The notes: generated by a model not told the origin, from the letters alone. Shown: positions 1-34,393, counted from the stretch's first letter. The stretch: 34,393 nt of DNA from a virus (IMGVR_UViG_3300033141_005366:1-34393), one strand, 5' to 3'. Numbers and translations: made by a program.

Positions 1-636
1 CCACTGCTTGAAGAAGAATGGTACTCCCCAGCGGAGACAGTGATCGCGTAGTGCCCTGACCCAATCCGCCTGAATCGGCCGCGCCCCCGGCCCCGACTCG
101 CCGCCCACAATGACCCAGTCGATACCCTCCAGATTCAGCACACGAATCGCGCCAATCAAAGGCTCCAACGACACGAACTTGATGTGGGCGTTCGTCCGTC
201 TCAGATCGTCGATGCGGAACACGTAATCAGAGTTCTCCACACTCACGCCCATCCACACGTTCGGCGGCCACGGCAATTTCGGGCTCAACTGCACCAAGCG
301 ATGCGAACGTTTCGTGAGGATTTGGAACTGGTGTTGGGACGCCTTGACCATCACATCGAAGACGTTCGATATGAACTCCGTGGGAACCCCTTTATGGAAC
401 AGGTCGCTCATAGAGTTCACGAACACCTTCTGTGGCCGCTTCCAGCGCAAAGGCATCCCAAGCGCCTGCTGGTGCAGCGTCAACTCGAATCCGTTGACAT
501 AGTTCGGCTGCCCCATCGCTTTCAGGCGCATCGACATCCGCTCCGCGTAACAGTGGTCACATCCAGGGCTGATCTTCGTACAGCCGGTAACCGGGTTCCA
601 TGTGGATTCGGTCCACTCTATTGTCGTTCTTCCCAT
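1..636 (-). CDS. DUF5131 / phage Gp37-Gp68 family protein (3' end cut by window)
   Basis: The frame is open from ATG at 636 to the left edge (212 codons, no stop), so the C-terminus is missing. AGGGGG sits five bases before the ATG. The N-terminus starts [18 protein letters not shown], followed at about residues 19-28 by three cysteines in a [14 protein letters not shown] cluster, the radical-SAM-like three-Cys motif of the Gp37/Gp68 family. Further on, [14 protein letters not shown] and a C-terminal PFFFKQW are the other family signatures. Members are common in phages and mobile elements and are often paired with TcmP-type partners. The biochemical role is not established. It is the last visible gene of the short minus-strand operon beginning with the DUF1580 gene. 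Family assignment is secure and function is not. Confidence 0.93.
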
Positions 637-662
637 CTCGGCCCCCTATTTTCCCTCTTCAT

Positions 663-1118
663 TCATTGCCATTTCTCCATCACGATAAGCCCGGATTTAG
701 TCCACCCGCAGCGCTGCCAGCCTGCGCACAGAAAGCAGTAGCCTGGATTCGCGCTTTCGATCTTGCGTGGATTCACATACGTGTACAGCCGTGCTGCCGG
801 CCATCGTGCCCGCGCCCATCGTTCTGCGTCAAGTATCAGCTCTGAAGAAAGCACCGGCGATTCGTTGCGAAAGACGGCGCAGCACAAGCCTTTCTGGTTA
901 TCCATCGAGCGGAACTTCCGCCAAATGAACAGAGCATCACATTGCGGGCGAATCAGCACGATGTATTCTCCAGGCCCCACGAATTTCTTGGGCCGACGGC
1001 CATCCCGATAATGGCGGCGTGAATAGTGCCGGTCGAAGATGGCCCTGGCACGCGGGTCGGCGTCCTTCACCTGGCACCAATGGGAGTCGATCAATCTCTT
1101 CGCATTTGCCTGCCGCAT
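663..1118 (-). CDS. GNAT-fold-like phage protein, possibly Mom-related
   Basis: This 151-residue protein has the pattern of a widespread phage family: QVKDADPRARAIFDRHYS near the N-terminus, FVGPGEYIVLI, a CAVFRNES core, SSELILDAERWARARWP, then TYVNPRKIESANPGYCF and AGWQRCGWTKSGL at the end. I associate that C-terminal arrangement with acetyltransferase-fold proteins, some annotated as related to the Mu Mom DNA-modification enzyme. The Mom link is tentative. The start is uncertain. ATG 1118 is chosen; it overlaps the upstream small gene by 28 bases, and an in-frame TTG at 1139 is also possible. It ends 26 bases before the DUF5131 ATG, so the two are probably co-transcribed. Confidence 0.75.
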   Translation of the reverse strand: MRQANAKRLIDSHWCQVKDADPRARAIFDRHYSRRHYRDGRRPKKFVGPGEYIVLIRPQCDALFIWRKFRSMDNQKGLCCAVFRNESPVLSSELILDAERWARARWPAARLYTYVNPRKIESANPGYCFLCAGWQRCGWTKSGLIVMEKWQ

Positions 1119-1285
1119 ATCAAGCACGGCCTGCCCCAATCGCCCGCGCGCACGGGGGCGACCGGTTCGAATTCACTGCACCGCTTGCAACGCGGCCTTA
1201 TCCGACCGCTGATTTCGCACTGCGGCCGCCCCTGGGCCGAAACCAGGTAGACACACCTTGCCCCCTTAATCGATGTTTTGTTCAT
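1091..1285 (-). CDS. small Cys-containing hypothetical protein
   Basis: A 64-residue protein with six cysteines arranged as spaced pairs (CVYLV...PQCE, RCKRC, CLIC), suggesting a small zinc-binding fold. Its ATG overlaps the stop of the DUF1580 gene by four bases (ATGA), so translation is probably coupled. It runs 28 bases into the next gene. I do not recognise a family. Its place in a tight operon between DUF1580 and the GNAT-like gene is the main reason to accept it as real. Confidence 0.6.
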   Translation of the reverse strand: MNKTSIKGARCVYLVSAQGRPQCEISGRIRPRCKRCSEFEPVAPVRAGDWGRPCLICGRQMRRD

Positions 1286-1587
1286 GGTCCGATCCCTGCT
1301 TCATCGAGTTTCCTGCACGCGACCGCGTGGCCCCTCGGTGGAGTTTTCCGCCGGGGGGATTTGCCATCCACCGCTTCGAAAAAGCGCTGGAGCGCTTCCA
1401 AGCTCGTGCATCGGCTTTTGCCGAAACGAAGCGTCTCCAGCTTGACCTTCTGCCCGTCGGCGCTTCGCAGCCCGCTCTTGGCCCAGTATTCCACCGTGGA
1501 CCGGCTCACGCGCCTGCCCTGGTTTTCCTCCAGCCAGTCGGCGATTTCCCTGATGCTCATCAGTCTGTCACGCCTGATGTCGATCAT
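1282..1587 (-). CDS. DUF1580 family protein (planctomycete HTH-like)
   Basis: A 101-residue protein opening MIDIRRDRLMSIREIADWL, then a segment on substrate selection (SRSTVEYWAKSGLRS), VKLETLRFGKSRCTS and LEALQRFFEAVD. This is the DUF1580 layout, a family I know mainly from Planctomycetota. It resembles an excisionase-type or MerR-like winged helix (residues about 10-75) that could bind DNA. GAGGCGG lies seven bases before ATG 1587. It heads the leftward operon and diverges from the XRE repressor gene, the usual position for a Cro-like or excisionase-like regulator. The exact role is inferred from position only. A hairpin followed by nine T residues lies immediately upstream on its own strand. 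Confidence 0.85.
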   Translation of the reverse strand: MIDIRRDRLMSIREIADWLEENQGRRVSRSTVEYWAKSGLRSADGQKVKLETLRFGKSRCTSLEALQRFFEAVDGKSPRRKTPPRGHAVACRKLDEAGIGP

Positions 1588-1604
1588 CGATTTTCCGCCT
1601 CACG

Positions 1605-1644
1605 AAAAAAAAAGCCCGCCTCACCCAACAACTGTGTTGGGTGA
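1605..1644 (-). terminator. perfect 10-bp inverted repeat followed by T9 upstream of DUF1580
   Basis: On the minus strand TCACCCAACA (1644-1635) and TGTTGGGTGA (1630-1621) form a perfect 10-bp stem with a 4-nt loop. Seven bases (GGCGGGC) separate it from nine consecutive T (1613-1605). It could be an intrinsic terminator or attenuator ahead of the DUF1580 operon. The same palindrome is 15 bp from the -35 box of the plus-strand promoter at 1660, so it could equally be a repressor operator. The spacer between stem and T-run is longer than in an ideal terminator. Confidence 0.55.
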
Positions 1645-1659
1645 ACCGAGCAATCTTCC

Positions 1660-1688
1660 TTGACACCGAACCATTCATATGCTATAAT
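1660..1688 (+). promoter_or_regulatory. consensus sigma70-type promoter, rightward
   Basis: TTGACA at 1660-1665, a 17-bp spacer and TATAAT at 1683-1688: both hexamers match the consensus exactly. It is the only such plus-strand promoter found and points at the XRE repressor gene 200 bp away, with an intrinsic terminator in between. It is therefore either the repressor-maintenance promoter with an attenuated leader, or the promoter of a short RNA. Confidence 0.85.
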
Positions 1689-1694
1689 TCGCTG

Positions 1695-1780
1695 TGCGCG
1701 GAACGGCCGCAGGCCGGTCCGTGTGTCCTGCGGAACGGATGCGTACCCTGGCAACGGATGGCGTTCGTTCCGCTTTTTTT
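1695..1780 (+). ncRNA. putative small RNA with intrinsic terminator
   Basis: Transcription from the 1660 promoter should begin near 1695. The first segment can fold around CGGCC-gca-GGCCG (about 1704-1716), flanked by CGG/CCG pairing. A second hairpin pairs GCGGAACG (1730-1737) with CGTTCCGC (1766-1773), extended by further pairs inside, and runs straight into seven T (1774-1780). The promoter-to-terminator unit is about 86 nt and has no convincing open frame. It could be a free regulatory RNA or the attenuated leader of the repressor gene. Confidence 0.6.
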
Positions 1781-1827
1781 GGGTCGGGGGCAGCGACAGG
1801 CCGGGCATCAAGCTGTGTCGGTTAGTT

Positions 1828-1868
1828 GCAGGAAAGGAAGCCTGCCGCTGCCCTCCGGATTATTCCGG
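1828..1868 (+). promoter_or_regulatory. two short inverted repeats in the repressor leader
   Basis: Between the terminator and the XRE start are GCAGG/CCTGC (8-nt loop, about 1828-1845) and CCGGA-TTAT-TCCGG (1855-1868). Either could be an operator half-site pair or a leader hairpin. The rest of 1781-1889 shows no promoter, and no clear Shine-Dalgarno precedes the ATG at 1890. Confidence 0.35.
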
Positions 1869-1889
1869 TGATAGAGCCGATTTTATCGT

Positions 1890-2363
1890 ATGCCGCCGCG
1901 TAAGTCAAGCGAAAAAACGGCAAATTCCGGAAAATTTTTTTCCATCGATTTCGGCGCCCGCCTGGCCGAGACCCGTATCCGCATGTCTCGCACGCAGGCG
2001 GATATTGCCGGGGCTCTTGGCCTGGCCGTAAGCACCTACGCTGATTTGGAAGCCGGCAAGCGAGTCCCCGGACTCGAACGCTTGTCCCAGATTGCCGAAG
2101 TGCTTCAAACCACGCCGGGTTACTTGATCACGGGGCTCCCCACCCCCGACCTTCCCATGCAACCTGATTCGACAGCCGAAACCGAAACCCCCTATGGAAA
2201 CGAGCGCGATTTGCCGGCGATTGACGTGCTCTACCGGATTTTCCAGGAGGTTTGCCGCGAGCGCGACGAGCTTCGCGAGGGCGCCATCGAGCTGAGCCGT
2301 TGCATCGGCCGGCTGAAAATGCAAGCGAGCGCCCATCGAAATCGGCTGCGCGGCGGGGAATGA
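1890..2363 (+). CDS. XRE-family transcriptional regulator, probable lysogeny repressor
   Basis: A 157-residue protein. After a basic lead, residues about 21-78 form a helix-turn-helix domain of the lambda-repressor/XRE class: FGARLAETRIRMSRTQADI, then GLAVSTYADLEAGKRVPG and LSQIAEVLQTTPGYLITG. The C-terminal part (residues about 105-150) is predicted helical (DVLYRIFQEVCRERDELREG) and may oligomerise. No Ser-Lys self-cleaving peptidase is visible, so LexA-type RecA induction is not supported. It is the only plus-strand gene, diverges from the DUF1580 operon and converges with the integrase, the layout of an immunity region. No strong Shine-Dalgarno precedes the ATG. Repressor function is inferred from domain and position. 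Confidence 0.88.
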   Translation: MPPRKSSEKTANSGKFFSIDFGARLAETRIRMSRTQADIAGALGLAVSTYADLEAGKRVPGLERLSQIAEVLQTTPGYLITGLPTPDLPMQPDSTAETETPYGNERDLPAIDVLYRIFQEVCRERDELREGAIELSRCIGRLKMQASAHRNRLRGGE

Positions 2364-2368
2364 ATCGA

Positions 2369-3517
2369 TCATCCGAGCCGTTTGACCACTTCGCGGACCG
2401 CAGCCCGGTCGATTTCGGCATAAACCTCGCTGACTGCCATCGAGCGATGGCCGAGGAGAATCCTCGCCGCTTCCAGCCCTGCCTCTCTGCGTATCCGTGT
2501 GGCGAACGCGTGCCTCAATTGGTGCGGATGCCACCTTTCAATGCCCGCCTTCCGGCATCCCCTGGCGATCGCCTGCTCGTAGCTTTGCATCGAATAGCAG
2601 TCCGCCAGGTTCCGCGGCGTGGCTGATTCCCTTTTCCGAGATTGCCCCCGCCGAGAGATGGGCGTCTTCCGATTCCTGCGGCGCTCGGCGTTGAGCTCCG
2701 CCACCGCTTCGGCCGGCGAGAACAGATACTTCTGGACCTCAGCCCGAAGCCACGGCCGAAGCACCTCCTGGGCCCGCGGCCCCAGCTCGATGATACGCTC
2801 ATGCCCGAAACGTTCCGTCTTGTGCCGATAAGGCCGATACAACCATATCTCGCCGGTCACGTCGATATCGCAGCCCCTCATGATGCGGACTTCGCCCGGC
2901 CGCATGCCGGTCAGCCATTGCAATTGGACCATGGCCCACACCTGCGGCCTGACGTATGGTTCTATCGCTCGCATATCAGCCTCGGATACCGGACCGACCG
3001 GTTCGGATTCGCTCGCCCCTTCTTCCCCCCGCCGCAGACCGGGAACGCTTCGAAGCGCCTCGTACGTGGCCGGCGGAACGAGCTCGTTAGCTACGGCCCA
3101 CTTGAACATTCGCTTGATGCGCTCCACGTGTCGATTGATGGAGGTTCGCACCCAACCTCGTTCGATCATCTTTCGGCGGACGGCCTTCAGCGCGAGCGGA
3201 CCGAATTCCTCGGCGGGAATATCCTGGTAAAGCCGGCGGACCTCCCCCAGCGCCTTCTTGATCGTCCGCGCTTCATCCCGAGAATAGTATCCTTCCGCCC
3301 ATTCCCAGTATTGCGCGAGCAGCATCGCAATAGTGAATCTTTCGCCCGAGGCGAACCGCCGCCCGTTCGCAAGCCATTCAGCGATCACGCGATCATAGCG
3401 AATTCGCGACGCGGGTGTTCCGTATTTTCCGAGATAGATATCCTTGCCGTCTATCCGCACGACGGCCTGGCCGGAAGCTTTATGCAGGCAATAGGCAGGA
3501 AGGCGTTCTCGAGCCAT
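2369..3517 (-). CDS. int: tyrosine recombinase (phage integrase)
   Basis: A 382-residue recombinase. The N-terminal arm reads YCLHKASGQAVVRIDGK with GKYGTPASRIRYDRVIAEWL, a style I associate with planctomycete integrases. The SAM-like core-binding part follows (about 60-160). All catalytic positions are visible: R206 in TGMRPGEV, K233 in HKTE, H332 and R335 in HPHQLRHAFATR, H357 in LLGHRS, and nucleophile Y366 in EVYAEID. It would integrate and excise the phage at the tRNA-Asn core 90 bp upstream of its start. It converges with the repressor, only five bases separating the stops. A 17-bp perfect palindrome lies 12 bp before the ATG and may control it. Confidence 0.96.
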   Translation of the reverse strand: MARERLPAYCLHKASGQAVVRIDGKDIYLGKYGTPASRIRYDRVIAEWLANGRRFASGERFTIAMLLAQYWEWAEGYYSRDEARTIKKALGEVRRLYQDIPAEEFGPLALKAVRRKMIERGWVRTSINRHVERIKRMFKWAVANELVPPATYEALRSVPGLRRGEEGASESEPVGPVSEADMRAIEPYVRPQVWAMVQLQWLTGMRPGEVRIMRGCDIDVTGEIWLYRPYRHKTERFGHERIIELGPRAQEVLRPWLRAEVQKYLFSPAEAVAELNAERRRNRKTPISRRGQSRKRESATPRNLADCYSMQSYEQAIARGCRKAGIERWHPHQLRHAFATRIRREAGLEAARILLGHRSMAVSEVYAEIDRAAVREVVKRLG

Positions 3518-3528
3518 CAGGCCTCCTT

Positions 3529-3545
3529 CTCCGTAGACTACGGAG
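3529..3545. repeat. 17-bp perfect palindrome upstream of int
   Basis: CTCCGTAG-A-CTACGGAG: two 8-bp arms around one base, 12 bp before the integrase start. The inner 15 bp recur, with the central base changed, at 3793-3807 on the other side of the tRNA core. It is a likely binding site for a dimeric protein (regulator, excisionase or integrase arm). Confidence 0.75.
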
Positions 3546-3606
3546 GCGTATCGACACAGCTCGAAAATCGCCCGTTGAAGAAACCGTTATCGGCTTTGCG
3601 AAATCC

Positions 3607-3656
3607 TGGCTCCCCGGGCTGGATTCGAACCAGCAACCTAGTGGTTAACAGCCACT
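3607..3656 (-). other. attP core: 3' half of tRNA-Asn(GTT)
   Basis: Read on the minus strand this is a tRNA from the anticodon arm to its 3' end. There is a 5-bp anticodon stem AGTGG/CCACT with loop CTGTTAA (anticodon GTT), a 5-nt variable loop, a T-stem GCTGG/CCAGC with loop TTCGAAT, the acceptor 3' strand CCGGGGA, discriminator G and encoded CCA. The 5' half (D-arm, acceptor 5' strand) is absent, so it is not a working tRNA. A phage-borne 3' tRNA segment beside an integrase is the classic attP identity core, which restores the host gene on integration. The attB is therefore predicted to be a tRNA-Asn gene. The flanks (3518-3606, 3657-3800) are AT-richer and hold no gene. Confidence 0.9.
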
Positions 3657-3792
3657 TTTTCGCTCTTGGGCGATTTTTCGAGATGTGCACACAGTTCCGA
3701 GGTTTTTTTGAATCGGCGTTCAGGTCAGACCGGGCAAAATCCCGTAAATTCGTACAAATTTTGCTCAGTATTTGCAGCCCTGCCGCTGCTCC

Positions 3793-3807
3793 TCCGTAGT
3801 CTACGGA
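3793..3807. repeat. 15-bp palindrome, second copy flanking attP
   Basis: TCCGTAG-T-CTACGGA, the same 7-bp arms as the palindrome at 3529-3545. Centre-to-centre distance is 263 bp, with the tRNA-Asn core between. It overlaps the stop of the small membrane-protein gene at 3801. Confidence 0.75.
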
Positions 3808-3977
3808 ATCCACTGCGAGCGAGCATATGCCCATAACAGGCGCACGGCGAGAGACAATATCAACGTGTAGAGGGTCATTCCCAGGCAGATACCAACGCCG
3901 ATCGAGACGAGGAGCGTCCGCTCATTGAACATGATTTCGAGACGTTGGACCGGGTCTTTCACTTTGGTTCCGTTCAT
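3801..3977 (-). CDS. 58-aa single-pass membrane protein
   Basis: The start is ATG 3977, which overlaps the stop of the upstream HTH gene by four bases (ATGA) and has GAAAGGA eight bases before it. Residues about 22-50 (LLVSIGVGICLGMTLYTLI and following) form a strong hydrophobic helix, with a short charged N-terminus (KVKDPVQRLE) and an aromatic tail (LLWAYARSQWIP). No family is recognised. Its location next to attP would suit a lysogenic-conversion or superinfection-exclusion protein, or a small holin. That is conjecture. Confidence 0.65.
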   Translation of the reverse strand: MNGTKVKDPVQRLEIMFNERTLLVSIGVGICLGMTLYTLILSLAVRLLWAYARSQWIP

Positions 3978-4207
3978 CGCTGTTTTCCTTTCAGTGCCCG
4001 CCGGACGGTGGCGGGCTTCAGGTCGTAATACTCCGCCCACTTCCGGATGATGCGGATGGGCGGCTCCCAGTTTCGCTTGCCGGACGGACCCCGACCGATT
4101 TCATGCCTGTATACGGTAGTCGGGTGCAGGCCGATTTCCGCCGCGACCTCTTCGATGGTGAGGCCGCGCCGAAGTCGATTCCGGCGAAGTATGTTCCCCT
4201 TGGTCAT
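3974..4207 (-). CDS. small helix-turn-helix DNA-binding protein
   Basis: A 77-residue protein made almost entirely of an HTH: NRLRRGLTIEEVAAEIGLHP then TTVYRHEIGRGPSGKR, followed by a helical tail (IRIIRKWAEYYDLKPATVRR). It resembles XRE or Cro-type regulators and is basic throughout. ATGA overlaps on both sides link it to the MgsA-like gene upstream and the membrane protein downstream. It is the DNA-binding protein nearest attP on this side, a good candidate for the recombination directionality factor or a Cro-like regulator, and the palindromes at 3529 and 3793 are possible targets. Role inferred. Confidence 0.82.
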   Translation of the reverse strand: MTKGNILRRNRLRRGLTIEEVAAEIGLHPTTVYRHEIGRGPSGKRNWEPPIRIIRKWAEYYDLKPATVRRALKGKQR

Positions 4208-4779
4208 ATGTCTCCTTTCAACAATGGATGTTTTTCTTTTTCCTCCAGCCGCCAGAACCGGTATGCATCCTCCTCGTATCGATCCTCTTGTGCAGGTGCA
4301 GGGACAAGCCGGCTCGCTTCGGCCCGGAAATGCTCCAGCCCCCGCCCCATCTTCTTGCCCCGGCAGGTGTGCTTATCCAGTGCCTCGTCGGGGATGGGAA
4401 GCCGCTCGCTGCGATGTTTCAGTCGAACCGCCGCCTGGAAATGATCGCCCTCGCGCGACTTCGGCGACCTGCACAACGCCCGGATGGCGTTACCGATGGC
4501 GATCCGCCATTCGGGTTTCTTCAGCTTATACCACCGTCGGGCCTGTTCCATTGTCAGGGCCGTATAGGTGACCGTGTAAATGTCGGCCAGGCCGATATCT
4601 TCCTGGGAAATGACTTCGAGCCTGCTCGCGGCCCAGGAGAACAGGCCGGAGCCGGCGAGCTCTTCGAACCAGTACATCGCCGCGACCTCCTGGCCGCGGC
4701 GTACTGCTTTCTGCAAGGCAGACACGACTTCATAGGTATCGTACCCCTTTGTCGTATTGCGTCTTGGCCCATGGGGCAT
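4204..4779 (-). CDS. MgsA/RarA C-terminal-domain-like protein
   Basis: A 191-residue protein whose core (residues about 14-100) matches the C-terminal domain of the MgsA/RarA AAA+ family: YEVVSALQKAVRRGQEVAAM, YWFEELAGSG, RRLEV-type SRLEVISQEDIGLAD, then LCRSPKSREGDHF. In full-length RarA this helical part follows the ATPase and mediates tetramerisation at stalled forks. Here there is no Walker A or B motif, so it is a free-standing domain, a form seen in phages. GGAGATTG precedes the ATG, and the stop overlaps the HTH start. It could interfere with or borrow host RarA. That is inference. Confidence 0.8.
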   Translation of the reverse strand: MPHGPRRNTTKGYDTYEVVSALQKAVRRGQEVAAMYWFEELAGSGLFSWAASRLEVISQEDIGLADIYTVTYTALTMEQARRWYKLKKPEWRIAIGNAIRALCRSPKSREGDHFQAAVRLKHRSERLPIPDEALDKHTCRGKKMGRGLEHFRAEASRLVPAPAQEDRYEEDAYRFWRLEEKEKHPLLKGDI

Positions 4780-4780
4780 T

Positions 4781-5029
4781 TCAATCTCCTTTGCGCTCTT
4801 CGGCGGCCTTGTTCATTTCGGTTATGACATCCTGCGTGGACAGATTTTCGCCATAGCGCTGCATCAGTTCGCGGACGATTGATCGCCATGCATCCCCGCG
4901 ATCTTCCGGTTCGCAGCGACCGTATCGTGCCGCGTACACGGCACTTGCCGCAAAGGAAGCCCCTATCAATGCGCCCTGGTTTTCCTTGAACAATCTGCGA
5001 AAGTGGTTCTCGTCTCTTATTTGTCTCAT
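4781..5029 (-). CDS. 82-aa hypothetical protein downstream of element copy A
   Basis: A mostly helical, soluble 82-residue protein (RQIRDENHFRRLFKENQG, a small Ala-rich stretch, then VRELMQRYGENLSTQDV and EERKGD at the end). No family recognised. It sits between element copy A (5051-5095) and the MgsA-like gene, with one base between its stop and the next ATG. Only a weak AGGA directly abuts the start, so initiation may depend on upstream structure or coupling. Confidence 0.7.
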   Translation of the reverse strand: MRQIRDENHFRRLFKENQGALIGASFAASAVYAARYGRCEPEDRGDAWRSIVRELMQRYGENLSTQDVITEMNKAAEERKGD

Positions 5030-5050
5030 TTCCTATTTGTCCCATATGCA

Positions 5051-5095
5051 GCCCGCTGGAGCCCCGGTAGCGGGCAGTTAAGGCGCCGGGGCGCC
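5051..5095 (-). repeat. gene-boundary element, copy A
   Basis: A 45-bp element between the 5104 stop and the 5029 start. On the minus strand helix S2 pairs GCCCGCT (5075-5069) with AGCGGGC (5057-5051). Its loop contains CCGGGG (5067-5062), which is complementary to CCCCGG (5091-5086) in an upstream GGCG...CGCC hairpin loop. It differs from copy B at a single position, where A has a U-A pair and B has U-G. Confidence 0.85.
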
Positions 5096-5103
5096 ATGCG
5101 ACC

Positions 5104-5430
5104 TTACGCATCATTGTACCCATCTGTCATGGCTTCATAACAGAGCCCGCAGATATCGAGGCCGTCATCATCGGCTTCAGTCAGGAACTGCCCACATCGC
5201 CTGCAAGTGGACGGCCCTTCCGTCCACGCATAGATTTCACGAGTGGCACCGGTGGGAATCGCCTCGGCTGGCAATTCCCACAATTTTGTTTTCACTCCAT
5301 GGACATCACGCAGGTGCATGCGAATGCCCTGCGCATTCGTCCCCACCGCGTTGGTCTTGCTCTGTACGCCGTCGTAGCGGTCGCACAGAGCGCACCGATA
5401 CATTTTTTCCTGTTTCTTGACCCTATACAT
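5104..5430 (-). CDS. two-zinc-finger protein
   Basis: A 108-residue protein with two metal-binding clusters. Residues about 13-45 form a C2H2-like finger (CALC then, after about 25 residues, HLRDVHG). Residues about 76-97 form a four-Cys ribbon (CRRCGQFL ... CGLCYEA). The linker contains an aromatic patch (KLWELPAEAIP). This suggests a small nucleic-acid-binding or adaptor protein. GGGAGAG lies six bases before ATG 5430, and element copy B lies just upstream. No exact family recognised. Confidence 0.78.
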   Translation of the reverse strand: MYRVKKQEKMYRCALCDRYDGVQSKTNAVGTNAQGIRMHLRDVHGVKTKLWELPAEAIPTGATREIYAWTEGPSTCRRCGQFLTEADDDGLDICGLCYEAMTDGYNDA

Positions 5431-5448
5431 ATCATTCTCTCCCGTGTC

Positions 5449-5493
5449 GCCCGCCGGAGCCCCGGTAGCGGGCAGTTAAGGCGCCGGGGCGCC
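5449..5493 (-). repeat. gene-boundary element, copy B
   Basis: 44 of 45 bases match copy A. S2 is GCCCGCT (5473-5467) with GGCGGGC (5455-5449), one U-G wobble. The S1 loop pairing CCCCGG/CCGGGG is intact. It starts three bases after the 5497 stop and ends 18 bases before the 5430 start, just before its Shine-Dalgarno. Confidence 0.85.
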
Positions 5494-5496
5494 GCA

Positions 5497-5934
5497 TCAA
5501 TCATGGTTTTGCCGTTGATTGGCCGCGGCTCGCTGTTCCTGTAACCTGCGCAACTCGGCCCTCAATTGTGTGTTCTCCCGCTTCAACCTGGCGTTTGTTT
5601 CGCCTTGTTTCGACGCGATTTTTTTCCACCTGGCGACCTCTGCGCTCTCCCTTCTGGACTCTGTCCGTTCCAGATGCCTCATTGCGAACTCGAAGACCCT
5701 GCGCCGCTGAATCGCGCCGTATGCGGCCTGCCAGCGTCGATTCATCTCGCGGTTTGTTTGTCTCAACCTCGCAATCTCATGGCAGCAGAGGCGGTGCCGT
5801 TCCTCGCATTCCGGGCACAAGGTCATATGACATCTGGGACAGATACGCCTACTACCTGAATCCATGAGTCCTGCACCGCATAGCTCGCATGTAGGACCTG
5901 TCATCTGCACTGCATGCTCCTGTCTGTCTGACAT
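5497..5934 (-). CDS. zinc-ribbon plus coiled-coil protein
   Basis: A 145-residue protein. The N-terminal third has dense CxxC and CxxH pairs (CELCGAG, CPRCHMTLCPECEERHRLCC), consistent with a zinc ribbon or B-box-like double zinc site. Residues about 55-145 form a long charged coiled coil (EIARLRQTNREMNRRW, ARLKRENTQLRAELRRLQEQ) ending in Asn/Gln-rich sequence. It is probably an oligomeric adaptor. AGGAGACTGAGTA precedes the ATG. No defined function. Confidence 0.78.
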   Translation of the reverse strand: MSDRQEHAVQMTGPTCELCGAGLMDSGSRRICPRCHMTLCPECEERHRLCCHEIARLRQTNREMNRRWQAAYGAIQRRRVFEFAMRHLERTESRRESAEVARWKKIASKQGETNARLKRENTQLRAELRRLQEQRAAANQRQNHD

Positions 5935-5976
5935 TACTCAGTCTCCTGCCCTCTAACCAACAGTACCATCGTTTCC

Positions 5977-6294
5977 TCAGCGGAGGCCTGGTGATGGGCA
6001 ATCTGCGTCCCGGGCCGCTTCGCCGTCGCTTCCTGCCTCCGGCATCCATTGCGCAACGTAGGTGCTGCTCAGTGTTAGTGCTCCGCCAGACACGCGCGAA
6101 CCGAACTGCACGTGCCACGTATCCCCCCCTGGTATACGATTCCGGATCGGCACGGAATCATAATCAGGGTGAAGATCCCGCCGCGCCATGTCGAGCGCGG
6201 CGTCCATGTTCGCTGCTTCGTAGCGGCGTTCCTGGATTTCGCCGACCTTCCAGATGGTCAGCGTGCCGGGCATATCCTGATCTCGCTTATCCAT
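5977..6294 (-). CDS. hypothetical protein downstream of element copy C
   Basis: A 105-residue protein. The N-terminal half looks like a short beta-alpha unit (GTLTIWKVGEIQERRYEAAN, then MDAALDMARRDLHPDYDSVP). The central part is beta-rich (DTWHVQFGSRVSGGALTLSS). No family recognised. AGGAG lies six bases before ATG 6294. Its only visible upstream sequences are element copy C and an intrinsic terminator, with no promoter. Confidence 0.72.
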   Translation of the reverse strand: MDKRDQDMPGTLTIWKVGEIQERRYEAANMDAALDMARRDLHPDYDSVPIRNRIPGGDTWHVQFGSRVSGGALTLSSTYVAQWMPEAGSDGEAARDADCPSPGLR

Positions 6295-6311
6295 TTCTGT
6301 CTCCTATATCC

Positions 6312-6355
6312 GCCCGCCGGACCCCCGGACGGCGGGCAGCCTGGCGCCGGGGCGC
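6312..6355 (-). repeat. gene-boundary element, copy C
   Basis: A 44-bp copy. S2 is an 8-bp perfect helix, GCCCGCCG (6337-6330) with CGGCGGGC (6319-6312), where copy A has a T-A pair instead of C-G. S1 is CCCCGG/CCGGGG. It lies immediately after the terminator at 6356-6389 and 17 bases before the 6294 start. Confidence 0.82.
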
Positions 6356-6389
6356 AATAAAAAAGGCCAGCCGCGCATGCGGTTGACCT
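6356..6389 (-). terminator. intrinsic terminator after the 6395 gene
   Basis: On the minus strand AGGTCAACCGC (6389-6379) pairs with GCGGCTGGCCT (6374-6364) with one U-G and one mismatch, a 4-nt loop, and six T directly after. It begins six bases after the 6395 stop. Transcripts entering from upstream should end here, before element C and the 6294 gene. Confidence 0.75.
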
Positions 6390-6394
6390 GGTTA

Positions 6395-6736
6395 TCACGT
6401 TTCTGAGTTATCGAATGCCGCCGCTTCGGCGGCGGTCGGCATCCTGACGTCCTCGGGTTGCAGTTCGCAAGGGCATGGCCCACCCTCGCGAGCGGCTTGC
6501 TGAGCAGAGAGCCATTCGCGCCTCTCCCGGCCATCGGCTGTCTCGACCAGCCGGCAGTAATGCCGGCCGGAATTCGAAACATCGATGATTACCATCATTC
6601 CGGTGCCGGTAATCTCCTCTCTCCAATGGTTTCCAGTCCCAGACCAGCCGAACTGCCGGATGGAGATTCCATCCGTCATGGGACGCGCGAATGTGCGAGC
6701 GCCCATGCCTGTGCTTCTGCAGTCAATTATCATCAT
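6395..6736 (-). CDS. hypothetical protein downstream of element copy D
   Basis: A 113-residue protein beginning MMIIDCRSTGMGARTFARP. The centre reads IRQFGWSGTGNHWREEI and a beta-rich stretch (MMVIIDVSNSGRHYCRLVET), followed by a helix (REWLSAQQAAREGG) and a paired-Cys CPCEL motif. No family recognised. Two adjacent ATGs (6736, 6733) follow GAGG at 5 and 8 bases. It is followed directly by an intrinsic terminator. Confidence 0.72.
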   Translation of the reverse strand: MMIIDCRSTGMGARTFARPMTDGISIRQFGWSGTGNHWREEITGTGMMVIIDVSNSGRHYCRLVETADGRERREWLSAQQAAREGGPCPCELQPEDVRMPTAAEAAAFDNSET

Positions 6737-6752
6737 CTTCACCTCTTTTTAT

Positions 6753-6795
6753 CCGCCCTGTCCCCGGCGGCGGGCAACGAAGACGCCGGGACGCC
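6753..6795 (-). repeat. gene-boundary element, copy D (most diverged)
   Basis: A 43-bp copy. The S2 helix is shortened to five pairs (CCGCC 6773-6769 with GGCGG 6757-6753). S1 is UCCCGG with CCGGGG, a U-G in place of C-G. The upstream stem is GGCG/CGTC with a G-U. Substitutions mostly keep pairing possible. It lies 16 bases before the 6736 start. Confidence 0.75.
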
Positions 6796-6802
6796 GGTGA
6801 AT

Positions 6803-7012
6803 CTAGATGCTCGGCCGTGCGAGAGCCGCCCGGAGCTTGGCCGGTCCGGCCTCCAGCAACCGCGCGTATGCCTGCCGGTTGCTCGTGTGGTTCGCCGCCC
6901 AAGCTCCGCGATACGCCGCTTCGGCACGAGCAGGCCAGTTCCTGAGCAGCCACTCAACGTGGCCGCTGCCGAGCTCGGCTACCGCTGCCGCAAGGTCATT
7001 CGATGTTCTCAT
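6803..7012 (-). CDS. 69-aa hypothetical protein
   Basis: ATG 7012 is chosen because GGAG lies seven bases upstream and the preceding gene ends at 7035. The longer open frame to 7195 would overlap that gene out of frame. The protein is short, helical and Ala/Arg-rich (AVAELGSGHVEWLLRNWPAR, RQAYARLLEAGPAKLRAAL). No family recognised. Element copy D lies eight bases after its stop. Confidence 0.68.
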   Translation of the reverse strand: MRTSNDLAAAVAELGSGHVEWLLRNWPARAEAAYRGAWAANHTSNRQAYARLLEAGPAKLRAALARPSI

Positions 7013-7034
7013 TACAGTTCTCCACCCGAACGGG

Positions 7035-7403
7035 TCATTCTCCGTATCCACCTGCGTCCGCCCTCTCGATGCGTTGTGCAACGCGGCGGATATGTTCTCG
7101 CTCCGCCGCCAGGGCCGCCGCGCGGCCTTCCCAATCATATCCGAGCCCTCTGGGCCCGGTGATGGTTTGCCACAGCCCCGGTTTTGCGAATTCAAAGACC
7201 CTCAACGTTCCATTGATATGGAGCTCGCAGATCATTTGGTCCGCATTGATTTTCCAGACTCTCAGCCGGCCCGTATAAACCGAGACATCAATTTCCGGTT
7301 CAGCTTCAGGTACCGCCGCCGGGCTGCCTTTTTCGGCACAAGCCGAGGCCTGTGCCACCAGCCAATTCCTCGCATCTTTGTGCAAATCTGCATTCGTCAT
7401 CAT
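7035..7403 (-). CDS. hypothetical protein, first gene after promoter P1
   Basis: A 122-residue protein. The N-terminal helix is DARNWLVAQASACAEKG. A central beta-rich domain follows (IDVSVYTGRLRVWKINADQM, ICELHINGTLRVFEF), then a helical C-terminus (AALAAEREHIRRVAQRIERA). GGAG lies eight bases before ATG 7403, with a second ATG directly following. It is the first gene behind the strong promoter at 7444-7472. No family recognised. Confidence 0.75.
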   Translation of the reverse strand: MMTNADLHKDARNWLVAQASACAEKGSPAAVPEAEPEIDVSVYTGRLRVWKINADQMICELHINGTLRVFEFAKPGLWQTITGPRGLGYDWEGRAAALAAEREHIRRVAQRIERADAGGYGE

Positions 7404-7442
7404 TGTCAAGTCTCCTTTCTGTCCTCCCCACCTCGTCTATTA

Positions 7443-7595
7443 TATTATACCACATGCCGGGGCTTTTGTCAAGCTTTTTTTCGGTTTTTTTTCGGTTTTT
7501 TTGGAAGGGCGAAAGTGCCCCTGCATAAAACTTTGGGATGTAATCTTTTACGCCGGCGCCGCGCTCAAAAAATTTTTTTCGGGGGTCAGAAAAAA
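7443..7595 (-). repeat. 155-bp promoter repeat, copy 1
   Basis: Near-identical to 8470-8625. It contains, in minus-strand order, an A7T6-type tract, a short GC segment, three A-runs of 7-8 spaced by CCG (about 11-bp period), then the complete promoter P1. Scattered substitutions show it is an old duplication or under selection. Confidence 0.9.
7444..7472 (-). promoter_or_regulatory. promoter P1 (consensus, extended -10)
   Basis: TTGACA (7472-7467), a 17-bp spacer, TATAAT (7449-7444). The spacer ends in ATGTGG, giving a TGn extended -10. Upstream phased A-tracts would act as an UP element and bend the DNA. It drives the 7403 gene and those beyond. Confidence 0.9.
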
Positions 7596-7617
7596 CAATT
7601 TAGAGCTCCGATGTCTC

Positions 7618-7634
7618 AGCACCGGGGCGCCGGA
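7618..7634 (-). repeat. partial gene-boundary element (hairpin 1 only)
   Basis: CGGCGCCCCGGTGCTG on the minus strand resembles the first hairpin of the boundary element (GCG-CCCCGG-TGC with a G-U), 13 bases after the 7647 stop. The second helix is absent, and the P1 repeat follows. It may be a remnant left when the promoter repeat was inserted or duplicated. Confidence 0.4.
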
Positions 7635-7646
7635 AAAAGTGCGCCG

Positions 7647-7883
7647 TTACGGTGCGCCTTTTTCACGTCGTTCAACGCCTTGTATCGCTTGCCTTCGAGA
7701 TTCGGTTGGTATCGTCCGAATCACCCCGGCATTCCCCTGCACGAGCACGCCGTTCGCCAACCGGATAAGAGCTCCACGTCGACCCGGCCCGCCGTTGTAT
7801 TCCCCCAGACATTCGGCGCCCGCCGGCAATGGCGCCGAGCCCCAGTACAGATTCTTAGCTTTTGAGGGAGACATATCACCCAT
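7647..7883 (-). CDS. 78-aa hypothetical protein downstream of element copy E
   Basis: A Gly-rich, probably beta-rich small protein (NLYWGSAPLPAGAECLGEY, RRGALIRLANGVLVQGNAG, VIRTIPTESR). No family recognised. AGGAG lies eight bases before ATG 7883, immediately after element copy E. It is probably co-transcribed with the 8438 gene from P2. Confidence 0.68.
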   Translation of the reverse strand: MGDMSPSKAKNLYWGSAPLPAGAECLGEYNGGPGRRGALIRLANGVLVQGNAGVIRTIPTESRRQAIQGVERREKGAP

Positions 7884-7902
7884 TATTTTTTCTCCTGTTC
7901 TC

Positions 7903-7949
7903 GCCCGCCGCTGTCCCCGGCCGGCGGGCAGCTTGAGCGCCGGGGCGCC
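7903..7949 (-). repeat. gene-boundary element, copy E
   Basis: A 47-bp copy with an 8-bp perfect S2 (GCCCGCCG 7929-7922 with CGGCGGGC 7910-7903), S1 CCCCGG/CCGGGG, and upstream stem GGCG/CGCT closed by a G-U. It lies between the 7959 stop and the 7883 start, 19 bases before that ATG. Confidence 0.85.
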
Positions 7950-7958
7950 GGGAATACG

Positions 7959-8438
7959 TCAGTCAAGCCCTCGTGCAGCAAAGCCTCTCTCTATCCGCCT
8001 GCGCTTTTCCTCCTTTGCCTCCCGTCGTTCCTCGTCCTCTTGCGCGGCCTCCTGGGGATATTTACGTCGCCAGTTACGCAAGGCGATCCGGGCTTCCTCC
8101 ATGAGCTGCAAGCTCCCGACATAGTCGCGATCCTGTATTGCCCGCGCCCCATCCATCATTTTTTCGATGGCCAGGCGTTCTTTGGCTGCATCGGTCAGTT
8201 GGACTTGAGACTCACCGAGCAGCTGCCGCGCCGTCCGGGCCTCTTCGTCCGTGAGGCCAATATGGCCGAGGCGGTGGGTTACGCCACCCGAGCCCTTGCT
8301 ACGGATCTGGCACACATATCCGTAGTAGTCGCGTTGGACCACCTCGGCGAGTTCCCCGTCGATGAAGACGCGCACGTCCTCGCCCACCTTCTCGATTTGC
8401 ACTTCTCGTCCGTCATTCAGTTTCTTCAGGACTTGCAT
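7959..8438 (-). CDS. hypothetical protein, first gene after promoter P2
   Basis: A 159-residue protein. Residues 1-60 are beta-rich with a positively charged start (MQVLKKLNDGREVQIEK, VFIDGELAEVVQRDYYGYVC). A helical segment follows (LTDEEARTARQLLGESQ) and then a long charged, likely coiled-coil tail (EDEERREAKEEKRRRIERG). AAAGGAG lies before ATG 8438, and promoter P2 is 33 bases upstream, so high expression is expected. No family recognised. Confidence 0.8.
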   Translation of the reverse strand: MQVLKKLNDGREVQIEKVGEDVRVFIDGELAEVVQRDYYGYVCQIRSKGSGGVTHRLGHIGLTDEEARTARQLLGESQVQLTDAAKERLAIEKMMDGARAIQDRDYVGSLQLMEEARIALRNWRRKYPQEAAQEDEERREAKEEKRRRIERGFAARGLD

Positions 8439-8469
8439 TTGTATCTCCTTTCAGCCCTCATCCATCTAC

Positions 8470-8625
8470 TGTATTATACCACATGCCGGGGCTTTTGTCA
8501 AGCTTTTTTTCGGTTTTTTTTCGGTTTTTTTTGGAAGGGCGAAAGTGCCCCTGCATAAAACTTTGGGATGCAATCTTTTACGCCGACGCCGCGCTGAAAA
8601 AATTTTTTTCGGCGGTCAGAAAAAA
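8470..8625 (-). repeat. 155-bp promoter repeat, copy 2
   Basis: Second copy of the repeat at 7443-7595, containing P2 and the phased A-tracts. Its far end encodes the last codons and stop of the 36-aa gene at 8616. Confidence 0.9.
8471..8499 (-). promoter_or_regulatory. promoter P2 (consensus, extended -10)
   Basis: TTGACA (8499-8494), a 17-bp spacer, TATAAT (8476-8471), with the same extended -10 and upstream A-tracts (A8 CCG A8 CCG A7) as P1. It drives the 8438 gene. Confidence 0.9.
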
Positions 8626-8726
8626 AGTTTGATCAGCTCGGAAATCCCGTACAGCGCTGCCAAGAGCGCTGCTACCACGAACCCGAAGAGCCCCGTCTTG
8701 ATGACGCTGTAACAATAACGGTCCAT
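8616..8726 (-). CDS. 36-aa membrane peptide
   Basis: ATG 8726 is preceded by AAAGGGG at a good distance. The peptide is a short polar head (MDRYCYSVIKTG) followed by one hydrophobic helix (LFGFVVAALLAALYGI) and a charged/aromatic tail. It is too short for a family assignment. Its place after the tail genes would suit a lysis or virion-egress peptide. That is conjecture. The 179 bases upstream (8727-8905) show no other gene or convincing terminator. Confidence 0.55.
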   Translation of the reverse strand: MDRYCYSVIKTGLFGFVVAALLAALYGISELIKLFF

Positions 8727-8905
8727 ATCTGCCCCTTTCAATTGGAATTGGTTCGAACGCGACCGAATCACCCGCAGGAATCGAGCGTAGCGCCGGGACG
8801 ATTGAAAATCAAGTGAAATCCTGGTGGAATTCGGGCGGGAAAAAGTGCGGCCAGGGCGGCGATGCCGGCGGAATCGATCCTTGGCTCTCTCCGGTGAGAC
8901 CCGGA

Positions 8906-10099
8906 TCAATCGGGCACGAGCCGCAGACTCACATATTCGAGGCCGGGCGTGATGTACGGATTGTATTTGAGATTTGCGTCGAAGGGGAAGGGGAGGAAAC
9001 CGCTGGCATCATGCTCGATAACGGCACCGATGTAGAGGTACTTATAGTAGGCGCTTGAAACCGGCAGGTACTTCCAGAAACCGCCGTCATTCGCCCGGTA
9101 CCAGCGTAGCGTGAGCAGGGGCACGCGATGAAATGCCTGGGCCTGCCGCATCATTGTGCGGGTTATGACAGAGGGCATTTCGGCGAATGCCATGTAAACG
9201 AATCGAATTCCGGTCCATGATTCGATATGCGTATCGTTATTGGAGGAGTCTCGAATGAATGCGTTGGCGTCCTGGTACAGGCTGATGCGCAGCCACATCG
9301 AATGATTGTTGTAGGATGTGAGGTCGAAGAGGACGCCTCTGCGGATGACGCTTGCGTCGCTGTCGGGGCCCCAAGCCTTATACATCCAGAGAGTCGACTC
9401 AATGTCGTACGCTCCGTGGCGGTAATCTTGGATGGTGCATTCGGCCGGTTCGACGATTCGGCGTCCGAGTTCCTGCCAGGAGGTTTGATCATAGCCGTCT
9501 ACGCTCTCGTCGATATCGTCATATACCCAGTAATCGGCGGAGAGGAGGACGGGCTGCTGGAAATGAAGGCGGACGTGCGCTCCCTCCGCCTCGCCCGTAT
9601 CGTCGGTAACGTAAACATACGGCGTATACTCGTCACCCACGCGCGTGGCCGTCAATTGTATCGAGGCTTCGCCGTTGGTCCAATCGCCCGAGGCGATGGT
9701 AGTGGGGGAGAGATTGCAGTTCGGGGAGGAAATGGTACATTGATTATTGTATGTGGTATTTGGACCATAATCGGGCCGGCGGCCATATCGGTCGCCTTCG
9801 GCGTCCGGCTCCGATGCCCAGGCCTTGACGATGAAGGTGAACGCTTCGCCGGATATGATTTCGCCGTTTTCCCCGTTGGGTATCACCTGGATAGTGAGAT
9901 ACGTTTGAATTTCGGGCGGGTTGATGATGATCGTCCCGTCGTTTTCGTTCACGCCGGCGGTCTCTTCCTCTCCGCCGTAGGTTACATGGATTTCACCGGC
10001 CTCGGGCTGCTGTACCGTCGCGATGCGTTCGGTTTCTGCTTCGAGGAACACGAGCTTGCCATCGGAATCTCGGATGTAACCGGTCTCGGTCATTGTCAT
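8906..10099 (-). CDS. putative tail fibre / virion-surface protein
   Basis: A 397-residue protein at the distal end of the tail operon. Residues about 60-175 look Ig-like or beta-sandwich (IQTYLTIQVIPNGENGEI, AFTFIVKAWASEPDAEG, ASIQLTATRVGDEYTPYVYV). A larger aromatic domain follows (WVYDDIDESVDGYDQTSW, WLRISLYQDANAFI), ending in GLEYVSLRLVPD. It is rich in Tyr, Trp, Asn and Asp and has no signal peptide, fitting a structural surface or receptor-binding protein. Its ATG overlaps the upstream stop (ATGA). No family is recognised, so the role is inferred from position and composition. Confidence 0.7.
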   Translation of the reverse strand: MTMTETGYIRDSDGKLVFLEAETERIATVQQPEAGEIHVTYGGEEETAGVNENDGTIIINPPEIQTYLTIQVIPNGENGEIISGEAFTFIVKAWASEPDAEGDRYGRRPDYGPNTTYNNQCTISSPNCNLSPTTIASGDWTNGEASIQLTATRVGDEYTPYVYVTDDTGEAEGAHVRLHFQQPVLLSADYWVYDDIDESVDGYDQTSWQELGRRIVEPAECTIQDYRHGAYDIESTLWMYKAWGPDSDASVIRRGVLFDLTSYNNHSMWLRISLYQDANAFIRDSSNNDTHIESWTGIRFVYMAFAEMPSVITRTMMRQAQAFHRVPLLTLRWYRANDGGFWKYLPVSSAYYKYLYIGAVIEHDASGFLPFPFDANLKYNPYITPGLEYVSLRLVPD

Positions 10100-10722
10100 T
10101 CGCTATGGACAACGCCCACTCGCCAATCCTGCGCGGGCGTGCCGTAATATGTACCACCGATCTGCGTCACGAACAGATAATCGCCTTCGAATAGCAGGGG
10201 GAACAGGTCGTACCACGCTTTTCCGTGAACGTTATAGGCAGTTACGTCCTCGTTGTCATCGACGAGATGCACGCTGAGGCCCTGGTTGGCTCCGGCGTCT
10301 TCATTGGCGTAGGCGCGCTTGAGCGTACCGGGAGTTCTGCCGGCGGCCGCGAAGCCGACGCCATACCATGCATGTCCGATCTGGCATGTCACGAACACAT
10401 CGCCGTTCTCGAGACACGGCGAAAGCGTATTCCAGACGCTGGCATCGAGTGTGTGAACCGTAATCTCTTCGGTTTCCGTGTCTGCCGCGTTAAGCAGCTT
10501 CGCCTGTAGCATCGAACTTTCGCCGGCGTTTTCCTGTGCCCTGGCCCTCCTGAGCGCGACGGCCTGCAAGGCGAGCCTCCGCCTCAGCTCGCGGAGGTTG
10601 ATGGAGAGGCGCCTGCCGTTGACCTGGATGATGCCGTCGCCGACGAGCGGCTCGTTGATGGCATCGACGAGGTCATTCAGGCGGCTGCTGCCGGGGCCCC
10701 GGCGGAAACGTCTGAGCTTCAT
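10096..10722 (-). CDS. putative tail-tip / virion protein
   Basis: A 208-residue protein with a basic start (MKLRRFRRGPGSSRLND), then LVDAINEPLVGDGIIQVNGR, a helical link, and two similar beta-rich halves. Each half has a DxW...L...L..GD.....IG..YYG-type pattern (VWNTLSPCLENGDVFV and WYDLFPLLFEGDYLFVTQIG), an internal duplication. The start overlaps the upstream stop in TGATG. The Shine-Dalgarno GGAGG can pair with CCTCC three bases later, so translation is probably coupled to the upstream gene. Function inferred from position. Confidence 0.68.
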   Translation of the reverse strand: MKLRRFRRGPGSSRLNDLVDAINEPLVGDGIIQVNGRRLSINLRELRRRLALQAVALRRARAQENAGESSMLQAKLLNAADTETEEITVHTLDASVWNTLSPCLENGDVFVTCQIGHAWYGVGFAAAGRTPGTLKRAYANEDAGANQGLSVHLVDDNEDVTAYNVHGKAWYDLFPLLFEGDYLFVTQIGGTYYGTPAQDWRVGVVHSE

Positions 10723-11225
10723 CAGGAGGCGTCCTCCCGTGCCTTGAGCTCGCAGAAGAAGTTCGTCCCTACCGTTCCCCCCGTGCCGGTATTCACCGAG
10801 AGTTCGACGAAGAAAACATCGCTATCGGTGTAGTCTTCGGCTCCGCTGGTGGTTATCGTGGCGGCCTGGGCCTGCTTGTTGGTTGAGGAGCTGTTGAGCT
10901 CCAGGGCCGAACTGAGGACGGAAGTCGTGCCTTTCTTCAGGTCCACGCTGACCGTGCAGTCGCCGGCGGGCACCGCGACGAACCCGGCCTCGAAACCGAG
11001 CACCTCGCCCGTGGCACCCATGGCAATGTGTATGGGTGCGGTGACTTCGCTCGCACTGCCGATCTGCACGTAATTCTTGCGGACCTGCTGTTCGCACTTC
11101 GTGTATGCAATCGCCGCATTGGCATTGATGTCGGCGTTGACGATGCTTCCGGCGGGATACGCCATCTGCTGTGGCGTGATAGTGCCGGTCACGCGGAGGT
11201 CGCCTTGTACGAGTGCTCCTGCCAT
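10722..11225 (-). CDS. putative virion structural protein
   Basis: A 167-residue, Ala/Thr/Ser/Val-rich beta protein with the phage-typical start LVQGDLRVTGTITPQQM then GSIVNADINANAAIAYTK, a repeat-like segment seen in tail-fibre-adjacent proteins. The C-terminal part (FFVELSVNTGTGGTVGTNFF) looks like a beta-sandwich. AAGGAG precedes the ATG. Probably a tail-tip, fibre-base or decoration component. Confidence 0.7.
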   Translation of the reverse strand: MAGALVQGDLRVTGTITPQQMAYPAGSIVNADINANAAIAYTKCEQQVRKNYVQIGSASEVTAPIHIAMGATGEVLGFEAGFVAVPAGDCTVSVDLKKGTTSVLSSALELNSSSTNKQAQAATITTSGAEDYTDSDVFFVELSVNTGTGGTVGTNFFCELKAREDAS

Positions 11226-11246
11226 GATGTTCTCCTTGGCCGATTA

Positions 11247-11462
11247 TTATGGGTTGCAGTGGGTGATTCTGAAAGCGGCTGTCTCGTAAATTCCGTGAAT
11301 CCACAGGCCCGGCAGGTTAGCCGAGGTGGTGTGATAATACCTGGGCAATCGCAGGAACGAAGGTGCCTGCTTGTTGATTTCTCGATTCATCATGATGTTT
11401 CCCAGCCGATGCAGCATTGCCTGGTGATCCGGGGCGGTACTTCCGTCGCGATTCCGTGTCAT
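11247..11462 (-). CDS. 71-aa hypothetical protein in the tail operon
   Basis: A small basic protein (MTRNRDGSTAPDHQAMLHRL, then PRYYHTTSANLPGLWIHG). AGGAG lies six bases before ATG 11462, ten bases after the previous stop, so it is a regular operon member. No family recognised. It is probably a minor virion or assembly factor. Confidence 0.65.
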   Translation of the reverse strand: MTRNRDGSTAPDHQAMLHRLGNIMMNREINKQAPSFLRLPRYYHTTSANLPGLWIHGIYETAAFRITHCNP

Positions 11463-11471
11463 CGTTTTCTC

Positions 11472-12260
11472 CTAATCACTCAGATTGATATCGAGTGCGT
11501 TGAAATCGGTTTCAGGCCGAGCGCGGAAAGCCCGGACGCCGGCCTCTTTCTCCGCGTCGCTGGCGAAGGTCGGCAAGCTGCCGTCTTCGAGCTGGTAACA
11601 ATAGACGCTGTCCCAGGGCTGGCCGCCCGCGCCCGCAGGGTCTTCGAACTTCACCTGGAACTCATATGTAACCTCGTACGTCTGTCCACCGTCGCGCGAG
11701 CGCCAGCGGATGTCGTTGCAGCGGACCTGCCGTTCCTCATAGCCCTGCCATTGCACTGAATTCACGTGCCCGATATACAGGTGCGCCCAGCTTCGCGGTG
11801 AAGAGGTCTCGATGCGCGAGACGCGGAAGACGAGATCGTTGCCGTCGACGGTTACGACGGCCGATTGTTCCTCGGCCTCGCCGTCGCCATCCTCGTCGTA
11901 ACTGACGGTCATCAGGTTGCCGTCGATATCCTCGGTCACCTCGTAGGTCGTGCCTGCGGATCCGCCTTCGATGGTGAGTTCGGTTTCCGAGAACTCGATG
12001 CTCGGCCGGCGGTAGATGATTTCCACCTCGACGACATCGTCGGAAAGCGCCCGCGCGCGAAACTCATCGACGTAGATATAGCTGATGGTGGGATGAGCAT
12101 CGCCGCTGTTCGGCATTCCCTGGGCGTTGATCGCGTTGAAGAGCTTCTGCTGGCCGGTTCCGGTCGCGCCGCTGATGCGGGCGACGCGGACGGCTTCGTA
12201 GCCGGTGCGGCGAGTGAACCGCAATTCGCCGGAATCTACGATGTCGATGCTCGTGGCCAT
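11472..12260 (-). CDS. putative distal tail / tail-tip structural protein
   Basis: A 262-residue acidic, beta-rich protein directly after the tape measure, the position of a distal-tail protein. The N-terminal part (residues 1-80) has ELRFTRRTGYEAVRVARISG and YIYVDEFRARALSDD. A Gly/Asp-rich middle follows (DIDGNLMTVSYDEDGDGEAE), where the DEDGDGE acidic cluster could bind calcium. The C-terminal part reads WRSRDGGQTYEVTYEFQVK. GGAGTAGAGG precedes the ATG. Function inferred from gene order. Confidence 0.65.
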   Translation of the reverse strand: MATSIDIVDSGELRFTRRTGYEAVRVARISGATGTGQQKLFNAINAQGMPNSGDAHPTISYIYVDEFRARALSDDVVEVEIIYRRPSIEFSETELTIEGGSAGTTYEVTEDIDGNLMTVSYDEDGDGEAEEQSAVVTVDGNDLVFRVSRIETSSPRSWAHLYIGHVNSVQWQGYEERQVRCNDIRWRSRDGGQTYEVTYEFQVKFEDPAGAGGQPWDSVYCYQLEDGSLPTFASDAEKEAGVRAFRARPETDFNALDINLSD

Positions 12261-12263
12261 CCT

Positions 12264-13754
12264 CTACTCCGGGAATCCCAGGACATTGCGGAGATTCCTG
12301 ATCTCCTGCTTGATCTGTTCGAGCTTCGTGAGCTGGCGCTCCTCGACGGTTTGGCGGCGGTCGTTCTGGAACGCGGCGATGTTGAACCGTTCGGCGAGGA
12401 TTTGGCGGGGTGATCGGAGGCCGAACACGGCTCCCTCGGGCGTGGCAAGTTGTGCTTCAAGGCTCGTACGCTGCCTTTCGAGCTCGCGGAGTGCCCGCAT
12501 CCGCTGGAGCCTGTTCCAGAGCTTAACAATTCCGGCCTTCATTATTTCGACCGGACCGACTCCCTTTGCCAGGAGTTCCTGCAGTATAGTGGGCTGAGCC
12601 TTGCCCTCGAGCGCTTCGATCTGTTTTTGAAGTTGCTCCTTGGCCTTGGCGAGCAGATTGGTTTTCCGCTCCGCTTCGGCCAGCGCTTTCACGTCCTGGA
12701 AAATGATTTCAGCAGGGTCCTGTTCGGCCAGTTTTTCGAAAGCGAACGTCGTGCCCTGTATTTTGATCTTGAGGTTTTCGAAGTGGCGAGAACTCTGGCG
12801 GACGCTTTCGGCTATCCGGATCAATTGATCAGCGAATTTGTTACCGATGGTCAGTCGGATGCCCGTGCTCTCGCCGAGAGCCCGGAACAAATCCCCGAAC
12901 GCCCGGAAAAATTGGCGCGCGACGTCGAGAATTATGGATATCGTTTGGCGAAAGACCTCCGCTATGGCGCCGGCGATATTCTTAATGCCCATCTTCTTGA
13001 GCATCGCGGTGATCGAATTGGCAAGTCCTTCGATCACCGGGGCTATTTCGATGACGACGCGGTCCATCAATCCGCGCAGCGCGAGCTTGAGGCGGCTTAT
13101 GGCATCGTTGGCCTTCTCGACCTGCGAGGCATCCAAGCGGCTGAAGACCAGGCCGAGCTCTTCGGACTCGCGGAGCATCTCACGGAGGTGCCGAGCGCCT
13201 TTCTGGAGCATGGGCAGGAGCTCCTGCCCCTGGCGGCCGAAGAAGGCGTAAGCCGCTGCGGCCCTGTCCGTCTGCCTGGTGAGCTGTGCTATCCGGTCGG
13301 CAATCCGTTCGACGGCCTCCTGGAGCGGCAGGTCGATCAGTTCGTCCGCTTCGAGGTTAAGGAGTTCGAGGCCGCGCTTGGCCTCGCCGGTGCCCATGCG
13401 GGCCTCGCCCAGGCGGCGGCTGAGCATCTGGAGGGCCTTGCCGACGGTCTCGATGGAGGTGCCGCTGAGCTCTGCGGCGAGACGATAGCCGGAGAGCGCT
13501 TCCGTTGCGATGCCGAGTTGATCGGAGAGCTTCGCGATGCGGTCGATGGCAGCCATGCTCTGGCTGACCCAGCCGGTGATCTGCCTGGCGGCGAATGCCG
13601 CGGCGAGGACGCCGGCCATTCGACGGATACTGCGGCTGACGCTCTGGCTGGCCCGCTCGAAGCTGCCGAGATGTTTACGGCTGCGACTCATGTTGCGGTC
13701 GAACACAGCCGAATTAAGGCCGAGCCTGACGAGCAGGTTTCCAATCATAGACAT
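12264..13754 (-). CDS. tail tape measure protein
   Basis: A 496-residue, almost wholly helical protein between the tail chaperones and the tail-tip genes. ATG 13754 is chosen because it follows AAGGA and the upstream gene's stop (13756). The start MSMIGNLLVRLGLNSAVFDR is the usual opening of short tape measures. An early hydrophobic helix follows (MAGVLAAAFAARQITGWV). Residues about 75-185 match the tail-length tape-measure pattern (AKLSDQLGIATEALSGYRLA, YAFFGRQGQELLPMLQKG). A central amphipathic/hydrophobic part and coiled coils follow (LEQIKQEIRNLRNVLGF). At about 0.15 nm per residue it predicts a tail near 75 nm. No lysozyme or peptidase domain is seen. Confidence 0.88.
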   Translation of the reverse strand: MSMIGNLLVRLGLNSAVFDRNMSRSRKHLGSFERASQSVSRSIRRMAGVLAAAFAARQITGWVSQSMAAIDRIAKLSDQLGIATEALSGYRLAAELSGTSIETVGKALQMLSRRLGEARMGTGEAKRGLELLNLEADELIDLPLQEAVERIADRIAQLTRQTDRAAAAYAFFGRQGQELLPMLQKGARHLREMLRESEELGLVFSRLDASQVEKANDAISRLKLALRGLMDRVVIEIAPVIEGLANSITAMLKKMGIKNIAGAIAEVFRQTISIILDVARQFFRAFGDLFRALGESTGIRLTIGNKFADQLIRIAESVRQSSRHFENLKIKIQGTTFAFEKLAEQDPAEIIFQDVKALAEAERKTNLLAKAKEQLQKQIEALEGKAQPTILQELLAKGVGPVEIMKAGIVKLWNRLQRMRALRELERQRTSLEAQLATPEGAVFGLRSPRQILAERFNIAAFQNDRRQTVEERQLTKLEQIKQEIRNLRNVLGFPE

Positions 13755-13755
13755 G

Positions 13756-14438
13756 TCAATCAGTCCTTTTCGCGGCGACCTTGCCCACGGCGGCGGCATA
13801 GGCGGCGAGCTGCTTCTCGATGGCGGTCCAGTCGGTTTCGGGCCGCGCGTCGAAGCGTGGAATGAAATCGGTCAGCCTGGGCTTGGGCTTTCCGCCCATC
13901 ACGCAGGCGATGGTATACGCGACGAGTGCGGCGTGGAGATCGCCACGGTCGTCGCCGAGGGGATCGATGCGGTCGTATGCGATCCACTCTCCGAACTCGG
14001 CGGCATCCATCCGCGCCTGGAGTTCGCGAACGGTGCAGCCGAGACGCGCGGCCAGCTTGAACCAGAACCGGCGCTGCGGCCGGCTCAGGAGTTTTTTTCG
14101 AGCTTCTCCAGGTCGTCGGGCAGCAGGTGATTCAACCGCATGGCGACCTCGGCGATGCGGTCGAGTGCGGCCGCGGACTTTCGTCCGAGGGCTTCGACGT
14201 CGTCCGGCGAGAAAACCAGGTCGCCGTTGGAATCGCAGGCGGTGATGGCCACGAGCGAAGCGCGAAGGTTGATGCGGTTCCTGCGGCGCGACTCGGCCTG
14301 TTGCAATTCCCAGCGGTCGCGTTCGGCCCCGGTCATCGTCTTGACGTAGAGCGTGATCCCCCACTCCGGGACTTCGACCGGCTCAAGCGGAAGGTCGTCC
14401 TTCTCCAGAATCTGCTTTGCGAGGTTTTGTGCCGCCAT
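13756..14438 (-). CDS. tail assembly chaperone G-T fusion made by -1 frameshift
   Basis: The T part (13756-14091) has no start codon of its own and continues from the G gene in the -1 frame at the A AAA AAC site (14097-14091). It would give a 227-residue fusion: 116 residues of G and 111 of T. The T part reads RRFWFKLAARLGCTVRELQA, EFGEWIAYDRIDPLGDDRGD and LHAALVAYTIACVMGGK, the DUF4035/minor tail T pattern. In lambda-type phages G and G-T together chaperone the tape measure and recruit the tail-tube protein. Order (tube, G/G-T, tape measure) is canonical. Confidence 0.88.
14085..14438 (-). CDS. tail assembly chaperone G
   Basis: A 117-residue protein. ATG 14438 follows GGAG by six bases; an in-frame TTG lies two codons earlier. 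The core reads DLPLEPVEVPEWGITLYVKT and MTGAERDRWELQQAESRRR, then FSPDDVEALGRKSAAALDRI, matching phage tail assembly chaperones of the Gp14/TAC type. The C-terminus runs into the slippery site two codons before its stop, so most ribosomes would make G and a minority G-T. Confidence 0.88.
   Translation of the reverse strand: MAAQNLAKQILEKDDLPLEPVEVPEWGITLYVKTMTGAERDRWELQQAESRRRNRINLRASLVAITACDSNGDLVFSPDDVEALGRKSAAALDRIAEVAMRLNHLLPDDLEKLEKNS
14091..14097 (-). other. programmed -1 frameshift site A AAA AAC
   Basis: In frame the codons are GAA AAA AAC TCC TGA. The heptamer A AAA AAC is a canonical X XXY YYZ slippery site, two codons before the G stop. Slipping one base gives CTC CTG AGC CGG and continues into the open T frame. 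Confidence 0.9.
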
Positions 14439-14452
14439 TATCAACTCCTGGT

Positions 14453-14884
14453 TCAGGCGGTTTCGAACGTGACCGGGCCGTCGATTTTAATCGTGAACTC
14501 GTCCGTCACGAGGCCATCGTGCGTTATTTCGGGAATTCCGATCCGCTTGATGTAGCCCTGGAAATAGAGCGTCGAATCGCCGGGCAGGGTGAGCAGCCAG
14601 CTCTTTTGGGTTCGAATGAAGCCCTGCAGGGTATCGCGCTCGGTTTCGTCGTACTCATGCACGAAGCTGAGCTCGCCGTAATCGATCAGGCCGGGAATGA
14701 ACTCGCGGGCGTTCCCGCTGCTGTCGAGGGTCGTGACGTCGATGTCCTCCACTTCGGCGGCCGGTGGAGTGAGCGACCTGATGTTCGAGATGGCGGTGCT
14801 GTTGCTCGTCGTGAAACTCGAGGCGTTCGTCACGTCGGTTTCCGCGTACTTGAGGGTGGCGCCAAGGCCGATGTGTTCAGCCAT
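14453..14884 (-). CDS. major tail (tube) protein
   Basis: A 143-residue protein opening MAEHIGLGATLKYAETD, with VEDIDVTTLDSSGNAREFIP and GLIDYGELSFVHEYDETERD, then LLTLPGDSTLYFQGYIKRIG and FTIKIDGPVTF. This is the phage tail-tube fold pattern (lambda gpV-like): beta-rich, with a Thr/Ser-rich N-terminal arm. GGAG precedes the ATG, and it sits between the tail completion gene and the chaperones as expected. It forms the polymerised tube around the tape measure. Confidence 0.9.
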   Translation of the reverse strand: MAEHIGLGATLKYAETDVTNASSFTTSNSTAISNIRSLTPPAAEVEDIDVTTLDSSGNAREFIPGLIDYGELSFVHEYDETERDTLQGFIRTQKSWLLTLPGDSTLYFQGYIKRIGIPEITHDGLVTDEFTIKIDGPVTFETA

Positions 14885-14896
14885 TTGCTTTTCTCC

Positions 14897-15388
14897 TTAC
14901 GATGGCACTGATTCTCGGTAAACGCAAAGGAAATCCTGGCGGACGGCGTAGCGCTCGTGCGCGTCGGTCGAGGCCGGGATGTACTCGTCATCGTCGGATT
15001 CGAGGAAAATGCCTCGGACGTCGACATCGCCCATGGAGCCGGAAAAACCCTGGAGTGCGAGGCGGACGGCCTCGGCGAGGGCCTTGACGGCCGACCGGCT
15101 TTCTGCCCAGCAGCGGAGCTGATAGCGAGCTTCGCAGAGGCCGGCGGCGCCCTGGAGGTCGTGCTCATGCGTGCCGGTGATGCGGGTATAAACGATCAGC
15201 GGATAGCTCGCGTTCTGCGGTGCGGGCTCCGGGTAAATCCTGGAGCCGACAATGGCCGCTACGCCGGCGTCGTTTTCGAGGTGGCTCACGAGGCCCTTCT
15301 CCATATCGGATCCGCTGCCGCCGAGGGCGAGGAAACCGCCCGGGGCGAGGTATCCGGGCCACTTTGCGAGCACGACTTGAATGCTCAT
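14897..15388 (-). CDS. DUF3168 family tail completion protein
   Basis: A 163-residue protein. From about residue 29 it follows the DUF3168 pattern: MEKGLVSHLENDAGVAAIVG, SRIYPEPAPQNASYPLIVYT, RYQLRCWAESRSAVKALAEA, ending YAVRQDFLCVYRE. This family (HK97 gp10-neighbour, lambda gpU-like) caps the tail tube at the head side. ATG 15388 is preferred over the internal ATG 15304 because it overlaps the upstream stop (ATGA) and follows GGGAG. That leaves a hydrophobic N-terminal extension (VVLAKWPGYLAPGGFLALGG) not usual for the family. Confidence 0.85.
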   Translation of the reverse strand: MSIQVVLAKWPGYLAPGGFLALGGSGSDMEKGLVSHLENDAGVAAIVGSRIYPEPAPQNASYPLIVYTRITGTHEHDLQGAAGLCEARYQLRCWAESRSAVKALAEAVRLALQGFSGSMGDVDVRGIFLESDDDEYIPASTDAHERYAVRQDFLCVYRESVPS

Positions 15389-15990
15389 GAGACCGTTCTC
15401 CCGCTGCTGTTCGCAGTGAGGGTGAACAGCGTGGTGCTGTTATCATCATCGAGAACATTGATGATGAGATCGTTGCCGCTCGTCGAAACGGTCATCTTGC
15501 CCCGGCAGGCGGCATAGATGCTCTTGAGGATATCGGCGAATGAGGCGGAGCCGCCGGCGGTGATGCCGGTTTTGGCGAGCAGCGCGTTCACGACGTCGCT
15601 TTCGGAGTGCGTGCTGAAGCCTGTGGCCTTGAAGCTGTCGGCGTTGCCCGTCGGAAGCGAATCGAGCTGATAAATGTCAAGAGCATAATCTATCTCGCCA
15701 AGTCCAATGGGATTTCCATCGGCATCCTGACCATCACCATCGATTATTGCGGAATCCCAGAATCCATCATGGCCAGGCCAATTATCGTCTGTCGTATCCA
15801 TCCAGAAATGATAAATACCGTCAGTATGTTTCACGATGCTGTAATAGCTGAGATTCGATGCGTAATTTGCTGAACCGCAGCAGTATATCCATTTCTCAAC
15901 CGTTGCGGAATCTTCATTTACAGGGTTGCCCGCGTCATCTCTCAGCAACAAAGCAACCCCAAAGAAATCGCCATCTTTGACTATAACCAT
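15385..15990 (-). CDS. putative neck / virion structural protein
   Basis: A 201-residue protein. The N-terminal half (VKDGDFFGVALLLRDDAGNP, then KWIYCCGSANYASNLSYYS and WMDTTDDNWPGHDGFWD) is aromatic and Asp-rich and is encoded by visibly AT-richer DNA than its neighbours. The C-terminal half (SFADILKSIYAACRGKMTVS, DDDNSTTLFTLTANSSGRT) resembles phage structural modules I have seen at the end of tail or neck proteins. The stop overlaps the DUF3168 start. No firm family. Function inferred from position. Confidence 0.68.
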   Translation of the reverse strand: MVIVKDGDFFGVALLLRDDAGNPVNEDSATVEKWIYCCGSANYASNLSYYSIVKHTDGIYHFWMDTTDDNWPGHDGFWDSAIIDGDGQDADGNPIGLGEIDYALDIYQLDSLPTGNADSFKATGFSTHSESDVVNALLAKTGITAGGSASFADILKSIYAACRGKMTVSTSGNDLIINVLDDDNSTTLFTLTANSSGRTVS

Positions 15991-16017
15991 CCGATATGGC
16001 CCTTTTTTGAATACTGA

Positions 16018-16305
16018 TCAGTCGTCATCGGGCTTTTCATTCAACGCTGAAACAATGCGACGAAGGACATTGAGAACCTCCGCAGGGACGTCGCCCGGAT
16101 TTCGGCTTTCGATGTTTTCGGCGCGTGCGGCGAGGCGGCGGATGCGGCGGACGAGCGGGCCGAAGGCCGCTGTGACGTTAGCCCGCTCGTGCGCGCGTCG
16201 CTCGAGCTGCTTGAACTGTTCGAGCTTGAGCGCCTTGATCCGTTCGAAATCGGCGAGTTCGATTTCAGGGGTAGTTTCCTCGTTCAGTGATTCTTCGATG
16301 TTCAT
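16018..16305 (-). CDS. 95-aa helical hypothetical protein
   Basis: ATG 16305 is chosen because the upstream stop is at 16308 and GGAG lies in its last codons. The protein is highly charged and helical (ERIKALKLEQFKQLERRAHE, LVRRIRRLAARAENIES, LNVLRRIVSALNEKPDDD), probably a coiled coil. No family recognised. Position between neck genes suggests an assembly factor. Confidence 0.65.
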   Translation of the reverse strand: MNIEESLNEETTPEIELADFERIKALKLEQFKQLERRAHERANVTAAFGPLVRRIRRLAARAENIESRNPGDVPAEVLNVLRRIVSALNEKPDDD

Positions 16306-16307
16306 CC

Positions 16308-16784
16308 TCAACGCTCCAGTATGATGGTTGCGGCGATGGCGCGATACGAGTCTGCGGCGGTCTTGGCGAATTGAACGTTATCATAGTCGAGCTTGCATTC
16401 GAGGCTGACGCTCGCCGGGTCGATGGCATAGTCCTCGTCGCGATCGAACTCGGTCATATCCCAGCCGGACGCGCTGCCGTAATCTGCAGTGGTGACGACG
16501 ACGGCGGCGGTATCGATCTCAGTTTCGCTGATGTTCTTATCGCGCTTCAGCAGCTGAAGCGTCAGCGTTCCCTGGGTGAGCACGACGTCATAACCGCATT
16601 CGAGGACGGCCGCCCGGATGTACATCTTTTCGGGCGGGACGAACCTCGGCGCGTAGACGCGCTGCTGGCTGCTGATATGGCTCATGTATTCGCTGGTGGT
16701 CAGGGGCGAGCTGGTATCGGGCCGCCTGACGGCGAATTGAACGGCGATGCGTTGATGCTGCGGTTCATGGCTGCGGATGAACAT
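16308..16784 (-). CDS. putative neck / tail structural protein
   Basis: A 158-residue protein, probably beta-rich: FIRSHEPQHQRIAVQFAVRR, a Ser-rich linker, FVPPEKMYIRAAVLECGYDV, VLTQGTLTLQLLKRDKNISE and a C-terminal SLECKLDYDNVQFAKTA. GGAGG lies seven bases before ATG 16784, and its start directly abuts the upstream stop. No family recognised. Structural role inferred from location. Confidence 0.65.
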   Translation of the reverse strand: MFIRSHEPQHQRIAVQFAVRRPDTSSPLTTSEYMSHISSQQRVYAPRFVPPEKMYIRAAVLECGYDVVLTQGTLTLQLLKRDKNISETEIDTAAVVVTTADYGSASGWDMTEFDRDEDYAIDPASVSLECKLDYDNVQFAKTAADSYRAIAATIILER

Positions 16785-17039
16785 TCAACGGCCCTCCATG
16801 CGATCGAGCTGCTTGAGTATCGCGTCGATTCCGGCATTGATCGCGGCCTGCTGTTCGCGCAGGGATATCATGGCCTCCTTGACCTGATCGAGTGCCCGCC
16901 GATTGGCGGCAATCTCCTCGGTGTTTCGGGCGACGTCGCGCGTCAGTTGGCCGTAGGCATAGATGACCGAGGCGGCGGCTATGGCGCAGGCCAGGATGAT
17001 GGAGAGCAATTTTCCACGGTTGTTATTGATTTCAGGCAT
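16785..17039 (-). CDS. 84-aa membrane-anchored coiled-coil protein (spanin-like?)
   Basis: ATG 17039 overlaps the end of the upstream gene by eight bases. After a short basic head (NNNRGK) comes one hydrophobic helix (LLSIILACAIAAASVIYAYG), then a coiled coil running to the end (RNTEEIAANRRALDQVKEAM, REQQAAINAGIDAILKQL). An N-terminal anchor plus periplasmic coiled coil is the plan of an inner-membrane spanin, and the overlapping partner upstream has a possible lipobox. Many other phage membrane proteins share this plan, so lysis function is a hypothesis. Confidence 0.65.
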   Translation of the reverse strand: MPEINNNRGKLLSIILACAIAAASVIYAYGQLTRDVARNTEEIAANRRALDQVKEAMISLREQQAAINAGIDAILKQLDRMEGR

Positions 17040-17517
17040 TGGAGGCGTTTTCCTTATTTCGCCGGATGACTTTATCCTTTCGCCGGTTATCGAGCAGCAA
17101 GCCGCCCCCGGCTGCGAGACCAGTAACACCGAGCGCGGAGGCGAGCAGGCTTCCGAGGCCGGGCGGTGCGCCGACTTCGGCGACGAGCCTGGGGAGTGCC
17201 TGGGCAATGCGCCGCTTGAGCTTGTCCTGCCGGTCGAGGTCGGCTCTTGCGGCTTCGAGACGTGCTTGAAACGCCTGGATTTCGCTCAAATAGGCCGCCC
17301 TCCGAGCGTCAAATCCGGCGGAAATTTCAGCCGCTTCGCGTTTCAATTCCAGGCGCGTGACCTTCCGGCCCTGTTCGGCGAGGTCGGGCTTGAGGCTGAG
17401 CGTCCTGCTGCTGCAACCGAGCAGCCAGGCGGAAATGCCGGCTGCCAGCAGCAGGCCGAGCGCCGCGTAGCGATTATGATCGATGGTCTTAGTGGCTTTG
17501 TGGATGGCGTCCATCAT
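17032..17517 (-). CDS. 161-aa membrane protein with possible lipobox
   Basis: ATG 17517 follows AGGAG and overlaps the upstream stop (ATGA); a second ATG follows at once. Residues about 16-34 form a hydrophobic helix ending LLGC (AALGLLLAAGISAWLLGCSS), a possible lipobox. A helical coiled region follows (LELKREAAEISAGFDARRA, RLEAARADLDRQDKLKRR), then a second hydrophobic stretch (LGSLLASALGVTGLAAGGGL) and a basic tail. With the following gene it could form an envelope-spanning pair, although it lies among tail genes rather than beside an endolysin. Function unproven. Confidence 0.65.
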   Translation of the reverse strand: MMDAIHKATKTIDHNRYAALGLLLAAGISAWLLGCSSRTLSLKPDLAEQGRKVTRLELKREAAEISAGFDARRAAYLSEIQAFQARLEAARADLDRQDKLKRRIAQALPRLVAEVGAPPGLGSLLASALGVTGLAAGGGLLLDNRRKDKVIRRNKENASNA

Positions 17518-17966
17518 TTTCTCCTGGTGGCCTGCTCGATTCCGGTGCGAAGTGCCTTGACGATTGCCGCGAGCGCCTTCTCGCGGGTGGTGTCCCACGC
17601 CCGGCGCATGTACGGGATGGCACGGGCGTTGCCGTGGCCATACTCGATCACGGCGGGGATGTAGTAGCGCTTCCCCTCGCGGGTGACGTGTTCCGCTTCG
17701 GGGAATTTTTCGATCGGTTGAGTCTGGACATCGAGGCTGTAGCTGCCGCGCCGCTGCCGGCGTGGCGTGCGAACGACGATCTTGCGGGCGAGGAGCCGGC
17801 CGAAATTTCCACCCACCATTGTGCGGGCGTTCGACTTGGCTTCCGCCTGCACGACCTTCGCGCCGGCCCTGGCGGCCTTGCGGCTGATGGAGCGGCCGAC
17901 CTTTCGTTCGAGAGCGTCGAGCTTCTTTTCCAGCTCCTTCGCGCCGGTGATGGTCATTCCGTTCAT
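17514..17966 (-). CDS. HK97 gp10-like tail component
   Basis: A 150-residue protein. ATG 17966 overlaps the previous stop (ATGA) and has GGAGG seven bases upstream. The sequence follows the HK97-gp10 family: GAKELEKKLDALERKVGRSI, SRKAARAGAKVVQAEAKSNA, a basic beta region (ARKIVVRTPRRQRRGSYSLD) and YIPAVIEYGHGNARAIPYMR with a C-terminal helix. The family acts at the head-tail interface and tail completion. Placement after the head-closure gene is canonical. Confidence 0.88.
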   Translation of the reverse strand: MNGMTITGAKELEKKLDALERKVGRSISRKAARAGAKVVQAEAKSNARTMVGGNFGRLLARKIVVRTPRRQRRGSYSLDVQTQPIEKFPEAEHVTREGKRYYIPAVIEYGHGNARAIPYMRRAWDTTREKALAAIVKALRTGIEQATRRK

Positions 17967-18283
17967 TGGACCGCCTCCGTGCACATCAGTTCCAGGGTGC
18001 GGCTTCTTTCTCTCGGATTGATCACGCTGTTGATGTAGAGATAGCGGCCGCCGTACTTGACCCTGTGCTTCGGGCTGACGTCGTCGCGAAACCGAATGAC
18101 CACGCGAGTGATCTCCTCGGCCTGGGCCTGTTGAGCGGAGTAGCGTTCGGCTCCTCGCAACGGTTCGACTGCGGCCCAGACGGTGGCATAGGTGGACCAG
18201 GACGCGGTGGCTTCTCCGTATTCGTTGCGGGTTTCAGTCGCGCTCTGGAGTTCGATGCGATGTCTGAGACGTCCGGCCTGCAT
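17963..18283 (-). CDS. head closure / head-tail adaptor protein
   Basis: A 106-residue protein with the classic pattern of the phage head-tail joining family (SPP1 gp16 / HK97 gp7 type): MQAGRLRHRIELQSATETRN, EYGEATASWSTYATVWAAVE, RGAERYSAQQAQAEEITRVV, HRVKYGGRYLYINSVINPRE. It forms the ring closing the portal vertex. The Shine-Dalgarno is weak, and it lies three bases after the gp6-like gene, so coupling is likely. Confidence 0.92.
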   Translation of the reverse strand: MQAGRLRHRIELQSATETRNEYGEATASWSTYATVWAAVEPLRGAERYSAQQAQAEEITRVVIRFRDDVSPKHRVKYGGRYLYINSVINPRERSRTLELMCTEAVQ

Positions 18284-18286
18284 CGT

Positions 18287-19129
18287 TCAGTTCCATGCCT
18301 TATGCTGCCAGATGATGGATCGCACGGCCATCGGCACCTCGGTGAGGGAGACCGCGGCCTCGTACGCCTCGCGGCGTTCGTACCAGTGGCCGGCGAGCAT
18401 CTTGATAGCGGTCTTGAGCATTTCCGGGACATCGTCGGCCGAGGACCCGTAACCGGCGACGTAGGTTATTTCAATCGCATTCTTGATTCCCTGGACTGAG
18501 GGCCAGGTTTGTTCGTAGGCCTCGTAAATCCGGCCGGGGGTGCTGCTGGTATCGACGGTGTAGACGTCGGTTGAAAGCGTCTGCTGCGCACCGGCGGTAT
18601 CGTAATACTTGATCGACGTGACCGAGCTGAGGGGCGGCCAGTCGAGATAGATGACGGCCGGGAAGGCATCGAGGTACGTCTTCCAGGTCTGGTTGATCAG
18701 CGCCCGGCCGGTTTGTTCTTCGACGTATCGCCTGGCAGCGGTGATAAGGGAATAGAGCAGGTTATCCTCACTGATCGAGTTGAAGACGACTTCGCTGCCC
18801 GCGTCGGAAATGGTGATCGCGTTAGTGCCAGCGATGGCGTCGGCTTCGGTCGGATGCAGAGTCACTTTCGTGCTCGACGTCACGTGAACGTAATAGTCGG
18901 TAGACTCGGCGATCTGCGGCGACGTGGTGGGGAGAGCCGTCGCGGTGATTTGAACCGGCTGGCCGCTGATATAACCGTGTTGGGTTGCGGTGGTCCAGTC
19001 GTCGTTCTCGGCGGTGGGCGTGACGGAGAGCGCAACATCAACGGGAGTGCTCAGGCGGAGCCAGTGCTTGAGTTCGCGCAGTGTGACGGGTTCGATGGAT
19101 GGGGCGGAGGAGAGAACCGTCGCGGGCAT
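18287..19129 (-). CDS. gp6-like head-tail connector with an inserted beta domain
   Basis: A 280-residue protein, much longer than the roughly 100-200 of the family. Residues 13-30 (EPVTLRELKHWLRLS) and about 121-280 (LLYSLITAARRYVEEQTGRA, LDWPPLSSVTSIKYYD, IEITYVAGYGSSADDVPEML, MLAGHWYERRE) match the HK97 gp6 connector. Between them, about 90 residues (32-120) form a beta-rich insert with TDYYVHVTSSTKVTLHPTEA and AGTNAITISDAG, a motif common in phage surface and fibre repeats. GGAGAG precedes the ATG. It connects portal and closure rings, and the insert may face outward. Confidence 0.87.
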   Translation of the reverse strand: MPATVLSSAPSIEPVTLRELKHWLRLSTPVDVALSVTPTAENDDWTTATQHGYISGQPVQITATALPTTSPQIAESTDYYVHVTSSTKVTLHPTEADAIAGTNAITISDAGSEVVFNSISEDNLLYSLITAARRYVEEQTGRALINQTWKTYLDAFPAVIYLDWPPLSSVTSIKYYDTAGAQQTLSTDVYTVDTSSTPGRIYEAYEQTWPSVQGIKNAIEITYVAGYGSSADDVPEMLKTAIKMLAGHWYERREAYEAAVSLTEVPMAVRSIIWQHKAWN

Positions 19130-19143
19130 GTTGCGCTCTCCGT

Positions 19144-20274
19144 TCAGCGGGATTGGAGGAAATACAGGTCATCGCGGATAGGGCCGCGCTTCTTCCACCA
19201 CTTATCGTATGGTTCGATGGACATGGCCTTCGGGGTCCGGCGGAGCCACTCCTTCCTGGTGTTGCGATCCCGGAACAGGTACAGCGCGTAGCCGCCGGAC
19301 CCTGAACCGCAGTATTTTCGTGAGGCGCCCGGGACGTCAGGAAGGTCCTCCATTCCCTCGGCGATTTGTGCTGCATAGCTCATTTCCACGGCCTCGGCCA
19401 GCAGGCCGATGGAGCGGGTCTCGACCGCGCGCTGCGCGACCTGGCCAGCCTCGATGATCGCGTCGTATGGGCGAGGTTTGTCCACCAGTGCCGCCGTATC
19501 GTGCGGCTTGCCGGACCAGTACAGCGCCATCCTGCCGAGGAGGAAATCGGGCGAGACGCGGCAGATGAGCCTGGGCGAGTTGCCGCTTTCCCAGACGCAG
19601 AGGCCGCTTTCCTCAATGATTGCGGGGTCCTGCCAGCCGACGCCATTGGCAAGTTCGGCGCGAAAGGCATCGCGCCCCTGGAGGAGTGCGTGAGCGGCGG
19701 AGCCGCCGAGACCGCTGCCGAGTCGATATGGCCAGAACGTACGGTGCACGAGCGGCACGATTGCGCAGTTGACGATACGGCCGCCGGGCTGGGCCAGGCG
19801 GGGGACATCGAGCCATCCACCGGCGAAATCGACGCGGAGGGGCACCTTGTCCGTTCCCGTGATCCGCGTGCGGATATCGGTAGTGGAGACGGTTCCGGGC
19901 ACGCGCCGCTTGGCAATGACGCGATATTCGGCTCCGATTTCGTTGCAGAGGATGCGCTTTTCGCGGCTGTACTGATCATCCTCGGTAACGGCGAGGATGT
20001 CGGGCTTGAGCTCCCGGGCGAGGGGTGCGAAATCGAGTCCGAGGGGCCTGGCGACCGGGCTGAGCAGGGCGATGTCCACCGGCCTCAGTGCGGCGACGAG
20101 TGCGAGCCTGTTTTCGTCGGGAAGCGCGGCCTTGCGGCCCTTGTGCGCGCGGATGGATTCGCTATTGGCGACGCAGACGATGAGCTCATCACCGAGGGCC
20201 CTAGCGTCCTCCAGGAAGGCGACGTGGCCGGCGTGGAGGAGGTCGAAGCATCCGCTGACCATCACGCGCGTCAT
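19144..20274 (-). CDS. bifunctional nucleotidyltransferase - GHMP sugar kinase
   Basis: A 376-residue fusion. Residues 1-140 form a cytidylyltransferase-fold domain: VMVSGCFDLLHAGH contains HxGH at 14-17, LPDENRLALVAALRPVD follows, and VSTTDIRTRI (129-138) is the ISTT-type signature, closest to RfaE/HldE-type enzymes. Residues 146-376 form a compact GHMP kinase: LRVDFAGGWLDVP, ATP loop GSGLGGSAA (186-194) and CGSGSGG (322-328), most like heptose-7-phosphate kinases (HddA). The pair could phosphorylate and activate a sugar to a nucleotide sugar. It lies inside the head operon. ATG 20274 is preferred; ATG 20283 overlaps the upstream stop but lies against GGAGG. The substrate is not determinable here. 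Confidence 0.88.
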   Translation of the reverse strand: MTRVMVSGCFDLLHAGHVAFLEDARALGDELIVCVANSESIRAHKGRKAALPDENRLALVAALRPVDIALLSPVARPLGLDFAPLARELKPDILAVTEDDQYSREKRILCNEIGAEYRVIAKRRVPGTVSTTDIRTRITGTDKVPLRVDFAGGWLDVPRLAQPGGRIVNCAIVPLVHRTFWPYRLGSGLGGSAAHALLQGRDAFRAELANGVGWQDPAIIEESGLCVWESGNSPRLICRVSPDFLLGRMALYWSGKPHDTAALVDKPRPYDAIIEAGQVAQRAVETRSIGLLAEAVEMSYAAQIAEGMEDLPDVPGASRKYCGSGSGGYALYLFRDRNTRKEWLRRTPKAMSIEPYDKWWKKRGPIRDDLYFLQSR

Positions 20275-20279
20275 CGCGG

Positions 20280-20540
20280 TCATTCCTCCGGTGCGAATTT
20301 TCGGGGTCGGCCGCGACGTTTGCGTTGTGCCGGGGCCACTTGCGTTCGCGGAGGCGGCGGGGCCTCGGCGGTCATGACCTCGGTCTTCGGCCGCATCGCC
20401 TGGTTGTATTCGGCCTCGTCGATCTCCTCGATGAAGCCCTGTCCGACGGCGGTCCGGGCGAGTGCCGGGTCGAGCTTCTTGAGCGGCGTGCCGGGCGGCA
20501 TGCCGCGCCATCTTCGTTTCACTCGGTAATACGTATTCAT
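20280..20540 (-). CDS. 86-aa protein with AT-hook-like tail
   Basis: ATG 20540 overlaps the upstream stop (ATGA). Residues 1-45 (YYRVKRRWRGMPPGTPLKKL, QGFIEEIDEAEYN) look like a small folded domain. The C-terminus is Pro/Arg-rich and ends with RKRRGRPRKFAPEE, an AT-hook-like RGRPRK. Small proteins of this kind occur next to head genes of HK97-type phages. The basic tail could contact packaged DNA. No firm family. Confidence 0.65.
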   Translation of the reverse strand: MNTYYRVKRRWRGMPPGTPLKKLDPALARTAVGQGFIEEIDEAEYNQAMRPKTEVMTAEAPPPPRTQVAPAQRKRRGRPRKFAPEE

Positions 20541-21766
20541 CGCCATGCTTCCGACGGTTTGCCGTTATTGCTGTATTCGTATGGGTGTTGCAAAATCACC
20601 GTGAAATCTTTCGCCGGCCAGCGAATATGCTCTTCGGCGTGGCCGATGACCACGCGGTTGGCCTGGTAGAGGCTGAAACCGTTTTCCCGCCACTTGTTCC
20701 AGAAATAGATGTCCGCATCCACGCGACCCTTCCCCCAGCGGCCTTCATCGTTGGGCTGGCTCCAGAACCAGGGGAGTGGCAACTTCTTCAGGGTTTCGAC
20801 GCGGATCACGGTGAGGCCGAAATGGGCGGTGCGGATTTTCGTGAGGTCGTGAGCGAACCGGTGCAGGGGGATCATCTTCATCAGTTCGCCGTTATCGTCG
20901 GTGATGGTCATGAGCGGGTGGTTTTCGCTGCGATGCGCCTGGATGGGAGCGATGGCGTCGGCAGCAGGATACTCATACATCAGTTCGACGAGCTCGCGGA
21001 CGTCATCAGGCGTGAAAATCGAGTCGAAATCGATCGTGAGGATCAGGTCCGGTTTCCTGGTCTCGATGACTTCCTCGATGACGCGGCTGATGCACTGCTC
21101 CCAGAAAGCGCCCTGGTGCTGGATGAGCTCGATGCGGTGGCGGTAAGAAGCTTCGTGTGCGCATCCGGCGGTGTGCAGGGGGCCGTACTTGGGAATGGAC
21201 ATCACGGCTACGGTTTTCATCGGGAGCGGGCGGTCTGGGCCGGCGTAGCGGGCGGGCGGGCCGGTCCAGGTTTGGGCGTCGCGCTGGACTTCGACGGCAG
21301 GCTTTCGGCCCTGGAGGTTCAGCGAGACCGGCAGCGCCGCGCAGTCCTGTATTTCGGACTGCCAGGGTTCGATATCGACGAGTCCGCATTGCTCCATCAG
21401 GGCGCGGAGTTTCTTTTCGTTCCAGATGCTGCCGTGGAAATCATTTTCGTCGACGTGGCCGCCCATCAAGTGGGCTTCGACCTGGGGATCGCTGCCGCTC
21501 TTGTAACTGTCGACGATCTTGTCGAAATCCGGCACGGCGATCCGGATGCGGCCGCCGGGCGCGAGCACGCGAACCCAGTCGGCGAGCGCTGCGGGCGCCT
21601 GCCGATGGGAATAGTGCTCGAGGATGTGCGAGGCGTAGATTTCCTCGGCCGAATCATCGGGATACGGCAGCGGATAGGCAGGCTGCCCCTGCCTCTTATC
21701 CACGTTGAGGTAGCCGGGCAGTTTCGTGTCGCCTGCGCCCAGGTTGAGCTTAAGGCTTTCTTTCAT
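20537..21766 (-). CDS. SAM methyltransferase - glycosyltransferase fusion
   Basis: A 409-residue protein with two domains. Residues 5-150 form a class I methyltransferase: LNLGAGDTKLPGYLNVDKR (motif I), then YASHILEHYSHRQAP and LAPGGRIRIAVPDFDKI. From residue 183 (MKTVAVMSIPKYGPLHTAG) a GT-A-like glycosyltransferase follows, with PDLILTIDFDSIFTPDDVRE holding DFDS (246-249) as a DxD-type metal site and GRVDADIYFWNKWRENGFSL later. It sits between a decoration protein and the nucleotidyltransferase-kinase gene, consistent with glycosylation of a virion protein. The target is inferred. A GCGGGC/GCCCGC hairpin lies in the 67-bp leader. Confidence 0.85.
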   Translation of the reverse strand: MKESLKLNLGAGDTKLPGYLNVDKRQGQPAYPLPYPDDSAEEIYASHILEHYSHRQAPAALADWVRVLAPGGRIRIAVPDFDKIVDSYKSGSDPQVEAHLMGGHVDENDFHGSIWNEKKLRALMEQCGLVDIEPWQSEIQDCAALPVSLNLQGRKPAVEVQRDAQTWTGPPARYAGPDRPLPMKTVAVMSIPKYGPLHTAGCAHEASYRHRIELIQHQGAFWEQCISRVIEEVIETRKPDLILTIDFDSIFTPDDVRELVELMYEYPAADAIAPIQAHRSENHPLMTITDDNGELMKMIPLHRFAHDLTKIRTAHFGLTVIRVETLKKLPLPWFWSQPNDEGRWGKGRVDADIYFWNKWRENGFSLYQANRVVIGHAEEHIRWPAKDFTVILQHPYEYSNNGKPSEAWR

Positions 21767-21833
21767 TGGGCTGGCGCCTCCGGCCCTGCGGGCTGGGGGC
21801 CCGCGTCCGTGCGGACCCCCCGACCGCTTGGGT

Positions 21834-22268
21834 TCAGTTGCATACGTGCAGGAGTTTCACTCCGGCCTCGGTGCTGTTCGTGGGCATCTCGTCGCCCTTG
21901 AACAGGTTGGCGATTGCGGTGATCGTCTGGTTGGTGCGCGGCACGATATGAACGCTGAGGTAGCGTTCCAGGCGGCGGCAGTCGATACAGAACTGGAAAT
22001 TGTTGTTGCCGCTGGTGACTGCATCCGGAATTGTATAATCCGTGCCGCTCACGCAGCCGGAGAAAGTGCTGCCGTTGGTCACGACGGTCGTCGAACCGTG
22101 GCGGATGGTCAGGACGGACGGCTTGTTAGTGGTGTCGTCCGCCGTGGTCATGTGGATGTTGATGACCGCGTAATCATAGCCCTTGCGGTCGATGTAACCG
22201 GTGGCGGTTCCGCCGTTGGTCACCGCGCTGGGACTGATCGCGATCACCTGCTTGGGGATCGGAAACAT
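21834..22268 (-). CDS. probable head decoration protein
   Basis: A 144-residue, Thr/Asn-rich beta protein (MFPIPKQVIAISPSAVTNGG, YIDRKGYDYAVINIHMTTA, PSVLTIRHGSTTVVTNGST, LSVHIVPRTNQTITAIANLF). Proteins starting in this way are frequent immediately downstream of HK97-fold capsid genes and are taken to be decoration or minor head proteins. Two Cys pairs (SGCVSG, FCIDCR) may bind metal or form a disulphide. GGAG lies eight bases before ATG. Its surface would be a plausible target of the glycosylation enzymes that follow. Confidence 0.75.
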   Translation of the reverse strand: MFPIPKQVIAISPSAVTNGGTATGYIDRKGYDYAVINIHMTTADDTTNKPSVLTIRHGSTTVVTNGSTFSGCVSGTDYTIPDAVTSGNNNFQFCIDCRRLERYLSVHIVPRTNQTITAIANLFKGDEMPTNSTEAGVKLLHVCN

Positions 22269-22356
22269 ATGTTCATCTCCGTGGAGTTGATGCTTGTTTT
22301 TGCGGCCGGACCTTCCGAGCCGCCGTCATCGCGGTTTTCAGTCGAGGCCGTCAGAT

Positions 22357-23733
22357 TCAGCTCGTGTTTCCGCGCAGGCCGATGAGCGCGCCCGGGGCAG
22401 TGCTGTCGTCGACCTGGGTGATGTCGTGAACGACGATATCGAATCTCTCGGTCGCCTTGACTCCGATCTGGTCGCTGTCGGCGTATCGTTCGCGAAGGAC
22501 CTCAACACGGATGCCTCGGCGGTCGCCGAACGTAACCGCCTGCCGCATATCGCCGTAGAGCACGACGACCTTCTCATTTAGCGCGGTGGTAGCAGACGGC
22601 ATGGCATTCATGAGGACCACCGGGTCGCCCAGGAAGATTTTCTGTCCGCCGACTCCGCGCATGATGTCGAGCAGGGAGCTTCCGCCGGCGGCTGCCGCAA
22701 GCCGGACCATCGTCTGGTGGAAACAGATTTTGTGGCAGTACCACTTGGCGTTGGCTTCGGCGAAATCAGGCAGGGTGCCCTGGAGCGCCGCGAAATCATC
22801 GACGATGTACTCGCTCCACTGGTCATCGCCGGCGGTGGCATCGAGATAGGAGCCGGTGTGATTGCCGTCAACCATCTTTGTGCGGATGCCGACGATACCG
22901 CCGTAGGTGGTGGAGCCGTCGCCGTCGATGAGGCATTCGTCTTCTTTCTTCGCGAACGCCCACGCCATGTCGTTCGCGAGCATTTCGGCGATGTCGATGA
23001 CGGCGTCCTCGGCGAGTTCGGTGGAGATTTTCGTGAGGACGGCGGCCTTGCGCGCGACGAGGTTGATGGCGTCGGTGCCCCGGTCGCTGGCGGTGATGCT
23101 GCCGCCTTCGCCGGGGAAATAGACCGTGGTATTGCCGACCATGCGGGGGATGGTCATCGTATCCGATCCCATGGGCACGACGCGGCATTCCTGGCGGGCC
23201 ACGCCGTAGCTCTTGCGGAGGTCGATCACCGCTCGCTCGAACTCGTCAGGGACGAGAGTTCCGCCGGAGGTGGCGACGCCGACTTCCATCGCCCGGAGTT
23301 CGGCATCGGAAAACGCATTGAGCGTGCACCATTCGCGGGCCATCGGGTCCTTGAGCAGGACCGCTCGGATCCACATCCCGGACTTGATCGCGGCTTCGCG
23401 ACAGCGTTCGGGCGTATCGGCGACCTCCTTGAATGCCCGGAGCTGGCAATGCTGGACAGGCGTGGCGTGCACGAGCGGCGTGCCGGTTTCGATGCGGTTG
23501 CGGACGGCCGCGGGAACCGGCGCCTCATCGAGCCATTTCTGATGATTTTCCAATTTTTCGAGTCGTTGAATCTGCGTGCGGTGCGATTCCGCGCGCTTCA
23601 TCAGGTCATCGAACTTGTTCTGTTCTTCCTCGGTCAGTTCGCGCTCTTCGCTCGTGGCGAGGTCAACGAGCTTCTGTGCCTCGTCGACGAGCTCCTGCAT
23701 TTCGCGACCGAGGGTCTCTTTATCCTTGGTCAT
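22357..23733 (-). CDS. HK97-fold major capsid protein
   Basis: A 458-residue protein. ATG 23733 follows AAGGAGAATAAT. Residues about 1-75 form a charged, helical delta-domain (LGREMQELVDEAQKLVDLAT, NKFDDLMKRAESHRTQIQRL) that the prohead protease would remove. The HK97 fold follows: GGTLVPDEFERAVIDLRKSY, VVPMGSDTMTIPRMVGNTTV, ISTELAEDAVIDIAEMLAND, DECLIDGDGSTTYGGIVGIR, then FLGDPVVLMNAMPSA and VVLYGDMRQAVTFGDRRG near the end. It has its own upstream promoter and a terminator-like hairpin in the leader. The frame is open upstream to a GTG at 23907, but without a ribosome site. Confidence 0.95.
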   Translation of the reverse strand: MTKDKETLGREMQELVDEAQKLVDLATSEERELTEEEQNKFDDLMKRAESHRTQIQRLEKLENHQKWLDEAPVPAAVRNRIETGTPLVHATPVQHCQLRAFKEVADTPERCREAAIKSGMWIRAVLLKDPMAREWCTLNAFSDAELRAMEVGVATSGGTLVPDEFERAVIDLRKSYGVARQECRVVPMGSDTMTIPRMVGNTTVYFPGEGGSITASDRGTDAINLVARKAAVLTKISTELAEDAVIDIAEMLANDMAWAFAKKEDECLIDGDGSTTYGGIVGIRTKMVDGNHTGSYLDATAGDDQWSEYIVDDFAALQGTLPDFAEANAKWYCHKICFHQTMVRLAAAAGGSSLLDIMRGVGGQKIFLGDPVVLMNAMPSATTALNEKVVVLYGDMRQAVTFGDRRGIRVEVLRERYADSDQIGVKATERFDIVVHDITQVDDSTAPGALIGLRGNTS

Positions 23734-23761
23734 ATTATTCTCCTTGCCGGCCGGCGCCATG

Positions 23762-23826
23762 AAAAAAAGACGGCGCGGGCCACCGGATTGATTTCGGCTG
23801 AAATCATTCGAGCGGTCCACGCCGTC
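23762..23826 (-). terminator. long terminator-like hairpin in the capsid leader
   Basis: GACGGCGTGG (23826-23817) pairs with CCGCGCCGTC (23778-23769), ten pairs with one U-G, then seven T (23768-23762). The loop holds nested pairs ACCG/CGGT and GATTTC-agcc-GAAATC. It lies between promoter P3 and the capsid ATG, so P3 transcripts must read through it. Confidence 0.8.
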
Positions 23827-23912
23827 TTCGGACAGGCGAGGTTTCGCTGTTGCACGTGGAACGCCGGACAGCAACGGCTCCGTGAAGCGTTCCGCGCGCC
23901 TATTCACTTGTC
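23762..23912 (-). ncRNA. putative 150-nt leader or small RNA from P3
   Basis: The predicted start is near 23912 and the end at the T-run at 23762. The 5' half carries GCGCGCGGAACGC and CCGGCGTTCC-type segments that could pair. It may be a free RNA, an attenuated capsid leader, or only a leader with an upstream-transcript terminator. Confidence 0.45.
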
Positions 23913-23918
23913 ATTTTC

Positions 23919-23947
23919 AATATATCACATTTTCGGTGCTTTGTCAA
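23919..23947 (-). promoter_or_regulatory. promoter P3 ahead of the capsid gene
   Basis: TTGACA (23947-23942), a 17-bp spacer ending ATGTGA, TATATT (23924-23919). It overlaps the last codons of the protease gene and lies about 185 bp before the capsid start. Confidence 0.8.
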
Positions 23948-24782
23948 GGCGTTTTTTTTCGGCCCAGGCGCGGAGGATGGCGCGGGAGCGTTCGCGACTT
24001 GGACAGGGCGGCAATGACGTTCGCAGGTACTTGATCAATTCCCGGACGACTGGGGCGTCTTTGCTGGAGAGCGGAATACCGCGGCCAATACGAAGCAGGA
24101 TGCGCGTGAACTCTTCGTTCTCGATGCCGAGGCTCGACAGCGCGTTGCGGACTTGTGCGGATGTCCCCTCATACGCGGGATATGTGACCGGGCTGATGTC
24201 ATAGAGGCGGTCGATTTCGCGGATCGTTACGGTCTGCTGATCATCGTCCCATTCTTCCTTGCGAATGGAAAATGCGAAAGAGGATTGATCGACATCGCCG
24301 CGCTTGATGAGTTCGACCGCGTCCCGGCCGGCGGTGGTTTCCGGCACGTGAATGGCGTACGCGAGCCCATTATCGTCCTCTCGTAGTTCGAGTGTGCCGT
24401 TCTTCGTGCGGCCAAGGACGAGATTGGGATCGTGGTTCAGCAGGGCGCGGACATCCTGGCCTTCGGACAGTGCGCGCGCGAAGGCCCCTGGGGCGATGCG
24501 TTCCTTGAAACCCCACAGCTCGGTGGTTTGATCGAACACGGCGGCGTAACCGACGATGACGGGTTTGTTATCGTCGCGGGTCTGCACCTCGGCGGGCGGC
24601 CCGAACATCGTGCATCTTCGATGGGAGGGGGGCATCGCTTTTTCTTTGTCCTTCCACAGGCTGTAGCAGACGGCGAGCCGCTGGTCATTGTCGGGGTATT
24701 CGTCCTTCATGGTTTCATCGCCCATGCAGCGGCCGATGAAATCCTGTTCCTTCTCATCATCTTTCGGTTTAGGCAATGGCAT
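23925..24782 (-). CDS. HK97-family prohead protease
   Basis: A 285-residue protein. An N-terminal segment (EQDFIGRCMGDETMKDEYPD, QRLAVCYSLW) typical of phage protease/portal-associated leaders precedes the protease fold from about residue 70: VIVGYAAVFDQTTELWGFKE, RIAPGAFARALSEGQDVRAL, LNHDPNLVLGRTKNGTLEL. The family's catalytic His lies in LLNHD, and the Ser region is SSFAFSIRKEEWDD. LYDISPVTYPAYEGTSAQVR closes the fold. The C-terminal tail is helical and basic. AGGAG precedes the ATG. It cleaves the capsid delta-domain during maturation. Confidence 0.93.
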   Translation of the reverse strand: MPLPKPKDDEKEQDFIGRCMGDETMKDEYPDNDQRLAVCYSLWKDKEKAMPPSHRRCTMFGPPAEVQTRDDNKPVIVGYAAVFDQTTELWGFKERIAPGAFARALSEGQDVRALLNHDPNLVLGRTKNGTLELREDDNGLAYAIHVPETTAGRDAVELIKRGDVDQSSFAFSIRKEEWDDDQQTVTIREIDRLYDISPVTYPAYEGTSAQVRNALSSLGIENEEFTRILLRIGRGIPLSSKDAPVVRELIKYLRTSLPPCPSRERSRAILRAWAEKKRLDKAPKM

Positions 24783-24785
24783 CGT

Positions 24786-26498
24786 TCAAACTCCTATGGC
24801 GGCCCGGCTGTGATCGATGACGGATTCCAAGGCCGCTTTCAGTTGGGTGCGGGCGTCGCTCTCGGCTCGTGAATCCGGCCAGGGCTGAAGCGGGTCGGGC
24901 GAGGTGTCCAGGAAGACACGGCTGGCTTCGACGTGGCGGCGTGCGATATCGGCGGCGATGCCACCGGCGAGTTCGGCGAGGGAGTCGGGGGGATCGCCGA
25001 GATCGAAGGTGCTGTAGATGGCGATCACGTAGCTGTCGATGACCGGCCCGACGGCGGCCCGGACGTAACGCTCCTGATCCTCATAGAACTCATCGAGCCA
25101 GTGTGCGAAATCGTTGCGTTTGACGGCTTTCGCAATGGCCCGCTTCTCCTTTCGCAGCATTCGCGAGATGGGATCGGCCAGGGTAGGGACGAACGCCTCC
25201 GTGATGCTTTGGCGGAGGCTGTCGTAACGTTCGCTCTCGTTGTTTTGATCTCCTTCCTCGGGGACTTCCGGCTGTGCTTCAGGTTCGGGGGCGGCGAGTT
25301 CCTCACCGGCAGGCCGCATGTTCATTGGGACGAGGTATTCGTCGCCCCCTTCGACGGGATTGAGATTTTCCAGTTCCCTGATGTCGTTCACGGAGAGCCA
25401 GCCCCATTGGCGCGCGGTGGCGTAGGCCTGGTAGCGTTCGGGCGTTGTGCCGCGAAGCCGGCCCTGGACGGCCCACTCGATGTAGTAGCGCCTGGGCCAT
25501 TGATCGCCGAGAAGACGCCACGAGAGGACCTCCTCGAACCGGCGGAGCCAGGGCAGGACGGAATCGGTGATGAACATCATTTCCTGCTCGGTGATGTTCG
25601 AGTAGGTGGCGCGGCTGAGGTCCTTGAGCTTGTGCGGCGGCAGGTTGAACCAGCGGGCGATTTCGATCACGCTGAACTGGCGGGTTTCGAGGAATTGCAG
25701 GTCGCGGTGATTGATCTGGATGGTGGAGACGTCGAGGCCTTCTTCGAGCAGCCCGAACTTTCCGGCCTTTTCTACTCCCTTGTGCATCCTTTCGAGGCTG
25801 GAGCGGAGATTTCTGCGGCCCTCTTCATTGAGGCGCCCGGGGTGCTTCAGAAATATCGTGGGAAGCGCCTGGTTGCCGAACGTGGCTCCGGCGTATTTCT
25901 CGGCGGCAATCGCAGTGCCGATCGATTCGCGGGCGTGAGAGAGGACGCTGCGGCCGGCAATGCCGTCGAAACCGAGGCCGGGGATATGAACGATTTCGTC
26001 CGCCTGGTAAATGAGCTTCTCGTTGGCGTCGTTGCGGACCTCGTATATGATTTGTTCGTCCGGTCCCCAGCGGGGCGTGACCCTGGAGGCCTGGAGCCGA
26101 TACAACTGGATGGCCTTTCCGTTGCGGGAGCGGGCGACGAGGGCATAACAATTGCCGTTGAGCAACAGGTCGACCATGGAGCTGTGAAAGAACGAAAACG
26201 CGGTCATTTTCGGGTTGGGCCTGCTGTGGATCGTACTGTAAGCCGGATGATCGACGGCTTTGATCCTGCCTCCGTCGGGCGTTCGTTCATAGACGTGCCT
26301 GGGGAGGGTGGCGACCGTATTGGCGAGCACCTGGACCGCATCCCATACGCAGGATGCGTTGAGGGCCGTGGTTTCATCGACATTCACGCCTGAGAGTGAT
26401 TTCTGGGTGGCGAGTGAATCGACCAACCAGGCGGCTGGATTGGAGAAACCGGACCTGTAGTTCGCGAGGAAATCAGTGAGGCGGTGGACTATCTTCAT
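24786..26498 (-). CDS. portal protein (HK97 gp3-like)
   Basis: A 570-residue protein. ATG 26498 follows GGAGG by eight bases and overlaps the small membrane gene's stop. The pattern is that of HK97-type portals: SLSGVNVDETTALNASCVWD, VLANTVATLPRHVYER, LLLNGNCYALVARSRNGKA, VSTIQINHRDLQFLETRQFS, EIARWFNLPPHKLKDLSRAT, YSNITEQEMMFITDSVLPWL. After the portal core (about residue 420) comes an acidic linker (EPEAQPEVPEEGDQNNE) and a further helical domain of about 140 residues, longer than in HK97 itself. It forms the dodecameric DNA gate. Confidence 0.95.
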   Translation of the reverse strand: MKIVHRLTDFLANYRSGFSNPAAWLVDSLATQKSLSGVNVDETTALNASCVWDAVQVLANTVATLPRHVYERTPDGGRIKAVDHPAYSTIHSRPNPKMTAFSFFHSSMVDLLLNGNCYALVARSRNGKAIQLYRLQASRVTPRWGPDEQIIYEVRNDANEKLIYQADEIVHIPGLGFDGIAGRSVLSHARESIGTAIAAEKYAGATFGNQALPTIFLKHPGRLNEEGRRNLRSSLERMHKGVEKAGKFGLLEEGLDVSTIQINHRDLQFLETRQFSVIEIARWFNLPPHKLKDLSRATYSNITEQEMMFITDSVLPWLRRFEEVLSWRLLGDQWPRRYYIEWAVQGRLRGTTPERYQAYATARQWGWLSVNDIRELENLNPVEGGDEYLVPMNMRPAGEELAAPEPEAQPEVPEEGDQNNESERYDSLRQSITEAFVPTLADPISRMLRKEKRAIAKAVKRNDFAHWLDEFYEDQERYVRAAVGPVIDSYVIAIYSTFDLGDPPDSLAELAGGIAADIARRHVEASRVFLDTSPDPLQPWPDSRAESDARTQLKAALESVIDHSRAAIGV

Positions 26499-26644
26499 CG
26501 CGTTCGCCTCCATGCGATGATGATGAATGCGCTGCCGAGCGTTATCAGCGCTGCCGGCCAGTAGATGATAGCTGCGCCGGACGTCACTAACATTATACCA
26601 CATAACATGGTCAGCGCGCAAATGATTTTATCAGCTTCATCCAT
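26495..26644 (-). CDS. 49-aa two-TM membrane protein
   Basis: This short frame starts MDEADKIICALTMLCGIML and ends AFIIIAWRRTR. Two hydrophobic segments (residues about 7-29 and 31-45) are separated by a WP turn, with an acidic N-terminus and a basic C-terminus. Its ATG overlaps the APS-kinase-like stop by eight bases, and its stop overlaps the portal ATG (ATGA), so it fills the gap exactly. It could be a holin-like or membrane-docking protein. No family. The promoter-like 26592 element lies inside it. Confidence 0.7.
   Translation of the reverse strand: MDEADKIICALTMLCGIMLVTSGAAIIYWPAALITLGSAFIIIAWRRTR
26592..26621 (-). promoter_or_regulatory. possible promoter P5 ahead of portal
   Basis: TATAAT (26597-26592) preceded by ATGTGG, the same 12-mer as in P1, P2 and P4, but the -35 is weak (TTGCGC, 18-bp spacer). 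It lies inside the 49-aa gene. Confidence 0.45.
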
Positions 26645-27191
26645 CGCTTTGTGCGGCCTTATCGAGATGATTATTAATTTGCTGCAAAATGTAATCTGCC
26701 GTGGGCTCGACGGGCGCCTGCGTCATGTCGATTCGTATGTCGGCTTCGCGGGGGATTTCATAGGGGCCGTCGACGCCAGTGAAATCGGCGATCTCCCCGT
26801 TCATTGCGCGGAGGTAAAGGCCCTCGGGGTCGCGTTTGCGGCAAACTTCGAGCGGCGTGTCGACATGTATGAGCAGGAACCTGCCGCCCGCGGCCTGCAC
26901 GGCCCGCGCGACCATGCGGCGTTGGTCATCGTAAGGTGCTACGACGCTTATGACGATAGTGCCGCCGTGCTTGATGACCTCGCCGGCTATCATGGCAATT
27001 CGCATCATGTGCCGGGCGCGGTCGTGCCGGGAGAAACCGAGGTCGGGCGAAAATTTCCTGCGGAAATCATTGCCGTCAATGAACGTGATGGGCGCCGGCA
27101 GCCTGCGAATCAATTCGGTTGCCAAGGTCGTTTTTCCTGCGGCCGGATAACCAGTAAGAAACAAACACAGGCGCTTTGCGTTCAAATCCAT
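26637..27191 (-). CDS. adenylylsulfate (APS) kinase-like protein
   Basis: A 184-residue P-loop kinase with the CysC layout: LFLTGYPAAGKTTLATEL (Walker A 14-21), FIDGNDFRRKFSPDLGFSRH corresponding to the LDGDxxR...DLGFS motif, RARHMMRIAMIAGEV, VVAPYDDQRRM, VDTPLEVCRKRDPEGLYLRA and DFTGVDGPYEIP (about 136-147). CysC makes PAPS, the sulfate donor. A variant substrate cannot be excluded. ATG 27191 overlaps the TerL end by ten bases. It sits between TerL and portal, an unusual place for a metabolic gene. Confidence 0.88.
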   Translation of the reverse strand: MDLNAKRLCLFLTGYPAAGKTTLATELIRRLPAPITFIDGNDFRRKFSPDLGFSRHDRARHMMRIAMIAGEVIKHGGTIVISVVAPYDDQRRMVARAVQAAGGRFLLIHVDTPLEVCRKRDPEGLYLRAMNGEIADFTGVDGPYEIPREADIRIDMTQAPVEPTADYILQQINNHLDKAAQSDG

Positions 27192-28816
27192 TCGATACCC
27201 CGTTCCTCGTAGATGCTTCGTTGTGGTTGATTGTCGGCGGCCCACAGGCCGACGGCCATTATGGCGGCGACGATTCCGTCGATCTTTTCCGTCGAGCGTT
27301 CTTTGTCGGGCTTGAGGTTGCCGGCGGGGTCGGTTTTCACAGCGACGTTGGAAGCCATCCATCGCAGGATCGGATTGCCGCCGTGGGCGATTTTCTGCTC
27401 CAGCAGAAGCCGCTCGAACTCCTTCGTCGGTGCGGCCATCGAGGCGAAACCCTGGCCGAAGCTGACGACCTCGAAGCCATCCCCCTGGAGTTGAGTAGTT
27501 ATCTGTGCCGCATTCCAGCGGTCTATGGCGATTTGGCGGATATCGTAACTTTGTCCAAGCTCGTTGATGTCCCGGCGGATTACGTCATAGTCGATGACGT
27601 CGCCTTCGGTCAGCTTGATGAGGCCGTCGCGCGCCCATTGGATATAGGGAACGCGGTCGCGTCTTTCTCTTTCCCGGGCGTTCTCCTCCGGTATCCAGAA
27701 CCTCGGCAGTATGACGAGTCTTTCGTCATATGGAATGAGCAGAACGAACGCGGCTATGTCGGTATTGGAGGCGAGGTCGAGACCGGCATAGCATGGGAGA
27801 CCGCGAAGTTGCATTTGTGGAACGGTCTGTCCACACGCTTCCCATCGCTCCATTTGAATCCAGCGGACGGCCTGCTCGGTCCACATGTTGAGCGTGTAGC
27901 GCTTGAATGCGTTTTCCTTCGCCGGCGATTGTTGAGCCTCGGCACACGCCTCTGCGATAGCCGCCTCGGTGATAGTGTGGCCGAGGCTGGGGTTGGCTTT
28001 GGCCCAGACGCGGGGGTCGCGCCAATCGTCGTCTTCATTGGCGGCGTAGATGACCGGCAGAAAGCTGATATCCTCTATGATTCCATCGCGGACCTTGAGC
28101 GCGTAATCGTGCTGCTCATAGCAAATCGAATGCTTGTCGTAACCGGCGGTGGTGATGGATATGAGAAGGGGCTGGCGACGCGCCCGGCCGGCGTATCGGA
28201 GAGTATCCCACAGACGGCGGTCCGGCTGGGCGTGGAGTTCATCGAAGAGGATGCCGTGTGCGTTGAGACCTTCCTGCCTGTAGGCGTCGGCGGAGAGTGC
28301 CTTGAGGAACGAATGCGTTTCTGGAAATCCGATGTGCTTCTGTGAAGGTGTGATGAGCAGCCGCTCTGAGAGTGCGGGTTGATCCTCCGCCATTGCCGCT
28401 GCGGCCCGGTAGATGATGCCGGCCTGGTGGCGGTCGGCGGCGGCGATGTATATCTGCGCTCCGGGCTCGCCGTCGGCAATGAGGAGATAAAGCGCGAGCC
28501 CGGCAAGGAGAGTGCTTTTCCCATTCTTCTTGGGTATCTCGATGTAAGTGGTGCGATAACGTCTTGTGCCGTCGGGCCGCTTCCAGCCGAACAGCGGCGC
28601 GATGACGTCTCGCCATTCCCATTCGAGCAGTTCAAACGGCCGGCCGGCGAACGCGCCGTCGGTATGGCGGAGAAGTTTGGCGAAAAACCTGCTGACGCGG
28701 AGGGCGGCGTTCTCATCGAAATAACAGCCGGCGGCCACGGCCGCCTCGTCCGCGGGCGATTTTATCCACTTCTTGTATGATTTTGTCGATAATGGTGGTG
28801 CCTCTTGGAGTTTCAT
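27182..28816 (-). CDS. terminase large subunit (HK97 type)
   Basis: A 544-residue protein. Residues 95-102 PKKNGKST form the Walker-A-like ATPase site in YIEIPKKNGKSTLLAGLALY. GILFDELHAQ (188-197) is Walker B. ISITTAGYDKHSICYEQHDY is the coupling region. AGLDLASNTDIAAFVLL supplies the first nuclease Asp, and EKIDGIVAAIMAVGLW near the end supplies the last acidic residue. The length is normal for the Terminase_1 family. No clear Shine-Dalgarno precedes ATG 28816, 35 bases after the TerS stop. It is the packaging motor and nuclease. Confidence 0.95.
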   Translation of the reverse strand: MKLQEAPPLSTKSYKKWIKSPADEAAVAAGCYFDENAALRVSRFFAKLLRHTDGAFAGRPFELLEWEWRDVIAPLFGWKRPDGTRRYRTTYIEIPKKNGKSTLLAGLALYLLIADGEPGAQIYIAAADRHQAGIIYRAAAAMAEDQPALSERLLITPSQKHIGFPETHSFLKALSADAYRQEGLNAHGILFDELHAQPDRRLWDTLRYAGRARRQPLLISITTAGYDKHSICYEQHDYALKVRDGIIEDISFLPVIYAANEDDDWRDPRVWAKANPSLGHTITEAAIAEACAEAQQSPAKENAFKRYTLNMWTEQAVRWIQMERWEACGQTVPQMQLRGLPCYAGLDLASNTDIAAFVLLIPYDERLVILPRFWIPEENARERERRDRVPYIQWARDGLIKLTEGDVIDYDVIRRDINELGQSYDIRQIAIDRWNAAQITTQLQGDGFEVVSFGQGFASMAAPTKEFERLLLEQKIAHGGNPILRWMASNVAVKTDPAGNLKPDKERSTEKIDGIVAAIMAVGLWAADNQPQRSIYEERGIEWI

Positions 28817-28851
28817 TGTTGCTTGTTGTTCGACCTTTGGTTGAGTTTTGT

Positions 28852-29352
28852 TCAGCCGGTCCGTGATTCAGCGGAGTCGAGGAATTCTTTGAGCGGGTCG
28901 TCTTTCGATCCAGACGCGGCGCCGACGTGCTGGCGAGAGGCCGGGGTCATTCCGAGCTCGCCGAGGATTTTGATGAGTTGGCGCTGGGCTTTGTCGGCGA
29001 TGGCCAGCCAGGGGTTTTCGCGGATTTGGCCATTACTCGTTCTGATGAGACAGCCGATGACGCGGCCGGCGGCATCGCGGTCGTTCGCGAGATGATCTTC
29101 GGCTTCCCGCCAGCGCTGGTAGGTGCGCGCGTAGACTTCGAGCGTTACCGGATTGCATGTTGCGAGCAGGCCCAGCCGGCCGAGTTCGTCGCGCATTCTC
29201 CGCCATTCGCGGCGGCCGATATCTGATAGTCCACGCGGGCAGTACTGCTTCTTCGGCCATTCCCCCGCTGGCGGTTCCGCGATAGGGCGTCGGCCCGGAT
29301 TACCCTTGAGCCTTTTGATTGCTGCGGGCAGAGGTCTTCGACCTTTCCCCAT
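28852..29352 (-). CDS. terminase small subunit (P27 family)
   Basis: A 166-residue protein. ATG 29352 follows AAAGGAGCAGGAATA. MGKGRRPLPAAIKRLKGNPG is the diagnostic P27 start, then CPRGLSDIGRREWRRMRDEL, VTLEVYARTYQRWREAEDHL, SNGQIRENPWLAIADKAQRQ and ILGELGMTPASRQHV. It recognises the packaging site and regulates TerL. An intrinsic-terminator-like hairpin lies just upstream in the end of the HNH gene. Confidence 0.94.
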   Translation of the reverse strand: MGKGRRPLPAAIKRLKGNPGRRPIAEPPAGEWPKKQYCPRGLSDIGRREWRRMRDELGRLGLLATCNPVTLEVYARTYQRWREAEDHLANDRDAAGRVIGCLIRTSNGQIRENPWLAIADKAQRQLIKILGELGMTPASRQHVGAASGSKDDPLKEFLDSAESRTG

Positions 29353-29366
29353 TATTCCTGCTCCTT

Positions 29367-29711
29367 TCATTTCGCGAAAAAATGCCTGCGGTTGCCCCCC
29401 CGGTCGCAGGCGCGGCTATTGCCATGATTTGATAGCCCCCCCTCTATCCGTGCGTGGCATCGACGGCATAACGCCATGACGTTCGCCTCGTCGAGCCTCG
29501 CTCCGCCCGCCCGAAGTGGAATGATATGATGCAATTCTTCCGCTTCACGCCCGCACTTTTCGCATAACGGCCGTTTTGCCAGAATCCATTTTCGAAATCG
29601 CCGCCAGCTCCAGTCATAACCCCTCGCACCTGGATTCGGTCGAGACGGCCACGTTCTCGCGCGTCGAGCCTTCCCTTTTATCTGCCCGTAACTCTTCGGT
29701 TTCGTCGGCAT
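29367..29711 (-). CDS. HNH endonuclease next to terminase
   Basis: A 114-residue protein. A basic N-terminus (KPKSYGQIKGKARRARTWPS) and YDWSWRRFRKWILAKRP are followed by the HNH/zinc module: CEKCGREAEELHHIIPLRAG, then DEANVMALCRRCHARIEG, with two CxxC pairs and HH...N...H. HNH proteins beside terminases support cos-end packaging in HK97-like phages. GAGG lies seven bases before ATG 29711, and promoter P4 drives it. The last codons contain the terminator hairpin. Confidence 0.92.
   Translation of the reverse strand: MPTKPKSYGQIKGKARRARTWPSRPNPGARGYDWSWRRFRKWILAKRPLCEKCGREAEELHHIIPLRAGGARLDEANVMALCRRCHARIEGGLSNHGNSRACDRGGNRRHFFAK
29377..29411 (-). terminator. intrinsic terminator inside the end of HNH
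   Basis: GCCTGCG (29411-29405) pairs with CGCAGGC (29390-29384) around a 14-nt G-rich loop, then A and six T (29382-29377). It would stop transcripts from P4 before TerS. Confidence 0.7.
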
Positions 29712-29746
29712 TTATCAGCCTCACAAATATCCTCTTTGCCGCATGA

Positions 29747-29775
29747 ATTATACCACATTTCCCGTAGTTTGTCAA
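29747..29775 (-). promoter_or_regulatory. promoter P4 ahead of HNH/terminase
   Basis: TTGACA (29775-29770), a 17-bp spacer ending ATGTGG, TATAAT (29752-29747): perfect hexamers with extended -10. It overlaps the stop of the glycosyltransferase gene and starts the packaging operon. Confidence 0.88.
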
Positions 29776-30542
29776 AGTGCCTGTTTCGCAGTATCATAAG
29801 CCAGCCGTATCTTCTGCCTCCGTTCGATAGTAACTTTATACTGCCCGACCCTTTTGCTCGTTTTGCCCGCCCCGAAATGCACATACTTCCCCCACTTGGC
29901 GGTCATCAGTTTCCTGCTCGATACCTCCCCCTCGCCCGTTCGTATCCCCTGCAGCCCCCCCGACCCGCTGAATATCGGCCCGTGGTCAAAATAGAAACGC
30001 GTATCGCAATACAGAATCCGCCGCTTCAAAAGACATTGCAGCGTCAAATCCATATCTTCATAATCCGACAATCGTTCATCGCACCTGAATTCACGCCCGA
30101 TCATTCCCCACGAACAACTCACCGGCGAGGTCAACGAAATCGGATCATACAATCTGATCGACAGCGGATTAACAATCCGGCCCCAGCAGAACAATGGGAC
30201 ATCCAGGTCATGAGCGATTTGAATCCCATTCTCGATAATCCGCAGGATGCATTCCGGCTCCGTGATCGTCCGAGGTCGTTTCCCAATGAGCGCCTTCACC
30301 GATTTCAGATCATCATCGATCATTACCACGCATTCTTCGGGCGTGTTATCCAGAATCCAGTTCCGTACCGCCGCGATGCCCGACAATGGCGGATGCGGCA
30401 GGATTTCATTCGACGTCACCCTCCTGTACTCCTCCACCTCTCTCTCGTCCACTGTGATGACCGCGCTCGGCAGCAGCTTGCACACGTGCGCCATTTTCTC
30501 CGTCCGCCTGCGGCTCGGAACGACGATCCGGTACGGTATCAT
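29772..30542 (-). CDS. TET-associated-type (TAGT-like) glycosyltransferase
   Basis: A 256-residue protein from ATG 30542 (GGAG nine bases upstream). The pattern is IPYRIVVPSRRRTEKMAHV, AVITVDEREVEEYRRV, ILPHPPLSGIAAVRNWILD, then VVMIDDDLKSVKAL with the DDD metal site. A conserved middle (YDPISLTSPVSCSWGMIGRE) and SDYEDMDLTLQCLLKRRILY follow. I place it in the TET-associated glycosyltransferase family, which in phages is linked to glycosylation of modified cytosine. It neighbours a ParB-fold gene and is in the same module as the C5-methyltransferase. No TET gene is visible. Substrate inferred. Confidence 0.75.
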   Translation of the reverse strand: MIPYRIVVPSRRRTEKMAHVCKLLPSAVITVDEREVEEYRRVTSNEILPHPPLSGIAAVRNWILDNTPEECVVMIDDDLKSVKALIGKRPRTITEPECILRIIENGIQIAHDLDVPLFCWGRIVNPLSIRLYDPISLTSPVSCSWGMIGREFRCDERLSDYEDMDLTLQCLLKRRILYCDTRFYFDHGPIFSGSGGLQGIRTGEGEVSSRKLMTAKWGKYVHFGAGKTSKRVGQYKVTIERRQKIRLAYDTAKQAL

Positions 30543-31191
30543 TCCCTTCATCTCCAATCAATTTCAGCAACCGCGACGCTTCCACAGCCCGCCCCAGTCC
30601 TATGCGCCGTTTCCCGGGCACCGGGCTCGCGTTCACCTGCTTCAGCCCCAGTCTCTCGCACAATGCATACCAATCCCTCGTATTTCGCGCCAGAACAATG
30701 ACATAGTCATAATGTTCGTACGGCAGTAATTCCATTTCGGGCGGACCTTCATTCTCCTCAACCAGGTCCGCCGTCGCGACAGTCTCCACCTCGATTTCGC
30801 ACAACCGCAGCGCCTCCGTCGTCGCCGGGTCGAAGGCAGCCAGTTCCTGTGCCAGCTCCTTCACCTTCGGCGTGAACTTCCCCGCCACCAGCTCGCTGTT
30901 CGCCGCGATAGACGCCATCTGCGCCCGCTTCTCCTCCCAGTCCACCCGCCGGATTTTGATTTCTTTCCCGTCCGGCAGCTTGATAACATCTCTCTCGATC
31001 CTCAAGTCCCCATACATCTCCCTCAGCATCCTCACCCGCTGATTTCCCGCAATAATCGTATTGTCCTTGTTCACTACGATCCCGCTCAAATCGCCGAACT
31101 CCTTCAGCGACGTCTTCAATGCGTGCTCCCCCTGCGCGTCTATTGTCCTGGGATTCCACGCCGGATGCCGCAGCTCGCTCAGCTTCATCAT
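30406..31191 (-). CDS. ParB/sulfiredoxin-fold protein
   Basis: A 261-residue protein. Residues 3-60 form a ParB N-terminal domain: LSELRHPAWNPRTIDAQGEH, EFGDLSGIVVNKDNTIIAGN with QRV (box II-like IIAGNQR at 46-52), and later KIRRVDWEEKRAQMASIAAN. Residues about 150-210 (ELLPYEHYDYVIVLARNTRD, GKRRIGLGRAVEASRLL) match the usual end of phage ParB-like proteins, but the frame continues about 50 residues into the glycosyltransferase gene as low-complexity sequence. Phage ParB-like proteins act as nucleases or in DNA-modification clusters. GGAGG precedes the start. Confidence 0.85.
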   Translation of the reverse strand: MMKLSELRHPAWNPRTIDAQGEHALKTSLKEFGDLSGIVVNKDNTIIAGNQRVRMLREMYGDLRIERDVIKLPDGKEIKIRRVDWEEKRAQMASIAANSELVAGKFTPKVKELAQELAAFDPATTEALRLCEIEVETVATADLVEENEGPPEMELLPYEHYDYVIVLARNTRDWYALCERLGLKQVNASPVPGKRRIGLGRAVEASRLLKLIGDEGNDTVPDRRSEPQADGENGARVQAAAERGHHSGRERGGGVQEGDVE

Positions 31192-31586
31192 TACACCTCC
31201 GTCAAACTCCCCGCCCTGTACAACCCCGACGCCATCTGCCGGGCCGTCCGCAACAGTTCCAATTCAATGATCCGCAGAATCCGCCGCGACCGCCTTTCCT
31301 GCCCCAGCCACAGCAACAGAACCGCCCGCCGCCTGGGCGCATCGAACCCCCACGCCTCCACCACCCTGCTCGGCAATGGCGGACGGCACAATCCCCCTTT
31401 CCAGTGCTCATTTCCGACGCATTCCCGGAAACGCCGAATGAACCATGCCGCACGGCACAGCGACTTCCGATAATCCCCCAGGTCCGCCTCTAAAAGCGAG
31501 ATCAATGCCGCTCCCAGGTGATAACTCAAGGCCCATCGTTCGATCACCATCATCGGATCGATTCCACCGTGCAGGGCGTCTTTCAT
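31191..31586 (-). CDS. DUF3310-like small protein
   Basis: A 131-residue protein. GIDPMMVIERWALSYHLGAA and LISLLEADLGDYRKSLCRAA, WFIRRF resemble the DUF3310 core (a small helical phage family sometimes called nucleotide-kinase-like). The C-terminal half is basic and helical (RRRAVLLLWLGQERRSRRIL, ELELLRTARQMASG). GAGGAGATGAGAGG precedes the ATG, and the stop overlaps the ParB start (TAATG). Family assignment is tentative. Confidence 0.65.
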   Translation of the reverse strand: MKDALHGGIDPMMVIERWALSYHLGAALISLLEADLGDYRKSLCRAAWFIRRFRECVGNEHWKGGLCRPPLPSRVVEAWGFDAPRRRAVLLLWLGQERRSRRILRIIELELLRTARQMASGLYRAGSLTEV

Positions 31587-31598
31587 CCTCTCATCTCC

Positions 31599-32288
31599 TC
31601 ACTTCCGCAATTTCTTTATCACCGCACTCGCCTGGGCGATTGTCAAATCCTTCAATGCCGACACCCCCATATCGCGGCAAATGTCATCCACAACGACCCC
31701 GCTCTCCGCCGCCATATTCCTGATCGCCTTCAACTGATTCTCCGTCGCCGATCGCGTCCGGCCGCCACCTTGGTTCCGCCCCTGCGCCCTCTCCTGCTGC
31801 CCCGCCTCATCAATCAGCATAAACAAATGCTGCAGCATCAGCCGCCGGCTCATTCGCAACGCCGTCGCCAGCCCGTGCCCATTCGCATCCGAACCTTCGC
31901 CCGGCATTTCAAGCGTCACTACCGCTCCGATCTCCGGGCTCCCAGCCACGATCCGCCATTGCACCATCACCCGCACGACCCGCTGTCGCCGCAGGTTATT
32001 CACACCATAACCCGCATCTTCCGTCCCGCCGCCCCTCTCGGGCAGTTCCACCCAGACATCTTCAATCGACTGCACAGTCGGGACTATCACAATCCCCTGC
32101 TCAATCAACAACGGCCGGACAGCATTATCCACCGCCGCCGCGCTTTGATATTCAAATTGTGGACCCGCAGTCGGCGAGCATGTCCGCACCGCCGGGCACC
32201 CCGCCATCACCTCCGCCAACTTCTGCAGCAATCCATGTTTTCCCGCGACTTGATCCATCGTTTTCGTTTCGTCCTGCCCCTTATTCAT
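31599..32288 (-). CDS. erf: ERF-family single-strand annealing protein
   Basis: A 229-residue protein. ATG 32288 follows AAAGGAG. The ERF domain covers about residues 15-165: GKHGLLQKLAEVMAGCPAVR, QFEYQSAAAVDNAVRPLLIE, QGIVIVPTVQSIEDVWVELP, RVMVQWRIVAGSPEIGAVVT, and HGLATALRMSRRLMLQHLFM. The C-terminus (NQLKAIRNMAAESGVVVDDI, TIAQASAVIKKLRK) is a small helical DNA-binding-type domain. ERF proteins anneal single strands in phage recombination and genome circularisation. An exonuclease partner is not seen nearby. Confidence 0.9.
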   Translation of the reverse strand: MNKGQDETKTMDQVAGKHGLLQKLAEVMAGCPAVRTCSPTAGPQFEYQSAAAVDNAVRPLLIEQGIVIVPTVQSIEDVWVELPERGGGTEDAGYGVNNLRRQRVVRVMVQWRIVAGSPEIGAVVTLEMPGEGSDANGHGLATALRMSRRLMLQHLFMLIDEAGQQERAQGRNQGGGRTRSATENQLKAIRNMAAESGVVVDDICRDMGVSALKDLTIAQASAVIKKLRK

Positions 32289-32895
32289 TTTTGTTTTCTC
32301 CTTTCTTCCGGCAACACACATCCATTGGACAATCATCACACATCACGCCATGCCCGGTCGCCTGGCAATATGGCGGCAGTTGAAGCCGCTCCGCCAGCCG
32401 GAGCCGGTCGAGTCCGCGACCGAAATGCCGCCTCGCCGCCTCGTCCACCTTCGCCAGCATCTCGGCATAGCGCCGTTGCACCTCCGGCCGCCGTGCCCTC
32501 TCCCGTGCCCGCGCTTCCGCTTCAGCACGCCGCTTCTCCGCATCCCGCCGCGCAGCCTCTTCGAACCGCCTCCTCGTCTCCACTATGCACGCAGGCCGTT
32601 CGAACCGCGTGCACGTCTTGCAGCACTTCAACGCCGGATCATACTCCCCGAACCTCACGCAGCGGCCGACCGCCGCCGCCCTCGCCTTCTCCGCCTTCTC
32701 CTCCCCCTCACCCTCATCACCAGCCACGTCCCCATCCACCCGCGCCGCGATGCACCGCCTGTATACATCCGGCCGCTCATTACGGCACTTCTCCCACTCG
32801 TCCGCGTCAGGACAATGCGCCTGCCGGAAACATCCCGGCAACCGCTCCGACTCCTCCCCCGGTTCCCATACCGCACTTTCAGCCATCCTGCTCAT
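32281..32895 (-). CDS. cysteine-rich hypothetical protein
   Basis: A 204-residue protein from ATG 32895 (overlaps the upstream stop as ATGA, AGGAG upstream). It has three Cys clusters: GCFRQAHCPDADEWEKC near the N-terminus, CVRFGEYDPALKCCKTCTRF in the middle, and YCQATGHGVMCDDCPMDVCC at the end. Between the last two lies a long charged helix (RFEEAARRDAEKRRAEAEAR). It probably binds several metals (zinc or Fe-S). It sits just before ERF in the recombination operon. No family recognised. Confidence 0.75.
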   Translation of the reverse strand: MSRMAESAVWEPGEESERLPGCFRQAHCPDADEWEKCRNERPDVYRRCIAARVDGDVAGDEGEGEEKAEKARAAAVGRCVRFGEYDPALKCCKTCTRFERPACIVETRRRFEEAARRDAEKRRAEAEARARERARRPEVQRRYAEMLAKVDEAARRHFGRGLDRLRLAERLQLPPYCQATGHGVMCDDCPMDVCCRKKGENKNE

Positions 32896-33119
32896 CGCCA
32901 TTTCTCCTTTCGGTCCTGAAGAACTCGTTCGAACCACTCGCACTTCGTCTCCGCAGCGCAAATCAGCAGATGCATATCTCGCAGCACATTCAGCGCCCTC
33001 CGCATATTCTCATCTTCCCACGCCATCCGCAGCAGGTTCATATCCTGCCGCAATCCACAAACCAAGCGTGCCATCGGATCGCTTTCCCCTTGAGACCGCC
33101 CAACCGCCTTTCCCATCAT
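32892..33119 (-). CDS. 75-aa hypothetical protein
   Basis: A small, mostly helical protein (ARLVCGLRQDMNLLRMAWED, MRRALNVLRDMHLLICAAET). AGGGGG lies five bases before ATG 33119; a second ATG follows directly. Its stop overlaps the Cys-rich gene start. No family recognised. It is the first gene left of the putative origin. Confidence 0.68.
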   Translation of the reverse strand: MMGKAVGRSQGESDPMARLVCGLRQDMNLLRMAWEDENMRRALNVLRDMHLLICAAETKCEWFERVLQDRKEKWR

Positions 33120-33222
33120 TTTTTTCCCCCTGTGTGTCTCTCACCTCTCCACCCCCGCCGAGGCCATGGAAATCGCATCGACACCAGGAACGTTATGACT
33201 TACACACACAGTTTATATACCC

Positions 33223-33357
33223 TGTACTCTGTACTCTGTACTCTCCCCCCACTATCCCCTCCATACGCACCGCATACACCACGCATATCCCATGTTTATC
33301 CCCCGCGTACACCAGGCGTATCCCCCCCATATCCACCGCATACATCCGGCATACCCT
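33223..33357. repeat. putative replication origin: 7-bp and 11-bp repeat arrays
   Basis: TGTACTC occurs three times in tandem (33223-33243), next to AT-rich TTTATATA (33212-33219). From about 33259 to 33357 an imperfect 11-bp unit (of type CCGCATACACC / ACGCATATCCC) repeats about nine times. Three larger 33-bp units start at 33270, 33303 and 33336. The array overlaps the end of the winged-helix-like gene. Iterons beside an initiator-like gene and an AT-rich stretch are the makings of a phage origin. The rest of 33120-33222 holds no gene. Confidence 0.6.
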
Positions 33358-33694
33358 CCCCCTTCCAACCCCGCAGCCTCGGATGTTTTTCCCGCACCCC
33401 GATCACCCGAATCGACCCATCATCCTGCCACGCCAGTAACGCAAACTCTTGACCGCAAAGCACTTTCAGCGACTCCTTCACCGCCCTCGACGAAAGCCCC
33501 GTGCTCAGTTGCAACCACCGCAGCAGACTCCCGCCCGGCACCCTAACAATCTCATCTCTGCAATGCACCGCCCACGCCCAGATCCAAAGGTACAGCTTGA
33601 CAGCGTTCGCCGGCAGCAGAACAAATCGCGGGTCCCGACAGAATTCTGTCTCAAGCCTGCAAAATTCTGTCTCAAGTCTGCATTTTTTTGTCAT
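33296..33694 (-). CDS. winged-helix-like replication protein (initiator candidate)
   Basis: A 132-residue protein. ATG 33694 is chosen; ATG 33706 is also possible. The N-terminus has a duplicated heptapeptide CRLETEF encoded by a 21-bp tandem repeat (33641-33682). The core (FVLLPANAVKLYLWIWAWAV, VPGGSLLRWLQLSTGLSSRA, VKESLKVLCGQEFALLAWQD) fits a helix-turn-helix/winged helix like the N-terminal part of DnaD-like or replisome-organiser proteins. The Gly-rich end (DVCGGYGGDTPGVRGG) is encoded by the iteron array. It lacks a clear Shine-Dalgarno and overlaps the upstream gene by 23 bases. Confidence 0.68.
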   Translation of the reverse strand: MTKKCRLETEFCRLETEFCRDPRFVLLPANAVKLYLWIWAWAVHCRDEIVRVPGGSLLRWLQLSTGLSSRAVKESLKVLCGQEFALLAWQDDGSIRVIGVREKHPRLRGWKGEGMPDVCGGYGGDTPGVRGG

Positions 33695-34073
33695 AATCAT
33701 GCTCACATTGCGCCCGGGCCATCGTCCCCGCAGCCCCCCCGCCGGCTTCCGCTCGCGCCACCCTCTTCATCATTTCCGTGGCCAACCGAACCTCCCGCCG
33801 GGCCAACGCGAAAAGCCGCCGCGACCGCCGCAGAGCCGCCACGCACGCCTCCGCCACAGCCCCATCGATTTCACCCGATTCACCCTCGCCAAGGCGTTTC
33901 TGAATCATCTTCTTCCGCTCCGTGCACAGCAGGCAAAGCGCATACAGCTCCACATCCAGCTTCATTCCCGCCAGCACCCCCTCGCCCGGATTACAAGCGA
34001 TGCACGGTATCCACCGCTTCGCTCCCCCTCCCCCTCCCCCAGCCGTCGATTCGTACATTTGCACCGATTCCAT
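33672..34073 (-). CDS. hypothetical protein with Cys pairs and helical tail
   Basis: A 133-residue protein. ATG 34073 follows GGAG by eight bases. The N-terminal part has a Gly6 run and RWIPCIACNPGEGVLAG, then LYALCLLCTERKKMIQKRL: two CxxC pairs, probably a zinc site. The C-terminal half is a charged helix (VAALRRSRRLFALARREVRL, EMMKRVARAEAGG). No family recognised. It lies between the methyltransferase and the initiator-like gene. The 86 bases upstream of it (34074-34159) show no further gene. Confidence 0.68.
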   Translation of the reverse strand: MESVQMYESTAGGGGGGAKRWIPCIACNPGEGVLAGMKLDVELYALCLLCTERKKMIQKRLGEGESGEIDGAVAEACVAALRRSRRLFALARREVRLATEMMKRVARAEAGGGAAGTMARAQCEHDYDKKMQT

Positions 34074-34159
34074 ATTTCCATCTCCCAATGCAGCAGCATC
34101 TTCACGGCAATACTATTGTTATCCTCCTGCCGGCTATTGTATTATTTGCTCGCAAGCGA

Positions 34160-34393
34160 TTACCAATTGTTCGCGTCCGTGTGTGCCGGCCCGATCCAGT
34201 CCATGCAGGCCCGTATGAAAACCGCAGCCACCTGCGGCACTATCGCGTTGCCATAACCGCGCAATCGTCCCACACGCGCGGGTACCCCATGAGCCAGCGG
34301 ACGAATTCCGGGTTCAATGCGCCTAAATTTGCCGTCTCCGCACAAGATAGCTTCCCACCTATGCCAGAAGCCTGATTCTCTGGCCCAATTTGC
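34160..34393 (-). CDS. C5-cytosine DNA methyltransferase (5' end cut by window)
   Basis: The frame is open to the right edge (77 residues visible). The visible C-terminus reads GFWHRWEAILCGDGKFRRIE then PGIRPLAHGVPARVGRLRGY and GNAIVPQVAAVFIRACMDWI. GYGNAIVPQVAAVFI is motif X of phage C5-cytosine methyltransferases, and PGIRPLAHGVP-RVG is the usual phage form of the preceding segment. It would methylate cytosine in a short DNA sequence, either protecting phage DNA or giving the substrate for further modification by the glycosyltransferase at 29772. The catalytic PCQ motif lies outside the window. Confidence 0.9.
   Translation of the reverse strand, partial: ANWARESGFWHRWEAILCGDGKFRRIEPGIRPLAHGVPARVGRLRGYGNAIVPQVAAVFIRACMDWIGPAHTDANNW

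Follow-up and report, generated by a model that had tools for sequence, protein, structure and literature searches.

Genome context of the repeat elements

The window analysed here comprises a complete IMG/VR virus record (34,393 bases). Its recognisable genes (terminase, portal, protease, head and tape measure) all lie on the minus strand, and after these late genes follow a block of small genes without assigned function (8.4-3.8 kb), the 3' fragment of a tRNA-Asn gene and an integrase gene. The phage with this record is temperate. In temperate phages the order late genes, accessory genes, attP and integrase marks the usual site of lysogenic-conversion genes. The five repeat elements described below (A-E) lie within this block, a probable accessory (lysogenic-conversion) region adjoining the probable attP. 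The following genes outside the elements are referred to in the text.

2369..3517, minus strand: integrase of the tyrosine-recombinase type, with distant XerC-annotated matches
3617..3661, minus strand: 3' part of a tRNA-Asn gene and probable core of attP, next to the integrase (Rfam tRNA 23.4 bits, under the cut-off of 29)
3974-4207: small HTH protein
31599..32339, minus strand: Erf-like ssDNA annealing protein (phrog_155, 8e-13; PF04404 sub-threshold)

Inverted repeats containing TCCGTAGACTACGGAG enclose the tRNA-Asn 3' fragment, the probable attP (window 3530-3807). A stand-alone protein with the MgsA/RarA C-terminal domain (MgsA_C) and without the ATPase domain is encoded at 4204-4779 on the minus strand; relatives with 44-52% identity were found on 11 viral contigs, one of which (L162) carries a separate clamp-loader-like AAA gene nearby. 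Two large proteins encoded on the minus strand between the head gene and the head-tail adaptor gene (19144-20511 and 20537-21766) match PHROGs annotated as adenylyltransferase and methyltransferase, and their position is unusual. At 33242-33356 there is a diverged repeat array with an 11/33-nt period (TATCCCC..CGCATACACC), perhaps a coding repeat or an iteron-like array.

Five elements precede small genes

A repeat search recovered five elements of 45-47 nt on the minus strand as one repeat family.

Element A, 5051..5095, minus strand: hairpin 1 at 5095-5082 and helix 2 at 5075-5051; gap to the ATG of gene 4781-5029, 21 nt
Element B, 5449..5493, minus strand: 44/45 identical to A; gap to the ATG of gene 5104-5430, 18 nt
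Element C, 6312..6356, minus strand: directly 3' of an intrinsic terminator; gap to the ATG of gene 5977-6294, 17 nt
Element D, 6751..6795, minus strand: one C-A mismatch in helix 2; gap to the probable ATG (6736) of gene 6395-6742, 14 nt
Element E, 7903..7949, minus strand: gap to the ATG of gene 7647-7883, 19 nt

Each element is preceded by a stop codon and followed by the Shine-Dalgarno (SD) site of a small gene, in the orientation of the genes. The distance to the ATG is tight at 14-21 nt (21, 18, 17, 14 and 19 nt for A-E), whereas the distance from the preceding stop codon is variable at 3-38 nt (8, 3, 38, 7 and 9 nt). Element C keeps its start-codon adjacency where the terminator widens the intergenic gap, which suggests, from this one case only, that the element belongs to the downstream gene.

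When nhmmer profiles were built with one copy left out, every omitted copy was the sole significant extra match, with E values from 8e-5 to 9e-3 (C 9e-3, D 5.5e-4, E 1.8e-4; with A and B omitted jointly, A 2.7e-4 and B 7.9e-5). A scan of the whole phage with the core pattern returned exactly A-E, all on one strand, and the reversed-pattern control returned none. B differs from A at one base, and C, D and E are 64-69% identical to A. The flanks beyond the elements are unrelated, A and B being without similarity outside the element, and the genes between the copies are mutually unrelated. The G+C content of the elements is 78-89%. An earlier, sequence-only reading had described five same-facing copies, each between a stop codon and the next small gene, with unrelated neighbouring genes. 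This description is borne out by the repeat family, the pattern scan, the leave-one-out profiles and the gene comparison; its gaps of 16-21 nt need the correction to 14-21 nt, since the coordinate taken for D was 6753 instead of 6751.

Proposed fold of the elements

Read in the mRNA sense, the layout is GGCG(CCCCGG)CGCC, about six bases and then GCCCGCY-loop-RGCGGGC, with CCGGGG held in the second loop. Helix 2 comprises 7-8 bp with an 11-13-nt loop, and hairpin 1 is separate. Invariant columns made up 26/34 of the paired positions against 1/13 of the unpaired ones (Fisher p=2.5e-5), and the arrangement of hairpin 1, helix 2 and loop-loop complementarity arose in 0-8 of 4000 column shuffles. 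That conservation tracks the pairing scheme, together with its rarity in shuffles, is the strongest argument for the fold. The predicted energy of hairpin 1 plus helix 2 was -16 to -18 kcal/mol in four of the five copies, and that of the loop-loop duplex about -10 to -13 kcal/mol. The non-Watson-Crick pairs on the transcribed strand were five G-U against one C-A, as expected under RNA selection, although these small numbers are not significant alone. Single-copy folding energies did not differ from those of dinucleotide shuffles, because the element is 78-89% G+C.

The proposal that each copy can form both helices goes too far. Helix 2 of D contains a C-A mismatch as well as a G-U, and the minimum-energy fold of D by itself is a different one; in C the outermost hairpin 1 pair is broken. 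A, B, C and E have perfect loop complementarity (CCCCGG/CCGGGG), and D has one U-G; over the five copies, five of the six loop-loop pairs are invariant and one changes from C-G to U-G. Changes that keep pairing were confirmed for the pair named beforehand (U-A, U-G, C-G), but covariation of the whole structure among the five copies was no better than in shuffles (206/500).

A kissing loop or pseudoknot between the two loops, as the sequence-only reading had it, gained no support from covariation. In addition, a 4+6+7 bp end-to-end stack would measure an estimated ~48 A and is barely bridged by the 6-nt linker, so that the helices may have to bend or melt in part before the complete kiss can form within one molecule. 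The putative intramolecular contact would be sterically tight. Since the loops are nearly identical in all copies, pairing from copy to copy on one mRNA would be equally possible. We treat the kissing loop, and every function proposed below for A-E, as hypotheses.

Promoters, terminators and operon order

The scan of 3400-10200 for sigma-70 promoters gave P1, P2 and, beyond these, just two weak sites (9/12); none of the four falls within A-E. By the criterion of a GC-rich hairpin plus U run for intrinsic terminators, no U run was found 3' of any element.

Promoter P1, 8473..8501, minus strand: 29-nt identity to P2; precedes gene 7959-8438 and the E gene
Promoter P2, 7444..7472, minus strand: TTGACA-17-TATAAT with extended -10; precedes gene 7035-7409 and the genes of D, C, B and A
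Terminator-like hairpin, 7634..7664, minus strand: at the end of gene 7647-7883; scored on the plus strand and folds on both
Intrinsic terminator, 6358..6388, minus strand: -14.8 kcal/mol plus U run; between gene 6395-6742 and C

In the direction of transcription P1 is followed by gene 7959-8438, E, gene 7647-7883 and the terminator-like hairpin, and P2 by gene 7035-7409, gene 6803-7012, D, gene 6395-6742 and the terminator. Thereafter come C, gene 5977-6294, gene 5497-5934, B, gene 5104-5430, A, gene 4781-5029 and the MgsA_C gene (4204-4779). No promoter was detected after the terminator at 6358-6388. With a terminator placed before C, transcription would arrive at C, B and A through read-through, from a promoter of a kind that the scan does not detect, or not at all.

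A 154-nt block is duplicated with 97% identity ahead of two accessory genes (7443-7595 and 8472-8625, minus strand). It has A-rich tracts before the promoter, ends with the perfect extended -10 sigma-70 promoter and looks like a mobile cassette. The promoter pattern had matches in viral contigs; a search with a 22-mer of the upstream promoter block gave no match. Upstream of the terminase genes and the major head gene, at 29747-29775 and 23919-23947 on the minus strand, there are two further promoters of this type, one reading TTGACAAA...ATGTGGTATAAT and the other differing from it by 2 mismatches.

Searches for relatives

The core pattern gave 75 matches in viral contigs, each of them single, and none was a full element. 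Helix 2 alone gave 69 matches there, none of which also had hairpin 1 and an RBS. Among genome contigs (one genome for each of 84,980 species) there was one match in Planomonospora, without the hairpin 1 sequence or the start-codon context. Neither the phage and plasmid records nor a pattern scan of 40 terminase-relative records gave a homologue of the element, and a covariance model (R1) run over 80 terminase relatives and 11 MgsA_C relatives found no credible one. Its best match (L119, 28 bits) lies inside a portal-like ORF without the loop complement and was rejected as a chance match; the repeats on L162 and L164 are different from the element. None of the 4227 Rfam models matched at gathering score, nor did any match the element at E<=5, in agreement with the earlier statement that no riboswitch could be recognised. 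For the neighbouring genes 8906-10099 and 5104-5430 no relatives were found.

A homologous family in other phages, for which the sequence-only reading had proposed a covariance-model search, was not found. Neither homologues nor covariation, whose absence that reading had named among the things that would refute it, have appeared so far, though close relatives are missing from the collections: the nearest terminase relatives are only 57% identical, and the absence of the element accordingly says little on function.

Interpretation

The reading we favour, tentatively and at somewhat below even confidence, is that A-E are RNA leaders acting in cis, each with two hairpins and each travelling with its gene. 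The element would be transcribed within the polycistronic mRNA of the accessory (lysogenic-conversion) operon, and the transcript would fold into two GC-rich hairpins with complementary loops directly upstream of an open SD site. Its likely job would be to demarcate the downstream cistron, setting its translation, and possibly also local mRNA stability or processing, apart from the preceding gene. The conserved loops could be read by a protein, and the element and its gene would move together. Transcription across the copies, folding in the cell, the effect on expression, the bound protein and the movement with the gene are all steps that we infer. The gene orientation of all copies, their restriction to these sites within the phage and the tight start-side gap point to such a leader, as do the invariance of paired columns, the rarity in shuffles, the energies of hairpin 1 plus helix 2, the G-U bias and the open SD. 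The predicted folds of A, B and E leave most SD positions unpaired, so the element is not a simple off-switch, and SD sequestration was dropped. SD accessibility was not significantly greater than with shuffled elements, and a test of insulation by shuffling was not significant. Against an RNA leader stand the missing covariation, folding energies no better than shuffles, one broken pair each in D and C, the want of homologues for a comparative structure test, and the fact that the conserved blocks would suit a DNA-binding protein equally.

That the elements are cassette boundaries, short shared homologies at gene borders through which small genes are swapped or duplicated by the phage annealing recombinase, with the hairpins secondary, is rather unlikely in our estimate. 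The genes between copies are unrelated, B and A form 45-nt direct repeats (44/45 identical) flanking one gene without outside similarity, and the phage encodes the Erf-like annealing protein (31599-32339), of a family for which efficient recombination of diverged sequences was shown (PMC3945230); Corndog gene 14, between 17-bp direct repeats, is a precedent (PMC4351075). The other copies, however, are short and just 64-69% alike, diverged for recombination, and neutral homology would not selectively conserve the pairable columns. The boundary is a serious competitor of the RNA leader, and the two can hold together. Among the three functions put forward by the sequence-only reading, translational control and a recombination boundary are both viable, and for put-like antitermination a single circumstantial point speaks, the terminator between gene 6395-6742 and C. 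We consider it unlikely, slightly more so than the boundary by itself, that the two hairpins are joined by loop-loop pairing into a phage-specific portable gene-start unit, which would both isolate expression and provide homology for gene gain and loss. A little less probable again is that the elements act at the DNA level, as an operator bound by a protein of the phage or its host (a transcription factor, a silencer or a nucleoid protein), by analogy with what was proposed for the ESAS repeats. The near-palindromic conserved blocks, the preference of the ESAS authors for DNA sites (PMC3203893) and the small HTH protein encoded at 3974-4207 would fit an operator, but the elements lie inside operons, distant from P1/P2, and show strict orientation, start proximity and a 5:1 excess of G-U over A-C substitutions, which is not significant alone.

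Put-like processive antitermination, in which a nascent two-hairpin RNA alters RNA polymerase to read through terminators, appears very improbable. Two adjacent hairpins are also found in HK022 put (PMC9378689), a good terminator with no promoter detected after it separates the D gene from C, and E precedes the terminator-like hairpin (7634-7664); yet put sits downstream of early promoters, while the five 45-nt copies stand at successive gene starts and C, B and A all follow the terminator. Hardly more can be said for a REP/MITE-like mobile hairpin or a protector of mRNA 3' ends incidentally placed between genes, to which we give the lowest probability. Four copies are compact hairpins 3-9 nt past stop codons, and A and B resemble recent copying, but 5/5 copies share one orientation, C is tied to the start side and not the stop side, and the element was found neither elsewhere in the phage nor in any collection searched. 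Integron attC sites were also considered and dropped, GTTRRRY-like letters being present in A and B only.

Start-associated repeats recur in unrelated phages, and A-E add a case. Five copies with conserved pairable loops, in a compact operon behind consensus promoters, make a small clean system in which the RNA, DNA-binding and recombination explanations are separable by reporters. If the portable leader is true, it would show temperate phages adding small genes to an operon with each still independently translated.

Comparison with known systems

A-E are neither terminators, promoters nor members of an Rfam family. They resemble most closely in description the ESAS/SAS repeats of cluster K mycobacteriophages, which are likewise multi-copy, oriented, intergenic, confined to one phage group and placed just upstream of unrelated non-structural gene starts. 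The function of those repeats is not known to date; their authors found little support for RNA pairing and judged DNA sites more likely (PMC3203893). An ESAS consists of a single imperfect inverted repeat of 17 bp with a 4-13-bp spacer, whereas A-E have helix 2 and a separate hairpin 1, complementary loops and a different sequence. ESAS adjoins the conserved 13-bp SAS GGGATAGGAGCCC that holds the RBS, whereas the RBS regions of A-E differ from one another, with neither SAS nor any conserved RBS block. At the sequence level A-E do not belong to ESAS.

In placement A-E are also like the 18-bp inverted repeats of Microbacterium cluster EG and the start motifs of clusters EC/EF (PMC7302621). The Microbacterium repeats occur in 8-10 copies at one genome end, in short intergenic gaps and typically 14-22 bp before start codons (PMC7302621), but each is a single palindrome, GATCAACCNNGGTTGATC, with no second hairpin. 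With the HK022 putL/putR RNA, compared by layout and not by sequence, A-E would share a compact form of two hairpins (PMC9378689); put is about 70 nt with two copies per genome in early operons, against five copies of 45-47 nt here, and suppresses downstream terminators via the zinc-binding domain of the RNAP beta' subunit (PMC9378689). PeSL (promoter-stem-loop) cassettes of T4-like phages are described as repeated intergenic regulatory stem-loops linked to small-gene shuffling (PMC4503421), as A-E may be. PeSLs contain an early promoter, which A-E do not, and the duplicated P1/P2 promoter blocks come closer to the PeSL idea. We conclude that A-E are a real, multi-copy element of the start-associated kind known from a few actinobacteriophages (PMC3203893, PMC7302621), with a new sequence and a two-hairpin layout that were found nowhere else in the collections searched.
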